Shown here piece after piece: positions 1-64,000 of a stretch of 64,000 nt of DNA. The position numbers and the translations under genes are program-made. The DNA comes from Haloarcula sp. CBA1129 (GTDB taxonomy: Archaea > Halobacteriota > Halobacteria > Halobacteriales > Haloarculaceae). Location: positions 434,001 to 498,000 of the forward strand of contig NZ_RKSM01000003.1 of the NCBI RefSeq assembly GCF_008729015.1. Direction: 5' to 3'. Each line of letters begins with the position of its first letter. Position 1 is the stretch's first letter. The notes beneath the pieces are model-generated. The model had not been told where the DNA came from, did not search any database, and saw nothing but the letters and a program-made list of their open reading frames with translations.

Positions 1-1
1 T

Positions 2-64
2 AGTATCGTTGCTGAAGGCACGGCTATCGCCTCGTCGCTCCTCGAAAACGCTTTCGAGGGCTGA
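2..64 (+). CDS. 3' end of a truncated gene (20 residues)
   Basis: An open frame runs in from the left edge of the window and stops with TGA at 62-64. The 20 visible residues (SIVAEGTAIASSLLENAFEG) look like the C-terminal helix of an ordinary haloarchaeal protein. The stretch is too short to assign a family. The evidence is only an open frame plus plausible composition, so the call is weak. Confidence 0.3.
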   Translation, partial: SIVAEGTAIASSLLENAFEG

Positions 65-296
65 CACTGTGTGCTCAATTTCTGGCTCTACAGGCAGCTG
101 ACACACTGTGCCGTGTCGCACTACCATCTCAAAGTGTGAGTGCGGATATCCGGTGGGTAGTGGCTTCGCTTAGCGTCGAACTCGACGCTCTCAACTGTCA
201 CGAGAGCTTGGATCACGCAGTTGCGACCGGTAGCTACGAACTACTAACTCCGCCGGCCAAGTCCTCGGCAGAGACCGCTATCGCTCCCGCCACTGG
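65..296. other. Region without a recognised gene
   Basis: This gap lies between the truncated end at the left edge and the convergent HD-domain gene. A short forward open frame from 136 crosses it into the HD gene but has no recognisable content, and I treat it as chance. Nothing else was seen. Confidence 0.4.
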
Positions 297-881
297 TTAC
301 GTCTGGGAGTACTCATCGACCCACTCTTGAAGCGTGATACCCATCGTTGACTGCGTAATCGCGTTCGAAGACGCGGAGTTCGCACTTTTGACGAGTTCGG
401 CTTCGAGTGTTCGTGTCGGGATTTCGCCGATGAAGTGCGGAATCGCCCGCTGAACAGCCAGCGGACAACCGACCTCGTGAGCAAGCGCATAGCCTGACAG
501 AGAGTGTGGGACCTCTTCAGTTGCGTATCTGGGGTCCGGATCGATTAGCTTCTCGTCCTCGACAAAGTCAACGTACTCATAACACTTTCCGACGTCGTGC
601 AGTAACGTCGCCGCCACGATGACATCGATATCAGGGTCTGCACCATGGAACTCCTGCTGTTCGATAGCGGCTTCCCGCGCGATTCTGGTGACACCGCGGA
701 CGTGCCTGACGTTACTCACTTCGTGGATATTCCAAGCGTACGGAATATCAGTGATGTCGCGCCAGCCACCGCGTTCGAGGGCGAGTGCCCATGCCTCGAT
801 GACTCTTTCTCGGAGGCTTTCCGATGAGATGTAGTCGAGTTCCGGGAACGCCTGCTGGATCTGCTCCTCGTAGTCAGGCAT
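297..881 (-). CDS. HD-domain metal-dependent phosphohydrolase-like protein
   Basis: The 194-residue protein has the HD superfamily signature: a first His (about H60), then the paired H95-D96 in LLHDVGK, in a helical core. HD proteins usually hydrolyse phosphoester or nucleotide bonds with bound metal, but some members of this small type act on catabolic intermediates, so the substrate is unknown. I chose the ATG at 881 over the ATG at 893. The later start sits one base after the stop of the upstream EthD gene and is preceded by a GAGGGG ribosome-binding-like sequence inside that gene's last codons. This implies translational coupling: the EthD gene and this gene form a two-gene minus-strand operon. 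The family call is good; the function is open. Confidence 0.8.
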   Translation of the reverse strand: MPDYEEQIQQAFPELDYISSESLRERVIEAWALALERGGWRDITDIPYAWNIHEVSNVRHVRGVTRIAREAAIEQQEFHGADPDIDVIVAATLLHDVGKCYEYVDFVEDEKLIDPDPRYATEEVPHSLSGYALAHEVGCPLAVQRAIPHFIGEIPTRTLEAELVKSANSASSNAITQSTMGITLQEWVDEYSQT

Positions 882-882
882 A

Positions 883-1602
883 CTACCCCTCATCCTTGAT
901 GAGTTGCTCCTGACCGATAAATCGCGGCCGTTCGTCGATAGCCAAGAAATTATTTACATCCTCGCGAGCCGCCTTCGCTTTTCCTTTGTCAGGAGCATAA
1001 TCTCGCGATCCTTCGCTACCGAGCGCGTCGTATAGCTTTTCGAGGTCGTCAAAGTAGAGTTCGGCGACACCGTCGAACTCGGCGTTCTCGGGGTCTGTGG
1101 GGATGACCGTATTGTACTTGACGACGCCCTCGATCTCACGGGCGATTGGAGTGTGATTCGTCTGCCAGTAGTCGACGAACTCCTCGTGTGTCATGTCGTC
1201 CTGTCGGACGAGAAACGCCGAGTGCTTGTAGAGGCCGTCAGTGTCGCCGCCAACCTCGTCTTTCTGGACGATCTCTTCGCCGATGATACGCGGCCGCTCC
1301 TCGACAGCGAGGAAGTTGTTCACGTCCTCGCGGGCCTTTGCGGCGATCTCTTTGGTTGGGTCATAGTCTCGGGAGCCGGGACTGCCAAGCGCCTCGTGCA
1401 GGTCGTCAAGCGTCTCGAAGTATAGTTCCGCCAGTCCGTCGAATTCGGCGTGTGCTGGCTCTGTTGGAAGGACTTGCTGGTAGCGAACGACGCCTTCGAT
1501 ATCCGTCGCGATTGGCGTGTGGTTGGTCTGCCAGTAATCGACGAACTCCTCGTGAGACATACCGTCCTGTCTGACTAGCAGGGCTACGTGCTTGTACATC
1601 AT
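883..1602 (-). CDS. Tandem EthD-domain protein
   Basis: The protein is about 239 residues and consists of two near-identical EthD-type ferredoxin-like domains (about 3-105 and 125-230). Each starts with YKH.A.LVRQD.M and continues with HEEFVDYWQTNHTPIA, an ..EGVV.Y.. strand, and the ends ..REDVNNFLA..ERPR. EthD domains are small dimeric alpha-beta barrels seen in ether and alkane degradation clusters and in polyketide or aromatic cyclases; many have no known reaction. A fused duplicate would make a pseudo-dimer in one chain. Start choice is among clustered codons (GTG 1608, ATG 1602, ATG 1599); I prefer 1602. It is divergent from the aldehyde dehydrogenase and sits directly upstream of the HD gene, with one base between them. 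Confidence 0.8.
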   Translation of the reverse strand: MMYKHVALLVRQDGMSHEEFVDYWQTNHTPIATDIEGVVRYQQVLPTEPAHAEFDGLAELYFETLDDLHEALGSPGSRDYDPTKEIAAKAREDVNNFLAVEERPRIIGEEIVQKDEVGGDTDGLYKHSAFLVRQDDMTHEEFVDYWQTNHTPIAREIEGVVKYNTVIPTDPENAEFDGVAELYFDDLEKLYDALGSEGSRDYAPDKGKAKAAREDVNNFLAIDERPRFIGQEQLIKDEG

Positions 1603-1672
1603 CAGCACGTTTCTGATCTATGAACATAAAAGCTAACGGTAAGTCCTGTCAACAAATGTAGGTCAGTAAAGA

Positions 1673-1682
1673 TTAATATATG
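1673..1682 (+). promoter_or_regulatory. TATA-like box for the aldehyde dehydrogenase gene
   Basis: TTAATATATG lies about 30 bp upstream of the ATG at 1707. That is the distance expected for an archaeal TATA box driving a leaderless or nearly leaderless mRNA. On the opposite strand a TTTTATG stretch near 1625-1632 could serve the divergent EthD gene. Confidence 0.5.
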
Positions 1683-1706
1683 TCTGCCGCCGACATCTGA
1701 ACCGAT

Positions 1707-3068
1707 ATGGAAGCAGTCAACCCGGCTACGGGCGAGCGGCTGGACCGGTACGAGCCTGATGGCGATGCGGCGGTCGAACGAAAGTTGGACCGCGCTGCAT
1801 CGACCTTTGAGGAGTGGCGGGATGTCTCGTTGCGTGAGCGCGAGCAATTGCTTATCAACGCCAGTGAGGTCCTCCGGGAGAACAAACAGCGGTACGCTGA
1901 GCTGATGACCCGGGAGATGGGCAAACCGATCACACAAGCTATCGCTGAAATCGAAAAGTGTGCATGGGCATGCGACCACTACGCCGAATACGCACACACG
2001 TACCTCTCCGAGGAACACCATCCCAGTCCACCGGGGACAGAAGTAAAGACAGTCCATGACCCGCTCGGGCCAGTGCTTGCGGTGATGCCTTGGAACTATC
2101 CGTTCTGGCAAGTCATTCGCTTTGCTGCCCCCTATCTCACTGCCGGCAACGTTGGCCTCCTCAAACACGCCTCAAACGTTCCTGGCTGTGCGCTCGCGCT
2201 CGAAGAAGTGTTTACCAAGGCCGGCTATCCTGAAGGCGCGTTTCAAACGCTGTTAGTTGACTCCAGTACCGTCGACGGCATTCTCGCAGACGACCGTGTC
2301 CGCGCGGCGACCCTTACCGGAAGCGGCCCTGCCGGTCGTGCTGTCGCCGAAACAGCCGGTAAGCATCTGAAAAAGACTGTGCTGGAACTCGGTGGGTCTG
2401 ATCCGTTTATCGTCCTCGATGACGCAGACCTCGATGCTGCCCTTGAGACGGGGGTGCAAGCACGGACGCTAAACGGTGGACAATCGTGTATCGCTGCCAA
2501 GCGCTTTATTGTTCACACGGCTGTCTACGAGGAATACGTTGACCGACTCGTCGCTGCCTTTGAAGACCTCACTCTCGGTGACCCTCTGTCAGAAGAAACC
2601 GATGTCGGTCCACAGGCGGACCCGGACCTGATGGCCGAACTCCACGAGCAGGTACAGGCTAGTGTTGCTGACGGTGCAACGTTGCTGACTGGTGGTGAGC
2701 CGCTTGACCGGGCTGGTGCCTTCTATCCCCCGACAGTACTGACTGATGTTCCTTCGGGATGCCCTGCTGACACCGAAGAGACGTTTGGACCAGTGGCGAC
2801 CGTCTACGAGGTCGCCGATGCTGAGGAAGCAATTGCAGTCGCGAACGACACCCGATTTGGTCTGGGTGCGAGTCTCTGGACTGCGGACCGGGACCGCGGC
2901 CAGCGTCTGGCACGAGATATCTCCGCGGGCTGTGTCTACATCAACGAGATGACCAAATCAGATCCACGGGTCCCGTTCGGCGGCATCAAAGACGCCGGCT
3001 ACGGTCGTGAGCTCTCAGAGATGGGAATGAAAGAGTTTGTCAACAAAAAGACTGTCTGGACCGAATAA
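1707..3068 (+). CDS. NAD(P)-dependent aldehyde dehydrogenase, succinate-semialdehyde-type
   Basis: This 453-residue cytosolic enzyme oxidises an aldehyde to the acid with NAD(P)+. The ALDH landmarks are all present: MPWN with the oxyanion-hole Asn130, cofactor-site Lys153, the TGSG turn at 204-206, general base Glu227 in LELGG, and the nucleophile Cys261 in GGQSC. Length and motif spacing fit the GabD/Sad (succinate-semialdehyde dehydrogenase) group rather than the longer betaine-aldehyde type. The substrate cannot be read from sequence. It is transcribed away from the EthD/HD pair and followed by the F420 reductase gene on the same strand, in a cluster rich in acyl and aldehyde chemistry. 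It likely removes an aldehyde intermediate of that pathway. Confidence 0.9.
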   Translation: MEAVNPATGERLDRYEPDGDAAVERKLDRAASTFEEWRDVSLREREQLLINASEVLRENKQRYAELMTREMGKPITQAIAEIEKCAWACDHYAEYAHTYLSEEHHPSPPGTEVKTVHDPLGPVLAVMPWNYPFWQVIRFAAPYLTAGNVGLLKHASNVPGCALALEEVFTKAGYPEGAFQTLLVDSSTVDGILADDRVRAATLTGSGPAGRAVAETAGKHLKKTVLELGGSDPFIVLDDADLDAALETGVQARTLNGGQSCIAAKRFIVHTAVYEEYVDRLVAAFEDLTLGDPLSEETDVGPQADPDLMAELHEQVQASVADGATLLTGGEPLDRAGAFYPPTVLTDVPSGCPADTEETFGPVATVYEVADAEEAIAVANDTRFGLGASLWTADRDRGQRLARDISAGCVYINEMTKSDPRVPFGGIKDAGYGRELSEMGMKEFVNKKTVWTE

Positions 3069-3203
3069 CGATCCGCGTTTGACACTGGCCGGTATTTGTA
3101 CTATCGACGTACCCGGTTCGCACTTGCCGGCATCAGCGTACGGTAGCCAGCGAGTAGTGTAACAGGACAAAGCTTCTTGTTTCAAGGGGTGGTATGCGAG
3201 TCC

Positions 3204-3875
3204 ATGGAGTTAGCCATACTGGGCGGTACTGGTGATATCGGCGAAGGACTCGCGATGCGGTTTGCCTCCGACACGGACCATACGATTACGGTCGGCTCGC
3301 GGGACGCTGCGAAAGCCAGTGAGCGAGCGAGAGCGTACGAAGAGCAGTTGTCCGAGCACGGTGTCGAGACTGGAATTAACGGGGCAGACAACAGTAGCGC
3401 CGCGGCGGGTGCAGACGTGGTTATTCTGGCCATTCCACCACACCACGTTGGCGATACAGTCGAAGCACTGACTGAGGATGACGTGCTCTCGGACCAACTG
3501 CTCATTAGCCCTGCTGTCGGGATGAAAGGTGACGAGGATGGACTCCACTACCGACCGCCGTCGACGGGGAGTGTTACTGAGTTTGTCGCTGAGCGGGCCC
3601 CTGAATCGGTTCCAGTGGCCGGCGCGTTCCACAACCTCGCAGCGGACCGGCTGGCGGATCTGGAGGCCACGCTTGACGTGGATACGCTGGTAGTCGCGGA
3701 CGAGCCGGCGATCAGCGACCGAGTCGTGGCGCTCACTGCTGACCTTGAGGGTGTCCGCCCGATTCCTGCTGGCCCGCTTTCGAACGCCGCGGAAGTCGAG
3801 AGCCTGACGCCACTGCTCATCAATATCGCTCGCTACAACGAGGATATGCACGATGTCGGTGTCAGCTTTACATAG
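3204..3875 (+). CDS. npdG: NADPH:F420 oxidoreductase (Fno/NpdG-type)
   Basis: This 223-residue protein should transfer hydride between NADPH and the deazaflavin F420 in the cytosol. It opens directly with the Rossmann loop GGTGDIG (residues 7-13) followed by GSRD (31-34), the NADP 2'-phosphate-recognising signature of this family, and has the compact size typical of archaeal Fno. I start at the ATG at 3204 because the Rossmann strand begins at residue 2; an upstream in-frame ATG at 3177 would add nine unconserved residues. The luciferase-like oxidoreductase in this cluster (6593-7597) belongs to a fold that often uses F420, so the two may share a cofactor pool; that is inference. A TGTAACAGGA motif lies about 40 bp upstream. 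Confidence 0.88.
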   Translation: MELAILGGTGDIGEGLAMRFASDTDHTITVGSRDAAKASERARAYEEQLSEHGVETGINGADNSSAAAGADVVILAIPPHHVGDTVEALTEDDVLSDQLLISPAVGMKGDEDGLHYRPPSTGSVTEFVAERAPESVPVAGAFHNLAADRLADLEATLDVDTLVVADEPAISDRVVALTADLEGVRPIPAGPLSNAAEVESLTPLLINIARYNEDMHDVGVSFT

Positions 3876-3988
3876 ACTTCGGCTGCACTCCTGTCCCCCG
3901 CCGTGGTGAAAATAGTAGCGTAGCGAGGTCGTCTCGCCCTCGCTATTGCTTGTCTCTGCAACCAGTCGCAACCACACGGTGGATTACT

Positions 3989-5998
3989 TCACCGTGCATT
4001 GTCGATTTCGTCGATTGCGTCGGGGTTCTCGATACTCGAGAGGTCCCCAAGTTCTGCGCCTTCGTAGACGTTCTGGATGATTCGCCGCACGATCTTCCCT
4101 GACTGGGTCTCCGGGAACGCATCGACGAAGCGGACCTCGCGTGGACGGAACGGCTTGCCGAGCGCTGTCCCGACCTGCGTGCGCAGCGTCTCGCGCAGGG
4201 CGTCTGACGCCTCGTAGCCCTCGCTGAGGATGACGTATGTGACAACCGCAGTCCCCTTCGTTTCGTCGTCCGCTCCGATCGCAACAGCGGCGTTTACTGC
4301 ACTGTGTTCGATAAGTGCACTCTCGACCTCGGCCGGGCCGACTTTCCGGCCAGCGACGTTGAGCACGTCGTCCGAACGACCGTGTAAGAACCAGAACCCG
4401 TCCTCGTCTTTTTGCGCCCAGTCGCCGTGGTCCCACATATCGCCGAACCGCGACCAGTACTCTTCGAGGTACCGCTCGTCACCGCTCCACAGCGATTTTG
4501 TCATCGACGGCGCTGACGACTTGCAGACCAGATACCCCTTCTCGTGGTCGTCGGCAACGGAGGTCCCCTGTGCATCAACGACGTCGATATCCATACCGAG
4601 TGCCGGCCCACCGAGCGTCCCCGGCTTCAGCGAATGGAGCGGCGTCGGTTGCAGGAAACAGCCGAATATCTCTGTGCCCCCGGAGATGTTCATAATCGGT
4701 GTCGTGCCGTCGCCGACGTTCTCCAGAAACCACTTCCATGAGTCCGGGTCCCACGGCTCACCGGTCGAACCCAACAGGCGCAACGTCGAAAGGTCGTGGC
4801 CATCCAGCCACTCGTCGCCGTGTTTCTGGAGCGCACGAATCGCTGTCGGTGAAATCCCGAATACCGACAGATTGTGGGTGTCGATCATCTCCCAGAACCG
4901 GTCCGGTTCGGGATAGTCGGGCGCTCCTTCGTACATGAAGACGGTCCCACCGTGGGCGTGATTGCCGATCAGCGTCCACGGACCCATCATCCAGCCGATG
5001 TCCGAGACCCAGAAGAAGCGGTCTGCGGGCTTGTGATCGAACGAGAAGAAGATCTCCTTTGCCGGTTGGACGAGCCCGCCAGCGTGTGTGTGGACGATGC
5101 CTTTCGGTTTGCCCGTTGTCCCGGAGGAGTAGAGTAGCATCGACTCGTGGTCAGCGGGGAGTGACTGCGTCTCGTAGTCGTCCGGTTGGGAGCTGACCGC
5201 ATCCGCCCACCACTCGTCACGAGTCGGGTCCCATGAGAGCCCAGACTCCGTAGAACCCAGCCGATTATAGACGATGGTATGTTCGACGTGGCCGGCCACT
5301 TCGATAGCCTCGTCCGCGGCCGACTTCAGGTCGATTTCGCTTCCCCGCCGGTAGAAGCCATCACCGGTGAACAGGACTGAACACTCGGCGTCTTCGATGC
5401 GGGTTGCTGTCGCGTCGACCCCGAAACCGGAGAAAATAGGGACAGCAATCGCACCGACCTTGAAACAGCCATACAGCAATGGGACGATTTCCGGGACCAT
5501 TGGCATATACAGCCCGACGGTATCGCCGGTTCCGATCCCACGCTCTTTGAGTGCATTGGCGACGCGATTGGCCTGTTGGTGGAGTTCGTGATAGGTGACT
5601 TCACGAACCTCTCCGTCCTCGCCTTCCCAGATTGTCGCAACCGTATTTCGCGTCTCCGAGTCAGGGGCTGCATGACGGTCGACGACGTTGTGAGCGATGT
5701 TGAGCTCCCCACCGACGTACCAGTCCGTGAACTGCGGGCCGTCTGTGTCATCGCGGACTTGCTCGTACGCCTCGTAAAATTCCAGATCGAGATAGTCGAC
5801 GACCTCATCCCAGAACCAGTCAAGTCCGGATGCCGGTTCACCGTCGATATCGGTGACCGTCCGCCTGTGGAGGTCTTCGAAGGTCTCGATGCCGTGCTTT
5901 TGCATGAACGCGTAGACGTTGCTCTGGGTAACGAACGTCTCGCTCGGTTCGTAACGTACCTCGTCGAGTGCTGTGAGTGAGTCTGACATTGGGTTCAA
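3989..5998 (-). CDS. Acetyl-CoA synthetase-like AMP-forming acyl-CoA ligase
   Basis: This 669-residue adenylate-forming enzyme activates a carboxylic acid with ATP and CoA. It has an acetyl-CoA-synthetase N-terminal region, the P-loop YSSGTTGKPKG at about 290-300, the FWVSDIGWMMGPW segment typical of acetyl/propionyl-CoA synthetases, the aspartate motif HGDW, and the C-terminal catalytic Lys635 in SGKIVRR. Acetate or another short acid is the likely substrate, but family members differ in chain length. A second ATG at 5989 (MSDSLT) is an equally good start. It is convergent with the F420 reductase gene and co-oriented with the thioesterase, LLM and M24 genes upstream. Ligase and thioesterase side by side suggest control of an acyl-CoA pool. 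Confidence 0.9.
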   Translation of the reverse strand: MNPMSDSLTALDEVRYEPSETFVTQSNVYAFMQKHGIETFEDLHRRTVTDIDGEPASGLDWFWDEVVDYLDLEFYEAYEQVRDDTDGPQFTDWYVGGELNIAHNVVDRHAAPDSETRNTVATIWEGEDGEVREVTYHELHQQANRVANALKERGIGTGDTVGLYMPMVPEIVPLLYGCFKVGAIAVPIFSGFGVDATATRIEDAECSVLFTGDGFYRRGSEIDLKSAADEAIEVAGHVEHTIVYNRLGSTESGLSWDPTRDEWWADAVSSQPDDYETQSLPADHESMLLYSSGTTGKPKGIVHTHAGGLVQPAKEIFFSFDHKPADRFFWVSDIGWMMGPWTLIGNHAHGGTVFMYEGAPDYPEPDRFWEMIDTHNLSVFGISPTAIRALQKHGDEWLDGHDLSTLRLLGSTGEPWDPDSWKWFLENVGDGTTPIMNISGGTEIFGCFLQPTPLHSLKPGTLGGPALGMDIDVVDAQGTSVADDHEKGYLVCKSSAPSMTKSLWSGDERYLEEYWSRFGDMWDHGDWAQKDEDGFWFLHGRSDDVLNVAGRKVGPAEVESALIEHSAVNAAVAIGADDETKGTAVVTYVILSEGYEASDALRETLRTQVGTALGKPFRPREVRFVDAFPETQSGKIVRRIIQNVYEGAELGDLSSIENPDAIDEIDNAR

Positions 5999-6043
5999 CT
6001 GGCTGTGGCAGTGTACAGAAGCTGTTCAGTTGCTGCAATCGGG

Positions 6044-6433
6044 CTATCCGGTCTTGTAGACGCCGCGTGCATCCGCGACCTGTGCACCGTCTTCGGCGTA
6101 CACTTCGACACTGACGACGCCAACGTCACCACCGTTGCGAACCACGTCCGCTTCCGCCCTGAGGTCCCCTGTTCCGGCTTCGAGGTAATCGATGCGCATA
6201 TCGATGGTCGGCACCGGCTGTTCGACGAGGGATACGAGAGCGGCCCCACCAACAGTGTCGGCGAGGGTGAACGTCACACCGCCGTGGGCCATTATCTGCT
6301 CCTCGTTCCACGACAGGTCCTCGCGCATTTCGATGTGGCCTTCGGCGTGCCCGTTATCGACGGTGGTTATCTCGATATCGAGCAGGTCGGCAAACGGCAT
6401 GTTCTCGAAGAATGCTTCGATGTCCATACTCAT
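6044..6433 (-). CDS. PaaI-family hotdog-fold acyl-CoA thioesterase
   Basis: The protein is 129 residues, with the PaaI/hotdog thioesterase pattern: MAHGGVTFTLADT at about 48-60, giving the HGG oxyanion turn and the conserved Asp59, followed by strands ending in MRIDYLEAGTGDLRAEA. Members hydrolyse aryl- or acyl-CoA thioesters as tetramers in the cytosol. I used the ATG at 6433 because the family domain starts there; the longer frame to 6490 adds an unconserved leader. It sits 45 bp upstream of the acyl-CoA ligase on the same strand and may free CoA from dead-end thioesters made in this cluster. Confidence 0.88.
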   Translation of the reverse strand: MSMDIEAFFENMPFADLLDIEITTVDNGHAEGHIEMREDLSWNEEQIMAHGGVTFTLADTVGGAALVSLVEQPVPTIDMRIDYLEAGTGDLRAEADVVRNGGDVGVVSVEVYAEDGAQVADARGVYKTG

Positions 6434-6592
6434 CCGTTCGGTTTTTCCGCAGGGGGAATAAGTATTGGTGTTCACAGGGTTCCGAAACACACGGTTGACG
6501 CTGAGTGAGTCAGCAGTGGTCGTGCTGTTTCAGTCCCTCCAAGCCGGACGATATCCGGTGTCTCGACAGTCACCGACACGACGGAGCAGTCC

Positions 6593-7597
6593 TTAGCTGA
6601 CCTTCGGCTGCACCTCTTCACCCAGTCGACGGATGCACTCGGCCATCTCCTGCGTTCCAGCTCCGGGGTGGTAGGTCCGGAAGATGAAGTGAATGTCGTC
6701 GCCCAGCGCCTCGCGGTACGCTTCGAGTTCAGCTGTGACTTGCTCGGGTGTCCCGAAGATCGCCTGTTCTTTGAGTTCCTGCTTGCGCTCCTCGTCGAGT
6801 TCCGCAACCGTCTCGCCGGAGAATATCTCCTCGTACCGGCGCTGGATGTAGAGGTAGCCGTCACGCATCTGCGCCCATGCGTCCTCGCGGGAGTCACCGA
6901 TGAACCCGTGCTGGAGGACGTACACCTGAAAGTCGCCCTCGATGTCCTCGTCCTCACGGACGTTTCGGATGTCCTCGACGCGCTTCCGGACGCCATCGAC
7001 TGACAGCGACGACGGGGCACACCACGCGTCAGCGGTCCGGGCGGCCCGCCGGACGGCAGGTCGCGACGCCCCGCCGAGCATGAGCGGAACGTCGTGTGCA
7101 GGCTTCGGTGTCACAGTGATATCCGGTGAGATGTCGTGGAACTCCGGGTCGTAGTCAAGTGGCCCGTCAGACCAAGCACCTCGAAGTGTGTCGACCGTGT
7201 CGGCTAGCCGTTCGGCCCGTTCGTCGTCGGGAATCCCGAAGGCGTCAAACTCGGAGACGTTGGAACCGATCGCCATCCCAAGCGTTGTTCGGCCACCGGA
7301 GAGCTGGTCGACTGTTGCGATATCCTCGGCGAGCCGGATTGAGTCATACAGCGGCGCGAGTGCGATACAGGACCCGATTTCGATGTTTTCGGTGACTGCA
7401 GCCAACGCGCCAAGCGCCGGGGTGACGCCCGACAGATAGTCGTCGTCGAGGAAGTGATGCTCTGAGACCCAGGCGCTATCGAGCCCTGCGTTGTCGATCA
7501 CTTCACCCAGTTCGAGCATTTCGTCGTAAATCTCGCTGGTTTCGCGGTCGTCGTCCGGGCGCTGCTGACAGGTAAACAGGCCTGTTCCCAGTTGCAT
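6593..7597 (-). CDS. LLM-class (bacterial luciferase-like) flavin/F420 oxidoreductase
   Basis: The 334-residue TIM-barrel protein has luciferase-family marks: MQLGTGLF at strand 1, the SAWVSEHHF segment, then ALAPLYDSIRLAEDIATVDQLSGGR, the most conserved block of LLM proteins, and a C-terminal half with PLMLGGASRPAVRRAAR. Such enzymes use FMN with O2, or F420, to oxidise or reduce small molecules. Haloarchaea make F420 and the cluster carries an NADPH:F420 reductase, so F420 use is plausible but not proven. A TTAAGT element about 27 bp upstream of the ATG at 7597 could be its TATA box. Substrate unknown. Confidence 0.85.
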   Translation of the reverse strand: MQLGTGLFTCQQRPDDDRETSEIYDEMLELGEVIDNAGLDSAWVSEHHFLDDDYLSGVTPALGALAAVTENIEIGSCIALAPLYDSIRLAEDIATVDQLSGGRTTLGMAIGSNVSEFDAFGIPDDERAERLADTVDTLRGAWSDGPLDYDPEFHDISPDITVTPKPAHDVPLMLGGASRPAVRRAARTADAWCAPSSLSVDGVRKRVEDIRNVREDEDIEGDFQVYVLQHGFIGDSREDAWAQMRDGYLYIQRRYEEIFSGETVAELDEERKQELKEQAIFGTPEQVTAELEAYREALGDDIHFIFRTYHPGAGTQEMAECIRRLGEEVQPKVS

Positions 7598-7688
7598 ACA
7601 TTTTCGTTACGGCGCGACTGACTTAACGGTAGTGGCACGCCGGCAACCGAACAGTGCGTGAGACCGGCCGCGGTGCTTGCCGGTCAGC

Positions 7689-8957
7689 TCAGTAGTCGAT
7701 CCGAGTGATCTCCGAAACGGGCCACTCACTGAGGATTTCGACGCCGTTCTCGCGGACGACGACCATCTCCTCGACGCGGACACCCTGTCGCTCCGCGGGT
7801 TGCATCGTCTCGACAGCCATCGTCATGCCCTCCTCGATTTCGATCGGGTGGTCCGGCGAGAGCCCGCGCCAGATGAGCGGCGTTTCATAGAGCTGCAGTC
7901 CCAGCCCATGCGCCCAGTGGTTGGTCGTCATCTGCCAGAACTCGTCTGCGTCGTACCAGTCCATATGCTCGCCGTCCCTGTCGGGGAAGCCCTTGCAGAT
8001 CTCGTCGGTCGTGGCCCCCGGCTCGATTCGCTCGAGGACGTCATAGAGGTCGTCGCGCGCTTTTTCGTAGGCGTCTTTCTGTGCCTGCGTCGGTTCGCCC
8101 ATGCTGAACGTGCGGTAGTAACAGGAGCGATAGCCGAGATAGCCGATGTTGTAGAAATCAGCGTAGACGAGGTCGTTCGGCCGAATCATTCGGTCGGTCG
8201 TGTTCGCTTGGTGTTTCGGCCAAGTGTTCGGGCCAGAGGTAACGTAGCCACCTTGGGCCATTGCGCCGTGGCCCCAGAGTTCGCCGACCGCATCGCCCCA
8301 GACTTCTGATTCGCGCTTGCCCGGTTTTGCACTCTCGGTGATCTTCTGGAAGCCTGCCTCACAGATGGCAGCGACCTGTCGCAGACACTCGACCTCGTCA
8401 CGCGTCTTGGTCTTTCGCGCGTCGAGCATGATATCAGTCGCCGCACTGGTGTCGACATCGACGCCGCGGTTCTCGAACTTCTCGATGAGCGTCCCGTTCC
8501 CCACGTCGATGCCCATCGGCTCCCGGTCGACACCGTACTCCTCCATGGCGGTGTACACTGTCTCGGCCATCTTGTCTTTGAGCCAGTCACGCGCGGAGGC
8601 GCTACCTGACGCCCGGGGAACGTTGCCGAGTCCGGGGCAGGCATAGCGGATGTCGTCGAGCCACGGACAGTTGAACCGCTGGTTCGATGCGTGGTCCGCG
8701 GTGTCCCAGTGGACGACATCGCCGTCTTCGGTCAGGAGTGTATAGTGGTCTGCCCCGCTCCCACCGGTCATCGCCAGCCCGGTGACGTACCGAACATTCG
8801 GGTCGTTGATCAGCAGCATCGACCCCAGTTCGGAGTCCTGCAGTCGGTCGAGCGCTCGTTCTTTGCGCTCGCGCCGCATCCGCTGGACGTTAATCCGTTC
8901 TTCCCAGTCGACGGCCATGGTGCCACGCGTTCCTTCCATGAAGTCGCGCTCGTACAT
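7689..8957 (-). CDS. M24 pita-bread-fold metalloprotein (Xaa-Pro peptidase/creatinase/DddP-like)
   Basis: This 422-residue protein has the two-domain layout of M24 enzymes: a creatinase-type N-terminal domain (RMR.ER..R, NDPNVRYVTG) and a pita-bread C-terminal domain. The usual metal ligands are Asp, Asp, His, Glu, Glu. Here the first Asp is present in ADFYNIG, His in HGLGL, and Glu in AVETM and VEEMVV, but the second Asp is replaced by Cys in GYRSCYYRTF. The run SGP.T.P..Q with R.I.PND resembles DddP-type DMSP lyases and creatinase relatives more than aminopeptidase P, as I recall those families. Starts are GTG 8960 or ATG 8957. It may cleave a C-N or C-S bond in a metabolite; peptidase activity is doubtful. 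Confidence 0.82.
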   Translation of the reverse strand: MYERDFMEGTRGTMAVDWEERINVQRMRRERKERALDRLQDSELGSMLLINDPNVRYVTGLAMTGGSGADHYTLLTEDGDVVHWDTADHASNQRFNCPWLDDIRYACPGLGNVPRASGSASARDWLKDKMAETVYTAMEEYGVDREPMGIDVGNGTLIEKFENRGVDVDTSAATDIMLDARKTKTRDEVECLRQVAAICEAGFQKITESAKPGKRESEVWGDAVGELWGHGAMAQGGYVTSGPNTWPKHQANTTDRMIRPNDLVYADFYNIGYLGYRSCYYRTFSMGEPTQAQKDAYEKARDDLYDVLERIEPGATTDEICKGFPDRDGEHMDWYDADEFWQMTTNHWAHGLGLQLYETPLIWRGLSPDHPIEIEEGMTMAVETMQPAERQGVRVEEMVVVRENGVEILSEWPVSEITRIDY

Positions 8958-9070
8958 CACCTATGCGTACAGCGAGGTCCCTAATCAAACACTGGGTTCA
9001 GGGCGATTCAATGAGCGAGAAACGTGAGCCACCGTACACACGCTACACAGTCGACGGCGGGACAGATGTG

Positions 9071-10033
9071 TTAGAGCGATTCGAGCCCGTTCTCCTTCCG
9101 GAGCGTGTTGATGTAGGACCGGAACCCGGTGTCGAGGTCGTACTCGACTTCGTAGCCGAAGTCCCGCTGTGCGGCGGTCATGTCGAGGTTCTGGGTCCAC
9201 GGGAGTTCGCCCTCGTCGGATACATCGAGGTCGGCATCTGGAACGATCTCTCGGACAGCGTTGGCGGCTTCACGGATCGTCGCGAGGACGCCGCGGACGT
9301 TGTAGATGCGCTGGCTGAGATCGTCGTCGTCGACGAACGTTGCTTTTCGGAACGCCTGAGCGATATCCCGAGCGTGTTGCCAGTCGATCACCTGATCACC
9401 GTACTCGACGCTGAACGACTCGCCAAGTGCCGGTTTCTCGATGATATTTGCGAGGAACGCCGACCCACCGGTTTCCCGGTAGGGGCCGTACGCGACTGTC
9501 GGACGAAGTCCAACGTGGTCAACGTCGTAGTCCTCGTGGTAGACGCGGGCCTGATGCTCGTTGTACTCTTTGGTCGCACCGTAGAGTGTATCCGGATAGA
9601 CGAGTTCGCTCTCGTCGACGTACTCGGCATCGTAGTTGTGTGGCGGCGCGTACACCGCAGCGCTGGAGGCCCATGTGACGCGCTCGATCTGGTCGTCAAG
9701 GGTGCGTGCGGCCTCGAAGACGTTGTTCGTCCCTTTGACGTTGACATCGAGGCCAGCCCGCGGGTTGTCCCGTGCTGTGTTCGTCAGCAGTGCCGCAAGG
9801 TGGACGATGTGTGTCGTCCCTGTCTCTTTGACCGCACGAATCACGTCCGTCGCCTCGGAGACATCACCGCGCCGGATGGTCACATCGTCGGCGACACCCA
9901 ACTTCGAGAGGATGTGGTCGTCCGTCGAGAGGTCATAGGCGACGACATCGTGGCCGTGTTCGATGAGATCCTCGACCACATACGAGCCGAGGAAGCCGGT
10001 TCCGCCAGTGACGAGCACCGTCGTATCTGTCAT
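9071..10033 (-). CDS. Extended SDR NAD-dependent epimerase/dehydratase
   Basis: This is a 320-residue extended short-chain dehydrogenase. The NAD-binding TGGTGFLG is at residues 9-16, the acidic end of strand 2 is AYDLS, there is a HLAA motif near 78-81, the catalytic Ser is near 123-124, and the YGATK active-site pair is Tyr151 and Lys155. These enzymes epimerise or dehydrogenate sugar nucleotides or acyl/hydroxy compounds. The catabolic surroundings argue for a dehydrogenase role rather than cell-envelope sugar synthesis; that is inference. It lies 61 bp downstream of the ThDP enzyme gene on the same strand but has its own upstream TATA-like box at 10061-10069. Confidence 0.85.
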   Translation of the reverse strand: MTDTTVLVTGGTGFLGSYVVEDLIEHGHDVVAYDLSTDDHILSKLGVADDVTIRRGDVSEATDVIRAVKETGTTHIVHLAALLTNTARDNPRAGLDVNVKGTNNVFEAARTLDDQIERVTWASSAAVYAPPHNYDAEYVDESELVYPDTLYGATKEYNEHQARVYHEDYDVDHVGLRPTVAYGPYRETGGSAFLANIIEKPALGESFSVEYGDQVIDWQHARDIAQAFRKATFVDDDDLSQRIYNVRGVLATIREAANAVREIVPDADLDVSDEGELPWTQNLDMTAAQRDFGYEVEYDLDTGFRSYINTLRKENGLESL

Positions 10034-10060
10034 TGTTATATCAGTGTGTGTTCCGTGGTT

Positions 10061-10069
10061 GATTTATAT
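10061..10069 (-). promoter_or_regulatory. TATA-like box for the SDR epimerase gene
   Basis: Read on the minus strand the sequence is AATATAAAT, about 28 bp upstream of the ATG at 10033. This fits a leaderless archaeal promoter placed between the ThDP enzyme gene and the SDR gene. Confidence 0.5.
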
Positions 10070-10094
10070 TCTTTGCTAAACCGCGTTCGGGCCC

Positions 10095-11798
10095 TCATTC
10101 GTGGAGCCCGCCGACTTCTTTGTAGAACGATGATTGCAGTGACTCGACCATCTCTTCGTCACGGTCGATACGAACGTCGATGACGAAGGGAACATCGGCG
10201 CTGGTCCCGTCAGCGAGTGCATCCGCGAGTTCAGCGGGTGTCACTGCCCGCGTCGCTTCAGCGCCGAACGCTTCGGCTGCTTTCACAAAGTCAGTGTCGT
10301 GGAACTCGACGCCAGCGATGTCACCTTCTTCGTGTTGCATCTGCCGGACCATCCCCAGACTAGTGTCGTTGAGGACGACAAACGTGGGCGCGACGCCGTT
10401 CTCGACGGCCGTCTCCACACTGGTCATTGTCATCGTGAAGCCACCATCGCCGGCAACGCCGATGACATCTTTCTCCGTCGTGATGGCGGCGGACACCGCG
10501 GCCGGCGTTGCCCACCCCATCGCGCCGACGCCACCACTGCCGTAGTAGGTCTCAGTGTCCGGTACCTGAAGGTAATTGAGCAACCAGAACCGGTTGTTCC
10601 CGGAATCGGCGGTCACAATCGTCTCCGAATCAACCACAGCCTCGATCTCTTTGACAGCCCGCTGTGGCTTGATCGGTGACGCGTCTGAATCGCATCTGGG
10701 GGCGTAGAATGATTCCTGCGCTGTGGCTGCACGGTCGCGCGCCCAGTCGTTTCCAGCGCTGTCGGGGAGGTTCGCCGCCAAATCGTCGAGGCTCTGTGCG
10801 GCATCTCCGATGAGTGCAACATCTGCGGGGTAGACCCAGCCAGCGTTGCGTGTATCGATATCTGCGTGGATGATAGTCTGTTCGTCGGGGCGGATGAATT
10901 CCGGGGACTGCCAGTTCGTGTCCATCGGATTCATGCGACAGCCAACCACGAGGAGCACGTCTGCCTCACTGACAACCTGATTTGCACCTTCATGACCGAA
11001 GGAGCCGATGACACCCGCAGCCAGCTCGTGGGTTTCGGGGAACGTCGACTTACCGAGATAGGAGGTAGTGACGACAGCATCAGTAGCCTCGGCAACAGTC
11101 TCAAGCTGGTCGTACGCGTCGGCGGCGTGAACGCCGTTGCCGGAGATGATGACCGGCCGCTCGGCGTCGTTTAGTGCGGTAATCGCTGTCTCGACATCGT
11201 CGCGGGTGGGTCGCGAGTCCCAGTTCTGGACCTGATCGTGGCCGTCCCAGACCGGTGGAATCGGATCTTCGGGCACCTCCTCGGTGACGGCGTCACCGTC
11301 GAGGATTATTGCAGTCGGCCCGGGCCGGCCGGCAGTCGCGTGTTTGAACGCGAGCTGGAGGCTCCGAACCGTTTCCGTTGGTGAGCGAGGGAACCAGTTT
11401 TCTTTGGTGTAGGCATCGAGGGCTGACGGAAGGTCTAGCCCACCGTAATCACCGCGAGCTTGCTGGTACGGCGCAAGTGTGGAGTAATCGCCCCGTTCGC
11501 TTGCCTCGGTAATAACGACCATCGGTGAGGAAGCGAGCTTGCCTTCCATCTGGCCGATTGCGCCGAGGCTCCCGATCCAAGGACCCTGCCCCGCGAGGAC
11601 CCCGGGATTGCCGGTGAGTCGCCCGTGCATCTCGGCCATGACGCTGGCTTCGCGCTCATCGCGTGGTCGGACCATCTCAACGTCAGCATCCGGTACGTGA
11701 TCAAGAATCTCGATGGCACGACCACCGGGATATCCGAAGACGTACTCGACGCCTTGCTCGTCCAGTTCTTCGACAAGGCGCTTTCCTGTTTCAGTCAT
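10095..11798 (-). CDS. ThDP-dependent enzyme, acetolactate synthase large-subunit-like
   Basis: This 567-residue protein has the three-domain layout of acetolactate-synthase relatives. The N-terminal Pyr domain holds the ThDP-activating Glu48 in RPRDEREAS. There is a central Rossmann-like domain, and the C-terminal PP domain has the ThDP-Mg motif starting GDGGF at 450-454 and ending with N-D at 477-478. The Pyr-domain sequence is divergent from true biosynthetic IlvB, and no small regulatory subunit lies nearby, so a catabolic decarboxylase or carboligase acting on a 2-oxoacid is more likely. It could supply aldehyde to the aldehyde dehydrogenase at 1707-3068. A possible TATA element on the minus strand lies at about 11818-11826. 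Confidence 0.85.
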   Translation of the reverse strand: MTETGKRLVEELDEQGVEYVFGYPGGRAIEILDHVPDADVEMVRPRDEREASVMAEMHGRLTGNPGVLAGQGPWIGSLGAIGQMEGKLASSPMVVITEASERGDYSTLAPYQQARGDYGGLDLPSALDAYTKENWFPRSPTETVRSLQLAFKHATAGRPGPTAIILDGDAVTEEVPEDPIPPVWDGHDQVQNWDSRPTRDDVETAITALNDAERPVIISGNGVHAADAYDQLETVAEATDAVVTTSYLGKSTFPETHELAAGVIGSFGHEGANQVVSEADVLLVVGCRMNPMDTNWQSPEFIRPDEQTIIHADIDTRNAGWVYPADVALIGDAAQSLDDLAANLPDSAGNDWARDRAATAQESFYAPRCDSDASPIKPQRAVKEIEAVVDSETIVTADSGNNRFWLLNYLQVPDTETYYGSGGVGAMGWATPAAVSAAITTEKDVIGVAGDGGFTMTMTSVETAVENGVAPTFVVLNDTSLGMVRQMQHEEGDIAGVEFHDTDFVKAAEAFGAEATRAVTPAELADALADGTSADVPFVIDVRIDRDEEMVESLQSSFYKEVGGLHE

Positions 11799-12217
11799 GG
11801 GTAGTGAAGTTGGGAGTCATTATCGATTGTCGCGTTACGTCCCACTGTGGGTAACTCCCAAGATATAGAGTTTGGGGTGCAACATTGTACCAGTCACGGT
11901 TGAACGGACAGACTACTCGAGAGTCTGAGAACCCAGATGTCCTGCAACAGTGTTCAAGTAATTCGACTAAGCTATAGCAGCAGTTTCTACCGAACAGAAT
12001 CCCTCTACTGCCCGTATACCTTGCTACCAATCACGAAAACTGTTCTAATAGTTGGGACAAATAAATTCCAGTACATAATATATTGATTTATAGAAATATA
12101 AGAAGTAATTTGGACTAATAGTCGATAAGACGTCTGTAGATGTGAGTTCAGCTGTTGAGTAGGAAACCTGCATCTTCGAGTGCTGGACATAACGGCGGTG
12201 GATTACAGCCTTACTGC

Positions 12218-12275
12218 TGTAACAGGACTCGTTCCGCGATCAGTCCCTACTGTTACACTCATATAGATGTAACAG
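12218..12275. promoter_or_regulatory. Inverted repeat CTGTTACA-10-TGTAACAG with a third half-site
   Basis: CTGTTACA at 12250-12257 and TGTAACAG at 12268-12275 are perfect inverted arms ten bases apart. Another TGTAACAGGA occurs at 12218-12227. The same TGTAACAGGA recurs at 3158-3167, just upstream of the F420 reductase gene. A dimeric regulator site is possible, as is a transcript hairpin. No regulator is identified. Confidence 0.4.
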
Positions 12276-12552
12276 GATGCTCCTTCGCAGACCCGTTTTA
12301 TATTATTTCACGTTTCGCATCATATACGTCGACGAATGGTCTTTGTCTGGAGCCAAAATATCCGCTCTTCGATGCTGCGTGGCAGCGGTGGTTTCGGGGA
12401 TTCAGTGACAACTGGCATCCATTCATTGAACTACATACGGGGATCACAGTGGGCGTGGCTATCTGTTTGTTCTACTAACCCGAACCCCGGGCCGTTACAG
12501 CTAATTTATATATAGGGTCAGTCTACACGGTCTCTTGGTCGAGCGGAGGGTG

Positions 12553-12705
12553 ATGACGGAGCGCCGGATATGGGACTGCAGTCCGACACGAGCAGCATAC
12601 TACGCGTTCAGTATAGAGCGTCCACTACTGGTGATCGAGTGGACGCTCGAAGCAGACTTCGCGTATCGGATAACCGTCCAGATGAGGGTCGGGACGGCGC
12701 TGTAG
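12553..12705 (+). CDS. Candidate small ORF (50 codons)
   Basis: An ATG at 12553 follows GGAGGGTGA, almost the full complement of the 16S rRNA tail, and a TATA-like stretch at 12502-12515 lies about 45 bp upstream. The 50-residue product begins MTERRIWDC and has no family I recognise. The opposite strand is also open here with a hydrophobic stretch, so the coding strand is uncertain. It is listed because promoter-like and ribosome-site-like signals line up, not because of homology. Confidence 0.25.
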   Translation: MTERRIWDCSPTRAAYYAFSIERPLLVIEWTLEADFAYRITVQMRVGTAL

Positions 12706-12948
12706 TAGACGTATGGTATGTACAACGCCCTGTCACCGTCACCGTTCGTATAGTTCGAACGAGTATCAGCACTGGCGTGGCACGCACATGACAGCATGGA
12801 AAATGCAGACACTCCAGATGACACACAGTAGCGTAACCACAGCGACCGATATGTTTCACTGTATCCGACTCGGACCTTTTCAGGGCCCGTTCGTAGCTGT
12901 GTGGAACCGTTGCGGTTCATAATAACGTTTATCACGAAAGATGGTGTC

Positions 12949-14199
12949 ATGGACGGTGTTGCGATGTACGATACAGTCAGCCGGCGAACTGTCATGAAGA
13001 GCATTGGTGCCGCAGGCGCTGTCGGCCTTGCAGGCTGTTCGGCAGATGGTGGTGGTGGTAGCAGTGAGAACACCATCAGCATGGGTATCCTAATGGGGGT
13101 AACGGGCGGTTTATCCGAGGTCGGCCCCGCAATTCGGGATGCAGCAGAGTTAGCGGTAAAGCAAGTCCGAGACGCGGACAACGGATTCTCAGTCGACACA
13201 CAGTTTGAGAATACGGAGACGAAGCCAAGCCGAGGTGTCAGTGGTGCAGAAGCACTTGTGAATGGTGGCTACCCGATGATCTGCGGGGGGTTAGCATCAT
13301 CAGTGACACTGCAGGTGGCGGAGAACGTCGCAATTCCGAATCAGACGGTGATGTGCTCACCATCGGCTACCTCGCCTGATGTCACATCACTTGAAGACAA
13401 TGACTTCGTATTCCGGACACCCCCGACGGATAAGTTGCAGGGCTCACTGCTGGCCCAGATAGCGGCTGAACGGCTTGAGAAAGAGAGCGCAGCTATCCTC
13501 TTTCTCAACAATGCGTACGGGAACGGGCTGTCAGACGGCTTCACGAGTACGTTTGAGGGGGAGTATGGTGGGGAGGTTCTGAATCGGGTCTCGTACTCGG
13601 CGGGTCGCTCCTCCTACACGTCACAGTTGCAGAACGCCCTTGACGGTGGACCGGAGACGCTCGTGATTATCGGCTACCCTGAGAGCGGAAACAAGATCTT
13701 CCGGAACTTCTACGAGAACTTCGACAGAGCGGACATGGATATTCTGGTCCCGGACGGACTCAGAGCTGATGACTTGCCCGGGAATGTGGGGCACGACATG
13801 ACAAACGTTCGCGGGACCAACCCATCCTCGGCCGGACCGGGGATCGAGTACTTCAGATCTGCATACGAAGACGAGTATGGCTCTGCACCGGGGCCGTTCA
13901 ATCAGCAGTCGTTCGATGCTGCGGCGGTCCTCATGCTGGCACGCGCGGCAGCCGGTGAAGACAACGGGACTGCCATTCGAGATCAAATGCGGGCGGTCAC
14001 AGACTCTGGTGGTGACGCAGTCGGACCTGAAAACTTGGGCGAGGGCGTTGCGCTGGCGGCCGACGGAAACGAAATCAATTATCAGGGCGTCTCAGGCCCC
14101 GTTGAGTTCGACGACAATGGCGATCTGGCCAGCGCCGTGTACAACTACTTCAGATACACAGAGAACGGCACAGAGAATATCGAGCAAGTGGAAGTGTAA
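12949..14199 (+). CDS. Branched-chain-type ABC transporter substrate-binding lipoprotein
   Basis: This 416-residue periplasmic-binding-fold protein (LivJ/K type, type I fold) captures an amino acid or related acid outside the cell. The N-terminus has a twin-arginine pattern SRRTVMK followed by a hydrophobic stretch and lipobox LAGC, so it should be exported folded by Tat and lipid-anchored at Cys. After a Gly/Ser linker come MGILMGVTGGLSE, GG.ASS..LQVAE, and later SFDAAAVL, all typical of the family. The ATG at 12949 has a TATA-like TTCATAATAA 24-33 bp upstream (12916-12925); a later ATG at 12964 is an alternative. Its permease and ATPase genes lie 1.7 kb downstream, separated by a hairpin element and an aminotransferase gene. 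Confidence 0.92.
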   Translation: MDGVAMYDTVSRRTVMKSIGAAGAVGLAGCSADGGGGSSENTISMGILMGVTGGLSEVGPAIRDAAELAVKQVRDADNGFSVDTQFENTETKPSRGVSGAEALVNGGYPMICGGLASSVTLQVAENVAIPNQTVMCSPSATSPDVTSLEDNDFVFRTPPTDKLQGSLLAQIAAERLEKESAAILFLNNAYGNGLSDGFTSTFEGEYGGEVLNRVSYSAGRSSYTSQLQNALDGGPETLVIIGYPESGNKIFRNFYENFDRADMDILVPDGLRADDLPGNVGHDMTNVRGTNPSSAGPGIEYFRSAYEDEYGSAPGPFNQQSFDAAAVLMLARAAAGEDNGTAIRDQMRAVTDSGGDAVGPENLGEGVALAADGNEINYQGVSGPVEFDDNGDLASAVYNYFRYTENGTENIEQVEV

Positions 14200-14289
14200 C
14201 GGAGACACTGCTGCGCTTTCCCACTCCTGATTACGTTACTCTTCAGAGACCGCGGTTCGAGAAGGCTCTGCGCCATAGCCGTGACTCAT

Positions 14290-14365
14290 ACTGTCGGCTG
14301 TACCTATTGTACGATATTTGCCACCCCGGGATGGAATCGTTCTTGACAGACGTACAGCTGACAGT
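14290..14365. repeat. 76-bp MITE-like palindromic element, copy A
   Basis: The ends are inverted repeats: actgtcggctgtac at 14290-14303 and gtacagctgacagt at 14352-14365 (13 of 14 match when one is reverse-complemented). The centre holds gccaccccgggatgg. It has exactly the same length as copy B at 32108-32183 and aligns to it without gaps over the ends and centre. Possible target duplication: ctcat before, ctcag after. No ORF inside. It sits between the solute-binding protein and aminotransferase genes. Confidence 0.75.
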
Positions 14366-14466
14366 CTCAGGCAGAGACCGGCCATCCTACTGGGTTCATG
14401 AGTGGGGACCAGCCATTGTCGCACAACCGAAAGACTATAACCAAATACCGTTATAAACATGAACTG

Positions 14467-15585
14467 ATGTCTCAGTACGCAGCACGCGTCGAAGAGATGG
14501 ATATCAGTGGCATCCGCGAAGTCTTCGAGGCGGCAGGCGAAGACGCAATAAATCTGGGCCTCGGTCAGCCTGATTTCCCAACCCCAGAACACGCTCGAGA
14601 GGCAGCGGTGAGTGCGATTCAGGATGGGATGGGTGATTCATATACATCCAACAAGGGGATTCCAGAACTCAGAGCAGCTATCAGTGAACGCTACGCCACC
14701 GACAACGGGCAGGACATACCGCCTGAAAACATCATTGCCACTGCCGGCGCGAGCGAGGCGATCCACGTCGCAATCGAAGCTCACGTCCAGCCGGGTGACG
14801 AAGTGATCTGTCCTGACCCCGGATTTCTTGCCTATGAACAACTGGTACTACTCGCTGGTGGCGAACCAAAGCGGGTCGAACTCAGAGATGACCTGACTCT
14901 TGATCCCGCTGCTGTCGAGAATGCAATCACGGAGAACACGTCACTGTTTATCGTTAACAGTCCTGCGAACCCGACCGGCGCAGTACAATCGGAGCGAGAT
15001 ATGGCGGAGTTCGCACGGATAGCGGATGAGCACGAAGTCATTTGCCTCTCCGATGAGGTCTACGAGAAAATCGTTTTTGATGGGGAACACCACTCACCGG
15101 CGCAATTCGCGAACTCTGATAGGGTAATCCAGGCCAGTGCGTGCTCGAAAACGTACTCAATGACAGGCTGGCGGCTTGGGTGGGTAGCGGCCAGTTCGGA
15201 GCGAATCGAACGGATGCTCCGAGTGCACCAGTACGTGCAGGCGTGTGCCAGTGCGCCAGCACAGTACGCTGCTGAAGCGGCTCTCACTGGCCCGCAGGAA
15301 CCAGTCAGAGAGATGGTTTCGGCGTTTGAGGAGCGCCGGGACGTCCTTCTCGATGGGCTGGAAGATATCGGCCTCGACACGCCAGTCCCGAAGGGAGCGT
15401 TCTATGCGATGCCGCATGTCCCAGCAGGTTGGACCCAGAAGATGCTGGAAAACGATGTCATCGTGGTTCCCGGCGAAGCGTTCGGGCCGAGCGGCGAGGG
15501 GCAGGCGCGTATCTCGTATGCTACGAGTACAGCTGAACTGAAAGAGGCGCTGGAAGTGATGCGAACGGTCACGAATTCTCTGTAG
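14467..15585 (+). CDS. PLP-dependent aminotransferase, class I/II (aspartate-aminotransferase superfamily)
   Basis: This 372-residue fold-type I aminotransferase moves an amino group from an amino acid to a 2-oxoacid in the cytosol. The motifs are GLGQPDFPTP near 31-40, YTSNKG, NPTG with Asn168, Asp196 and Tyr199 for cofactor contact, the Schiff-base Lys228 in SKTYSMTGWR, and Arg236. It is the subgroup annotated in archaea for aspartate or aromatic amino acids. I start at the ATG at 14467; the longer frame adds 23 unconserved residues that run back towards the hairpin element. Its place between Liv binding protein and Liv permease, with a 2-oxoacid dehydrogenase downstream, suggests it converts the imported amino acid to its oxoacid. 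Confidence 0.9.
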   Translation: MSQYAARVEEMDISGIREVFEAAGEDAINLGLGQPDFPTPEHAREAAVSAIQDGMGDSYTSNKGIPELRAAISERYATDNGQDIPPENIIATAGASEAIHVAIEAHVQPGDEVICPDPGFLAYEQLVLLAGGEPKRVELRDDLTLDPAAVENAITENTSLFIVNSPANPTGAVQSERDMAEFARIADEHEVICLSDEVYEKIVFDGEHHSPAQFANSDRVIQASACSKTYSMTGWRLGWVAASSERIERMLRVHQYVQACASAPAQYAAEAALTGPQEPVREMVSAFEERRDVLLDGLEDIGLDTPVPKGAFYAMPHVPAGWTQKMLENDVIVVPGEAFGPSGEGQARISYATSTAELKEALEVMRTVTNSL

Positions 15586-15955
15586 AACGACAGCAGGGAC
15601 TCACGACTGGCCGTGCCTTCCGACGACCGGTTTCATATTTTTCGCCGCAGATACTACAGCAGCTTCTGGGGCCTCTCACGCGAAAACGGACACACGATTC
15701 CTGTTGAGGACGCAAACCCATATGCGCACACGGGAATTCACTGCCGAAGCCGGGGCATATGCGTCCGCGATTGTGTATTGAAGCCTGTCACTGACGCTTG
15801 CGGTTGCACCGTCCGCCGGCCGTCGCTGAACATCCATATTTGATAACTATGAACATGTGTATTGTTATCACGAATCTGGCGCATATCTTCGGTTCATGGG
15901 ATTCTATGACGATTTTACATCAAGATTTTTAAGACTGGGTATAGAGCACCATATT
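15586..15955. other. Intergenic region upstream of livH
   Basis: No gene is supported in this 370-bp gap. Two CATATGCG octamers lie about 36 bp apart near 15720 and 15757, and a TATA-like box lies near the right end. A 76-codon open frame across it has no recognisable content. Confidence 0.5.
15926..15933 (+). promoter_or_regulatory. TATA-like box for the liv operon
   Basis: TTTTTAAG lies about 27 bp upstream of the ATG at 15956. This is the main reason for choosing that start for LivH and predicts a leaderless transcript for the four-gene transporter operon. Confidence 0.55.
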
Positions 15956-17053
15956 ATGGCGGCACGAGACTACTACAGCCGTGGACAGAATTTCGTATAC
16001 AACCGCCCAGTACTCGTTATATTCGCAGTTATCGGCGTCTTTCTCGTATTCGACGTCCTTCGACAGTTAGGCACCGGCACACTCGTCGTCACAGACCTCG
16101 TGAGCTATCTCTGGAACGGACTGGTGCTTGGGATGTCGCTCGGACTGGCTGGTGTCGGTCTCTCGATGACATACAGTATCCTCAATTTCGCGAACTTTGC
16201 CCACGGTGACTTGATTACGAGCGGTGCGTTCGCCGGATGGGCGACGGCGTTTCTGATTGCAGGGCTTGGGGAGTTCTCTGTCGAATCGCTCGTCCTCATC
16301 GGTGGCCCTATCGCAGTCGGTTCGAATGAGCTTGGTATAAATGTCATCAATACCCCGCTGGCGCTTCTGGCTGGATTACTTATCGCTGCAGCCCTCACAG
16401 CCGCTCTTTCGCTTTTGTTGGATCGAATCGTGTTCAAACCGATGCGCAGTGCCGATGGTGTGACGCTGATGATTGCCAGTGTCGGCGTCGCACTGTTCCT
16501 TCGTAATTTCCTCACCTATTCGTTTCTGACTGACAGTCGTGGGCTGACAGGTGGCAATATCCCTCAATTTACGATCGCGGGCGTCACGTTCGGCGGGCAC
16601 CAGATTACGCTGGTCGTCGTTGCCGCCCTCCTGATGCTTGGCACTCACATTCTGCTTCAGTACACCAAGATCGGCACGGCCATGCGTGCGATGGCCGCGA
16701 ACAAGGACCTCGCAAAAGTCACGGGCATCCCAACCGAACGCGTCGTCAAGCTCACGTGGATTATCGGCGGCGGACTTACCGGCTGTGCAGGCTTTCTTAT
16801 CGCATTACAGCAGGGGACGCTCACAGTTACAATGGGGTGGGACCTGCTGTTACTGGTGTTCGCAGCGGTCATCCTCGGCGGTGTCGGCTCGATCTACGGC
16901 GCAATGGTCGGCGGGGTCATTCTCGGCATCGCGAGCCGACTTGCGCTCGTCTGGATCCCAGCCAGTTTCCTTCTGGTTGCGGCATTCTTTATCATGATCG
17001 TCATGCTGCTCGTGCGTCCGTCAGGTCTGTTCAGTGGGAGGACGACGGCATGA
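15956..17053 (+). CDS. livH: Branched-chain amino-acid ABC transporter permease LivH
   Basis: This 365-residue integral membrane protein is one of the two permeases of a Liv-type importer. The family hallmarks are GVGLSMTYSILNFANFAHGDL near the N-terminal third (an EAA-type LivH signature), several hydrophobic helices, and ILGGVGSIYGAMVGG near the C-terminus, the standard cytoplasmic loop that meets the ATPase. Upstream in-frame ATGs at 15857 and 15896 exist, but the TATA box at 15926-15933 overlies them, so 15956 (MAARDYYS) is preferred. The stop overlaps the livM start by four bases (ATGA), meaning coupled translation. Substrate may be branched-chain amino acids or other amino or carboxylic acids. 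Confidence 0.92.
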   Translation: MAARDYYSRGQNFVYNRPVLVIFAVIGVFLVFDVLRQLGTGTLVVTDLVSYLWNGLVLGMSLGLAGVGLSMTYSILNFANFAHGDLITSGAFAGWATAFLIAGLGEFSVESLVLIGGPIAVGSNELGINVINTPLALLAGLLIAAALTAALSLLLDRIVFKPMRSADGVTLMIASVGVALFLRNFLTYSFLTDSRGLTGGNIPQFTIAGVTFGGHQITLVVVAALLMLGTHILLQYTKIGTAMRAMAANKDLAKVTGIPTERVVKLTWIIGGGLTGCAGFLIALQQGTLTVTMGWDLLLLVFAAVILGGVGSIYGAMVGGVILGIASRLALVWIPASFLLVAAFFIMIVMLLVRPSGLFSGRTTA

Positions 17054-18357
17054 GTACGGGTTCCATTCAGGCGCGGGCTGAGGGCTGGCTTGGCAACAGT
17101 GACGTGCGCCTGCTTATCGCCCTTGCTCTCGCGATTGGGGGCCTGTACGCGCTTTTCAGTGTCGTCCTCGGCTTCCAACTGAACGGTACAGTCAACACCC
17201 TCCGTCGCGTCGCGTTCCTCTCAGTGATTTATGCCATGCTAGCGCTCGCACTAAACCTCCAGTGGGGGTACGCGGGCCTGTTCAATCTTGGCGCGGCCGG
17301 ATTCATGGCAATCGGTGTCTACACCATGGGAATACTGACAGCGCCGGTCACGGCCAGTCCGCCCGGATTCGGGCTGCCACTCCCCGTTGCCATCCTGTGT
17401 GCGATACTCGTGACGGGGATCATCGGCGGCCTCGCCGCGTTGCCAGCGATCCGACTTCGTGCCGATTATCTCGCAATCGTAACCGTTGCGTTCTCCGAAA
17501 TCGTTCGCCTCACGCTCCGTGCACCGGAGTTCGCGAACACTCGTATCGCCGGCGTTGCATTCGGAACTGGTGGTGCGACGGGGCTGTCGCTGCCATCGAA
17601 CCCGATCCGGGCTCTCTTTTACATAAACCCCGCCGCCGCAGCTGCCGAGCCCAACGCCCTCGGTGTGGCGATATTCAGCGCCGTGGAGCCACTGGGCATC
17701 GAGCAGACCGTTGTTATCGGCTGGACGTACGTGGTTGCGTTGTGTCTCTGTCTTGGCCTCTTGTACTGGCTGATGGTTCGCCTCGGTAAGTCACCCTTCG
17801 GACGGGTACTCAAGAGCATTCGAGAGGACCAACAGGTCACGCAGGCGCTGGGGAAAGATACGCGCCTGTTCAAGATAAAGACGTTCGCGCTTGGCTGTGC
17901 GCTTATGGGCCTGATTGCCATCCTCTGGCGTCTCTCTGGGGGCTATGCATCGCCACGGATGTTCAAGCCCATACAGACGTTTTACATTTTCATTGCGCTG
18001 TTTATCGGCGGGACTGGGTCGCCAACGGGGAGCATTGTTGGCGGTGCCTTGTTCGCGAGTCTACTCTTCGAGGGGCCCTCGTTCATCCGTCGCGTCGTGG
18101 CAGAGTACCTCCAGCTCAGTAACGCTCCTGATACGCTTGTCGGTGCCCTTGCCGAGCTAGGGACCCTTGATGTCACACCACTGCTGGCGTATTCCGTGCA
18201 GGACGTGAGTATCTCTGCGCTCCGGCTCATGCTGTTAGGTATCGTTCTGGTGTATCTCATGCAACGGCACCCGGATGGGCTGCTTGGCCATCGAAAAGCA
18301 ATCGCATCAAGCGTTGACCTCTCACAACAGGCGACTCGCGAGGACGACAATGAGTAA
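17050..18357 (+). CDS. livM: Branched-chain amino-acid ABC transporter permease LivM
   Basis: This 435-residue partner permease has LNLQWGYAGLFNLGAAGFMAIG, the LivM counterpart of the LivH signature, then LRADYLAIVTVAFSEIVRL, and GG.GSPTGSIVGGAL near the C-terminus. It starts at the ATG overlapping the livH stop and ends eight bases inside livG, so the genes are translationally linked. A large extracytoplasmic insertion (about residues 160-225) is present. The frame stays open well upstream, but the residues encoded inside livH are shadow sequence. Confidence 0.92.
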   Translation: MSTGSIQARAEGWLGNSDVRLLIALALAIGGLYALFSVVLGFQLNGTVNTLRRVAFLSVIYAMLALALNLQWGYAGLFNLGAAGFMAIGVYTMGILTAPVTASPPGFGLPLPVAILCAILVTGIIGGLAALPAIRLRADYLAIVTVAFSEIVRLTLRAPEFANTRIAGVAFGTGGATGLSLPSNPIRALFYINPAAAAAEPNALGVAIFSAVEPLGIEQTVVIGWTYVVALCLCLGLLYWLMVRLGKSPFGRVLKSIREDQQVTQALGKDTRLFKIKTFALGCALMGLIAILWRLSGGYASPRMFKPIQTFYIFIALFIGGTGSPTGSIVGGALFASLLFEGPSFIRRVVAEYLQLSNAPDTLVGALAELGTLDVTPLLAYSVQDVSISALRLMLLGIVLVYLMQRHPDGLLGHRKAIASSVDLSQQATREDDNE

Positions 18358-19177
18358 GAACGTACAATCAGCACGGAGCGAACAGACGCAGACGGGACAG
18401 CAAGAACAGATACTCAAAGTGGAGAATCTACGAAAGACGTTCGGTGGTATTACCGCTGTCGCTGATGTCTCTTTCCACGTTGAAAAAGGGTCAATTACCG
18501 GTCTGATTGGTCCGAATGGTGCCGGCAAGTCGACGACCTTCGACCTGATTACTGGTGTGCAACGTCCAGACGGGGGCGCAGTCGAATTCAACGACACGGA
18601 GATAACGGGGTATCGGTCAGATCAGGTTGCTAATCAGGGCCTCGTCCGGACCTTCCAGATTGCACGAGAGCTATCAGAGATGACCGTGCTCGAAAACCTG
18701 ATGCTGGCACCACAGAACCAAGCCGGCGAAGCAGTCTGGCGGGCGGTCCTCCCGCGAGCTAGAACGCAGGTCGTCGAACAAGAAAAAGAGCTCCGAGAAC
18801 GGGCCTGGGAGATGCTCGAACTGTTCGAGATCGAGCACGTCGCGCACGAATCTGCCGGCAATCTCTCAGGCGGCCAACGGAAGCTCTTAGAGATGGCACG
18901 CGTGCTTATGACCGATCCCGAGATGGTTCTGCTGGATGAACCGCTTGCGGGAGTCAACCCAACACTCGAAGAGAAACTCATTGACCGGTTGCATACGCTC
19001 AAAGAGCAGGGCTACACCTTCCTCTTTGTCGAACACGACATGGACGTGATTATGAATAACTGCGATACGGTCATCGTTATGCACCAGGGGAGTGTTCTCA
19101 CAGAGGGGCAACCGGACGCAGTGAAAAATAACGAGAAAGTGCTTGACGCCTATCTCGGCGAAGAGGTGAAAATATGA
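18350..19177 (+). CDS. livG: Branched-chain amino-acid ABC transporter ATPase LivG
   Basis: This 275-residue ABC ATPase drives the Liv permeases from the cytosolic face. Walker A is GPNGAGKST at 54-62, a Q-loop region follows, then the signature LSGGQRKLLEMARVLM, Walker B with MVLLDEP, and the switch His in FVEHDMD. The LivG-type helix ..GLVRTFQIARELSEMTVLENLM is present. About 20 polar residues precede the domain and look like a disordered tail. It overlaps both neighbours (eight bases with livM, four with livF). Confidence 0.93.
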   Translation: MSKNVQSARSEQTQTGQQEQILKVENLRKTFGGITAVADVSFHVEKGSITGLIGPNGAGKSTTFDLITGVQRPDGGAVEFNDTEITGYRSDQVANQGLVRTFQIARELSEMTVLENLMLAPQNQAGEAVWRAVLPRARTQVVEQEKELRERAWEMLELFEIEHVAHESAGNLSGGQRKLLEMARVLMTDPEMVLLDEPLAGVNPTLEEKLIDRLHTLKEQGYTFLFVEHDMDVIMNNCDTVIVMHQGSVLTEGQPDAVKNNEKVLDAYLGEEVKI

Positions 19178-19878
19178 GCCTGCTGTCGGTACAACAACTG
19201 GACGCCGGGTACGGTGATCTACAGATTCTCACAGATGTCGACATGGAAGTCGGACAGAGCGAGTATATCACCATCGTCGGCCCGAACGGTGCAGGCAAGT
19301 CCACTGTAATGAAATCAGTGTTCGGACTGACGACGTACATGGGAGGTGAAATCATATTCAACGACAGGGACATCGCCGGCGAACAACCGGAAGATATCAT
19401 CTCGTATGGGCTGAGCTTCGTCCCCCAGAGCAACAACGTGTTTGAGCCGCTGACGGTCACGGAGAACCTCAAGATGGGTGCATACACGCTGGACCAATTC
19501 CCGGAAGAACGGTTACAGGCGGTTTACGACCGGTTCCCGATACTGGAAACACGGTCAGAGCAGAAGGCGGGCACACTTTCAGGCGGGCAACAGCAGATGC
19601 TCGCGATGGGGCGTGCACTCATGCTCGACCCCGACCTGTTACTGCTCGACGAGCCCAGCGCAGGCCTCGCACCGGATCTCGTCGATGAGATGTTTGACCG
19701 CATTGACGAGATTAACGATGCCGGCACTGCCGTGCTCCTCGTCGAACAGAATGCCAAAGAGGCATTGCGACGGTGTGACCGTGGATACGTACTGGTGCAA
19801 GGGCAGAACCGACACGAGGACAGTGGTGAGGCACTGCTCAACGACCAACAAGTTCGCGAAGACTTCCTCGGCGGGTAG
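19174..19878 (+). CDS. livF: Branched-chain amino-acid ABC transporter ATPase LivF
   Basis: This 234-residue second ATPase of the Liv importer forms a heterodimer with LivG. Walker A is GPNGAGKST at 36-44, LSGGQQQMLAMGRALM is the signature, LLLLDEPSAGLAP is Walker B, and VEQNAKEAL carries the switch-region Gln-Asn in place of His, as is normal for LivF. It starts at the ATGA overlap with livG and ends the operon; about 660 bp of non-coding sequence follow before the 2-oxoacid dehydrogenase operon. Confidence 0.93.
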   Translation: MSLLSVQQLDAGYGDLQILTDVDMEVGQSEYITIVGPNGAGKSTVMKSVFGLTTYMGGEIIFNDRDIAGEQPEDIISYGLSFVPQSNNVFEPLTVTENLKMGAYTLDQFPEERLQAVYDRFPILETRSEQKAGTLSGGQQQMLAMGRALMLDPDLLLLDEPSAGLAPDLVDEMFDRIDEINDAGTAVLLVEQNAKEALRRCDRGYVLVQGQNRHEDSGEALLNDQQVREDFLGG

Positions 19879-20355
19879 CTCTTGTAGCCCTGTACTGGCT
19901 TGGTGCCTATGTCTTGCGACGGTCATCGTCTCTGCGTGAGACACTGTAGGGCCGGTGAATTCTTCCTCGTGGCCATAGCCACCGCACAAATCTCAACGCT
20001 ACGGACCCAGTAAACAATCACATATCTGACTATACCTCGGTCTTAGCAGCGGCTCGTAATATCGATCCGCCGATAAGATAGCGTGAGTAGTGGCTGTATT
20101 AATACTATCATATAATATGACAGACAGATATTATGGTCAACTATAATTTAGTTTCAACAATCTCTACACGGCTTCGGACCAGCAACTGTCTCCGCTCACA
20201 TCGGAACCGCTACTGTGGCGTGTGAACGAGTGTCGCGCAAATAATAAGTATCTACCATGTTAGTCTTCACATATGCATCCGGGCTTGAACCCTATTGCCT
20301 GCCCTGCAGGTCAGCTGTCCCGGCAGTTAATGGATTGGGCACTGCCCTCATCCAC
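19879..20355. other. Intergenic region between livF and the OADHC promoter element
   Basis: AT-rich around 20090-20150 (repeated TATA-like runs). No gene was recognised. A 69-codon minus frame ends here at 20311 but its coding value is doubtful because it runs through the repeated element described next. Confidence 0.5.
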
Positions 20356-20442
20356 AGCCACATTTTTTACATTTTCGACATTTAAACTGGCGTAGACTGC
20401 CAGCGCACAGATGACCCCTGTGCCCGGTGGAAAACGCCAGCC
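20356..20442 (-). repeat. Divergent element, copy 1 (upstream of the 2-oxoacid dehydrogenase operon)
   Basis: Read on the minus strand this block contains gcgctggcagtctacgc, gtttaaatgtcg and aatgtaaaaaatg, and aligns with copy 2 (27048-27143) and copy 3 (26661-26755). One minus frame encodes LRQFKCRKCKKCGCG, a Cys-rich ribbon-like run ending in a stop. Its upper edge is 97 bp from the pdhA-like start; in copy 2 the same distance is 98 bp, and the promoter boxes and first codons also resemble each other. Function unknown: a decayed small Cys-rich gene, a short RNA, or a shared regulatory block. Confidence 0.55.
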
Positions 20443-20512
20443 TTGAAAACGCTCGAAGAGCCGTAACCAGCGGCCGTTCGGGTTATCAGGGTCTGTTGAG
20501 GGAGCGTGTATC

Positions 20513-20523
20513 AAATACAAAAA
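20513..20523 (+). promoter_or_regulatory. TATA-like box for the 2-oxoacid dehydrogenase operon
   Basis: AAATACAAAAA lies about 20-26 bp upstream of the ATG at 20539. A matching TACAAAAA occurs 24 bp upstream of the ATG at 27241, suggesting related promoters. Confidence 0.5.
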
Positions 20524-20538
20524 ACATCATCGAAAACA

Positions 20539-21687
20539 ATGAACATGAAAAACGAAGCAGGAAGCAAGGACGTACCAGCGCCCGTCAGAGAAGACTCGGA
20601 TCTGGTCCAGATACTGGATGCTGAAGGCAACGTCTTACCACAGGCGTCTGTCCCGGACATTTCAGATAGGCAGTTACTTGAGCTGTATGAGACCATCAAG
20701 CTCGCTCGACATTTCGACCAGCGGGCTATTAGCTTCCAGCGGCAGGGGCGGCTCGCGACGTACGCACCAATGACTGGGCAAGAGGGGTCACAGGTCGCCA
20801 CGAGTCTGGCACTTGCCGAGCAAGACTGGCTATTCCCGACCTACAGAGAGCACGCGGCGAAATACGCGCACGGGATGGAGTTGGCATCACTGTTCGAGCC
20901 ACTGAGGGGCCATCAGGAGGGATATGCGATCCCTGAAGATGTCAATGTAATGCCTGAGTACATTCCGATTGCAACGCAGGTTCCACAGGCCATGGGAATG
21001 GCGTGGGGACACAAGCTACAGGGAAAGACCGATACGGCCGTCATGTGTCACCTCGGCGATGGGGCGACCTCTGAAGGTGACTTCCACGAGGGGCTAAATT
21101 TCGCAGGCGTATTCGATGTCCCTGCTGTATTCGTCTGCAACAACAACCAATGGGCGATTTCAGTCCCCCGAGAGCGACAAACCGCGAGTGAAACCATCGC
21201 CGAAAAGGCACAGGCGTATGGTCTCGACGGCGTTCGCGTTGACGGGCTGGATCCGCTGGCGGTCTACAAAGTCGCCAGTGAGGCACTGGAGAAAGCCCGG
21301 AACCCCGGCCCCGGAGAGCTTCGCCCAACGCTCATCGAGTCTGTCCAGTATCGCTTCGGTGCCCACACCACTGCAGATGACCCATCCGTTTACAGAGACG
21401 AATCCGAAGAAGAGGTCTGGCGAGACCGCGACCCTGTGGACCGCATTGAAACGTATCTGTACAACGAGGGCATCCTCGATTCCGACCTTGAGAGTGAGAT
21501 CCAAGACAGTGTCGAACAAGAAGTTAGCGAGGCGATAGAAACAGCAGAGCAGACAGCAGCGAGTCCAGATAACATCGTCGAGTATGTGTACGAAGACGTT
21601 CCAGCGCGACTCGAACAACAGCGGGACGAATTGAACCGACTGCGCGAGAAGTATGACGACGGTGCCTTCTCGGAGGTGCTGGAATGA
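20539..21687 (+). CDS. pdhA: 2-oxoacid dehydrogenase E1 component, alpha subunit
   Basis: This 382-residue subunit binds ThDP and decarboxylates a 2-oxoacid, passing the acyl group to the E2 lipoyl arm. The ThDP-Mg motif is GDGATSEGDFHEG (from G173) closing with NNN at 201-203; YREHAAKYAHG and the long YETIKLARHFDQRAISFQRQGR segment match E1-alpha proteins. The ATG at 20539 lies 23 bp after TACAAAAA; an upstream ATG at 20506 would precede that box. The stop overlaps pdhB by four bases. Haloarchaea carry several such complexes, often for branched-chain oxoacids rather than pyruvate, because pyruvate is oxidised by a ferredoxin enzyme. Substrate here is inferred from the adjacent Liv and aminotransferase genes. 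Confidence 0.92.
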   Translation: MNMKNEAGSKDVPAPVREDSDLVQILDAEGNVLPQASVPDISDRQLLELYETIKLARHFDQRAISFQRQGRLATYAPMTGQEGSQVATSLALAEQDWLFPTYREHAAKYAHGMELASLFEPLRGHQEGYAIPEDVNVMPEYIPIATQVPQAMGMAWGHKLQGKTDTAVMCHLGDGATSEGDFHEGLNFAGVFDVPAVFVCNNNQWAISVPRERQTASETIAEKAQAYGLDGVRVDGLDPLAVYKVASEALEKARNPGPGELRPTLIESVQYRFGAHTTADDPSVYRDESEEEVWRDRDPVDRIETYLYNEGILDSDLESEIQDSVEQEVSEAIETAEQTAASPDNIVEYVYEDVPARLEQQRDELNRLREKYDDGAFSEVLE

Positions 21688-22700
21688 GTTCGACAGCCAG
21701 TACGCAGTCGGGGCAAAACGCACAGAGTCTCACCCTCGTGGAGGCGATACAGGACGGATTGTACACAGAGATGTCGCAGGACGATAGCGTCGTCGTTCTG
21801 GGCGAAGACGTCGGGAAGAACGGCGGTGTTTTCAGAGCAACCGACCAGCTATACGAAGAGTTCGGCGAAGACCGTGTCATCGACACTCCACTGGCAGAAG
21901 CCGGAATCGTCGGTGCATCGATTGGGCTCGCTCAGACCGGGATGAAGCCTGTTCCTGAGATGCAGTTCATGGGCTTCATGTATCCTGCCTTCGACCAGAT
22001 CGTCAGTCACGCTGCGCGGCTCCGCAGCCGTAGCCAAGGGCAGTATTCGGTGCCGATGGTGATACGGGCACCATACGGCGGTGGGATCCGGGCCCCAGAG
22101 CATCACTCTGAGTCAAAGGAAGCGTTCTTCGTGCACGAGCCCGGACTCAAAGTAGTCTCACCGAGCACGCCGTACGATGCCAAGGGACTGCTAGCGGCGT
22201 CTATCCATGACCCGGATCCAGTTATCTTCCTAGAGCCGAAGTTAATCTACCGCGCCTTCCGTGACGATGTCCCGACGAAACCGTATGAAGTGTCACTGAG
22301 CGAGGCTGCTGTCCGGCGCGAAGGCAGTGACATTTCAGTCTACACTTGGGGAGCAATGACTCGGCCGGTCCTGATCGCTGCGGAGAATCTGAGCCAGTCA
22401 CATGGCATCGATGTAGAAGTCATCGACCTTCGAACCCTGTCTCCCCTTGATATCGAGACGATTACAGACTCATTCAAAAAGACTGGCAGAGCCGCGATTG
22501 TACACGAAGCACCGAAAACTGGCGGATTAGGGGCGGAAATCGCAACGACGATTCAGGAGGAAGCGCTCGTTCATCAGGAAGCGCCAATTAAACGGATTGC
22601 TGGCTTCGATGCCCCCATGCCACTCCATTCGCTGGAGGATTACTACCTGCCACAGGCAGTCCGTATTCAGGACGGCATCCGCGAAACAGTCGACTTCTAA
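21684..22700 (+). CDS. pdhB: 2-oxoacid dehydrogenase E1 component, beta subunit
   Basis: This 338-residue transketolase-like subunit completes the E1 heterotetramer. Conserved segments are SLTLVEAIQDGLYTEM, VLGEDVGKNGGVFRAT, the DTPLAEAGIVGASIGLA helix with the ThDP-activating Glu, and PYGGGIRAPEHHSES. The C-terminal domain contains VIDLRTLSPLD and the EAPKTGGLGAEIA run. Start is fixed by the ATGA overlap with pdhA; one base separates it from the E2 gene. Confidence 0.93.
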   Translation: MSSTASTQSGQNAQSLTLVEAIQDGLYTEMSQDDSVVVLGEDVGKNGGVFRATDQLYEEFGEDRVIDTPLAEAGIVGASIGLAQTGMKPVPEMQFMGFMYPAFDQIVSHAARLRSRSQGQYSVPMVIRAPYGGGIRAPEHHSESKEAFFVHEPGLKVVSPSTPYDAKGLLAASIHDPDPVIFLEPKLIYRAFRDDVPTKPYEVSLSEAAVRREGSDISVYTWGAMTRPVLIAAENLSQSHGIDVEVIDLRTLSPLDIETITDSFKKTGRAAIVHEAPKTGGLGAEIATTIQEEALVHQEAPIKRIAGFDAPMPLHSLEDYYLPQAVRIQDGIRETVDF

Positions 22701-22701
22701 C

Positions 22702-24231
22702 ATGGTACGTGAATTCGAACTACCCGATGTCGGTGAAGGTGTTGCTGAGGGCGAACTGCTGCGCTGGCGGGTTGCACCGGGCGACTCAGTTTCGGAAGAT
22801 CAGCCAGTAGCCGAAGTCGAGACGGACAAAGCCGTCGTCGACGTCCCGTCTCCTGTAGACGGTGTTGTCGACGAACTTCGTGCCACAGAAGGTGATATCG
22901 TCCCAGTCGGTGACGTTATTATCGTCTTCCGGGTCGAGGGGGAAGACGACCTAGAAGGTACCGAAACAACGCCTACAGACGACGCCACTGCGGATAGTGG
23001 CCACCAAACCGACGACGGAGCTACAGCACAGCCAGCCGAAGACAAGCAGTCAGACCCGGCTGTGACACAGAGCGTCCAGATCGCCGCCGCACCGTCTGTG
23101 CGGCGTCTCGCACGCGAGCTGGGCGTCGATATTTCCAGCATTGCGGACTCGTCTTCGGGACGTATCACGGAAGCAGATGTCCGCGCATACTCGAATACGG
23201 AATCCGCGACTCAACAGCGTTCAAGCCAGCAGACAACTGCTTCGAGTCGACGAAAACAGCAGGCAGATACGGAGGGGTCTGTCAGTCCGACTCAGACGAG
23301 CGAAACGGCCGACCGAGACACGACAGTGGCCGTTCCGAAAACCAGACACATCGCGGCCGAGGAAGGGATTGATCTCGATACTATTCCCACAGATGAGCGA
23401 AAAGACGGAGAACCCTTTGTCACGCTCGAATCGGTCCAAGAATACGCAAAAGCACAACAGCAGGCCCAACGCACAGAACAAGAGGCTCTAGTTGAGAGAG
23501 CAGCAGCTGACGATCCGGCGCGCCCGGAGTCCCGGAAGCCGTACACCGGCATCAGACAGACCATTGGAGCGGCAATGACGTCGTCGAAATACACGGCTCC
23601 GCACGTCACTCATCAGGACGAGGTCGACGTTACTGCTCTGGTCGACGCTCGTTCGGCGCTCAGACAGGAGGCTGAGGAGCACGATATACGACTGACGTAT
23701 ATGCCGTTTGTCATGAAGGCGTGTGCCGCGGCTCTGCAAGAGAACCCACAAGTGAACGCCTCCCTCGACGAAGCAAACGAAGAGATCGTCGAAAAGCAGT
23801 ATTACAATATCGGCGTCGCAACAGCAACTGATGCTGGGCTGTTGGTTCCTGTTGTCGAGGACGTTGATACGAAGGGGCTGCTGGAGGTCGCATCCGAAAC
23901 CAACGAAAAAACGCAGAAGGCGAGAGAACGGAGTCTTTCGCCGGAGGAAATGCGTGGCGGGACATTCACTATCTCGAACATCGGTGGTATCGGTGGGGAG
24001 TACGGGACACCGATCATCAATCAGCCGGAAAGCGCCATTCTGGCACTGGGAGAGATCAAAAAGAAGCCACGGGTCGTGGAAGCTGCTGGTGAAGAGACGA
24101 TAGAACCTCGTCATATAATGACACTATCGCTGTCGTTCGACCATCGAGTGCTTGATGGCGCAGACGCCGCACGGTTCACGAACTCCATACAGAAGTACCT
24201 GCGAAATCCAAACCTGCTACTACTAGAATAA
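22702..24231 (+). CDS. pdhC: 2-oxoacid dehydrogenase E2 (dihydrolipoamide acyltransferase)
   Basis: This 509-residue core protein carries the acyl group. The lipoyl domain (about 1-78) has the lipoate-accepting Lys43 in ETDKAVVDV; an acidic linker follows. A peripheral-subunit-binding domain is at about 131-163 (PSVRRLARELGVDISSI...GRITEADV). A second, less canonical copy lies at about 212-249 (PKTRHIAAEEGIDLDTIP...FVTLESV). The acyltransferase domain ends with the catalytic DHRVLDG near the C-terminus. The start at 22702 is chosen because the lipoyl domain begins there. The stop shares one base with the E3 start (TAATG). Confidence 0.93.
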   Translation: MVREFELPDVGEGVAEGELLRWRVAPGDSVSEDQPVAEVETDKAVVDVPSPVDGVVDELRATEGDIVPVGDVIIVFRVEGEDDLEGTETTPTDDATADSGHQTDDGATAQPAEDKQSDPAVTQSVQIAAAPSVRRLARELGVDISSIADSSSGRITEADVRAYSNTESATQQRSSQQTTASSRRKQQADTEGSVSPTQTSETADRDTTVAVPKTRHIAAEEGIDLDTIPTDERKDGEPFVTLESVQEYAKAQQQAQRTEQEALVERAAADDPARPESRKPYTGIRQTIGAAMTSSKYTAPHVTHQDEVDVTALVDARSALRQEAEEHDIRLTYMPFVMKACAAALQENPQVNASLDEANEEIVEKQYYNIGVATATDAGLLVPVVEDVDTKGLLEVASETNEKTQKARERSLSPEEMRGGTFTISNIGGIGGEYGTPIINQPESAILALGEIKKKPRVVEAAGEETIEPRHIMTLSLSFDHRVLDGADAARFTNSIQKYLRNPNLLLLE

Positions 24232-25664
24232 TGGTTGTCGGAGATGTAACTACGTCGACTGATGTACTGGTTATCGGTGCGGGCCCCGGTGGGTACGTTG
24301 CCGCAATCCGCGCTGCACAGCTTGACCTCGATGTCACGCTCGTTGAAAAGGGAGAGTACGGGGGCGCCTGTCTCAACCGTGGCTGTATTCCCTCCAAAGC
24401 GCTGATAAACGGTTCAGAACTGGCCTCGGAAGCGGGTCAGGCGGAGGAACTGGGGATTTACGCAGACCCAACAGTCGCACTCGACGAGATGATTAGCTGG
24501 AAAGACGGCATTGTCGATCAATTAACGAGCGGTATCGAGCAACTGTGTACGGCAGCCGGCGTGAATCTGATGCAAGGGACTGCCGAATTTGCTGATGAAA
24601 ACAAGATCAGAATCGTCCATCAGGGAGAGGGACAGGGCTCTGAATCGCTGAAATTCGATAACTGCATCATCGCAACGGGGTCCAGACCGATTGAAATTCC
24701 GGAGTTCGACTTCGGTGACGAACGCATTGTCTCGTCAGATGGCGCTCTGAACTTTGAAACGGTACCCGACGAACTCGTGATCGTTGGAGCCGGATACATC
24801 GGCATGGAGCTAGCGACGGTCTATAGCCGGCTTGGGAGCGATGTCTCGGTAATTGAGATGCTAGAGCAGGCGCTTCCCAGCTATCAGGAAGACGTTGCCT
24901 CGATTGTCAGGAAGCGAGCAGAGCGGCTCGGCGTGGATTTCCATTTCGGGTACACTGCGGACAGCTGGGCAGAGTCGGACGGTGAGGCTGTCCTGACTGC
25001 TGTCCCCACAGCGGATGCGGCGCACGATAGCGATATCGAACTCACCGCTGACAAAATACTCGTTGCCGTCGGTAGACGCCCGGTGACTGACACGCTCAGT
25101 CTCGAAGATGCCGGCGTCGAAACCAATGCTCAGGGGGTCATCCCAACGGACAGTAGATGTCGGACGAACAAGGAGCATATTTTCGCGGTCGGTGACGTTG
25201 CGGGTGAACCGATGCTCGCGCACAAGGGATCGAAAGAAGGGGAGGTTGCAGCCGAAGTAATCGCCGGTGAGCCCGCTGCGGTCGATTATCAGGCGCTCCC
25301 GGCAGCTGTGTTCACCGACCCGGAAATCGGAACTGTCGGTCTGACGGAGAACGAAGCAGCAAACGAGGGTATCACACCTCTCACTGGCGAGTTTCAGTTC
25401 CAAGCATCTGGACGAGCACTAACAGCAAACCGGACAGAAGGCTTTGTCCGAATTGTCGCCGCAAAAGAAACCGAACGTGTGATCGGTGCACAGATCGTCG
25501 GTCCGGAGGCCTCCGAGCTGATTGCAGAAATCGCAGCCATGATCGAAATGGGTGCAAAGCTTCAGGACATCGGCTCAACAGTTCACACACATCCAACATT
25601 AAGTGAGGCGATAATGGAGGCCGCACAGAATGCGAGAGGGAAAGCAATACACAGACAAAATTGA
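24231..25664 (+). CDS. lpdA: Dihydrolipoyl dehydrogenase (E3)
   Basis: This 477-residue FAD/NAD flavoenzyme reoxidises dihydrolipoamide and makes NADH. It has FAD-binding GAGPGGYVAA at about 16-25, redox disulfide Cys47/Cys52 in CLNRGCIPSK, the NAD-binding GAGYIGMELA, the second FAD motif FAVGDVAGEPMLAHKG, and the C-terminal catalytic His in HTHPTLSE. It closes the operon. The order E1a-E1b-E2-E3 with overlaps of four, none and one base is a complete complex, not a remnant. Confidence 0.95.
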   Translation: MVVGDVTTSTDVLVIGAGPGGYVAAIRAAQLDLDVTLVEKGEYGGACLNRGCIPSKALINGSELASEAGQAEELGIYADPTVALDEMISWKDGIVDQLTSGIEQLCTAAGVNLMQGTAEFADENKIRIVHQGEGQGSESLKFDNCIIATGSRPIEIPEFDFGDERIVSSDGALNFETVPDELVIVGAGYIGMELATVYSRLGSDVSVIEMLEQALPSYQEDVASIVRKRAERLGVDFHFGYTADSWAESDGEAVLTAVPTADAAHDSDIELTADKILVAVGRRPVTDTLSLEDAGVETNAQGVIPTDSRCRTNKEHIFAVGDVAGEPMLAHKGSKEGEVAAEVIAGEPAAVDYQALPAAVFTDPEIGTVGLTENEAANEGITPLTGEFQFQASGRALTANRTEGFVRIVAAKETERVIGAQIVGPEASELIAEIAAMIEMGAKLQDIGSTVHTHPTLSEAIMEAAQNARGKAIHRQN

Positions 25665-26310
25665 CTGGTCCATATTGACTCCTCAGTCACTCTATTTACG
25701 ACCGGACTTAGGGAATCTCTACCCACTCATAGTCTATCTGAGACTGTTTACTGAACCGAGACAGCAACTCCGGAACAGAAGAATCGTTGAGCGGGCGCTA
25801 CGTTGCTTTGTGGGCTATATAGACCACAGCTAGGTTCCAGCGTAGTGCGCCCGATACAATCTGGATTCAGTCGTTTGCGACTGTTTGGGTTGCGCTACCG
25901 TCCCCGACACTCAGTTTGTTTTCCTCTTCTTCAGGCTTCGGTGCGTCTGTCGGGAGGTTTTCGTACAGAATTCCTTTGCTTGCGTTATAGCATGTCATGC
26001 GATGACATGGCTGATGGAAACATATAAGCCCGTCCCTTATTCTGTACCGTTGAATATTAATAATCTATGACTGTTTATATATTGACCAATATTCCAGAAC
26101 ACAGTAATAGCGTATTTGTTTAGACTCAGTGTGATTGTGAATACACTCGACCTGTTTTTTACACTAAAAATTTTCAGTCTCTCTGTCGTTTGCTGATAAT
26201 TTCTGGCATTTGAATATTCTATAGTGCCGAATGTGATCCGACAATCTTGGATTATCTTCTATATTGTTGCAGAGCTAAGATCGGGTCTAATTCAAATCTA
26301 AACGGGTGTG
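25665..26310. other. 645-bp intergenic region after lpdA
   Basis: The left half is of mixed composition without recognisable coding; the right half (26030-26250) is strongly AT-rich. It contains a perfect inverted repeat at 25991-26009 followed by CATATAAG near 26021, which could be a promoter reading right. The only ORF downstream of it is an 18-codon frame at 26067, too short to credit. Confidence 0.55.
25991..26009. promoter_or_regulatory. Perfect inverted repeat CATGTCAT-3-ATGACATG
   Basis: Eight-base arms flank a three-base centre, about 12 bp upstream of a TATA-like CATATAAG. It has the look of an operator for a dimeric regulator, but no assigned gene starts close downstream on the plus strand. 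Confidence 0.4.
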
Positions 26311-26586
26311 TTAGATTTTGGGGTACTGCGATGTCATGCATTCCTCGCCACAGAAGAAGTGCTCTGCTATCTCTCCGTCTGAATCGCGTATCGTAACCCC
26401 ACTGTACTTCATTTGCTCGCTGATTACCTGTCCACAGTAATCACACCGGTAATTCGGTGACCCATCGACTAGGACTCGGGTTGACTTGTTTTGGATATTC
26501 AGTTCGCCAGCGGCTGCATTGCTGCTGGCCTCCATAGCGCAACGAGCAGTTGTCAGTGACTGCTCCGCCTCAGTTTGTCCATTCAT
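26311..26586 (-). CDS. Small haloarchaeal zinc-binding-type protein, paralogue B
   Basis: This 91-residue protein has a C-terminal module CDYCGQVISEQ...FFCGEEC: CxxC plus CGxxC, about 25 residues apart, which should bind one zinc. The layout resembles the haloarchaeal family I recall as DUF7576; that assignment is from memory. The start at 26586 (MNGQTEAEQ) lines up with the paralogue at 27241 (MNAQNTQEY), and the two share the pattern YR...T.RDS.G...E..FCG..C. The ATG at 26610 is less likely. It is divergent from element copy 3 and faces away from the paralogue. Role unknown; similar small proteins are often protein-binding or nucleic-acid-binding adaptors. Confidence 0.75.
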   Translation of the reverse strand: MNGQTEAEQSLTTARCAMEASSNAAAGELNIQNKSTRVLVDGSPNYRCDYCGQVISEQMKYSGVTIRDSDGEIAEHFFCGEECMTSQYPKI

Positions 26587-26660
26587 CGTATGATTCGCTG
26601 TTGACCGCAATCACACTTGTTCCGTCTACTGTTACGTACTACTCCGGAGCCGTACTGGTC

Positions 26661-26755
26661 GTTTTACCGACGTTTTCCACCTATGCTGGGTTACTGCCCG
26701 GACTGTGGTGGTCTACGCAGGTTACCGGGGTGAAAGTGTAAAAAACGTATAACGG
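26661..26755 (+). repeat. Divergent element, copy 3 (upstream of paralogue B)
   Basis: On the plus strand this block reads accgacgttttccacct, then actgtggtggtctacg and gtgtaaaaaacgta, nearly the same as copy 2 read on the minus strand. One frame encodes GYCPDCGGLRRLPG and then stops, versus GVCPHCGGLRRFKI then stop in copy 2. A base shift later in each copy gives KCKKR. The element is divergent from the gene at 26586, 75 bp from its start codon. Confidence 0.6.
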
Positions 26756-27047
26756 AGCGCTACAGCCGCTAGTTGCCTCGCTTGCCGGGGCATTTTTGTC
26801 GTCTGGGTACCCGGATTCATACCTTCCCATACGAATCTACTATATTTAATCATTTGGTTAGCATCTACAGCCTCGCCACTGAACTGGTTTCGCCTGCAAG
26901 CCCGAAGCAAGATGAATGTGAACAACACTCACAAAACAACTAAGTGTACATCCATTAAAGATAGATACATGAAACCGGGCGTCGACGTTATGGCTTGGGA
27001 AGCAAGCCCACTGTCCCGGCACTTGATCGGTGCGGATTCCTTCACAT

Positions 27048-27143
27048 CCGGTTTTACGTTTTTTACATTTTTCAAATTTTAAACCGACGTAGACCACCAC
27101 AGTGCGGGCAAACGCCAGCACACAGGTGAAAAACGTCGGTTCT
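27048..27143 (-). repeat. Divergent element, copy 2 (upstream of paralogue A)
   Basis: On the minus strand it reads accgacgtttttcacctg, actgtggtggtctacg, a ttttaaa run and atgtaaaaaacgta. Copies 2 and 3 point towards each other, flanked outside by the two paralogous Cys-rich protein genes, so the whole 26311-27519 block is an imperfect inverted duplication. The encoded GVCPHCGGLRRFK followed after a shift by EKCKKRKTGC would make a four-Cys zinc ribbon if the frame were restored. Confidence 0.6.
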
Positions 27144-27240
27144 GGCTGGTTCACAAATACCAGCCGACGGTTCTCGGGTCGTGATGACCCGTTTCACGAA
27201 GCGTTGCGACACCAACTACAAAAACACACTCAGCGACATC

Positions 27241-27519
27241 ATGAACGCACAAAACACGCAGGAGTACCGTAGCCCACAATCATCAGACATTGCACACGCA
27301 GACCAAACGCGGAGTGCAGCCCTCGAAAGCGTTGAGCGCCAATCAATCAGAGTCGTAATTAGCTCGATTGAAACGCGACACTGCGACCACTGCGGCGAAA
27401 CGATTGGCGAGAACGTCCGGTATCGAAATGTTACTACCAGAGATAGTGCTGGCAACGTTTCGGAATACGCGTTTTGCGGTGTCGACTGTAAGACCGCTCG
27501 GTTCCCGAGACTAAGTTGA
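27241..27519 (+). CDS. Small haloarchaeal zinc-binding-type protein, paralogue A
   Basis: This 92-residue protein has the CDHCGETIGEN...AFCGVDC module, CxxC and CGxxC, matching paralogue B at 26311-26586. The start is taken at 27241 because it lines up with the paralogue and has TACAAAAA 24 bp upstream, resembling the 2-oxoacid dehydrogenase promoter; an in-frame ATG at 27181 falls in the promoter-like region. The N-terminal half is polar and poorly conserved between the two copies. No reaction can be assigned. Confidence 0.75.
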   Translation: MNAQNTQEYRSPQSSDIAHADQTRSAALESVERQSIRVVISSIETRHCDHCGETIGENVRYRNVTTRDSAGNVSEYAFCGVDCKTARFPRLS

Positions 27520-27604
27520 GCGCTGGTCGGCGTGGAGAATTTGTCCGTTTACAGGACCACTGGCTGGGGTTCTGGCTTCCCAGTGATAACGCGAACCAAT
27601 ATCC

Positions 27605-28219
27605 TCACTCGGGTTGACAGTCGCAGCCACCCTGCTCCAGAAACGCTACAATATCGTAGCTACGGCCGCAGTCTTCACACAGCACCTGAACTTCGTTGAT
27701 GATGTTGAAATCGTCTACCGAGATGGCGTCGTTCTTTTCGAGACTCTCGATAGTCTGTCTCGTTACAGCGGTTGTTCGGCCCCGGAGGCGCTGTATCGAT
27801 TCAATGGCGTTTTCTTTTCGTTCTGCGGGTGTCTGCTCAGGTCGGGCCGCGCCCCGGTCGTTCTTGAGATAGCGATACACCGTCTGGTGGGAAATAAAAT
27901 CATCTATCACAGATTCGACATCGACCCCGTTCTGTTCGAGCCGGGAGCGTATGAGCGGGGCGTCCGCGTCATCTTCGCGAAGTGATCGATAGACCTGTTG
28001 GATATCGCCACTCAATGTCGGCGCGTCACTTCCTTCGATGGCGGACGCAAGCACCGACTGATTGAAATAATCAGCAAGATCTCGGGTACTCTCTTCCTCC
28101 CCGTCAGCACCAACCCACCGCGCTTCGAGTTCTGCACCCATCCCGACAAGATCGTATTTTTGAATTACGGTATCGACCTTGTTCGTTCCCCCACCCGGCT
28201 GTGAGTCGTCTGTGGTCAT
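27605..28219 (-). CDS. rdfA: RdfA family protein (rod-determining factor-like)
   Basis: This 204-residue protein matches the haloarchaeal family named after the Haloferax rod-determining factor: KVDTVIQKYDLVGMGAELE, an RDLADYFN motif near the N-terminus, and IDDFISHQTVYRYLKNDRG in the middle. The C-terminus adds a Cys cluster (CEDCGRSYD...GCDC) likely to bind zinc. In Haloferax the named member is needed for rod cells, but many paralogues of unknown role occur in haloarchaeal genomes, often on mobile DNA. I start at the ATG at 28219 (MTTDDSQ) because the upstream 12 residues are not family-like. Confidence 0.75.
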   Translation of the reverse strand: MTTDDSQPGGGTNKVDTVIQKYDLVGMGAELEARWVGADGEEESTRDLADYFNQSVLASAIEGSDAPTLSGDIQQVYRSLREDDADAPLIRSRLEQNGVDVESVIDDFISHQTVYRYLKNDRGAARPEQTPAERKENAIESIQRLRGRTTAVTRQTIESLEKNDAISVDDFNIINEVQVLCEDCGRSYDIVAFLEQGGCDCQPE

Positions 28220-28347
28220 GATCCGATTTAAATGAACCCCATAGTTACTAAACACTCCCGCATATCGAACGGACTGCTGCGGTCTCTCACACGCGGAGTT
28301 TTATCCGGTCTGTGTACTGGTATGAGTTGACCGGTTCACGAACTGAA

Positions 28348-29232
28348 CTACTCCTGCGGCTCAGAGTTAGACTCACGAACCCACGTCACTGGGACAGGGG
28401 ACTTCCGGACGATTTTGGCGCTGACACCTCCCATGACGTACCTGCTGAAATCAGTCTGTCCGTGTGTCCCCATAATCGCGAGATCGATTTCATTCTCGTC
28501 GATGTAGTCACAGATCTCCTTCGAGGGGGTGCCGTGTTCAATGACACTGGCGACCGCGTCAAGCGACGCGTTCTCGACCTTCTCGGTCGCCTCGGTTATA
28601 ATTTCATTCGCCCGCTCAGTCACCTCCCTCTCTTTCAGGACGGAGCGTGCATCGGGCCCGAGGCCGCCGGTCTCGACAACGTGAAGCAGATGGAGTGTTG
28701 CCCCCGTCGCCCTCGCGATATCGATCCCCTGTGTCAACGCGAGTTCTGCGCCACGGCTTCCGTCTGTTGGGACGAGGACGTGGTTCGGAGGATATACGAG
28801 TGCCCGAACTCTGGCAGGGTTCACTGCAACGACGGGAACCGCCGCCGTGTTGATGACACGTTCGGTGACGCTTCCGAGGAGGATTCGCTGGATCCCACGC
28901 TGCCCGTGTGTCGGCATAACGATGCAGTCGATGTCGGACTGTTTGCTGTAGTCGACTATCGTCTTGTGCGGGTCACCCTGAAGGACCTCGGAGACGACGG
29001 GAACGCCCTTGTCTTTCACATATTGCGCGGCTTCCGCCACGATGCGCTCCCCTTCTGTTTCGAGAACGTCGATGACCTCTCCACGAATTGTGGTGACACT
29101 ATCTCGGCCGGTGTCGGCGACGTTGAGGATGTGAATCGTCGCCTCGTGTTCGGCTGCGATCTGTAGTGCGTATTCGAGAACTGATTCTGCGGCGTCGCTT
29201 CCGTCGGTCGGGAACAGGATGGTGTCGTACAT
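28348..29232 (-). CDS. Universal stress protein with two UspA domains
   Basis: This 294-residue tandem UspA protein has domain 1 at about 1-140 (MYDTILFPTDGSDAAES...MPTHGQRGIQRILLGSVTERV) and domain 2 at about 150-285 (VLVPTDGSRGAELAL...MGTHGQTDFSRYVMGG). The first domain keeps a G-2x-G-9x-S nucleotide-binding pattern. The second, GQTDFSRYVMGGVS, lacks the second Gly spacing and may not bind ATP well. Soluble, probably a stress or ion-transport helper. Single gene, upstream of the IS element. Confidence 0.9.
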   Translation of the reverse strand: MYDTILFPTDGSDAAESVLEYALQIAAEHEATIHILNVADTGRDSVTTIRGEVIDVLETEGERIVAEAAQYVKDKGVPVVSEVLQGDPHKTIVDYSKQSDIDCIVMPTHGQRGIQRILLGSVTERVINTAAVPVVAVNPARVRALVYPPNHVLVPTDGSRGAELALTQGIDIARATGATLHLLHVVETGGLGPDARSVLKEREVTERANEIITEATEKVENASLDAVASVIEHGTPSKEICDYIDENEIDLAIMGTHGQTDFSRYVMGGVSAKIVRKSPVPVTWVRESNSEPQE

Positions 29233-29475
29233 ACTGGTAGTGGCGTGCTGGAATGTGGGTCAGCTATCCGGGCAGTGGAGGGTGTATCGGTTGTCCGTAG
29301 CTGGGTTCCCGTTTTCACACTCCTTGATTGTGGCTTCTGAGTCCCCGAGTGTACCGTTGCCCAAGCAGCAAAGCACTTCCGTCGGTCTGGTTTCGGAGAC
29401 ATTGTAACTCAGAGACACTGTCTGAAGAACTACGCAGTGACAGATAATAATATCTCGCCTGCAGAAGTCCTTTTG

Positions 29476-30408
29476 AGTGCTGTGTTGAATAGCAGTCTAA
29501 TCTACTGATATCACGGAGTAGAAGGATGAAGCCGAGGAAATCGACTCTGTCCATGGAGATCGACATCCTCGACTTCGTTGAACAGTGTCGGCATCTAGCT
29601 AAACAAGCGTTAGGGAAGCACGCGGGCGAGCCCGCCAGCGGCGGGTTCGCCCGCTGGGTCCACGTCGTCTTGCACTGTTTCCGGGTCGAAGAAGAGTACA
29701 GCTACCGTGAAACGCCGAATCGGCTGGAATATATGGCTGAACTCCGTGAGCTTCTTGATCTTGACCAGGACGAGCTCCCGGACTACACAACGATCTACAA
29801 GTCCTTCGACCGGCTGAAAATGTGGGTCTGGCGGGCGTTGCTGCGCGTTTCAGCGCAGCAACACCCGCAGTCCGGTCATGCAGCACTCGACAGCACGTTC
29901 TTCGACCGCCGCATCTCTTCATCGTACTACCGCCAACGCTCTGGAAACAGTGTTCAGACGGTGAAAGTGACGACATTAACCGATGTGGAGTCCCTTGCTG
30001 TGCTTGACGTGCACATCTCTGCACGGTGGCAACACGACACCAAGACTGGACCGCAGGTCGTCCGCCGGAACGCGGACGACCTGCTGTCCGTCGCCGCTGA
30101 CAATGCTTTCCAAGACTGGAACACCGAGTACGAGATTGCCGCACTAGATATCGACTACCTCGTTCATTACCGTGGTTCGTCACTGAACGCCACTGCGAAT
30201 AACGCGCTCATTCGGTCAAAAGGCTACTTTCAGCGGTGGATGGCCGAAACCTCGTATTCGACGGTCAAGCGCTCGCTCGGCGATGCCGTGCGAGCGCTTG
30301 GCTGGTATCGGCAGTTCCGTGAAATCATCCTGATGTTCGCCATCACAAACATAGAACCGCTCTGTGAACCGCTCTAACTGTGACTCAGCATCTATTCAAC
30401 AGAGCACT
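29476..30408 (+). mobile_element. IS5-family-type insertion sequence, 933 bp, intact
   Basis: The terminal inverted repeats are agtgctgtgttgaatag (29476-29492) and its near-complement ctattcaacagagcact (30392-30408), 16 of 17 matching. The single transposase ORF fills most of the element and keeps its DDE residues. Both ends and the target duplication are clean, so it may be active. Confidence 0.9.
29526..30377 (+). CDS. IS5/IS4-type DDE transposase
   Basis: This 283-residue transposase has an N-terminal helical part and a DDE/RNase-H core. The catalytic acids are Asp122 (LDSTFF), Asp192 (ADNAFQDW) and Glu241 (MAETSYS), followed by VKRSLGDAVRALGWYRQFREI, a block common in haloarchaeal ISH transposases. 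No frameshift or stop. Start ATG at 29526 lies 50 bp inside the left end. Confidence 0.9.
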   Translation: MKPRKSTLSMEIDILDFVEQCRHLAKQALGKHAGEPASGGFARWVHVVLHCFRVEEEYSYRETPNRLEYMAELRELLDLDQDELPDYTTIYKSFDRLKMWVWRALLRVSAQQHPQSGHAALDSTFFDRRISSSYYRQRSGNSVQTVKVTTLTDVESLAVLDVHISARWQHDTKTGPQVVRRNADDLLSVAADNAFQDWNTEYEIAALDIDYLVHYRGSSLNATANNALIRSKGYFQRWMAETSYSTVKRSLGDAVRALGWYRQFREIILMFAITNIEPLCEPL

Positions 30409-30495
30409 TTTGAGACATCTGTGGATGGAACACGCAGCGGCTTGCTCTCTGGCCTCAACAGGGTCGGTGCGTCGACTGGACGGTACTGACACATA

Positions 30496-30503
30496 TTTTT
30501 AAG
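30496..30503 (+). promoter_or_regulatory. TATA-like box for the DUF211 gene
   Basis: TTTTTAAG is centred about 28 bp upstream of the ATG at 30528, giving a leaderless start. It lies 84 bp beyond the right TSD of the IS element, so the promoter was not disrupted. Confidence 0.55.
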
Positions 30504-30527
30504 CCAATCCCCCCACCGTATTGAGAT

Positions 30528-30818
30528 ATGGCAGCAGTCCGACGCCTTGTTATCGATGTACTGAAGCCACATGATCCGCCCCTGTTGATGTTCACCGATC
30601 AACTGGCCGAAATTGAGAGCGTCGAGGGCGTAACTTCGTCTCTGATCGAATTGGATCAGGAAGTGCAAAACGTCAAGCTCACGTTCGAAAGCGAGGATCT
30701 GAATTTCGAGGTGATTGAAGATACAATCGAAAACCTCGGCGGGTCGGTCCACTCTGTGGATCAGGTTGCCTGCGGTGACTCCGTTGTGACGGATCGACGT
30801 ACGTTACAGGATGCTTGA
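30528..30818 (+). CDS. DUF211 family protein
   Basis: This 96-residue protein is clearly DUF211: VRRLVIDVLKPHDPPLL at the start, QEVQNVKLTFES in the middle, and IENLGGSVHSVDQVACG at the end. Family structures have a ferredoxin-like fold and oligomerise; no enzymatic role is known to me. It is followed six bases later by a VIT1/CCC1-like membrane protein, a recurrent archaeal pairing that hints at metal-ion handling. That is inference. Confidence 0.88.
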   Translation: MAAVRRLVIDVLKPHDPPLLMFTDQLAEIESVEGVTSSLIELDQEVQNVKLTFESEDLNFEVIEDTIENLGGSVHSVDQVACGDSVVTDRRTLQDA

Positions 30819-30824
30819 TCCGCC

Positions 30825-31406
30825 GTGGCGTCCATTCGACAACTCTTCAGGCGACTTCTCGGAAAGGAGGATGTCCTCGCAATCTCGCGTCGGTACTTCA
30901 TCTCGAACGGCTTTGACGGGACGCTTACGAGCATTGGCATCATCGTCGGCGCTGTCCTTTCGGGGGTTCCAGATGGACACACTGTGATCAAAATCGGACT
31001 GGGAGCGGCAGTCGGCCTCGGGACATCTGCTGTCTGGAGTGTCTGGGAGATCGAACGTGCCGAAACCCGGACCGAAATCAGACGTATCGAGCGAGCGATG
31101 CTCAAAGATCTCGACGATACCCGCGTTCAGCGGAACCAGAGCGGTGCCCGCTTCGTACACGCGATAATGAGCGGTCTGGGTCCACTTATCGGGATTCTGA
31201 TCCCACTGACCCCATTCGTTGTAGCGGGGACTGTCGTCACAATGGCAGAAGCGGCACTCATTGCGGTCGGCTTGGGTATCGGTGTGTTGGGTGTGTTCGG
31301 CGCCTACATGGGATCGATTTCGGGCCAGCGGTGGTACGTTGCCGCAGCTCGGATGGGCCTTGCCGGCCTAGTCGTCGCAATTCTTAATCTCTTTCTTCCC
31401 GGGTGA
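30825..31406 (+). CDS. VIT1/CCC1-like membrane protein
   Basis: This 193-residue integral membrane protein has RRYFISNGFDGTLTSIGIIV at about 21-40, the VIT1/CCC1-type first helix, a charged cytosolic stretch WEIERAETRTEIRRIERAML, and three further hydrophobic segments. VIT1/CCC1 proteins move Fe2+ or Mn2+ across membranes. This archaeal branch is short and its ion is unknown. The GTG start at 30825 is six bases after the DUF211 stop, so the two are co-transcribed. Confidence 0.8.
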   Translation: MASIRQLFRRLLGKEDVLAISRRYFISNGFDGTLTSIGIIVGAVLSGVPDGHTVIKIGLGAAVGLGTSAVWSVWEIERAETRTEIRRIERAMLKDLDDTRVQRNQSGARFVHAIMSGLGPLIGILIPLTPFVVAGTVVTMAEAALIAVGLGIGVLGVFGAYMGSISGQRWYVAAARMGLAGLVVAILNLFLPG

Positions 31407-31480
31407 GAGATCGCTACGCTGTCTTTTCACTGAGCACAGATCCCAACTGGCTTTTCACTGGTCGCCATACATGGTTGTAG

Positions 31481-31870
31481 ATGCGTGTTGGCTTGAGGCA
31501 GTTCAAACGGCCGTTGTGCTACGTGATGGCGCTCCTGTATGTCGTCGCGGGGGGATTGCATTTTGTCGTGCCGGAACTATACGTCCAGATCGTGCCACCG
31601 GTCTTGCCGGCGCCACTTGCGCTGGTATATCTGTCCGGTGTCGCCGAAATCGCTGTCGGGCTCGGCCTGTTGGTGCCCCGGACGCGCTCGTACGCCGCAT
31701 GGGCGACGATTGCATTGCTCGTCGCGATCTTTCCCGCGAACGTCTATATGGCAGTCTCCATGGTCACCATCGAAGGGACAGGTGGCGGCGATCCCTCTGC
31801 ACTGGCCCGCTGGGCCCGGTTGCCGCTGCAGGGCGTGTTGATTCTCTGGGCGTACTGGTACACCGACTGA
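31481..31870 (+). CDS. DoxX-like membrane protein
   Basis: The protein is 129 residues with four predicted helices. The pattern LYVVAGGLHFVVPELYVQIVPP plus LVYLSGVAEIAVGLGLLVP is typical of DoxX/DoxD-like small membrane proteins, some of which take part in thiosulfate or quinone chemistry while others have no known role. It may follow the DUF211/VIT1 pair on the same transcript, 74 bp downstream. Confidence 0.8.
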   Translation: MRVGLRQFKRPLCYVMALLYVVAGGLHFVVPELYVQIVPPVLPAPLALVYLSGVAEIAVGLGLLVPRTRSYAAWATIALLVAIFPANVYMAVSMVTIEGTGGGDPSALARWARLPLQGVLILWAYWYTD

Positions 31871-32107
31871 GCGTGGAGAATGCCCCGAATGACCGGTATC
31901 CAGTACCGTGACGAAGCGTCGCTGAAAGAGCCACGGAAATTGCGTGGCGGTGCTCTGTGTCGCCCTCCGTCTCGGTCTGGGCTATGAGCCCACTGTGATC
32001 TTCACAGAGAATCGACCCTGCGGGGCAACTGCTCCGCGGCGTTGTCGGCGAAGCCCTGACAGCGAGGACACAGTGCACGAATATGTGTAGGATAATCCGC
32101 AAATCAT
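31871..32107. other. Intergenic region without a recognised gene
   Basis: About 240 bp of mixed composition separate the DoxX gene from the hairpin element. Nothing recognisable was found. Confidence 0.4.
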
Positions 32108-32183
32108 ACTGTCGGCTGTAAGTCTATGAAGAATTTCGCCACCCCGGGGTGGCGAATATCTTGCAATAGTTACAGCCAACAGT
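32108..32183. repeat. 76-bp MITE-like palindromic element, copy B
   Basis: The ends are actgtcggctgtaa (32108-32121) and ttacagccaacagt (32170-32183), 13 of 14 matching as inverted repeats. The centre is a near-perfect palindrome containing gccaccccggggtggc. Same length as copy A at 14290-14365. The right end is six bases from the first ATG of the P-type ATPase frame, so the element occupies the ATPase promoter position. Confidence 0.8.
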
Positions 32184-32189
32184 GTCAGT

Positions 32190-34835
32190 ATGGCAACTAA
32201 TATGAAGAAAGCAGTAGACCACTGCTCTATGTCCAAATCAGCCCACACACAATCGACTGCCGATGTCTTTGCAGCACTTGACAGCGATCCTGCTGGGGTT
32301 TCGGCATCGGAAGCCGAAAATCGACGTGCAAAACACGGCGAGAACGAGATCACGCAGGGGAGTAAACGGACCCCACTCAAGATATTTCTCGCTCAGTTCG
32401 ACAGCGCGCTTATCTGGGTACTCATTGCGGCGGCGGCACTTTCCGTGTGGGCCGGGCACACTATCGACGCGGTACTGATTACCGTCATTGTGGTCGCTAA
32501 CGGCCTCTTTGGCTTCGTACAGGACTATCGCGCAGAGGAAACGCTTGAGTCTTTACGTGAATTGACCGCGCCAACAGCGACTGTCCGACGCAACGGAACT
32601 GCTGTTGAGGTTGATGCAACCGAACTCGTTCCGGGGGATGTTATCGAACTGGAGAGCGGCGATGTCGTCCCAGCTGATGGCCGACTGATCGAAGAGCAGT
32701 CTCTGGAAGTCGACGAGGCGGCACTTACTGGCGAAAGTGCACCGGTATCGAAGGGAAGCGAACCGGTCGACGCTGACGCGCCGCTTGCAGAGCGGGAATC
32801 AATGGTATACAAGGGGACAAATATCACACGCGGCTCGGGCATCGCCGTCCTCACGGCAACCGGAATGGACACTGAAGTCGGAGCTATCGCCCGCGAGCTC
32901 GCGGGAACTGAGGAGACTGACACACCGCTGCAGGAAGAACTCGATACGCTAGGCCGGACACTCGGCATCGGTGTGGTGGTCCTCGCTGTACTCGTGATTC
33001 CGTTCTTACTTTTCCGAGGCACCGAACTGGTTCAGGCAGCACTCACCGCTATTTCGCTCGCTGTGGCCGCGGTTCCCGAAGGACTCCCAGCGGTTGTGAC
33101 ACTAACGCTGGCACTTGGTGTCCGGAAAATGGCCGACGAGAACGCTCTCGTGAGGCGCTTGCCTGCTGTCGAAGCCTTAGGATCTGTCGATGTTATCTGT
33201 ACAGACAAGACCGGGACGCTGACCGAGGGGCAAATGTCGGTCAGCCGGATTTGGGTCACCGATTCTGTTGTCGACCTTGACGAGACAGATGACGAATCCC
33301 CGTTGGATCGCGTTACCGCAGTCCTCCGTGCAGGGACATTGTGTAGCGATGCCACCCTTGAAGCAGGTGACCCGACAGAACGGGCCATCGTTATGGCGGC
33401 CGACGAGTCCGGAATCGACGTTGAACGCCTTCGCAACGAGCACCCGAGAACGGGCGAGATCCCGTTCTCGTCGGAGCGGAAATGGATGGGGACCGTCCAC
33501 GAGGATACGGTCTACATAAAAGGCGCACCTGAAGTCATCCTCTCGAAGTGTTCTCGTGTCCTCACCGACGACGGACCCGCGAATCTGACACCCGACAGGG
33601 CCGAGCAGATAAGAGAACAGGTCGGGACGTTCGCTGACGACGCGCTCAGAGTTCTCGCAGTGGCGTACACAGAGGATACGACTGTAGTAGAACGTGACGA
33701 CGTAACTGGTGACGCCGACGATGTCAATGACGACATGATCCTCGCGGGCCTAGTCGGTATGATCGATCCTGCCCGAGACGAAGTCGCCGACGCGATTGCG
33801 GCGACCAACCGTGCTGGTATTGATGTAAAGATGGTGACTGGTGACAACGTTCGGACAGCGGCCGCTATCGCTGGCGAACTCGGCATCGGTCAGACCGTCA
33901 TGGAGGGTCGCGATGTTGAGCAACTCTCCAATGATGCACTTGGCGGCCGCGTTGAGGCAGTCGATGTGTTCGCACGTACGTCACCAGAACACAAGGTCCG
34001 GATCCTTCAGGCGCTGCAAGCGAACGGCCACACTGTCGCAATGACAGGCGACGGAGTCAACGACGCACCGGCGTTAAAAAACGCCGATATTGGCGTCGCG
34101 ATGGGCGTGCGCGGAACTGACGTTGCCAAACAGGCCAGCGATGTTATCTTATTGGATGATAACTACGCGACAATCGAGCAAGCAATCGAGCGCGGGCGGG
34201 CGATCTTCGACAACGTCTGGAAGTTCGTCGGCTACCTGCTGAGCGCCAACGTGGCCGAAGTTGCCCTCGTCTTTATTGCCTCGCTCTTTGGCTACCTCGT
34301 CCTTCCAGCAGTCCAGTTGTTGTGGATTAATCTCCTGACTGATGGTCTGCCAGCACTTGCGCTCGGGGCCGATCCCAAGAGTGGTGACGTGATGCAGCGC
34401 TCGCCCAGAGATCCGGATCTCGGTATCGTCGATCATGATATGTTGGGGCTCATTGGGGGAACAGGACTGATCTCGACAGTGATTATGCTTGGACTACTAG
34501 TATTCACGCTTGACGGTGCACCGGTGGTCACTCCCTACGCGATGACGATGGTATTCACTGGATTCGTGTGTCTCGAATTCGAGAAACTCTATATCATCCG
34601 CTGGCTCCGGGAGACTCCAACACTGTCAAATCAATGGCTGGCGCTCGCTGTGGGCGGGTCAATACTCATGCAACTTTCCGTCCTGTATACCCCCCTCAAC
34701 GACTACTTTGGGACGATTCCACTCGGACCGACTGACTGGGGACTGATTGGAGCGGTCCTCTTGGTTGCCTTGCCACTGTATCTCGCTGTCGCCAGCGGTG
34801 TGAAGCGGCTGTCACCTTCCGATAGCTTGCAGTAG
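32190..34835 (+). CDS. P-type cation-transporting ATPase (P2-type, Ca2+/Na+-ATPase-like)
   Basis: This 881-residue ion pump is embedded in the cytoplasmic membrane. An N-terminal cation-ATPase domain with a [12 protein letters not shown]-like start (here [12 protein letters not shown]) is followed by the actuator domain with LTGES, helix 4 with PEGLPA, the phosphorylation motif DKTGT with Asp339, KGAPE in the nucleotide domain, and [30 protein letters not shown] marks TM6. The PEGLPA and overall layout fit P2-type pumps (SERCA or PMR1-like), so Ca2+, Mn2+ or Na+ are candidates. In-frame starts lie at 32190, 32202 and 32229; the last (MSKSAHT) is plausible because the first is six bases from the hairpin element. 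Confidence 0.9.
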
Positions 34836-35170
34836 CATATCATACGATTATTCGAACGAGCCGTTCTATGACACGCTCTGCCGTTTCATACTACTCATTC
34901 AGTCCGCAATTTTCACTTCTTGTTGACCGGATTCTTCGAGCAATAGCGAGGCGACCCTCTTCGTTTACGAACTGCTTCAGCCACGCCGAACCGAGCACAG
35001 CTGACAATTGGTTTCAGAGTTTCGCTCGCTGGCACAATGCTCCAAACGAAACACGACAGTACCCTGCTCTGACCGGAACAGGACAAGACTTTGCGGAGCC
35101 AGACAGCACAGCGGCTGCACTCGTTCCAGAGCCGCTGCGCTGACCCTCCTTCTCAGTGTCTGCGGAGTGC
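34836..35170. other. Intergenic region without a recognised gene
   Basis: About 335 bp between convergent genes. Two overlapping open frames start here, but neither has family features or a promoter-like signal. I see nothing else. Confidence 0.45.
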
Positions 35171-35458
35171 TTACTCGATTTCTAACTGACCACTTCCGCC
35201 GCCCTCCTCGCCATCATTCTCGTCCCATTCAAGTTCGAACTCGACACTTAATTCAGTCATATTGCCTGCCGGGCCTTCACGTTCGGCTTTGACTTCGAAG
35301 GTCGGTCGGGCAGGGGGGCTCAGAGTTACAGACTCGGAGCCTGCTTTCAGGTTGATAGCGCTTCCGCTGTCGAGATTGTCCGCGACCTTCCGGAGGTACG
35401 ATGCGATCTCTTCTCGACTCTGGTCACTTTCGGACTTGAACAGGACTTCTTCAGGCAT
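35171..35458 (-). CDS. amphi-Trp domain protein
   Basis: This 95-residue acidic protein matches the short haloarchaeal amphi-Trp domain: MPEEVLFKSESDQSREEIA start, SYLRKVADNLDSG, then AREGPAGNMTELSVEFELEW (here AEREGPAGN) and an acidic Gly-rich tail. The domain name comes from an amphipathic pattern; its function is unknown. I use the ATG at 35458; the frame extends upstream to 35515, but those residues are not family-like. Confidence 0.8.
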   Translation of the reverse strand: MPEEVLFKSESDQSREEIASYLRKVADNLDSGSAINLKAGSESVTLSPPARPTFEVKAEREGPAGNMTELSVEFELEWDENDGEEGGGSGQLEIE

Positions 35459-35760
35459 ACGAGAGACGATACACAGGCTGTCCCAATAAATCCGCCTACC
35501 GTATGGCTGTGACACGCTCGCCGTCTAACTACTCAGGACCGTGATCTTGTGGTCGTCACGGCGAAGGCGTCTCGGCCGCCGAGAATCGACTCGTCGGTGT
35601 CTCGATGATCCGTTTTTGTCAGTGGCATCGAGAAACGGGAGCGCTGGGTGGGTAATCCGCGAGCGACTCGATCAGTGCATGTCTTCACCGTGGATCGGTC
35701 ACCGCCGGGCAACTTGAGTTTGCGGCACCTATTTACTGTGTCTGGAGAATAGCCTGTTCC

Positions 35761-36063
35761 GTGCTCTCCAAAATCAAAGACGCTGTGTTTAGTGAACCCT
35801 CCGGAAGAGTCCATGCGTTGGTAATGTTTGCTAGCTCACTCGCTATGTTAAGTATCTATATTTATTACGACATTCTACGCGGTGTTTCCGACATCAGTTC
35901 GCTTGTTATGGCGGTTGGATTCGCTCTGTCTGGCCTTGCCGAGGTCCTCCCAACGGAGCGCCGACAGATAGCAGGCGTACTGCGCGCCACCGCGATTCTC
36001 TTGCTGACCGGTCTACTCACCCTCACGATATTTGTTCCCGAAGTTATTCTCGGGTCATCGTAG
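35761..36063 (+). CDS. Small membrane protein of unknown function
   Basis: The protein is 100 residues with a GTG start, with three hydrophobic segments (about 18-37, 44-62 and 72-92) and very short loops. TCTATTTACTG-like sequence about 25-35 bp upstream (CCTATTTACTG at 35727-35737) could be its TATA box. I do not recognise the family. It stands alone between the amphi-Trp gene and a long gene-poor stretch. Confidence 0.6.
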   Translation: MLSKIKDAVFSEPSGRVHALVMFASSLAMLSIYIYYDILRGVSDISSLVMAVGFALSGLAEVLPTERRQIAGVLRATAILLLTGLLTLTIFVPEVILGSS

Positions 36064-36967
36064 CAGGTCGTGTTCAATTTGCAGAGACAGTGAACGGTTG
36101 TTCCGGTGTTCTCTGAGCGATGGATTGAGATTGGTTGACTGTCCGGTCTGCCGTCGTCACGACCTCCACCGGCCACTCGCCACTGACAGGCGTTCCGGAC
36201 GGCTTTGAGGCGATTGAGGCTCCAACACCCGTGGCTAGCCATCAAATCGGTTACAGCACTCTTTGTCGGGTAGCGCTGTAGAGTGGTTCGGGCAGGTCAG
36301 GCCAGAGAGGCAACGTATCGTCCCGGCCGTCGCTCTATTCAGTTCCTATCACGAACGGTGTGCCAGACTTAGAGGGTGAGTTCCGCAAGATTGTCTCATC
36401 TCTTTCAGACACTGCTCGCCGAGTTAGCTGCTCAGTGTGTGCGAACAGGGTGACTCCGTAGCAGAAGACGTTTGTCAAACTATCTGTGTGTCCTAGGTAA
36501 TATCCCCAGATGCCGCTTCCTTCTCCGACTGGTGAGTGTTTCTCTCCTTGGTGGTGTTGTTTGGTGTAGCTCCGCAATCCCGTTCACCTCAGAACCGACA
36601 GGAGTTCGTCTACCCGGGAGTACGGTCCGCAATCGCGAGACTACATCATATCGTATTGAGCTGCTGTCCAAAACGACAAAACGGACGAGGTGGTGTATTG
36701 GAACCGATTCGATGCCCGTGCAGCGATAACCGTCGACGGCTCTCCGGAACTCGATTCAATTGGACGACCGGTCTGCACAGACGAAGACACTCATTGTGCT
36801 GGCACTCGGTGCGGCCGATGGAACTCCGAGCGGTGTGAACGACATCGTTGCAGTCGCCCAGACACGAGGGGTGTCTGAGCAGGAACGCGCCGAGACAGTG
36901 ACAGTCGTCAGTAAGCGTGGTGGTCACGGGAAACTCACAGTCGCCGCCCATCCCCCCGAGGAGTGGC
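36064..36967. other. 900-bp gene-poor region
   Basis: Several open frames of 60-140 codons occur on both strands, but none has a recognisable domain, promoter or ribosome site. The composition is that of decayed coding DNA rather than a simple promoter region. I could not identify the ancestral gene. Confidence 0.5.
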
Positions 36968-37360
36968 TTACACCTCCGGCGTTTCTGTGGTGTCTTCGCC
37001 TCTCTCGCCCACCCACTCTGCATTCCACTCGTCGATTGCGTCGAACACTGGCTCGAGTGCCGCACCCTTCTCAGTCAGACTGTAGTGGGTCTCGATGGGT
37101 GGTCCGTCCTTGACACGTCGGTCGACAATCGCGTCCGCCTCGAGTGATTCGAGAACTCGCGATAGTGTGTACGAACTCGCCCCGGAGGCTCGTTTCAGCT
37201 CATTAAACCGGTGGTCGCCATCGAACAGGGTATACAGAATCCGAAGTCGCCACTTGGTGCCGAACTGATCCAGCGATTGAACGCCCGAACACGCTTCCGG
37301 TGTGAGTTCTCGAACCTCTCGTAGATTCTCGTCAATGTCGTCGTCGGGTTCTGGAACCAT
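36968..37360 (-). CDS. HxlR-family winged-helix transcription regulator
   Basis: This 130-residue regulator is the HxlR type: Cys24 followed by GVQSL...FGTKWRLRILYTLFDG, helix-turn-helix with RFNELKRASGASSYTLSRVLESLEADAIVDR, and the wing THYSLTEKG. HxlR proteins bind palindromic DNA as dimers. In bacterial YodB/CatR/HypR the Cys at this position senses quinones or aldehydes by oxidation. The start at 37360 (MVPEPDD) follows an unconserved in-frame ATG at 37381. It is on the same strand as the glutathione-transferase-like and VOC genes 0.4-1.8 kb upstream, which may be its targets. Confidence 0.85.
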   Translation of the reverse strand: MVPEPDDDIDENLREVRELTPEACSGVQSLDQFGTKWRLRILYTLFDGDHRFNELKRASGASSYTLSRVLESLEADAIVDRRVKDGPPIETHYSLTEKGAALEPVFDAIDEWNAEWVGERGEDTTETPEV

Positions 37361-37758
37361 ACTGGAAATAGGGTACACCAATATGTAAGAATTCGTCTTG
37401 CAGAGACGCGGCGTGTCATAGAATCAGCCACGGATCACGAGCGCCACCCGTTTACTGATCGGTCCCCATACGCGATACCCACGGTCAGTACACACATTCC
37501 TGCTAGAATGCCAGATGTCGTTACAACATATTGCGTGGAGTGTTCACCATCTGTGTAGCGAAGCTGATGCCAGTGAGTGGTATCATCAAGAGAGCGACCG
37601 CATATCGAGCTTTTCGGAATCAATGCATCAGTCTGCTGTCTGGAGCCCGCAATAGTAGACTGGCGTGTGTCGGCTGTTCGTAACTGTCTGAGTCTCGCTC
37701 TATGACACGCTCAAGACGGTACTGCGCTCAACGAAACTGCTCCTGAATGGGGTGCTCA
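37361..37758. other. Intergenic region between HxlR and GST genes
   Basis: About 400 bp with a minus-strand 62-codon open frame at 37435-37623 that I do not credit. An operator for the HxlR protein could lie here, but no convincing palindrome was found by eye. Confidence 0.4.
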
Positions 37759-38700
37759 TCACTCTGTCCGACTGTGTGGGGCCGTGAAATCGATATTTGG
37801 GCCGACTGGGATGAACCCGGCCGGGTTGATGTCCGTGTGACTCTGATAGTAGTGTTCCTTGATGTGGTCGAGATTAACCGTCTCTGCGACCCTGTCGTGT
37901 TGGTATATGTCGCGGGTGTATCCCCACAGGTTGGGATAGTCGACGAGTCGTCGGATGTTACACTTAAAGTGCGTGTAGTAGACGGGGTCGAACCGAACTA
38001 GGGCGGGGAACAGTCGGAGGTCGGCGATGGTGAGCGACTCCCCGACGAGAAACCGCTGGTCGCCGAGTACTTCCTCCCAGTGGTCGAGGGCGTCGAACAT
38101 GGTCTCGACCGCTCCCTCGTAGGTGTCTTTGGTGTCTGCAAACCCGGCGGTGTAAGCGCCTTGGAGGATTGGTTCGTACAGCTCCTCGACGACTGCATCG
38201 ATGCGGTCACGCTTGTCCGCCGGATAGAGGTCGTACTCGTCGCTGTGGTCAGCGAACGCCGTCGCGAGCATCTCCATGAGTTCGATGGACTCGTTGTTGA
38301 CGATTGTATCTTCCTCACGGTCCCAGAGAACTGGCGTAGTGACGCCGCCAGTATACTCAGGGTCGGCTGCCGTGTACACCTCGTGGAGGAAGTCAGATCC
38401 GTGGATGGACTCCGGCGTACAGCCGGGTTTGTCAGGAGTGAACTGCCAGCCTCCGGCCCCACGATAGGGGTCGACAATGTCTATCGAGATGACATCCTCG
38501 AGCCCGAGTAGTTTCCGGACGAGAACAACCCCGTGTGCCCATGGACAGGCACGGGCGATGTACAGGTGATAACGTCCCGATGTTGGCGGGTAGTGAGTGG
38601 TCGGTGAGATGCGGTCTCGGAACTCATCTTCACTTCGATTCTGGTCGTCTTCGGTCAATTCGTCGGTCGTCTTCCAGTGGCCGTCGATGAGGCGTCCCAT
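37759..38700 (-). CDS. Glutathionyl-hydroquinone reductase-type (Xi-class) GST family protein
   Basis: This 313-residue protein has the thioredoxin-like N-terminal domain with catalytic Cys52 in CPWAHG, YHLYIARACPWA, and the YTGGVTTPVLWD and IVNNESIELMEM segments. The C-terminal helical domain has FLVGESLTIADLRLFPALVRFD. This matches the ECM4/YqjG/PcpF family, which removes the thiol from glutathionyl-hydroquinones. Haloarchaea lack glutathione but some make gamma-glutamylcysteine, so that thiol may be the partner. Neighbouring VOC and HxlR genes support an electrophile or quinone role. Confidence 0.88.
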   Translation of the reverse strand: MGRLIDGHWKTTDELTEDDQNRSEDEFRDRISPTTHYPPTSGRYHLYIARACPWAHGVVLVRKLLGLEDVISIDIVDPYRGAGGWQFTPDKPGCTPESIHGSDFLHEVYTAADPEYTGGVTTPVLWDREEDTIVNNESIELMEMLATAFADHSDEYDLYPADKRDRIDAVVEELYEPILQGAYTAGFADTKDTYEGAVETMFDALDHWEEVLGDQRFLVGESLTIADLRLFPALVRFDPVYYTHFKCNIRRLVDYPNLWGYTRDIYQHDRVAETVNLDHIKEHYYQSHTDINPAGFIPVGPNIDFTAPHSRTE

Positions 38701-38744
38701 GTGTGCTGAACTGTGTTCTGTTGCTGGTCGTGTGCGTGCGGCGA

Positions 38745-39146
38745 TTAGGCTGTCGCGACGGGTTCTTTGAGTTCGATGAGGTAGCCGAACGGATCTCGAA
38801 CGTAAATCGCTGGGGCTTCACCGGTCGCCCCGTCGGGCGTCCCTTCTCGCTCGATAATGACTCCTGCGTCCTCGAGTTCCTGCTTGACGTCTTTGATGTC
38901 CTCGTTCAGGATGATTGCGAGATGGTCGAAGTTCTCCCGCTCGGGGTGGACGAACTCGTCGGTCGGTCTGACGTGGATAATCGTGTCTGGTGACAGCCGG
39001 AAGTGGAAAATCGGCGTCTCACCCCGTTCGTAGTCGTCGAATCCTTCGAGCGGGAACCCGAGGAGGCCTTGATAGAATTCGATTGCGTGCTCGATCTCGT
39101 CCTCCGGAATTCGGAGGTGAACGTGGTCGATGCGTCGTGCGTTCAT
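38745..39146 (-). CDS. VOC superfamily (glyoxalase/dioxygenase-like) protein
   Basis: This 133-residue protein shows the paired beta-alpha-beta modules of VOC: DHVHLRIPEDEIEHAIEFYQ with a first metal-binding His, FDHLAIIL in the second module with another His, and DPFGYLIELKEP with the terminal Glu. These fit a single-domain metal-dependent enzyme such as glyoxalase, fosfomycin-type thiol transferase or ring-cleavage dioxygenase; the substrate is unknown. It starts 45 bp upstream of the GST gene on the same strand and is probably its operon partner. Confidence 0.85.
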   Translation of the reverse strand: MNARRIDHVHLRIPEDEIEHAIEFYQGLLGFPLEGFDDYERGETPIFHFRLSPDTIIHVRPTDEFVHPERENFDHLAIILNEDIKDVKQELEDAGVIIEREGTPDGATGEAPAIYVRDPFGYLIELKEPVATA

Positions 39147-39489
39147 CGTTCTGGATTGAGATAGAACTGTCCGTCGCATATAGTTCAGGCAATCCCGTTC
39201 TGATCAGGTCACACTCGGCTAACCACCCCACGAACGACGAGACACCAACTGGACAGCTTGACCGAAACGTCGCGAACAGCTTCCGCCAGTAGCGGGCCTC
39301 GGAACCGCAGGCCAGCGGGGCTAGACGACTCGCCGGTGCCCCTCCGCACAGGTCAGCGACTCAGTGCGTGGCTCGCGAAGGCGATCTACACCATCGGGAC
39401 GGTGAAACGCTCACCGCTTCCCGTCTCTGTGTCACAGTCCGCGTCAAGACAAGAAGCCGGGAGTGGTGGCAGCCGCTGGCACCGTCAAT
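39147..39489. other. Intergenic region without a recognised gene
   Basis: About 340 bp. Overlapping plus-strand frames of 60-100 codons show no family features. Confidence 0.4.
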
Positions 39490-40782
39490 TCATTCCCTGA
39501 GTGCATCACCGACACGACGAATAACGGACGGTGCAGCGGCCGCGAAGCGGTTCGCGATGGCGTATTGCGCGTAGAGATGGTGTCCGGGCGAGGAGACGGA
39601 GCCCTGACGGATCTGGCTGTCAGCGCTTTGGATTGTACTGCGGACGTAGGTGGCGAGGCGACGCGCCAGCAGTGTTGGTGACTCGTTGAGGAGGCCTCGG
39701 AGCCCCTCTATCGCGGCGGTGCGCTCCGTGTCGATCCGAGCGACTGATTCAGGGACACCGTAGGCGCTGTCCGCGATAGCATCAGTCGTGGCAGCGAGTG
39801 CATGGTCTGCGGTAAGTGCCCGCATCGTAGAGCCGACAGTGAGAGCGACACGACCGCTGTCATGATGCTTAACAGCGTTCTCCGCGCCGCTCCACCGAAT
39901 CCGAGCGAGTTCTTGAACTAGCTCTTCGGCTGCCGTGTTCTCGATATCGCGGTCGATTTCACTTGTCAGTGCGTCTTTGTCCGGGGCGTCGACGTACGGT
40001 TCGACGTCTGCGAGGAGGGTTGTTGCGACCCGTGAGAACCGGTCCTCGTAGTCGTGTGTTTCCTCCAATGTTGATACGTAGTGCTCGCTGAGACGGCGAG
40101 CATCCGTGGCGTACGCCCGCCCCCACTCGACATCCTTCGCGAGTTCGGCGATGTGGAGGGTGGCATTTTCGAACTCGTGGACGCTATCACGCTTAATAAT
40201 CCTGACACCGGTCTGACCCCAGTCTTCGATCCGGGCGTGTTCGACGAGTGTGCCCACTGGATCGGTCGGTGGGCCCGCGTATCGGGACTCCGCGAGGAAG
40301 GTTTTGGCGTTTCGATAGTGGCGGTCGCGCCGTGCGGCGACATCCGACTCGGTGAGGTCACCGTCGAAGGCGGCGAGTCCGGCGTGGACGAACATCGCCT
40401 CCGAGCGCGGGTGTGTGAGACTCACGACCGAGTCGGTCCGATCTATCTCCCGGTCGGCGGCCTGTGAGAGGGCACCGCGGGCGGCCTCACGCTCGCGAGC
40501 GAGTCTGTGACGGACGACCTCGTTCGGAACCCGGGAGACGTCTGTGTCCGCAAGGAGTGAGCGGACGTGCTGACGGACAGCCGTGAGGTGCGCTGGCGTC
40601 GGCTGGACGGGGAGTGCGGTGGACACCCGCGGCAAGTCATCAGGGAGGGCCGCGAGCTCTGACCCATCGTAGTCGGGAGCGGAGTCCCCGGACAACGGGG
40701 ATAAGCTGCCACAGCCCGCAAGCGTTCCCGTGAGTGCGGTGCCAGCCGCGGCAAGCAGCGAGCGGCGAGTGCGGCGGGTCAT
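39490..40782 (-). CDS. Tat-exported lipoprotein of unknown function (430 residues)
   Basis: The N-terminus has TRRSLLAAAG, a hydrophobic stretch, and lipobox LAGC with Cys24, so export by Tat and lipid anchoring outside the membrane are expected. The mature part is almost entirely helical, rich in Ala, Arg and acidic residues, with repeated pairs of helices and no motif I know. It starts within the last four bases of the upstream lipoprotein gene (ATGA-type overlap). The two are surely one operon and the proteins may form a complex. Confidence 0.8.
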   Translation of the reverse strand: MTRRTRRSLLAAAGTALTGTLAGCGSLSPLSGDSAPDYDGSELAALPDDLPRVSTALPVQPTPAHLTAVRQHVRSLLADTDVSRVPNEVVRHRLAREREAARGALSQAADREIDRTDSVVSLTHPRSEAMFVHAGLAAFDGDLTESDVAARRDRHYRNAKTFLAESRYAGPPTDPVGTLVEHARIEDWGQTGVRIIKRDSVHEFENATLHIAELAKDVEWGRAYATDARRLSEHYVSTLEETHDYEDRFSRVATTLLADVEPYVDAPDKDALTSEIDRDIENTAAEELVQELARIRWSGAENAVKHHDSGRVALTVGSTMRALTADHALAATTDAIADSAYGVPESVARIDTERTAAIEGLRGLLNESPTLLARRLATYVRSTIQSADSQIRQGSVSSPGHHLYAQYAIANRFAAAAPSVIRRVGDALRE

Positions 40783-41405
40783 GACGATTCACTCCCGTTC
40801 CGGTAGCGGTCGGGGACCGGATCGCAGCCCCCGCCCGAACCGACGGAGACTCCGTCATACTCATCGGCGGGAAACGGCAGGCGAACGAAGGCGGCGACGT
40901 GGTCGCGAGCGCCGCGCTCACAGGAGATGTGCGCATCACGGATCATCCGACAGAACTGGAGATTTGGGTCCTCGTCAGCGTCCCGGGTAATGTAATTCAG
41001 TTTCAGCCGGTGGCACTCGCCCACGCGTGTCTGGTAGACGAGCACGGATTCGTTCGAGTATGCCGTCTCTGCAACGAGTCGACGAACGGCTGCGACGTTC
41101 CGCGCATTGACGCCAAATTCGAGCGCTTCGGCCGCATCCTCGCTCGAAACGGTGTGGAGAGACAGCGGCTTGGGAGTCGGCGATGTGTTCTCATTGTGGC
41201 CAGTGCCGTCGCTGTCCTTGGTGGGCGCGACGACAGGTGGCTGTTCGCCCGGAGAGCGTGTCATGGTGACGGTATAGTCGGTGACAAGCGTACCGTTGTC
41301 GGGCGGTGTACTGGTCGTTTCGGGGGTACTGCAGCCAGCGAACGTAGATACGACACCGGCACCCAGCGTGGTAAGGAGGGCCCGTCGAGAGGGTGTGTGG
41401 ACCAT
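40779..41405 (-). CDS. Tat-exported lipoprotein of unknown function (208 residues)
   Basis: This protein has SRRALLTTLG and lipobox FAGC with Cys25, then a 60-residue Thr/Pro-rich linker, then a domain from about 85 to 195 with three conserved-looking Cys (GECHRL, QFCRMI, ISCERG) and GGGCDP near the end. Disulfides are possible outside the cell. No family recognised. Translationally coupled to the 430-residue lipoprotein downstream. Confidence 0.75.
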   Translation of the reverse strand: MVHTPSRRALLTTLGAGVVSTFAGCSTPETTSTPPDNGTLVTDYTVTMTRSPGEQPPVVAPTKDSDGTGHNENTSPTPKPLSLHTVSSEDAAEALEFGVNARNVAAVRRLVAETAYSNESVLVYQTRVGECHRLKLNYITRDADEDPNLQFCRMIRDAHISCERGARDHVAAFVRLPFPADEYDGVSVGSGGGCDPVPDRYRNGSESS

Positions 41406-41484
41406 CGCGCATTAGTCGTGCTCGCGGAGTCACAAGAAAGGGCATGATCAAGCGTCGTTCCGTAAATCTGCGCTTCTGCGACAT

Positions 41485-41703
41485 CTAATGTGTCTTGTTC
41501 TGCCAGATTCGGACCAGCGTTCGAATCCGTCGCATCGTCGTCACGACCTCTCGCCCAGTGGCCCACCATCGACACCCGGTCCAGACAGCTTCGATGGACT
41601 CTAAGCTGGCATCGCTTCGTGGTTCGAACTCGATCCTCCGCTTTGGGCCTCGGGCTGGTTCGTAGACGAAGCCCTTCGCGTCGGCAACAGACGCCCCGCT
41701 CAT
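41485..41703 (-). CDS. Small protein of unknown function (72 residues)
   Basis: A compact ORF overlapping the preceding gene by four bases (ATGA). The sequence has FVYEPARGPKRRIEFEPR, then AVWTGCRWWATGREVV, and a basic C-terminal helix. Coupling with the upstream ORF supports that both are real. No family recognised. Confidence 0.6.
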   Translation of the reverse strand: MSGASVADAKGFVYEPARGPKRRIEFEPRSDASLESIEAVWTGCRWWATGREVVTTMRRIRTLVRIWQNKTH

Positions 41704-41981
41704 GGCTTGACACTCCGAACGAGGTCGCCGACGAGCGAGCCGCCGACATGTGGCCCGATATCCCAGCCACGTTCTGAGCGCGTGTATTCACACCACTCCA
41801 AGAGTGTCGCAAACGGCGTGGCTGTCAGCTCAACTTTCTCGGCGTCCCCGTCAGCTGAAACAACAGCGACAGCGAATTCGTCGCTGTCCCAGTACTGCGC
41901 TGCATCTTCGCCACTGACACCGAGAAACAGCGGGCGCTGGCCCAAGCATTCGCAGGCGAGTCGGTCAGTACATGAAAGCAC
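41700..41981 (-). CDS. Small protein of unknown function (about 93 residues)
   Basis: The conserved-looking part runs from CECLGQRPLFLGVSG to the end, with PFATLLEWCEYTRSE and WDIGPHVGGSLVGDLV. I take a GTG at 41981 as start; the frame also has an ATG at 42044, but its extra 21 residues are Arg-rich and look like antisense noise. It overlaps the downstream 72-residue ORF by four bases. Function unknown. Confidence 0.55.
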   Translation of the reverse strand: MLSCTDRLACECLGQRPLFLGVSGEDAAQYWDSDEFAVAVVSADGDAEKVELTATPFATLLEWCEYTRSERGWDIGPHVGGSLVGDLVRSVKP

Positions 41982-42127
41982 TGACCGAGCCAATGCTCGT
42001 ACAGATAGTCGTCTACGTTGCCACGCCCGCGCGGGTACTCCCAACAGCGGCGTCTCTGAGCGCGACGGAGAGTGACAAACTGGTGCTACCGCTGGTCATA
42101 TGTGTCTGGGGTGCCACTGTGTTACAA

Positions 42128-42613
42128 ATGATCACGGAAGGAGAAGCGGCTCCGGACTTTTCGCTTCGTGGCTTCTACGAGGGTGAGTTCGGAACCCATC
42201 AGCTGAGCGACTATACAACTGCGGGTGAATGGGTCTTGCTCACTTTCTACGCATTCGATTTCAACCCGGTCTGTACGTCTGGAATGTGCTCGCTACGAGA
42301 CGCTGAGTTCCTTCAATTTGAGGACAATCTGACCGTCCTCGGCATTTCCGGCGACGGCCCATATGCCCACCGACAGTTCGCCCAGAACCACAATATAAAT
42401 TATCCGCTGCTGGCGGACACTAGCCGCGAAGTTGGAGAGGCATATGGTGTCCTGCTGGACGATTACGAAGAGTCCCCGCGCATTCACCAACGGTCTGCGT
42501 TCCTCATCGACCCGGACCAGACCGTCCAACTGGTAGTCACAATTGACGCCGAAGATCCAGAAGAGATTTCAGTGGGACCCCTCGTCGAAGCAATTCGAAC
42601 AGTCCGCGGTTGA
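42128..42613 (+). CDS. Peroxiredoxin (AhpC/TSA, BCP-like)
   Basis: This 161-residue thiol peroxidase has EGEAAPDFSLRG at the start, the peroxidatic Cys49 in FNPVCTSGMCSLRD with a second Cys54 five residues later as in BCP/PrxQ enzymes, then GISGDGPYAHRQFA and AFLIDPDQTV. It reduces hydrogen or organic peroxides in the cytosol. The start is the ATG at 42128 (MITEGE); the frame stays open upstream but the peroxiredoxin fold begins here. Confidence 0.88.
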   Translation: MITEGEAAPDFSLRGFYEGEFGTHQLSDYTTAGEWVLLTFYAFDFNPVCTSGMCSLRDAEFLQFEDNLTVLGISGDGPYAHRQFAQNHNINYPLLADTSREVGEAYGVLLDDYEESPRIHQRSAFLIDPDQTVQLVVTIDAEDPEEISVGPLVEAIRTVRG

Positions 42614-42828
42614 GGTCTCGACTCTATCTTTACCGCATCAAGAGCCTTGGAACAGTATGTGATTCGTCTGGGGATCTGTACTGTGGACTGTCGTCGGTTT
42701 CAATTGCATCCGACTAAATCTACCGGCCACAGACATACTGAGTGGCCATCTCTCAAAGGCCACTTGAAATACTGAGTCACGACTTGTTGCACAAGTCGCT
42801 GTAGCTAGTACAGAATAATTATTCACTG
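42614..42828. other. Short intergenic region
   Basis: 215 bp with GAATAATTATTC, an exact 12-base palindrome near 42814-42825, directly before the next gene; it may be part of its promoter or operator. No gene seen. Confidence 0.35.
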
Positions 42829-43176
42829 GTGGCGATCAATCATATCTGGATGGCCGCCCTCAACAATCTTCGAGACCGAATCCGTCCGGGAGCGTTCCTA
42901 TTTATGATGGCGCTTATCGGCGCAGCCACTTACTTCGAGTTCGTGTATTATGGGCCGACAACTCCGTATACAGTTGTCCTCTGGATAATCTGCGTCCCAA
43001 TGTTGTTCGCGGCGACAGTAACCGGCGTTCGAAGCCACCCACTCTACCAGCCACTGATGTACGGCGGTTTTGTCGCAATCGGGACGCTACAGTATCTCGA
43101 CGGTGACTGGGCTCTTCTCGCCGGGGTATTCATTCTCGGTGGTATCGGTGGACTGCTTTCGGAACTTCGGAATTGA
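42829..43176 (+). CDS. Small membrane protein of unknown function (115 residues)
   Basis: Three to four hydrophobic segments (about 22-40, 47-64, 73-87, 92-108) separated by short loops. The GTG at 42829 or the ATG at 42850 could be the start. A Gly-rich C-terminal helix LLAGVFILGGIGGLLSEL is the most distinctive part. I do not recognise the family. Confidence 0.6.
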   Translation: MAINHIWMAALNNLRDRIRPGAFLFMMALIGAATYFEFVYYGPTTPYTVVLWIICVPMLFAATVTGVRSHPLYQPLMYGGFVAIGTLQYLDGDWALLAGVFILGGIGGLLSELRN

Positions 43177-43610
43177 GACAACCACTAACCGTCGTGACTG
43201 GGCTATCTTATTTTTGTGTGGACAGTAGACTCCCGGTTTCCCAACAGTGAAAACCCCGCTGTTGAGCTACGTGGTGCGACGACGGAGTACTGGTAGCCCT
43301 GCTCGACGGGACATGACGGCGGTGCTCGGGTGGTCGCTCCTCCCCTCGGAGCGACTGTCCGTCAAATTCTGCTATCGAAGACGACCTCCAAGAATCGGTG
43401 TCCGTCCGGAGAAAAACCTGATCCGCAACGCGACGCGGGTCGCCTTCGTATCATTCCCACACCGTGGCCACGTCTTCGAGATGTTCCATTCGTTTTCTCT
43501 CAGCACCTTGAGGTCACGAGAACGTCATGTCCCGGACCCGGCGAGCGTGACTGTCTCCACCACGCACTTCGTGGGAGTGCCGAACTGACCTCATCTCGTT
43601 TGTGTGGAGC
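43177..43610. other. Intergenic region with a hairpin
   Basis: About 430 bp before the convergent phosphate transporter gene. GTCGCTCC and GGAGCGAC form an 8-bp hairpin near 43334-43357. Overlapping 100-codon frames show no family features. Confidence 0.4.
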
Positions 43611-44855
43611 TTACGACAGGTATACAAATACCGGGTAGGAGGCGACAACCGCTAGCGAGGGCGTCAAAACCCACATCATGACGATACGCTTGGCCGCCGC
43701 TGGGTCGAAGAGACTTCGCTCGTCGAGGTCAACCGATTCCTCTGCGCCGACGTCTGGCACATCCGGGACCTCCTCCGTCGTCTCGGGCGGTTCTTCGTGG
43801 CGGGCTATATCACCGATTGTCGGACTAGCCGGGGCCTCTTCGACGCGCGAGGTGACCAACGCCCCTGTCGCGATATCCATATCCGGAGGCTCAGGTGTCG
43901 GCGTCGCCAACTCCGCAAGTGTCGCTGCCCGACTCGCACGACCCCACCCGAGTCCAATGATCGTCGATGTCGTACTTACCGCAAGACTTGCGGGAATGCC
44001 GAAGTAGGAGAGAATCGTGATGACTGTGCCACCGACAATGGAGACGATCAGTGACGCCAGAATCGGTAGCTCCGTGATATCGTCTCCAACCGTCTCCAAG
44101 GTGCGGCGGGCGATGGTGAAACTGCCAAGACCGAAAGCCACCACCGCGAGCATCACCCCTTGATCTACGGTCAGTGACCCGCCTTCTCCAACGAGGGGGG
44201 CCACAGCGTTCGCGGCGTTTGATGCCCCCGCCGAGAATGCCATGTAACAGGCAATGACGACCACCGAGAGTGATCCGACAATATCCTGCGCCGACGCATT
44301 GTTGTTTAGATGCGGACGCGGAATCGTTCCTGAGCGGTCGAATTGGATGAAGTGGAGGTCGAACTTCGTAAACGCGACGTAGCGGTCGAGATACGGGTAT
44401 AGATAGCGACCAACTACGATTCCGATGGTGAAGCTTATCAGCGGGGCGACAATCCACGCTGAGACGATAACGAACATTAGCGCCTGATTGAGCGTATCCG
44501 TCGCGAGACCTAGCCCGACGATGGCGCCAACGGCGGTCATTGAGGTCGAGGCCGGAACGCCGTAGAGGTTCGAAATGAGTAGCGACAGCCCGGTGAAAAA
44601 CAGGACGGCGACGCTCGCAAGCGGGGTGAACTGGGTCGCGGGTACGATACTACTGCTCATCGTTGCGATAACGTTTCGACCCACGGTCCAAGCACCGAGG
44701 AAGCCAAACACCACGAATAGCATCGCTGCGGTTGCCTTCCGCACGAGGCGTGAGCCAACCGCCGGACCGAACGCTACCCCCGTCGACGAGCCACCAATGT
44801 TGAACCCGACGAATACAGCGACAACGACACCTGCGACGGTTAGCAGTGACTCCAT
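43611..44855 (-). CDS. PiT-family inorganic phosphate transporter
   Basis: This 414-residue membrane protein has two inverted PiT halves. The second keeps the signature in SAGASNAANAVAPLVG; the first half has a modified version, VGFNIGGSSTGVAFGPAVGS. LFTGLSLLISNLYGVPASTSMTAVGA is here read as FFTGLSLLISNLYGVPASTS, also typical. It should take up phosphate with H+ or Na+. A long hydrophilic acidic insertion (about 325-385, ending VDLDERSLFDPAAAKR) precedes the last helix and is unusual for the family. A decayed CBS-domain gene on the same strand lies upstream. Confidence 0.88.
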   Translation of the reverse strand: MESLLTVAGVVVAVFVGFNIGGSSTGVAFGPAVGSRLVRKATAAMLFVVFGFLGAWTVGRNVIATMSSSIVPATQFTPLASVAVLFFTGLSLLISNLYGVPASTSMTAVGAIVGLGLATDTLNQALMFVIVSAWIVAPLISFTIGIVVGRYLYPYLDRYVAFTKFDLHFIQFDRSGTIPRPHLNNNASAQDIVGSLSVVVIACYMAFSAGASNAANAVAPLVGEGGSLTVDQGVMLAVVAFGLGSFTIARRTLETVGDDITELPILASLIVSIVGGTVITILSYFGIPASLAVSTTSTIIGLGWGRASRAATLAELATPTPEPPDMDIATGALVTSRVEEAPASPTIGDIARHEEPPETTEEVPDVPDVGAEESVDLDERSLFDPAAAKRIVMMWVLTPSLAVVASYPVFVYLS

Positions 44856-44959
44856 TTGTTGTCTCTAAGCCAAGATCATATTTGTCACCAATATAAGCTT
44901 CGAGTTGCTTCTCGTCGTCTACTGGAGCGACTCGGAGTCCATCAATCAGGAAAGGATGC

Positions 44960-45290
44960 TCATTGAGCGGTCACGTCGGTTCGTCCACGGAGGAGTGTGT
45001 TCCTGAGCCGAGGTAGATAATGGGTGAGATCCGCTGTCGGGAGGATGCCTACAAGGTCGCCGTCGTTGGTGACTGGGTCGAATGCTCTTTCATCAGAGTG
45101 GCAGCGGCGTGGCTATTTTCTGTGCTGGCAATCGTGACAATTGGTGGCTAAGAAACACAGCAACATGAATAAAATCGATATCGGCCCCCACTGCCACCAG
45201 TTGCATGCTGTCGGATTCGGTGATGATTCCGCTGTACTGGCCTGTCTCGGGATCGACCACATTGCCGACCTCCGTGTTCGAGCCTCCCGG
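44960..45290 (-). pseudogene. Decayed CBS-domain protein gene
   Basis: On the minus strand, in one frame, come VVDPETGQYSGIITESDSMQ and LVAVGADIDFI. After disruption, in another frame, come PVTNDGDLVGILPTADLTHY and LPRLRNTLLRGRTDV, then a stop at 44960. These are the typical ends of two CBS repeats as found in haloarchaeal regulators. The reading frame is broken between the two halves and no start is visible. CBS pairs bind adenine nucleotides. Its position just upstream of the phosphate transporter suggests it once formed part of that unit. Confidence 0.75.
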
Positions 45291-45340
45291 TGACCCGAAC
45301 CGGAAGATCGAATTTGAACCGCGGTAAACGAGATGGTGCT

Positions 45341-45550
45341 ATGAAAAAAGCCGGGCTGTCGGTAAACGCGGTAGGCCTTCTCATTAGTATCACAGGGACG
45401 GTGTTACTGTTCCAGCATACGACTAACAAGTACCACTCGGCGATTCAAGATCTCGAATCGATAGCGATTGCGTACCTCGGTCTGATCTTCCTTGGCGTCT
45501 CAGTGTCACTCACAGGGGTTGCACAGCTGTTACAGACGAGCGCCAATTGA
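45341..45550 (+). CDS. Small two-helix membrane protein (69 residues)
   Basis: The ATG at 45341 begins MKKAGLSVNAVGLLISITGT. Two hydrophobic helices (about 7-24 and 42-62) are joined by a polar loop. No family recognised. The composition is ordinary haloarchaeal and the frame is clean, so it is probably real. Confidence 0.55.
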   Translation: MKKAGLSVNAVGLLISITGTVLLFQHTTNKYHSAIQDLESIAIAYLGLIFLGVSVSLTGVAQLLQTSAN

Positions 45551-46145
45551 GGTGGACAGTGTCTCGTCGAAATACAGACCCTGAATTCAGGCTCGCCGGT
45601 AGCATCAGTCCATCCTGCCCACAGCCACTGTGATGAGATGGAAGTGGCGGCGGTTGGGGGTACACCGTTAGTGGGGTGTCCCGGAAGTGAGGGGTCGACA
45701 GGCGACGAGCGCAGCTCTTCCTCGCTTTGTGCCTTCGCCTCGTTATCGCTATTACACTACGAACGTGGAGACAATCACGGAGTACCGTGATAACGATGTG
45801 AAATCTCTTCTATGACACCATCTGAGCTCAGCTATTGCTGGGAGACTGAGTAATATAGAGCAGTTTCCGCTCGACAATTCACCCAAATTCACGCAATACA
45901 GCTCCGCTAAACCTACTATTGCCTTAACTCCTATCCGACAAATTTGATATAGCGATATATGATTTATGACCTGTGGCAATACAATCGCTACTATCTGTCT
46001 TGTTGTGGGTTTCTGCACGAGAAAACAAGACAAGACAAACTATTAGTTGTTCGATGCGAGTACGCTATATACGAAAACTCGGTGATTCAGACGAACCAGC
46101 CAAGACAGTTCGTCGGTTACTGCAGTTCACATCACATGCACTCCA
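45551..46145. other. Intergenic region before the integrase
   Basis: About 600 bp, turning AT-rich from 45840. It contains a palindrome cacggagtaccgtg near 45777-45790 and TATA-like runs near 45945-45965. No tRNA or clear att repeat was seen. Confidence 0.45.
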
Positions 46146-47381
46146 ATGACTGAAACTCGCTACTCAACTATGGGCTTAGCTGACTGCGAGTCCTTCTATC
46201 ATGAGAGCGTCGTGCCGACAATGGAAAACGACGGTCTGGATCCGGCCACTGAAACCCCCACGTACACATGGCTAAATGGCGAGTTCCCGGGATTCGTCAA
46301 GCACCTGCAACGGCAACTCGATCTGTCTCCGGGGCAGTTCTACGACGAGATCGGAGTACCAGAAGCCGACACTACATCAGGACCATTTGATTTCCTCTCT
46401 GACAACACACAGCGGGCCATTGAGGACTATCTTGATGAACTCTCGACTCGACGTGGGCGTGCTGACGCGACAATCGACACACGGCGGTCGATTCTACGAC
46501 GCTACGCGAAAATATATACCAATATTCACGATACAAAAGATTTGCTCGCACCGCTGAAGAATCCCGACGAACGTGTTGCGGAGATGGACCGGGTGGCGGC
46601 GACGTTTGATGCGCTGGACCAACTGGACGATGCCCTGACGACGCTTGCGTCACGGCGTAAATACGTTCAGGACACACGGCAGTTCTACAAGCACATGGTG
46701 ATGTTCGGAAGCGCCACGTACAATCCGCTAGCTGACCTCGAAATCCGGTTTGGATGGGATAGAACCCCGTCTTGGGACAACAAGGCACTCGATAGAAGCG
46801 CTGTCAAGCGCTTGTACGCGGCAACAGCTGATCAACGAGACCGATTTATCGTGGTCGCATGCTGCGGTTGGGGGCTTCGCCCGAGTGAAGTCGCATCGCT
46901 ACATGTCCGACAGCTCAACCTCGATCCGGACGATGACTCCCATCCATACATCGAATTCGGTGACGGCGAGCGGAAAAACGGTCCGGGGACCGTGGCTCTG
47001 CTGGCCGGCTTGGAGACGGCCAGGGAACGCATCGACGCCCTCTCCAGCCCGGATTGGAACGGCTATTTCCTGCCCTCATCGGCGTCAGCTACCGGCCATT
47101 TGACTGCCGAAACTGTCCGTCGGCGGTTCAAATCGGTGGCCGAAACCGCCGATATCACCGTCGACGGCGCTCGACCGACGCCGAAAACGGGACGTCGATT
47201 CTGGTATACGACGTACGGCGCAGCTGTCAGACGGGTCGCCGAGCGGTTCGAAGACGTCGCGGCCGAGCAGGGGTCGGCTTCCGCACAGGTCGTCTTGGAT
47301 AACTACCTTTCCGAGTCCGAGGCCCGGTCTCACCGACGGTCAGAGATGCGCGAGACGCTCGCGGGACTCTTTGACGAGTAG
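46146..47381 (+). CDS. Tyrosine recombinase/integrase-like protein
   Basis: This 411-residue protein has an N-terminal SAM-like core-binding region (about 90-200) and a C-terminal catalytic region. The candidate catalytic residues are Arg245 in GWGLRPSEVASL, Lys277 in GERKNGPG, Arg350/351 in TGRRFWYTTY (with the usual box II His replaced), and Tyr387 in LDNYLSE. It resembles haloarchaeal phage-integrase-family proteins, some of which work as plasmid resolvases. It is followed by the parA operon, so multimer resolution or integration of a plasmid-like unit are both possible. Confidence 0.8.
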   Translation: MTETRYSTMGLADCESFYHESVVPTMENDGLDPATETPTYTWLNGEFPGFVKHLQRQLDLSPGQFYDEIGVPEADTTSGPFDFLSDNTQRAIEDYLDELSTRRGRADATIDTRRSILRRYAKIYTNIHDTKDLLAPLKNPDERVAEMDRVAATFDALDQLDDALTTLASRRKYVQDTRQFYKHMVMFGSATYNPLADLEIRFGWDRTPSWDNKALDRSAVKRLYAATADQRDRFIVVACCGWGLRPSEVASLHVRQLNLDPDDDSHPYIEFGDGERKNGPGTVALLAGLETARERIDALSSPDWNGYFLPSSASATGHLTAETVRRRFKSVAETADITVDGARPTPKTGRRFWYTTYGAAVRRVAERFEDVAAEQGSASAQVVLDNYLSESEARSHRRSEMRETLAGLFDE

Positions 47382-47402
47382 CTAACGTTCACTGAAAGTA
47401 CG

Positions 47403-47441
47403 AGTATATTTATATAGCTATACTATATAGCTATGCCGTCT
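47403..47441. repeat. 13-bp periodic repeats upstream of parA
   Basis: AGCTAT cores start at 47416 and 47429, exactly 13 bp apart (agctatactatat, agctatgccgtct), with a weaker copy at 47403. TATAGCTATA around the first is a perfect palindrome. The same unit and spacing recur downstream of the operon at 48876-48966. They overlap the likely parA promoter, so they may serve as operator sites. Confidence 0.65.
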
Positions 47442-47479
47442 GACTAATCTTTATATCTGTGTAGTGAATCCGATACGGT

Positions 47480-48325
47480 ATGCTGACCTACACCGTGTAC
47501 AGTGAGGCCGGCGGTGTCGGCAAGACAACGATGGCGGCGAACCTCGCTGTCGCCGATGCCCGCGCCGGTCACGACGTACTGGCAATCGATATGGACCCAC
47601 AGGAGGGGAGCCTCTCGTTCCTGTTCGATGTCGCGGACCACCGAACGGACTCGGAGGCTGACAGTCTGGTCCGACACCTCGTCGAACGGCCACGGGGGCC
47701 GTTCGCTGACCTCATTGAAACCTCCGAAGGTGTCGATGTCCTTCCCGCACACAACTCGCTGGAGGTACTTTCGAAACATCTACGGCGTCGTGAGGAGGAA
47801 GCAGCGGACTTCGGTGAGAACTGGAACCCGAATGTTCAGCTCCTTCGTGTCCTAAAGGACGCGGGCGTTCCGTCTGAGTATGACACTGTCATTATCGACC
47901 CGCCGGCAACCGCGGACGTGAAACTGTACAACGCGTTGCACGCGACGCGGCACCTCGTCATCCCGTTCGAACCAAGCGGGAAGGGCCAACAGTCCGTCGA
48001 AGGTCTGGCGGATCTCGTTACCGGACTTGAAGACACGCTGGATATCAATGTTGGCGTGTTAGCTGCTGTACCGAACCGATTCAAAGGAACTAACGATCAA
48101 GAAGAGATGCTCAAACGGCTCCGTGCAGAGTCGTATGATATCCCTGTTGTCTTCCGTGAGCGAACGTCCTTGCTCGAAGGGTGTTGGCGAAAACAGTGCT
48201 CAGCGTTCAAATATATCGAAGAACACCGGAGCCGGGAACGTGACTACGAACTCGAAACCTTGGAGCAGTTCGAAGAATTGGCTGCGCATCTCCGTCAGAC
48301 TCGCGAACAGGAGGCAACAGCATGA
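47480..48325 (+). CDS. parA: ParA-family partition ATPase
   Basis: This 281-residue ATPase of the ParA/MinD superfamily segregates plasmid or replicon copies by dynamic DNA binding. The deviant Walker A is EAGGVGKTT (residues 9-17, catalytic Lys15); the usual signature Lys two residues before GG is not in its normal place. Walker A' is VLAIDMDPQ, Walker B is TVIIDPPA, and LVIPFEPSGKGQQSVEGL follows. It overlaps the next gene by four bases. Repeats in front of and behind the two-gene operon suggest a self-contained partition locus. Confidence 0.88.
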   Translation: MLTYTVYSEAGGVGKTTMAANLAVADARAGHDVLAIDMDPQEGSLSFLFDVADHRTDSEADSLVRHLVERPRGPFADLIETSEGVDVLPAHNSLEVLSKHLRRREEEAADFGENWNPNVQLLRVLKDAGVPSEYDTVIIDPPATADVKLYNALHATRHLVIPFEPSGKGQQSVEGLADLVTGLEDTLDINVGVLAAVPNRFKGTNDQEEMLKRLRAESYDIPVVFRERTSLLEGCWRKQCSAFKYIEEHRSRERDYELETLEQFEELAAHLRQTREQEATA

Positions 48326-48705
48326 AATCCGGTTCCGGTGACGATCCGTTTGCAGAGACGAACACAGACCCAGAGCCAGAACCGGATGACCAGCAGGATG
48401 ATGTGATGGATGTTGAAACCGACTCCACGGACGTAGAACCGACGACCCAGCCCGACATCCCATACAAATTTCGTCGTGACTCAGTCAAACAAGACCGTAA
48501 GCAACGGCCGATTTTCATTCGGCCCGAGGTCGAGGACCGGGAGTCTACTTTTCTCCGTAATCTCGAAGACCAAGTCGGTGAGGATGTATACAAGACCGAT
48601 GCACTGGAAGCCGCCCTCGTCGTTGCTATGGATAATCCGGACCTCGTCGCCGAAAAGCTCCGTGAGTGGGGGTACGACTGGGAACAGTCGACCGCTTCCC
48701 GCTGA
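48322..48705 (+). CDS. ParA partner protein, probable DNA-binding adaptor
   Basis: This 127-residue protein is translationally coupled to parA (ATGA). The first half is acidic and disordered (DPEPEPDDQQDDVMD...), then IFIRPEVEDRESTFLRNLED and helices VYKTDALEAALVVAM and VAEKLREWGYDWE. This matches the usual layout of small partners in haloarchaeal parA operons. In type Ib systems the second gene encodes a centromere-binding protein; that role is inferred, since no ribbon-helix-helix or HTH is obvious. Confidence 0.7.
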   Translation: MKSGSGDDPFAETNTDPEPEPDDQQDDVMDVETDSTDVEPTTQPDIPYKFRRDSVKQDRKQRPIFIRPEVEDRESTFLRNLEDQVGEDVYKTDALEAALVVAMDNPDLVAEKLREWGYDWEQSTASR

Positions 48706-48875
48706 GCCTTTCGCCTCTTGACGGTAGGGGTACAGCTGGAATCTCTCTTTGTACTCAGCCATGGTTTGTTTGGTAGACTTCCAGTTTTGATTCGGTAGGC
48801 CCTCGAATACATCTGGAGTTGCTAGCTGTACCAAATGGCTACCTTAATTTGCTGGATCTTTTGGTCACCTTCAAC
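48706..48875. other. Intergenic spacer between the par operon and its downstream repeats
   Basis: No gene recognised. It is part of the 475-bp gap between the parA partner and the flavoprotein gene; the repeat array follows. Confidence 0.35.
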
Positions 48876-48966
48876 AGCTATAACACTCAGCTATATTCAT
48901 TCGCCATACAGTATAGCTATAAAGTATAGCTACCTGTACTGGCTACACCGTGTAGTTGTGAAATAT
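48876..48966. repeat. Array of seven 13-bp repeats downstream of the par operon
   Basis: Units start at 48876, 48889, 48902, 48915, 48928, 48941 and 48954. The clearest are agctataacactc, agctatattcatt, agctataaagtat and agctacctgtact; the third and the last two are degenerate. The perfect register over 91 bp and the shared core with the upstream repeats argue for a centromere-like (parS/parC) site or iterons. Confidence 0.7.
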
Positions 48967-49180
48967 GGATATAAAAGCTGACCGCTCTTTATAACTGCTG
49001 AAGCGAGCTACTGCGGACAGATACCACCAAGACGGGTCAACTACTCAGCAGCTTTCGGGCAAAAATTTACCATCGTGCCACCATCCCAGCGACAGTAACC
49101 AACGACATGTTGAACCCGATATCACGATTACAGAACTGACAAGCCCTTCTGGTCAGAGATATACAAATAGACCGGAGTCG
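48967..49180. other. Intergenic region after the repeat array
   Basis: About 210 bp between the repeat array and the convergent flavoprotein gene. No gene or repeat recognised. Confidence 0.35.
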
Positions 49181-50218
49181 CTATACGAAGGTTCGAACAG
49201 CGCTTAGAATATCTGCAGGCTGCTGCGGTTCGAAGCTCTCCTGATACTCAATCTCCCCCTTCGATAGACGAGCGATCCCTTCCAACCCGATGCTGTGATG
49301 GATAGGAGAGACCACACCAGTGACAGCTTTCGTCCAGAAGTTTTGGCACAACAACCGCCGCTTATACGATTCCTCTTGCACGAAGGATCTCACAGCGGCC
49401 CGGCCGGACTGTGCCGCATGTACCATCCCGAACCCTGTCAGCCGGTTCGCCAACCCGAGGGCATCCCCCGCGATATGGACCGTGCAGTCGTTTAATTCGT
49501 ACGAGCAGTCCGAGATACTTCGCAGGCCGTTTGAGACATCGGTCCCACTGTACAGAGCCTCGCGTTCTGGTGGCTCAATATCGACTTCCGCAAGCACCTC
49601 TTGCATATCCGCGTATAGTTGCGCAGGGGATTTGTCTTCTCGACACCCGAGTCCGACAGTCGCTTCCCCCGGTGACTGTGGCACAATCCAGAGGAAGTAG
49701 TTCTCGTATGCGAGTGCCCTTGGTTCCGGATACAAGTGGGAGAAGTCGGCCTCAATCCTCCCGCTCAGCGTCGGACATGCCACGTCATACGACAGGGACG
49801 TGAATCGGCTTGAGATCGGGAACTGCCCGGTAGCATCAATCAACAGATCTGCTTCCGTAGATAGCCTCCGAAACTCCGCTTCGTCGACTTCTGCGTCCTC
49901 TACGATCTCTGTTTGCTTGAGCGTCCCTGCCCAGTGTTTTTCTAACTCCCCTCTGTTCAGTATCACACCATCAGGGACGTTTATTACGGTCTTCCCGTCA
50001 GACCCGACAAATATTCCAGTATTAGCTTCTCTGACGTATCCCGGGACGTGTCGACCTAGTGGCAACTGTGAATAGTCCCAGACCATTTCGCCCCACGCGC
50101 CTCTCCGATCGCCACTGTATGTACCCTTATCATAGAGTCGTACGTCCGAAGTGACCTCTTCAGCCAGTTGTGCAGCTGCTAATCCAGCGAATCCCCCACC
50201 GACGATAGAAATCCTCAT
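49181..50218 (-). CDS. FAD-dependent oxidoreductase, geranylgeranyl-reductase-like
   Basis: This 345-residue flavoprotein has the Rossmann motif GGGFAGLAAAQLA near residues 7-19, an acidic residue binding ribose in DKG, then the second FAD motif IAGDALGLANRLTGFGM with GIARLSKGE further on. The order matches geranylgeranyl-reductase and related FAD monooxygenase-like proteins. Archaeal members saturate isoprenoid chains of lipids or quinones, but this one is shorter than the lipid-saturating enzyme and may act on a different isoprenoid. It lies in the accessory segment, convergent with the par operon. Confidence 0.8.
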   Translation of the reverse strand: MRISIVGGGFAGLAAAQLAEEVTSDVRLYDKGTYSGDRRGAWGEMVWDYSQLPLGRHVPGYVREANTGIFVGSDGKTVINVPDGVILNRGELEKHWAGTLKQTEIVEDAEVDEAEFRRLSTEADLLIDATGQFPISSRFTSLSYDVACPTLSGRIEADFSHLYPEPRALAYENYFLWIVPQSPGEATVGLGCREDKSPAQLYADMQEVLAEVDIEPPEREALYSGTDVSNGLRSISDCSYELNDCTVHIAGDALGLANRLTGFGMVHAAQSGRAAVRSFVQEESYKRRLLCQNFWTKAVTGVVSPIHHSIGLEGIARLSKGEIEYQESFEPQQPADILSAVRTFV

Positions 50219-51653
50219 ATTGTCACCTTTGACGGTAGCTATTTCAAATATACTTATCTGCTCGCATGCACACGGTGACGTTCCGTGAACGCTGGGAGAA
50301 GCAGTATTATGCGGCTGAAAACCGGCGCTGGCCTCACAAACTGGTGTAACAGCTGTTCGAGTACGTCGACTCCAAATTAATGTCAGCCGATAAGGGCTGT
50401 CGCAGATAACAGATGGGATACTCTGTGTGCCGAGTCAAAACCACGTAACATTCAGAGTTTGTGCCGCGCCGAAAGGTCCAGTCAGCCTCTCCCACTTTGA
50501 AAATCTCATATAGAAGGTTCAGTATCGTTGATCCGGCAGAATGAGTGCAAGTTGAATAGTTAAATCGTGACTATGGGATGCCTACGTATAGAAGTACGAC
50601 TATCTAATATAGATATCCAATTATATTCATCTAATTCGAGTATGCCATTATATTCTCTCTATAGTACTAACAGAAGCGCATTATATGGGATCATATCCGA
50701 AATATAGTTTTATAATGGGGGTTTGACTATCTACAACACTCGACTGACTGTTAACCAATTGAACATGCACAGAGTTCCGATTTTTGATTTCGGCTTGGCA
50801 TGTGCGGTTGTCTAACAACTGTACTGCTGTTATTATAATCGGAACGCGGTAGCCTCTCGCTCTGGATGCCCGACCACTCATCACCGTCGCAACCCTCGGA
50901 TTTGGTTATCGCTGGCGCGGCCACGCCATCGCCGTACAAACCGGTTGTTGAGGGAAGAGTTGTAGTCGCTGATGAGTAGACGTGGAACTACTGACGGACG
51001 ATAACGAGCGCATATGAGAGTCTCGACCGCGCAATCGAATCATACCGCCTAGTCTGTTGTCTGGGAGACACGGAAAGAGAGAGGCTACCCAGCAGGAGAC
51101 TGATTGTCTTCCGACCACTCTATAACAGTTTGACGATACCGAACAATCTCTCAGTTACCCCCATCTGCTGCACTGGCTGATGTGTGACCGAGGCACAACA
51201 GACAGAGAGTACGGAGCAAACTGTTGGCGGTAACAGTACTTTTCACGATAGCTCGAAGCTCTAGTTCGGAATGAACAAATACGACTGTCACTCAGGATAG
51301 AGTAGACATTCCAAGACTGTTGACACCAACTGAAACTGGGTGCACAGGTCTCAAGCAGCGAGGGGCCGTTGATTGCAGGACCACGAACCGACGTTGGGCC
51401 ACCTCTTTCAGGGAGAATTCAAGCGTCCGACGACACAGGATAATCAAGCTACTCAGCCGCTTAGATTGGTACAGAAGAGACGGCGTGTGCACAGGGCGAT
51501 CTAAGAAAAATTTGGAAAGGCTGTCACGATCTAACTGTCCAGAGAGAACATCTGAATACAGCACCAGATCGATGGCCGCCTGTACCGTCAATAGGCTAAA
51601 CCAGAGTTGTATCACGCACCACAGAAGAGATAGCTATCTTTGATATATGTGAA
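50219..51653. other. 1.4-kb gene-poor AT-rich region
   Basis: AT-rich especially at 50580-50740. A coding-looking fragment (MHTVTFRERWEKQYYAAENR, then an in-frame stop and 19 more residues) runs from 50266 to 50409. Two overlapping 107-codon frames near 51292-51643 on opposite strands are not convincing. The region has the look of an accessory-element boundary or decayed genes. Confidence 0.5.
50266..50409 (+). pseudogene. Possible decayed small gene with internal stop
   Basis: From the ATG at 50266, 27 codons read as ordinary acidic/basic helical protein ending with a TAA at 50347. The same frame continues with QLFEYVDSKLMSADKGCRR to a second stop at 50407-50409. Replacing the first stop would make a 47-residue protein. 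TATA-like ATATACTTA lies about 18 bp upstream. No family recognised. Confidence 0.3.
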
Positions 51654-52454
51654 CTATTCATCTCGGGCGGTTGCAGACTCCAAATTAATCTCGATGATGT
51701 TTGCCGCTTCCATTACTAACTCTGGAAGGTCACTGTAGAGATATTCACCGGACAGTCGCATTCTCGGTGCGGTCACACTGATTGCACCACAGACTGTCCC
51801 GTCCACGCCATGTATCGGAGCGCCCACGGACCGCATTCCCCGGATTTCCTCTTCATCGTTTATCGCGTACCCCCTCCTTCGAATCTCTGCGAGTGCTTCA
51901 CGAAGCTCGCTGGGGTCAGTAATCGTTTTCTCTGTCTGCTGAACGAGCTCTTCAGTAGCCAATATTTCAGTGACTCTGGCTTCATCGAAGTGTGCCAGCA
52001 GCGCTTTTCCTGTTGCAGTACAGTGGAGATACTGTGGGGACTCCCTAGTCCGACGTTGATAGTCCATGGCGACAGTTTCTCCCCCGTTATGCTCGCACAA
52101 CGTTACCTCGCTGTTCCGGTACGCGACTGTGAGATGGACCCACTCATTTGTCTCCTCTGCTAGACGTTCTACTTCTTCCTTTCCGATCTGATAAAGGTCG
52201 ACTCGATTCCGCACGCTTTCACCGAGTGGGATGAACCGCAGCCCCAACCGATATACCCCGTCTGATTTGTCGATAAAGCCCTCAGCAACAAGTGTCTGTA
52301 AATACGTGTGGAGCGTACTTTTCGCGACATCTACATTATCACAGAGATCAGCAAGTGTCGCCTCGGACTGTGACTGAATCTCGCGCAGGATTTCACTAGC
52401 AGTCTGAATCGACTTGATCTGTCGGGAAGAAGTCGGCGGTTCGTGTTCAGCCAT
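51654..52454 (-). CDS. IclR-family transcription regulator
   Basis: This 266-residue regulator has an N-terminal winged helix (IKSIQTASEILREIQSQSEATLADLC, VAKSTLHTYLQTLVAEGFI) and a GAF-like effector domain with CTATGKALLAHFDE, GYAINDEEEIRGMRSVGAPI and GAISVTAPRMRL, all classic IclR. It probably senses a small organic acid and represses or activates nearby genes. The start is the ATG at 52454 with CATATAACC centred 26 bp upstream on the minus strand. It is divergent from the NhaC gene, which is the most likely target. Confidence 0.92.
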   Translation of the reverse strand: MAEHEPPTSSRQIKSIQTASEILREIQSQSEATLADLCDNVDVAKSTLHTYLQTLVAEGFIDKSDGVYRLGLRFIPLGESVRNRVDLYQIGKEEVERLAEETNEWVHLTVAYRNSEVTLCEHNGGETVAMDYQRRTRESPQYLHCTATGKALLAHFDEARVTEILATEELVQQTEKTITDPSELREALAEIRRRGYAINDEEEIRGMRSVGAPIHGVDGTVCGAISVTAPRMRLSGEYLYSDLPELVMEAANIIEINLESATARDE

Positions 52455-52475
52455 ATGCTGATTCTCGCTTATCAA

Positions 52476-52484
52476 GGTTATATG
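52476..52484 (-). promoter_or_regulatory. TATA-like box for the IclR gene
   Basis: Read on the minus strand CATATAACC, centred 26 bp upstream of the ATG at 52454, giving a leaderless mRNA. Confidence 0.5.
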
Positions 52485-52819
52485 ATTTTGGTATATCGAA
52501 CGGTTCGTCTCTCGGTGTGGTCTTTCGTTCAGTATATCGGGACCCAACCGGTATGAATTGCTCCAGTAACTGGATTTTGTAGTGTCTCACAGCCTGAACC
52601 CGAGTTGGACTGTTCCGCCCTCCGCTCTCCATGAACTTTTATTAATGATGGTGTCAATGGAGCAAACGACATGCGCAGTTGCCACAGTCGGTGTAGTCGC
52701 CAAACTAGCCGTATAGCGACTGAGAAGCCAGTTCAAAGCCCACCAGTCGGAACATCTGTGTGTACAAATACACTAGTGGGACACGAGAGAACTGGAAATA
52801 ACCAACCGAGCCAATAAGC

Positions 52820-54286
52820 ATGAGCTCTGAATTCGACATCAAGCTGTACGACGACATTGACCCCGAAGACCGACCTTCTCTGGTGGAGGCGCTGATACCG
52901 ATTATCGGGATGCTAACAGCACTGGGCATCGGTATCGGAATCTACGGGCTTGACCCGCAGTTCCCACTCCTCTGGGGTATTGCCTTCACCGGGCTGTTCA
53001 GTTACTATCGGTTCGACATATCTTGGGACGAGATGTATACAGGTATCACACACACGCTGCTGATGGGCATTCAGGTCGTGTTCATCCTCTTTATTGTCTA
53101 TGCGCTCATTTCGACTTGGATACAGGCTGGAACGATTCCGACGCTCATGTACTACGGCCTTGACCTGCTGCACCCAATAGTGTTCCTTCCGCTCACAGCG
53201 ATCATTACTGCAGCGATAACGTTCGCCATCGGGTCATCGTGGACTGCAGCGGGGACCCTTGGTGTTGCCTTCATCGGGATCGGGTCTGGGCTCGGACTCC
53301 CTGAGCCGATGACCGCGGGAGCAATCCTAACAGGTGCATACACGGGAGACAAGCAGTCACCACTCTCGGACACAACAAACCTCGCTTCGGCGGTGACGAA
53401 CACCGATCTGTACGATCACATCAACGCGATGCGCGCGGGCACTTTCTTGGCCTTCTCGATTGCCGTCCTCCTGTACGCTGGCCTCGGGATACGCGCGTCG
53501 GGAGCCATCCCTGTGGACCGGATCGCCGAGATTCAGACCGCGCTCACGGGGTCGTTCACGATCTCTCCGCTTGCTTTCTTCCCGCTTCTCGTCACATTTG
53601 GGCTGGCGATATACGGCATCTCTGCGATTCCAGCCCTCGGTGCTGGTGTCTTCGCCGGCGCGATAACGTCAGCCGTCCTTCAGGGGAACTCATTCACGTC
53701 GGTCTGGACCGTTGCACAGAGCGGCACAAGTCCGGAAACGGGAATGGAACTGGTAAACGGACTCCTCTCGAGCGGTGGGATGGTCGGCGGTGCATGGGCG
53801 GTGACAATTGCTATCGCCGCGCTTGCACTCGGCGGCCTGTTCGAGTGCACTGGGATTATCGCTGTCTTGGCATATCACCTTGGTCGGCTCAGCAACAGCG
53901 TCGGCAGTCTCACCGGCATCACGGTTCTGTCGTCAGTCTCAATGAACGTCCTTGCGGCAGAACAGTACATCAGTATCGTTGTCCCCGGCGTGACGCTTGG
54001 AAGTCTCTACGAAGAGAAGGGGCTCAAGACAGAGAACCTCTCCCGAGCAATTGAGTCTTCCGGCACCGTCACGAGTGCGCTCATTCCGTGGAATAGCGGA
54101 GCGGTGTTCATGGCTGGAACTCTCGGCGTCAGTACGTTCCAGTACGCGCCCTACTACTTCTTGGGCTTTCTCTCGCCGCTCATCCTCATTCTCATGGGAG
54201 TGACCGGCTGGCAAATCACATATACCGAAACTGAGGCAGAAAGCCATACAACGGGTAATGTTGCTGCACCGGCAGACAGTGACTGA
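52820..54286 (+). CDS. NhaC-family Na+/H+ (or substrate/H+) antiporter
   Basis: This 488-residue polytopic membrane protein has family segments IGSSWTAAGTLGVAFIGIG, GAILTGAYTGDKQSPLSDTTN (with the conserved charged residues that line the ion path), and SSVSMNVLAAEQYISIV, with about twelve helices. NhaC exchangers move Na+ against H+; some exchange organic acids such as malate/lactate. The divergent IclR regulator, normally tuned to organic effectors, makes an organic-acid role worth considering. Start ATG at 52820. Confidence 0.88.
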   Translation: MSSEFDIKLYDDIDPEDRPSLVEALIPIIGMLTALGIGIGIYGLDPQFPLLWGIAFTGLFSYYRFDISWDEMYTGITHTLLMGIQVVFILFIVYALISTWIQAGTIPTLMYYGLDLLHPIVFLPLTAIITAAITFAIGSSWTAAGTLGVAFIGIGSGLGLPEPMTAGAILTGAYTGDKQSPLSDTTNLASAVTNTDLYDHINAMRAGTFLAFSIAVLLYAGLGIRASGAIPVDRIAEIQTALTGSFTISPLAFFPLLVTFGLAIYGISAIPALGAGVFAGAITSAVLQGNSFTSVWTVAQSGTSPETGMELVNGLLSSGGMVGGAWAVTIAIAALALGGLFECTGIIAVLAYHLGRLSNSVGSLTGITVLSSVSMNVLAAEQYISIVVPGVTLGSLYEEKGLKTENLSRAIESSGTVTSALIPWNSGAVFMAGTLGVSTFQYAPYYFLGFLSPLILILMGVTGWQITYTETEAESHTTGNVAAPADSD

Positions 54287-54624
54287 GCATACGCCCGGTG
54301 ATAGGGGATAGCCTACGTGAAAGCCCCGCTCTGATACGGCGGTCACAGAGCACGTCTCAGACGTAGCAGAGTCGGATATCGATTCAGTACAGATGGAGCT
54401 GACAGTATCCTATATGCAGAGGAATTGGACCAACTACTGCGATAAAGCCGATAAATAGCTAGAGAAAAGATATGATGTGTCTTTCCACTCCTAACTAAGA
54501 AGAATAGGGCACTCATATGATATAATATCTTGGTAAAATAGATATAAAACGGGATATACGCAAACCGATAGCGAGTAGCCATAAGGGCAGTTGTGGCGTA
54601 CTAATTTTGTCGCCACTGCTTCGC
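54287..54624. other. Intergenic AT-rich region with a coding-looking fragment
   Basis: Positions 54324-54458 in one plus frame read as a plausible C-terminal protein fragment (DTAVTEHVSDVAESDIDSVQ... to a stop) but have no start codon. The rest, to 54624, is AT-rich with a TATA-like cluster near 54515-54560. No gene assigned. Confidence 0.4.
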
Positions 54625-55029
54625 TCAGATCACGACAACACGGTCGGTCTGCCAGCATCCCCGGAACTCGCCGACGGACTGCACTGACAGGCCGAACTCA
54701 TACGTGACTGTTCGCCCACCCGGCCCTGTAATTGTTACCCGCTGGTCAGCGTAGTTCCCGTTCCGCTCGACGGGGCCTCGCACAGCCTCCGCAAAATTAA
54801 GCATCGGGCGGTACTGCGGTGACCGGACCATGGCTATGAGCCGGTCAAGCGGGCCAGTCGAGCGGCGGTTGGCTGGGGCGGCGAAATTGTACGCTGTCAT
54901 GATGCCCGCGTTTTCGTACGGGTCACCGTTTGTTTCCAGCGCAGCAAGCTGGATGGCTATGGCCTCGTCGGGGCTGTACGTCTCACTGGGCGTCGGAAGG
55001 CTAGCCACCGGGTACTCACGTTCAGACAT
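54625..55029 (-). CDS. DUF4864 family protein
   Basis: This 134-residue protein matches the domain annotated as DUF4864: SPDEAIAIQLAALETNGDPYENAGIMTAYNFAAPANR, then SPQYRPMLNF and a C-terminal beta-rich part with GPGGRTVTYEFGLSVQ. NTF2-like fold is likely. Function unknown. I start at the ATG at 55029 (MSEREYP); the open frame extends to 55245 but those residues lie in the shadow of the divergent PAS gene. Confidence 0.8.
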   Translation of the reverse strand: MSEREYPVASLPTPSETYSPDEAIAIQLAALETNGDPYENAGIMTAYNFAAPANRRSTGPLDRLIAMVRSPQYRPMLNFAEAVRGPVERNGNYADQRVTITGPGGRTVTYEFGLSVQSVGEFRGCWQTDRVVVI

Positions 55030-55159
55030 TGATATCGTGGGACTCGGGCGTGCATCCGTAACAGGCGCTGTACCAGCATGAATCGCACGACGACAAGCCA
55101 CAAGACCGGACATCGACGGGCGTTTGTGCGACCGCCAGCTAGAACTGCCGACTGCGACC

Positions 55160-55720
55160 ATGGCCGCACTCAGGGACGCACTTGTTGAAGTTATGCTGCT
55201 TGACGAAGCGGGGTTTCGCCGTCGGCTCCCGGGACTCGTCGACACACATCAGCTACGGAGTGTTGGCCCAAAACCCGTCGACAGGTCAGTGACGGCCCGT
55301 CTTCGAGACCTCGATGGGTTTGAACCTCGCTCCGTGACTGAGTTTGAGCGAGAACGTATCGCCAGAATGGCCTGTCTCGACACGGTGCCGCTGGGTTTGA
55401 CACTCACCGGACCCGCGTATCAGGATAACCCACTCCGATATGCGACACAGACGTTCAGAGAGCTGACGGGCTACTCGCTTGCGGCACTCCGCGGCGAGAA
55501 CCTTCGACTTCTACAAGGGCCGGCAACGGATCAAGAGGCGGTCGCGACACTTCAGGAGGGGATCGATATCTGGGAACAGCGAACAGTCGAACTATGGAAC
55601 TACCGGGCGGACGGCACCCGGTTCAAAAACCGAGTGACAATAGTGCCACTCACCGGCCCTGATGGCTCTGTCACGAACTGGCTCGGGGTGCAGAAAGCCA
55701 TCGGCACGGCGGATAGCTGA
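55160..55720 (+). CDS. PAS (LOV-like) domain protein without the photoactive Cys
   Basis: The protein is 186 residues. Residues 75-180 form a PAS domain of the LOV type: FRELTGYSLAALRGENLRLLQG, TLQEGIDIWEQRTVELWNYRADG and NRVTIVPLTGPDGSVTNWLGVQ. LOV photoreceptors have NCRFLQG; here the Cys is Leu115 (NLRLLQG), so a flavin-Cys adduct cannot form. The N-terminal half is an Arg-rich helical region. It may bind flavin without a photocycle, or sense something else. The start is uncertain (ATG 55124 or 55160). No output domain follows, so it must act through partners. Confidence 0.8.
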   Translation: MAALRDALVEVMLLDEAGFRRRLPGLVDTHQLRSVGPKPVDRSVTARLRDLDGFEPRSVTEFERERIARMACLDTVPLGLTLTGPAYQDNPLRYATQTFRELTGYSLAALRGENLRLLQGPATDQEAVATLQEGIDIWEQRTVELWNYRADGTRFKNRVTIVPLTGPDGSVTNWLGVQKAIGTADS

Positions 55721-55766
55721 CTATTTGTGGCTCAATTCCGCGATCCGTCCCAATCCCGCTGCCCGG

Positions 55767-56759
55767 TCAGCTTGCAGTGTAGAGGAGATGCACCAGTGTC
55801 GCCGTCATCCCGGCAGCCATCATAATCGCCCAGCCAGTCAGCCGGACACGCTGGCCATACTCGCTCAAATCACTGTTCTCGGTTCCAAGTATCGTGACAA
55901 GCCGACTCGGCCGCCTGAACGGACTTGGCGCTTTCGGCTCGGGAAGTCGTCGTCGGAGCTGCTGGTACTCGGTAAACGACCAGACACCGTACAGACACAG
56001 TGAGAGGATCATCCCGACCCAGAAGCTGAATCCTGCGAGCATCGGGAGACCGACCGGTCCCAGAAGTTCTGCCTGTATCTCCTGTGGCGGCCCTCCGAAC
56101 TCACCGGGGGTGTTGAGAAGGCCGAACACCAGCGCGACCATCGACAACCAAAAGCCGACAAAGCAGGCGCCGAGCACCTGTTTCGAAAGCCCATGGATGG
56201 TCTCGCCGTGGCTGTCACCCCCTGTCTCACGTGGCGCTGGCTGCACCTCGCGTGCTGGGCGAAGCTCCTGCTGGCCCGGATTCGGGGCCCCTAGCCCAGC
56301 CAGTACGCCGATGACTGAGAGGAGACCACCGACAGTGATGGCTTGTAGTGGCCACGGCGTCCGCTCCCGAATCAGGAATGCATCGGTCGGGTCGGCTGGT
56401 GAAACGTACGCGCGGACCGTTGTCCCCGGTTCGTATGACTCGACTACCGACTCTGCCTCCGAGCGGGCGGAGTACGTCCGAGTGCGCGTACTTGGAAACA
56501 CCTGTTCGCCGGTGTACGTCTCTTCTTGATACTGGTACGTGTAGTGAATCTCCGGCTCGTAGTCGATCCCCCGACCCCCTTCCATTCGGTCGACATGGGC
56601 GTCAGTGATGGTTGCCTGAACGGCAACGCCGTTGTTGATCGCCTGTGATTGCTGGACGTAGTCGTACCCCCCGAACCCGAGAAGGCCGATGGCGAGGAGC
56701 AGTAGAAGTGCACTCCGCTGTGAAAGGTGGAGGGTCGTGATTCCGAGCGGGACCTTCAT
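55767..56759 (-). CDS. DUF3592-type membrane protein
   Basis: The protein is 330 residues. An N-terminal helix (about 15-33) is followed by an extracytoplasmic or cytosolic beta domain with YEPEIHYTYQYQEETYTGEQ and VVESYEPGTTVRAYVSPADP, characteristic of DUF3592, then a second helix near 140-157 and three further helices in the C-terminal half. Function unknown; such proteins occur widely in haloarchaea. It is convergent with the PAS gene. Confidence 0.8.
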   Translation of the reverse strand: MKVPLGITTLHLSQRSALLLLLAIGLLGFGGYDYVQQSQAINNGVAVQATITDAHVDRMEGGRGIDYEPEIHYTYQYQEETYTGEQVFPSTRTRTYSARSEAESVVESYEPGTTVRAYVSPADPTDAFLIRERTPWPLQAITVGGLLSVIGVLAGLGAPNPGQQELRPAREVQPAPRETGGDSHGETIHGLSKQVLGACFVGFWLSMVALVFGLLNTPGEFGGPPQEIQAELLGPVGLPMLAGFSFWVGMILSLCLYGVWSFTEYQQLRRRLPEPKAPSPFRRPSRLVTILGTENSDLSEYGQRVRLTGWAIMMAAGMTATLVHLLYTAS

Positions 56760-56861
56760 GTCAGTACACAGTATTGTGCCCGCTCCCTATGAGAGTAGCG
56801 CTCGACACAAACCGCTTTACAGGTCGGGACCAGACAATCAGGAAGCAACCGAATCAATACA

Positions 56862-58484
56862 TCATCGGTCGTCCACCTTTCCGTCACATCGGTCACGTTC
56901 CACAGCTTCCGGGTCCCGCTCTGCTGGCTCGCCGTGGCCGCCGCCACCCGGTGTTCGAACGGAGACGGTCGTCCCAGCCTCGACGTCGACGGAGGCCTTC
57001 GCAGGGACCGGCTCGCCGTCGACCAGATTTTCCCCCGTCGCGCCGTCTTCGCCGCCATCGAGTCCAGCAGGGGCCGTCCGCCGCCGCTCTGTCAGCAGTG
57101 ACACGGTGGCGTCGGTTTCGACGGTGACGGTTCGTTCGAGCCCCAGTCCGCCGCGGTATCGGCCGTTTCCGCCGCTTGACGGGCGCAGCGCGTACCGTTC
57201 GACCCGGAGCGGATATTCGGTCTCCATCGCTTCGACGGGCGTGTTGAGCGTGTTCGTCATGCCGACCTGTACACCGTCCATCCCGTCTTTCCCGGGCCGG
57301 GCACCGAACCCACCGCCGATTGTCTCGTAATACGTGAAATCGCCGGTTCGGTCGCCGATGATGAGGTTGTTCATCGTTCCCTGCCCACCGGCAGGTACCG
57401 TGTCGGGGACTGCCGTGGCGAGCGCCGCCAGCGTGACATCCATGACGCGCTGGCTCGTCTCGACATTGCCACCGACGACAGCGGCTGGCGCGTCCGGGTT
57501 GAGTACTGATCCTTCCGGTGCGGACACGGAGACCGGATCGTAGCAGCCGTGGTTCGGCGGTATCTCTGGGTCGGTGATCGCCCGAACGACGAAGTAGACC
57601 GCGCTCTTCGCGACTGAGAGCGGCGCGTTCAGGTTGCCCGCCACCTGATCGGCAGTCCCGTCGAAGTCGACAGCTATCGAGGCCCCATCGATGGTAACGG
57701 CCACTTCAATCGGGATGTCGTCATCGGTCACGCCGTCGCCTTCGAGGATATCCTGTGCTCGATATGTTCCGTCCGGGAGCGAATCGAGTTCAGCCTCGAC
57801 CCGCTCGCGGGAGTACTCGATGACGGCATCGAACGCGTCAAGCAGGGTTGAACCGTGGTCCGCCAGTAGGTCTCCGATGCGTTCCTCAGCCCGCTCGTTC
57901 GCGGCGCGCTGGGCCCGGAGGTCCGCTTCCCGCTCGTCCGGCGTCCGAACGTTGGCTCGGATAAGGTCGTGAACTGCCTCATTGGGCTCGCCGCCGTCAA
58001 CGAGGCGAACCGCCGGCAGTCGAAGCCCCTCCTCGTAAATCTCCTGTGCGCCCGGTGGCATACTGCCCGGCGAACTCCCACCCACGTCGGCGTGATGGGC
58101 TCGCGAGACTGCGTACCCGATGATCTCGCCGTTGGGTGCTATCGTCGAGACGAGCGTGATGTCCGGGAGGTGTGTCCCACCCGCGAACGGGTCGTTGACG
58201 ATGAAGACGTCGCCCGGCTTCGGGTCCTTCTGAAGAACGACATCTACCGCGTCGGGCATCGCGCCGAGGTGTACCGGGATATGTTCCGCTTGTGCGACCA
58301 TCCGCCCCGATGCATCAAAGAGCGCCGTCGAACAGTCCTGTCGCTCCTTGATGTTCGGGGAGTACGCCCCGCGGATGAGTACGTGGCCCATCTCGGTTGC
58401 CACACTCTCAAGCTGGTTCCTGAGGATTTCAAGCGTTACAGGGTCGATGTGTCTCTCGCTCGTTGTCGTAGTGTTGTCGCTCAT
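56862..58484 (-). CDS. hyuB: Hydantoinase/oxoprolinase subunit B (HyuB)
   Basis: This 540-residue large-family protein has DPVTLEILRNQLESVATEMG at the N-terminus, AQAEHIPVHLGAMPDAV, GDVFIVNDPFAGGTHLPD, HHADVGGSSPGSMPPGAQEIYEEG and GGFGARPGKDGMDGVQ. Together with HyuA it makes the ATP-dependent hydantoinase, N-methylhydantoinase or 5-oxoprolinase type enzyme, or an acetone-carboxylase relative. It overlaps hyuA by four bases and is the last gene of the NRAMP-hyuA-hyuB operon. Confidence 0.92.
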   Translation of the reverse strand: MSDNTTTTSERHIDPVTLEILRNQLESVATEMGHVLIRGAYSPNIKERQDCSTALFDASGRMVAQAEHIPVHLGAMPDAVDVVLQKDPKPGDVFIVNDPFAGGTHLPDITLVSTIAPNGEIIGYAVSRAHHADVGGSSPGSMPPGAQEIYEEGLRLPAVRLVDGGEPNEAVHDLIRANVRTPDEREADLRAQRAANERAEERIGDLLADHGSTLLDAFDAVIEYSRERVEAELDSLPDGTYRAQDILEGDGVTDDDIPIEVAVTIDGASIAVDFDGTADQVAGNLNAPLSVAKSAVYFVVRAITDPEIPPNHGCYDPVSVSAPEGSVLNPDAPAAVVGGNVETSQRVMDVTLAALATAVPDTVPAGGQGTMNNLIIGDRTGDFTYYETIGGGFGARPGKDGMDGVQVGMTNTLNTPVEAMETEYPLRVERYALRPSSGGNGRYRGGLGLERTVTVETDATVSLLTERRRTAPAGLDGGEDGATGENLVDGEPVPAKASVDVEAGTTVSVRTPGGGGHGEPAERDPEAVERDRCDGKVDDR

Positions 58485-60475
58485 CTGTCGCTCACCTCCG
58501 CTGTCAGTGTCCCGTCATCACGCACCTGTACGTTCCAAGTCGGTGGGACGACGATTGTACTCTCGTTGCCCTCGACAATCGCAGGGCCGTCGATCTCGTC
58601 CCGTGGTGGCAGTCGTGCCCGCTCGTAAACCGGCGTTTCGCGGGCATCACCGGCAAACACTGCCTCGCGGGATCCCTTTCGCGGGTCGCCAACGGCATCG
58701 TACTCGACCGGCGGCGCGCTCCGTTCGACTGTCGTCGTCACGCGACAGTTCACCAGTTCGACCGACTCGTCCGCTCGATAGCCGTACGCGGACTCGTGGG
58801 CTGTTGCAAACCGCTCGCGGGCGTCCGCGGTGTCAAACGGTCGGTCGATATCCACAGTGAGTTCGAAGCTCTGGCCGGCGTACCGGAGATCGGCGGAGTA
58901 TCGCACTGTCGCCGCCTCGCGGTTGCTGACCTCAGCCAGCAGTTCTTCGGCCATGTCCTCGTAGACTGCATCGACATCGTCGGGGTCGACCGCGTCGAGC
59001 GATCGCTGATACGTCCGTACGGCGTCGCGCTTCTCATCGGCCGCAAGCAGGCCGTATGCCGACAGTACGCCCGAGGCGCGCGGGATCACTACCCGGTCGA
59101 TATCGAGGCTGTCCGCGATTGCTGCCGCGTGCATCGGCCCGGCACCCCCGAACGCAGCGAGCCCGAACTTCCGCGGGTCGTACCCACGCTCGACGGTCAC
59201 GGAGCGAATGGCTCTGGTCATGTTCGCGTTCGCGACGCGGTAGACGCCACGAGCGGCTTCAACGGGACCATCGAGACCCGCTTCGTCGGCGAGATTTGCG
59301 AGCGCGGTGTACGCTGCGTCCACGTCCAGTGAGAGCTCGCCACCGAGGCTAGTGCTCTCTCCGATGTATCCCAGCACGAGGTTTGCGTCGGTGACGGTCG
59401 GCTCGGTGCCGCCCTTGCCGTAGCAGGCGGGACCGGGAGTAGCGCCGGCCGAACGTGGTCCGATTCGCAGTGCGCCACCGGCGTCGACCCAAGCGATTGA
59501 GCCGCCACCTGCGCCGACTGTTTCCACGTCGACCATCGGCGTCTTGATCGGCCGCTCGTTGATGACCCCCTCCGTCGTCCGTTCGGCTTCCCCGTCGCGG
59601 ACGAGACTCACGTCGCTGGAAGTCCCACCCATATCGAACGTGACCAGCCCGTTCTGTTCGTCGGCCGCCATCGAACCTGCCCCCACGACCCCGGCGGCAG
59701 GACCGGAGAGGACGGTCGTCACGGCGTTCTGCCTGACGGTGTCCGCGTCGGTGATTCCGCCGTTAGCCTGCATAATCCGGGGCTGTGGGACCCCGAGCTC
59801 CCGTGCTCGGTCGGTGAGATGACTGATGTAGTGGTCAATTGCCGGTCGCACATAGGCGTCGACGGCCGTCGTCGACGTTCGTTCGTACTCGCGGAACTCG
59901 GCGAGGACTTCGTGTGAGGCCGAAACGGGAACGTCGAGTTCGTCCCGCAGGACCTCTGCGACGCGCGTCTCGTTTTCAGGGTGGGCGTACGCGTGCAACA
60001 GCGAGACGGCGACCGACTCAACGTCGATCTCGCGCAACTGCGCGGCGATTGATCGCACGTCGGCCTCGTCGACGGACTGTTCGATACCGTCGGTGGTCGT
60101 CCGTTCGGACACTTCGAACCGTCGGCGTCTGGGAACCAGCGGCGTCGGCTTTTCGGCGGACAGGTCGTACAGCGACGGGCGATCCTGACGGCCGATTTCC
60201 AGCACGTCTCGGAACCCCTCGGTCGTGACGAGCGCGGTCTTTGCGCCGTTCTCTTCGAGGAGCGCGTTGACCGAAACAGTCATCGCGTGGGAGAACTCGC
60301 TCACGGTCTCCGGGTCGATATCAGCCTCCGCACACGCCTTCTCGATCCCGGCGATCACGCCCTCGCTCTGGTCCTCGGTGCTTGGGACCTTTGCGGTCAC
60401 GAGTTCGCCATCGAGTGACAGCGTCACGTCAGTGAAGGTGCCACCGACGTCGACACCGATTCGCCGGTCGCTCAT
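58481..60475 (-). CDS. hyuA: Hydantoinase/oxoprolinase subunit A (HyuA)
   Basis: This 664-residue ATP-binding partner of HyuB has the acetate-kinase/Hsp70-like phosphate loop GVDVGGTFTDV at residues 8-18, then ALLEENGAKTALVTTEGFRD, the FDMGGTSSDVSLVRDG second ATP motif, VGAGGGSIAWVD, and the C-terminal AFGGAGPMHAAA. It phosphorylates the ring carbonyl so HyuB can open it. Its start codon abuts the stop of the upstream NRAMP gene, so the three genes are one transcriptional and translational unit. Exact substrate (hydantoin, N-methylhydantoin, 5-oxoproline) unknown. Confidence 0.93.
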   Translation of the reverse strand: MSDRRIGVDVGGTFTDVTLSLDGELVTAKVPSTEDQSEGVIAGIEKACAEADIDPETVSEFSHAMTVSVNALLEENGAKTALVTTEGFRDVLEIGRQDRPSLYDLSAEKPTPLVPRRRRFEVSERTTTDGIEQSVDEADVRSIAAQLREIDVESVAVSLLHAYAHPENETRVAEVLRDELDVPVSASHEVLAEFREYERTSTTAVDAYVRPAIDHYISHLTDRARELGVPQPRIMQANGGITDADTVRQNAVTTVLSGPAAGVVGAGSMAADEQNGLVTFDMGGTSSDVSLVRDGEAERTTEGVINERPIKTPMVDVETVGAGGGSIAWVDAGGALRIGPRSAGATPGPACYGKGGTEPTVTDANLVLGYIGESTSLGGELSLDVDAAYTALANLADEAGLDGPVEAARGVYRVANANMTRAIRSVTVERGYDPRKFGLAAFGGAGPMHAAAIADSLDIDRVVIPRASGVLSAYGLLAADEKRDAVRTYQRSLDAVDPDDVDAVYEDMAEELLAEVSNREAATVRYSADLRYAGQSFELTVDIDRPFDTADARERFATAHESAYGYRADESVELVNCRVTTTVERSAPPVEYDAVGDPRKGSREAVFAGDARETPVYERARLPPRDEIDGPAIVEGNESTIVVPPTWNVQVRDDGTLTAEVSDR

Positions 60476-61684
60476 CTACAGCACCCCCGCGACGCTGAGC
60501 AGCGTTCGAACCCCGAGCCACACGACGATGAGCGTCACGATAACGCCAAGCGCGTTCGCTACCGACCCGTTCGTGTACTCTCCGAGGAGATCCCGCTGGT
60601 TCATCGCGTATATCAGGAATACAGCGACGATTGGCAATAAAATCCCGTTGACAACCTGTGCGAACACGATGATCTGGACGGGACTGCCACCCAGCAACAC
60701 CGAGAGAACCCCGACCCCGAGGATGGTCCCCCAGACGGCGCGGAACTGTGTGCTCTGCATATCCGAATCCCAGCCCAGTGCACCCGTGGTCGCCCACGCG
60801 CCCGCAAGCGGTGCTGTCGTCGCGCTCGTAAACCCGGCAGCGAATATGCCGATGCTGAAGAACAATTCGGCGTACGGACCGGCGATGGGTCGCAACTGTT
60901 CGGCCATCTGGCCGATATCGCTGATCTGCGTCCCCGGCTCGAAGGCCGCGGCCGCGGTCACCATGATCGTGATCGTGATCACGCCCCCAGCAACGATTGA
61001 CAGCACTGTGTCGATACGTGAGTGGCCGATATCCTCGGGACCGCTCCACCGCTCCTGAACGTTACTCGCGTGCAGGAACAGGTTGTACCCGACGATGGTC
61101 GTCCCGATGAGGCCGGTGATGAGATACAGCGACCCCGAGGGGATACCGGGGACGAACCCCATCGCAATCGCACCGGGATCGGGGCCGATGAGAATCGCCG
61201 ATGCCACGAACGAGAACGCCATCACGGCGACCAAGCCGATGAGGGCTCGCTCGATCAGTTTGTACCGGCCAGTGTACAGCAGGAGCCCGGCGACGAGTCC
61301 AATCACGACGCCCCACACCGTCGAGTCGATACCCGTGATGGTCGCGAGCCCTGCGGCACCGCCGAGGATATTCCCGGCCTCGTAGGCGGCAGTCCCGACG
61401 CCGATAGCGCCGACGACAAGGAATATACTCACGTATTCGACGATCTGATTGTCGAACCGCTCCCGGAGTGCTTCGCCGAGTCCTTCGCCCGAGACAAGGC
61501 CAAGTCGCGCGCTCATCTCTTGAAGCACAATCGTTGCCACAATCGAGAAGACCATTGTCCATAGAAGCGCATAGCCGAACTCCGCTCCGGTGACGCTCGC
61601 AGTCGTGACCGTGCCTGGGCCGATGAACGCGGCGGCGACCATCGCTCCCGGGCCGACGGCTTTGAGTCGTTTCGTAATGCTCAT
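60476..61684 (-). CDS. NRAMP-fold transporter lacking the canonical metal ligands
   Basis: This 402-residue membrane protein has the LeuT/NRAMP fold with about eleven helices. Canonical NRAMP metal transporters have DPGN in TM1 and a Met in TM6 (..MPHN..). Here TM1 reads GPGT (residues 22-25) and TM6 reads IVGYN (Val198, Tyr200), so Asp, Asn and Met are all absent. The rest (EFGYALLWTMVFS, QEMSARLGLVSGEGLGEAL) is clearly NRAMP. Its stop abuts the hyuA start. I infer it imports the hydantoin-like or oxoproline-like substrate of HyuAB rather than Mn2+ or Fe2+. NRAMP-like genes beside oxoprolinase genes are also known in bacteria such as Bacillus subtilis (ycsG, from memory). Confidence 0.85.
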   Translation of the reverse strand: MSITKRLKAVGPGAMVAAAFIGPGTVTTASVTGAEFGYALLWTMVFSIVATIVLQEMSARLGLVSGEGLGEALRERFDNQIVEYVSIFLVVGAIGVGTAAYEAGNILGGAAGLATITGIDSTVWGVVIGLVAGLLLYTGRYKLIERALIGLVAVMAFSFVASAILIGPDPGAIAMGFVPGIPSGSLYLITGLIGTTIVGYNLFLHASNVQERWSGPEDIGHSRIDTVLSIVAGGVITITIMVTAAAAFEPGTQISDIGQMAEQLRPIAGPYAELFFSIGIFAAGFTSATTAPLAGAWATTGALGWDSDMQSTQFRAVWGTILGVGVLSVLLGGSPVQIIVFAQVVNGILLPIVAVFLIYAMNQRDLLGEYTNGSVANALGVIVTLIVVWLGVRTLLSVAGVL

Positions 61685-61846
61685 GATTGTTGGTTTTGAT
61701 AGCCACTGTCACGGTTCCGGCAGGTAAGGAAAAACATTGTTAAGACCTGTGTGTGGCCAGCACGTCGGTCGTATGAACGCTGTGTATCCCTCACTGACTG
61801 TATGAATTAGTAAGAACAGCCCACGTCTGGCTTCGGGTGGAAGTAT

Positions 61847-62392
61847 TCACGGGTCCTGTTCTCTCAAGAGTACCTTCGAAACGCTCTCTTCGATCTCGAT
61901 CTCGAAGGGAAGGTCGGCGATGCTCCCGCGAATGAACCGGATCATCAACCACCGCACTGACTCGGACGGGAACACCACGTGGAAACTTCCCTTCTCATCC
62001 CGTCGAACGGTCAGGAAGCCACACAGCGAGAGCCACTCGAGCACGTCTTCGAGCGAATTGAACCGTTCGGCATACTCTTGGGCGTGGTACTGCGCCACCT
62101 GATCGATCATTTCGAGAGTCGCCTCGTCCCGGTCCGCTGGATCAGTAAACTGGCTCAGGAGTGCATGCAGTAAGTCGATATCCAGCAGTACGTGTTCGCC
62201 CGTCGAGAGCATCTCGTAGTACGTCTGGAGGTGGTCGCTGTCGCTCGCGTGCGCTGAATCGAAGTTCGCCGCGTAGAACGCGATTGCCTCGCGGATCAGT
62301 TGGCTTTGACTCTCCCCAGTTCGGTCGGTCAACCCTTCTAACGTCTCCTTGGTCTCCTCGTCGAGAGAGACGGTGACGCGGTCGGTTGGCAT
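61847..62392 (-). CDS. Ribbon-helix-helix DNA-binding protein with a C-terminal sensor-like domain
   Basis: This 181-residue protein has an N-terminal RHH (CopG-type) strand and helices, MPTDRVTVSLDEETKETLEG, RTGESQSQLIREAIAFYA. The C-terminal 130 residues are helical then beta-rich (LEWLSLCGFLTVRRDEKGSF), resembling small haloarchaeal regulators. It would dimerise and bind short inverted repeats. I start at the ATG at 62392; an ATG at 62407 adds five residues. Its position between the NRAMP-hyuAB operon and the glutamate dehydrogenase suggests either as target; no operator was recognised. Confidence 0.78.
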   Translation of the reverse strand: MPTDRVTVSLDEETKETLEGLTDRTGESQSQLIREAIAFYAANFDSAHASDSDHLQTYYEMLSTGEHVLLDIDLLHALLSQFTDPADRDEATLEMIDQVAQYHAQEYAERFNSLEDVLEWLSLCGFLTVRRDEKGSFHVVFPSESVRWLMIRFIRGSIADLPFEIEIEESVSKVLLREQDP

Positions 62393-62495
62393 AGTGGCCC
62401 TCGTCACTGGATGGCCTTAATATCGTGTCGTTTGGTGACAGAGACCTCTCAGACCGCAGCAAGAACGGCGCGTCTGGACGGCATCCGGAACCTGA

Positions 62496-63749
62496 TTACG
62501 GCCAAGTCCCGCTCTGTTCGCCGGCGTTCATGACCCGCTGGAGTGCAACGACGTACGCGGCGGTTCGGAGCGACGGGAGGTTCCGCTCCTCGTAGGCATC
62601 GACGAGGTTCTCGAACTGGTCGACGATAATCGAATCCAGTTCCTCGTTCACGCGCCCTTCGGACCAGTAGAAGCGCTGTCTGTTCTGGACCCATTCGAAG
62701 TACGACACGATGACGCCGCCGGCGTTCGCGAGGATGTCCGGAATGACCAGTGTCTCGCGGTCACTGAGAACATCGTCCGCGGCGGGAGTGATCGGGCCGT
62801 TTGCGGCCTCAGAGATGACGTCGGCGGAGATATCATGCGCCAGCGACTCGCCGATGGCGTTTTCGAGTGCGGCCGGGATCAACAGGTCGACGTCGAGTGT
62901 GAGCAGTTCCTCGTTCGTGAGTTCCCCCTCGGCCTCCGGATAGCCGACGACGCTCCCGGTTTCGCGTTTGTAGTCCTTGACCGCGACGGGGTCGAACGAC
63001 GTTTCGCTGTAGATAGCTCCGCTCGAATCGGAGACAGCGACGACGTTGGCACCCATCTCGTAGATGAGCTTCGCCGCGATCCAGCCGGCGTTCCCGTAGC
63101 CCTGAACCGCGACTGTCGCGCCTTCGAGGTCCTTGTCGAGATACTCGAAGGCTTCACGCGCCGCGACGACCGTCGACCGCCCGGTCGCTTCGACGCGGCC
63201 CTCGCTGCCACCGCTTGCGAGGTCTTTCCCGGTTATCACGCCGGGCTCGGTCGTGTTTTCGAGTGTCTCGTAGGTGTCCTTGATCCAGTTCATCTCGCGC
63301 TGGCCCGTGTTGACATCGGGTGCGGGCACGTCGCGGTCGGCACCGATCAGCGGCGTCAGTTCCTTCGCAAACGACCGCGTGACGCGTTCGAGTTCGCTCT
63401 CCGAATAGTTACTCGGGTCGATGACGATGCCACCTTTCCCCCCGCCGAGTGGGATATCGCTCGTCGCCGTCTTGTAGACCATCCACCCGGAGAGCGCCTT
63501 GACCTCGTCGCGGTCCACCTGTGGGTGATAGCGGATGCCGCCCTTGTACGGGCCACGGTCGCCGTTGAACTGTGATCGATAGGCCCGGAACACCTCGACC
63601 GACCCGTCATCCATCTCGACAGATAGGTTCGTTTCAAGTATCCGCTCTGGGGTTTTCAACCGTTCCAGTTGTCCCTCTGAGATGTCTACATATTGTGCTG
63701 CTGCATCGATCTGCGTTCGCAGACTTTGGTACGGATTTACATCAGACAT
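62496..63749 (-). CDS. gdhB: Glutamate dehydrogenase (Glu/Leu/Phe/Val dehydrogenase family)
   Basis: This 417-residue oxidoreductase interconverts glutamate and 2-oxoglutarate with NAD(P)H and ammonia. KGGIRYHP with the substrate-binding Lys69, a second Lys93, and the catalytic Lys105 in GGGKGGI are in place. The Rossmann motif is [16 protein letters not shown], and [15 protein letters not shown] is the family hallmark near the end. Haloarchaea have several gdh paralogues with different cofactor use; the name gdhB is by resemblance. I start at the ATG at 63749 (MSDVNPY). It could feed or drain nitrogen from the oxoprolinase/aminotransferase reactions nearby. Confidence 0.9.
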
Positions 63750-63868
63750 GTATCCACGAGACTTATCGAGATACCAAAAGCTATCTATTTGTCCCAAGAA
63801 AGTTACTATATCTGTGGATATATTAGCAGCTAATAGAGGGCTAATAGCGGCGCTTTGGTCCGTAACTC
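63750..63868. other. Promoter region of the glutamate dehydrogenase gene
   Basis: About 120 AT-rich bases between the gdh start and the stop of the truncated gene at the right edge. A CTTTTGGTAT stretch on the minus strand, 22-31 bp upstream of the gdh start, could be its TATA box. Confidence 0.35.
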
Positions 63869-64000
63869 TTAACCTATATTCAAATTTTCATTAAATTCTG
63901 TTACTACTATGTTTCCTGTACTGTCTGTCACTTGCACAGTGCTGTCCGTATCGAGTGCCACCGCACCCGCAACCTGATCCGTTCCACTCGCTGGAACATC
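63869..64000 (-). CDS. 3' end of a truncated gene, secreted or pilin-like C-terminus
   Basis: On the minus strand an open frame enters at the right edge and ends with TAA at 63869-63871. The 43 residues include [20 protein letters not shown] and [14 protein letters not shown]: Val/Thr/Asp-rich beta strands typical of the ends of exported haloarchaeal proteins such as type IV pilin-like or Ig-like secreted proteins. No start or domain is in view, so the family is not claimed. Confidence 0.5.

Follow-up and report, generated by a model that had tools for sequence, protein, structure and literature searches.

The 64,000-nucleotide stretch of Haloarcula sp. CBA1129 DNA analysed here, referred to as the window, is part of a 529-kb contig in a genome of 4.05 Mb. 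It carries a gene for an NRAMP-family permease in an operon with two genes of the hydantoinase/5-oxoprolinase type. In order of transcription on the minus strand, the genes encode a GdhB-like glutamate dehydrogenase, a CopG/RHH-family protein, the NRAMP protein, HyuA and HyuB (Table 1). The start codon of hyuA begins on the base that follows the NRAMP stop codon (a 0-bp junction), and hyuA and hyuB overlap by 4 bases. The ATP motifs of HyuA (DVGGTFTDV, DMGGTSSDV and GATPGP) are intact, and HyuB holds the Asp/His/Asp/His metal motif described for CapB (PMC8453981). A preliminary description of this DNA had reported an NRAMP-fold gene in the order NRAMP-hyuA-hyuB with zero-base and four-base junctions; its coordinates, motifs and junctions were all found to be correct.

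Table 1 Features of the transporter locus, with positions numbered from the first letter of the window
Feature	Positions	Strand	Evidence
NRAMP-family (PF01566) permease, "orphan" GxxT-TxxV type, 402 aa, ATG start	60476-61684	minus	ORF, Pfam, alignment, AlphaFold2
TM1 GPGT, residues 22-25, in place of metal-binding DPGN	61610-61621	minus	alignment
TM6 GTTIVGYN, residues 194-201, in place of GATVMPHN	61082-61105	minus	alignment
hyuA, ATP-binding subunit of the hydantoinase/5-oxoprolinase/caprolactamase family, 664 aa	58481-60475	minus	profile and motif search
hyuB, metal-site subunit, 540 aa	56862-58484	minus	profile and motif search
CopG/RHH-family protein, conserved 5' of the transporter, candidate regulator	61847-62407	minus	profile search, locus comparison
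GdhB-like glutamate dehydrogenase, upstream, same strand	62496-63746	minus	profile search

An orthologue group at 53-100% identity was found in approximately 85 of 292 haloarchaeal genomes, below which there was a gap down to approximately 36% identity. A protein 98.5% identical to the window transporter is encoded on plasmid pNG700 of Haloarcula marismortui. Of 51 haloarchaeal orthologue loci, 47 had NRAMP, hyuA and hyuB in this order on one strand; among the four exceptions, one was cut by a contig end, one had hyuAB approximately 3 kb away on the opposite strand, and two had no adjacent hyuAB. The RHH gene was present in 46 of the 51 loci. A C-terminal region of approximately 130 aa in the window RHH protein has no Pfam match and, as part of a conserved neighbour, might sense the substrate. 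Glutamate dehydrogenase was considered as a conserved partner and rejected, since it was nearby in the loci of only a few relatives; in one of these (L044:7783-9060) its gene separates the RHH gene from the NRAMP gene and shares their strand.

A gene of the arylmalonate decarboxylase/Asp-Glu-hydantoin racemase superfamily was located near the transporter in 28 of the haloarchaeal loci that were clustered, usually directly 3' of hyuB, and is absent from the window. It might encode a 5-oxoproline or hydantoin racemase. One such gene, at L038:11944-12690, belongs to the arylmalonate decarboxylase/maleate isomerase/racemase superfamily, and in another locus (L089) the NRAMP gene is followed by a racemase-superfamily gene without hyuAB. 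No additional enzyme, carbamoylase included, recurred in the haloarchaeal operons. The nine paralogous haloarchaeal NRAMP loci had no hyuAB nearby. Eight of these nine paralogues (L091-L099) lack DPGN and are of the GPGS, GPGA or GSGS types, so that haloarchaea hold several ligand-less NRAMP subfamilies, without assigned functions, besides that of the window transporter.

The window protein belongs to the PF01566 superfamily by both score and fold. It matched the full Pfam Nramp profile with a score of 348 bits, where the curated cut-off is 29.8, and its AlphaFold2 model (pLDDT 91, pTM 0.90) has the NRAMP/LeuT fold. The model aligned with NRAMP structures at TMq values mostly of 0.83-0.88, and the value for an integrative YcsG model (B. 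subtilis) was 0.83. The protein fell below the NCBIfam cut-offs for MntH (NF001923; 194 of 430 bits) and TIGR01197 (111 of 272.5 bits) and passed that for NF037982 "Nramp_1" (110 bits against 50), which explains its automatic "metal transporter" name. The sole other PF01566 match in the genome, at G000:C1:2094070-2095071, is non-canonical in a different manner, with GPAT in TM1 and GGAVHIT in TM6, and the genome thus seems to be without a canonical DPGN/MPH NRAMP.

In metal-transporting NRAMPs, helix 1 carries DxxN and helix 6 carries AxxM (PMC8806188), and the helix-3 Glu corresponds to E134 of DraNramp (PMC12873925). Alignment with DraNramp, B. fragilis Nramp and EleNRMT placed G22, T25, T195 and V198 of the window protein at the canonical D, N, A and M positions, giving GxxT and TxxV in place of the Slc11/NRAMP signature, and further placed Y200 at the TM6 His and N105 at the TM3 Glu. 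This alignment with metal transporters, which the preliminary description had proposed as a check, bore out its observation that GPGT replaces DPGN and that Val replaces the TM6 Met. The TM6 Ala of canonical NRAMPs gives a backbone carbonyl to the metal, so the side-chain ligands lost number three (D, N and M) and not four. The earlier statement that all main metal ligands are replaced thus holds for these three side chains, and requires the further qualification that an acidic residue is kept in TM3 at E102, which is Glu or Gln across the clade and Asp at the DraNramp equivalent.

G22, T25, T195 and V198 were invariant across 21 aligned haloarchaeal sequences, and this constancy, together with the conserved gene order, shows that the arrangement is no accident. 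Throughout the wider clade in the aligned set, G22, T195, V198 and Y200 were constant, four bacterial members have Ser instead of T25, the only variant there, and one haloarchaeal member has Asp instead of N105. Invariance in the 80 loci of the public-genome scan is partly by construction, since the scan patterns were drawn from helices 1 and 6, whereas the haloarchaeal orthologues came from a whole-protein search, so that motif invariance among them is not.

The scan, which began with a Pseudoalteromonas member as the first sequence, yielded 80 loci, 78 of them non-haloarchaeal, and the clade includes members from haloarchaea, Bacteroidota, Bacillota and Pseudomonadota. A homologue of pxpA, pxpB or pxpC was the immediate same-strand neighbour of the transporter gene in 31 of the 80 loci, mostly within 0-50 bp, with neighbour identities established by profile search on representatives and assigned to the remainder via sequence clustering. 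In two pxp loci analysed with NCBIfam and Pfam, PxpA and a PxpC-type domain were found in both and PxpB in one. PxpABC constitutes the prokaryotic 5-oxoprolinase (Niehaus 2017, as cited in PMC13274462 and PMC8453981). In place of pxp genes, two Bacteroidota loci have a fused 1252-aa HyuA-HyuB protein encoded approximately 20 bp downstream of the transporter, and in genome G476, a member of the Alteromonas order, a fused HyuA-HyuB enzyme of 1206 aa is encoded 45 bp from the transporter. The N-terminal sequence of the latter presumably resembles that of the eukaryotic-type 5-oxoprolinase. A DUF2891 family protein (L197:4869-5984 and related proteins) adjoins the NRAMP-pxpABC operon in approximately 12 Bacteroidota loci, mostly directly upstream.

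A tree of 80 sequences was examined, phylogeny being another of the checks proposed in the preliminary description. The loci with a complete pxpABC set, all 31 of them, fall in one group (support 100/96), which also takes in the haloarchaeal clade and the two Bacteroidota members beside the fused enzyme. The haloarchaeal hyuAB-linked clade (100/99) joins the pxpABC-linked Natroniella and Alkalihalobacillus proteins (96/93) and nests within the pxpABC-linked part of the tree, and the fused HyuA-HyuB pair lies among pxpABC-linked Bacteroidota (enclosing group 96/89). The neighbouring enzyme thus changed type at least twice; its labels require only two changes on this tree, the root of which is uncertain, such that gain and loss of an enzyme type are not separable with confidence. 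The simplest account is that the transporter was kept to one reaction while the adjacent enzyme was replaced twice.

The distribution of the transporter across genomes was compared with that of PxpA and HyuB. Among 198 genomes of one bacterial order, 18 carry the transporter, and 17 of these encode PxpA; of the 180 others, 94 do (p = 0.0003 by Fisher's test, a value that ignores shared ancestry). The eighteenth transporter-bearing genome is G476, which has no PxpA and has the fused HyuA-HyuB enzyme next door. For the 25 genomes in which the transporter has no directly adjacent pxp gene, PxpA was encoded elsewhere in 24, and the twenty-fifth has HyuB. In the genome of the window, PxpA was not found, and the single HyuB is that of the NRAMP operon. 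HyuAB and PxpA were expected to be distributed in a complementary manner across haloarchaea, but this was not the case; instead, the transporter gene co-occurs with pxpA above expectation (approximately 20 of 36 PxpA genomes) rather than replacing it. No NRAMP gene adjoined haloarchaeal pxpA at the 20 loci checked.

The clade adjoins several different enzymes of the 5-oxoprolinase type, and for this reason we propose that the window protein is probably a secondary permease for the import of 5-oxo-L-proline (pyroglutamate) and that HyuAB would be an ATP-dependent, two-subunit 5-oxoprolinase. We infer 5-oxoproline transport, its import direction and the mode of binding from genome context and sequence. 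Glutamate and glutamine give rise to 5-oxoproline spontaneously (PMC13274462). It would be taken into the cell by the permease and activated by HyuA at the expense of ATP; ring opening to L-glutamate would fall to HyuB, which retains the metal ligands described for caprolactamase (PMC8453981). The GdhB-like enzyme would consume the glutamate that 5-oxoprolinase produces, which lends weak support to this assignment. In amino-acid carriers of the APC type, a glycine-rich break in helix 1 is a carboxylate-binding element. By analogy, the glycine-rich unwound TM1 of the window protein, with GPG in place of DPG, may bind the carboxylate of the substrate through backbone amides, and the conserved Y200, N201 and N105 may line the substrate site. 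We suggest that GPG in this position would suit a carboxylate-bearing substrate. The claim that the protein carries an organic cyclic amide, made in the preliminary description, is well supported by these results; the substrate, given there as a hydantoin or 5-oxoproline-like compound, is narrowed to 5-oxoproline by the pxpABC and fused HyuA-HyuB neighbours.

It is unlikely that the cargo of the permease is a different cyclic amide (another lactam, or a hydantoin with a 5-substituent or an N-methyl group), in which case HyuAB would act as a hydantoinase or lactamase and the product of the racemase-like gene as a hydantoin racemase. The nearest solved relatives of HyuA and HyuB are an N-methylhydantoinase and caprolactamase, and the substrates of the HyuAB family include caprolactam, hydantoins and 5-oxoproline, among which sequence by itself does not decide. 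The ATP motifs of HyuA and the metal ligands of HyuB are likewise common to caprolactamase and hydantoinase and are not specific to 5-oxoprolinase, and the racemase-superfamily gene near the transporter in 28 haloarchaeal loci, usually after hyuB, is compatible with a hydantoin or some other chiral substrate as well. However, hydantoin use would also need a carbamoylase, and apart from the racemase superfamily neither this nor any other additional enzyme family recurs in the operon, which makes hydantoin less likely; the pxpABC genes beside the closest bacterial relatives also point to 5-oxoproline.

We consider it quite improbable that the protein is still a divalent-metal importer that feeds Mn2+ or Zn2+ to a metal-dependent HyuB or PxpA. 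HyuB-type subunits, and probably PxpA, do use metal (PMC8453981), and EleNRMT moves Mg2+ through an altered site (PMC8806188). Moreover, Mn2+ import was reported for MumT of A. baumannii (PMC5050338) and YcsG of B. subtilis (PMC10448178), two proteins of the ligand-less PxpT clade, so the absence of DxxN and AxxM may not exclude metal transport. Yet even EleNRMT keeps the TM1 Asp, whereas Gly occupies this position in every clade member checked and the TM3 Glu has become Asn, and a role in metal supply leaves the linkage to just one enzyme class unexplained. Export of 5-oxoproline or of another product, or a role as a sensor, is more improbable still: the direction of transport is not readable from sequence, but the operon partners are catabolic and the tested analogue PxpT was needed for growth on external 5-oxoproline (PMC13274462).

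If 5-oxoproline is the substrate, databases misname a large clade as "Nramp family divalent metal transporter", the "orphan" branch of the family gains a substrate, and a function is suggested for haloarchaeal HyuAB. The literature on ligand-less NRAMPs is split between Mn2+ import (MumT and YcsG) and 5-oxoproline import (YcsG and PxpT). A second, separate clade that stays faithful to 5-oxoprolinases while the enzyme type changes adds weight to the 5-oxoproline side and provides tractable proteins to test. The result also bears on the origin of the metal site within the amino-acid-transporter fold. The protein had been presented initially as an NRAMP re-tooled for an organic compound, which is unproven; Nramp-related proteins have been placed outside the canonical metal carriers in published phylogenies (PMC12873925 and PMC9606685), and the metal site may therefore be the derived state. 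We tentatively entertain the broader idea that the whole orphan outgroup consists of 5-oxoproline (cyclic amide) permeases, with the PxpT clade another such group, and that organic-solute transport may be old and the metal site later.

Among known systems, canonical MntH/NRAMP proteins such as DraNramp have the fold in common with the window protein at 24-26% identity, but every side-chain metal ligand, together with the TM6 His and the TM3 Glu, is replaced in the latter. EleNRMT, an NRAMP-related Mg2+ transporter, also has the fold (TMq 0.88) and a non-canonical site, but retains the TM1 Asp in its DxxG-TxxA/T motif and carries hydrated Mg2+ (PMC8806188); the GxxT-TxxV motif sets the window protein apart from this class. 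HyuA and HyuB have domains and catalytic motifs in common with the CapAB caprolactamase/N-methylhydantoinase/5-oxoprolinase family, yet scored far under the NCBI equivalog cut-offs for caprolactamase.

The window protein is not the first case of its kind, and that an NRAMP relative serves 5-oxoproline is an idea already published: C. glutamicum PxpT and B. subtilis YcsG were linked to this compound (PMC13274462, citing Niehaus 2017), and deletion of pxpT stopped growth of C. glutamicum on 5-oxoproline, which complementation restored (PMC13274462). PxpT, YcsG and MumT resemble the window protein in family, in Gly for the TM1 Asp, in GN in TM3, in the TM6 Tyr and in an operon with pxp-type genes. 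They differ in having GxxF-GxxG rather than GxxT-TxxV and in an identity to the window protein of 21-24%, as judged at equivalent positions from stand-ins, namely NRAMP-pxpA-locus proteins of Klebsiella, Bartonella, Shinella and Lactiplantibacillus and homologues from Acinetobacter and Ilyobacter. The same stand-ins served for the alignment with NRAMP-like neighbours of oxoprolinases that had been proposed at the outset, in which the PxpT-type proteins also proved to be without the metal ligands. A primer-derived 22-mer of C. glutamicum pxpT had no match in public genomes, and a PxpT-type protein had none among PDB sequences. Defined by grouping with the NRAMP proteins of GntR-NRAMP-pxpA loci, the PxpT type forms a separate clade on a long branch with 100% support, and the window protein lies outside it. 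One PxpT-type NRAMP, on Klebsiella plasmid pA2508-emrE, lies in an operon with pxpA, hydro-lyase, urea-amidolyase-like and biotin carboxylase genes; it occurs on 93 Klebsiella plasmid records and is commonly annotated as a metal transporter.

The residues of the window protein correspond to those of the "orphan" Slc11 outgroup of Cellier, within PF01566 (PMC10606218, PMC9606685). As quoted in the text of PMC10606218, rather than from Cellier's own sequences, the substitutions are Gly for Asp and Thr for Asn in helix 1, Tyr and Asn in helix 3 (Y-N with an extra Gly), Thr for Ala together with V-Y in helix 6, and A-N-G in helix 10. All match the clade, and the window protein has G22, T25, Y101, N105, T195, V198, Y200, A342, N346 and G347 at these positions. 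The available sections of these two papers assign no substrate to the outgroup, and no mention of NRAMP and hydantoinase together was found in the literature searched. What is added here to the PxpT/YcsG precedent is the linkage of this orphan clade to 5-oxoprolinases and its assignment to 5-oxoproline, the HyuAB partner and the enzyme swap.
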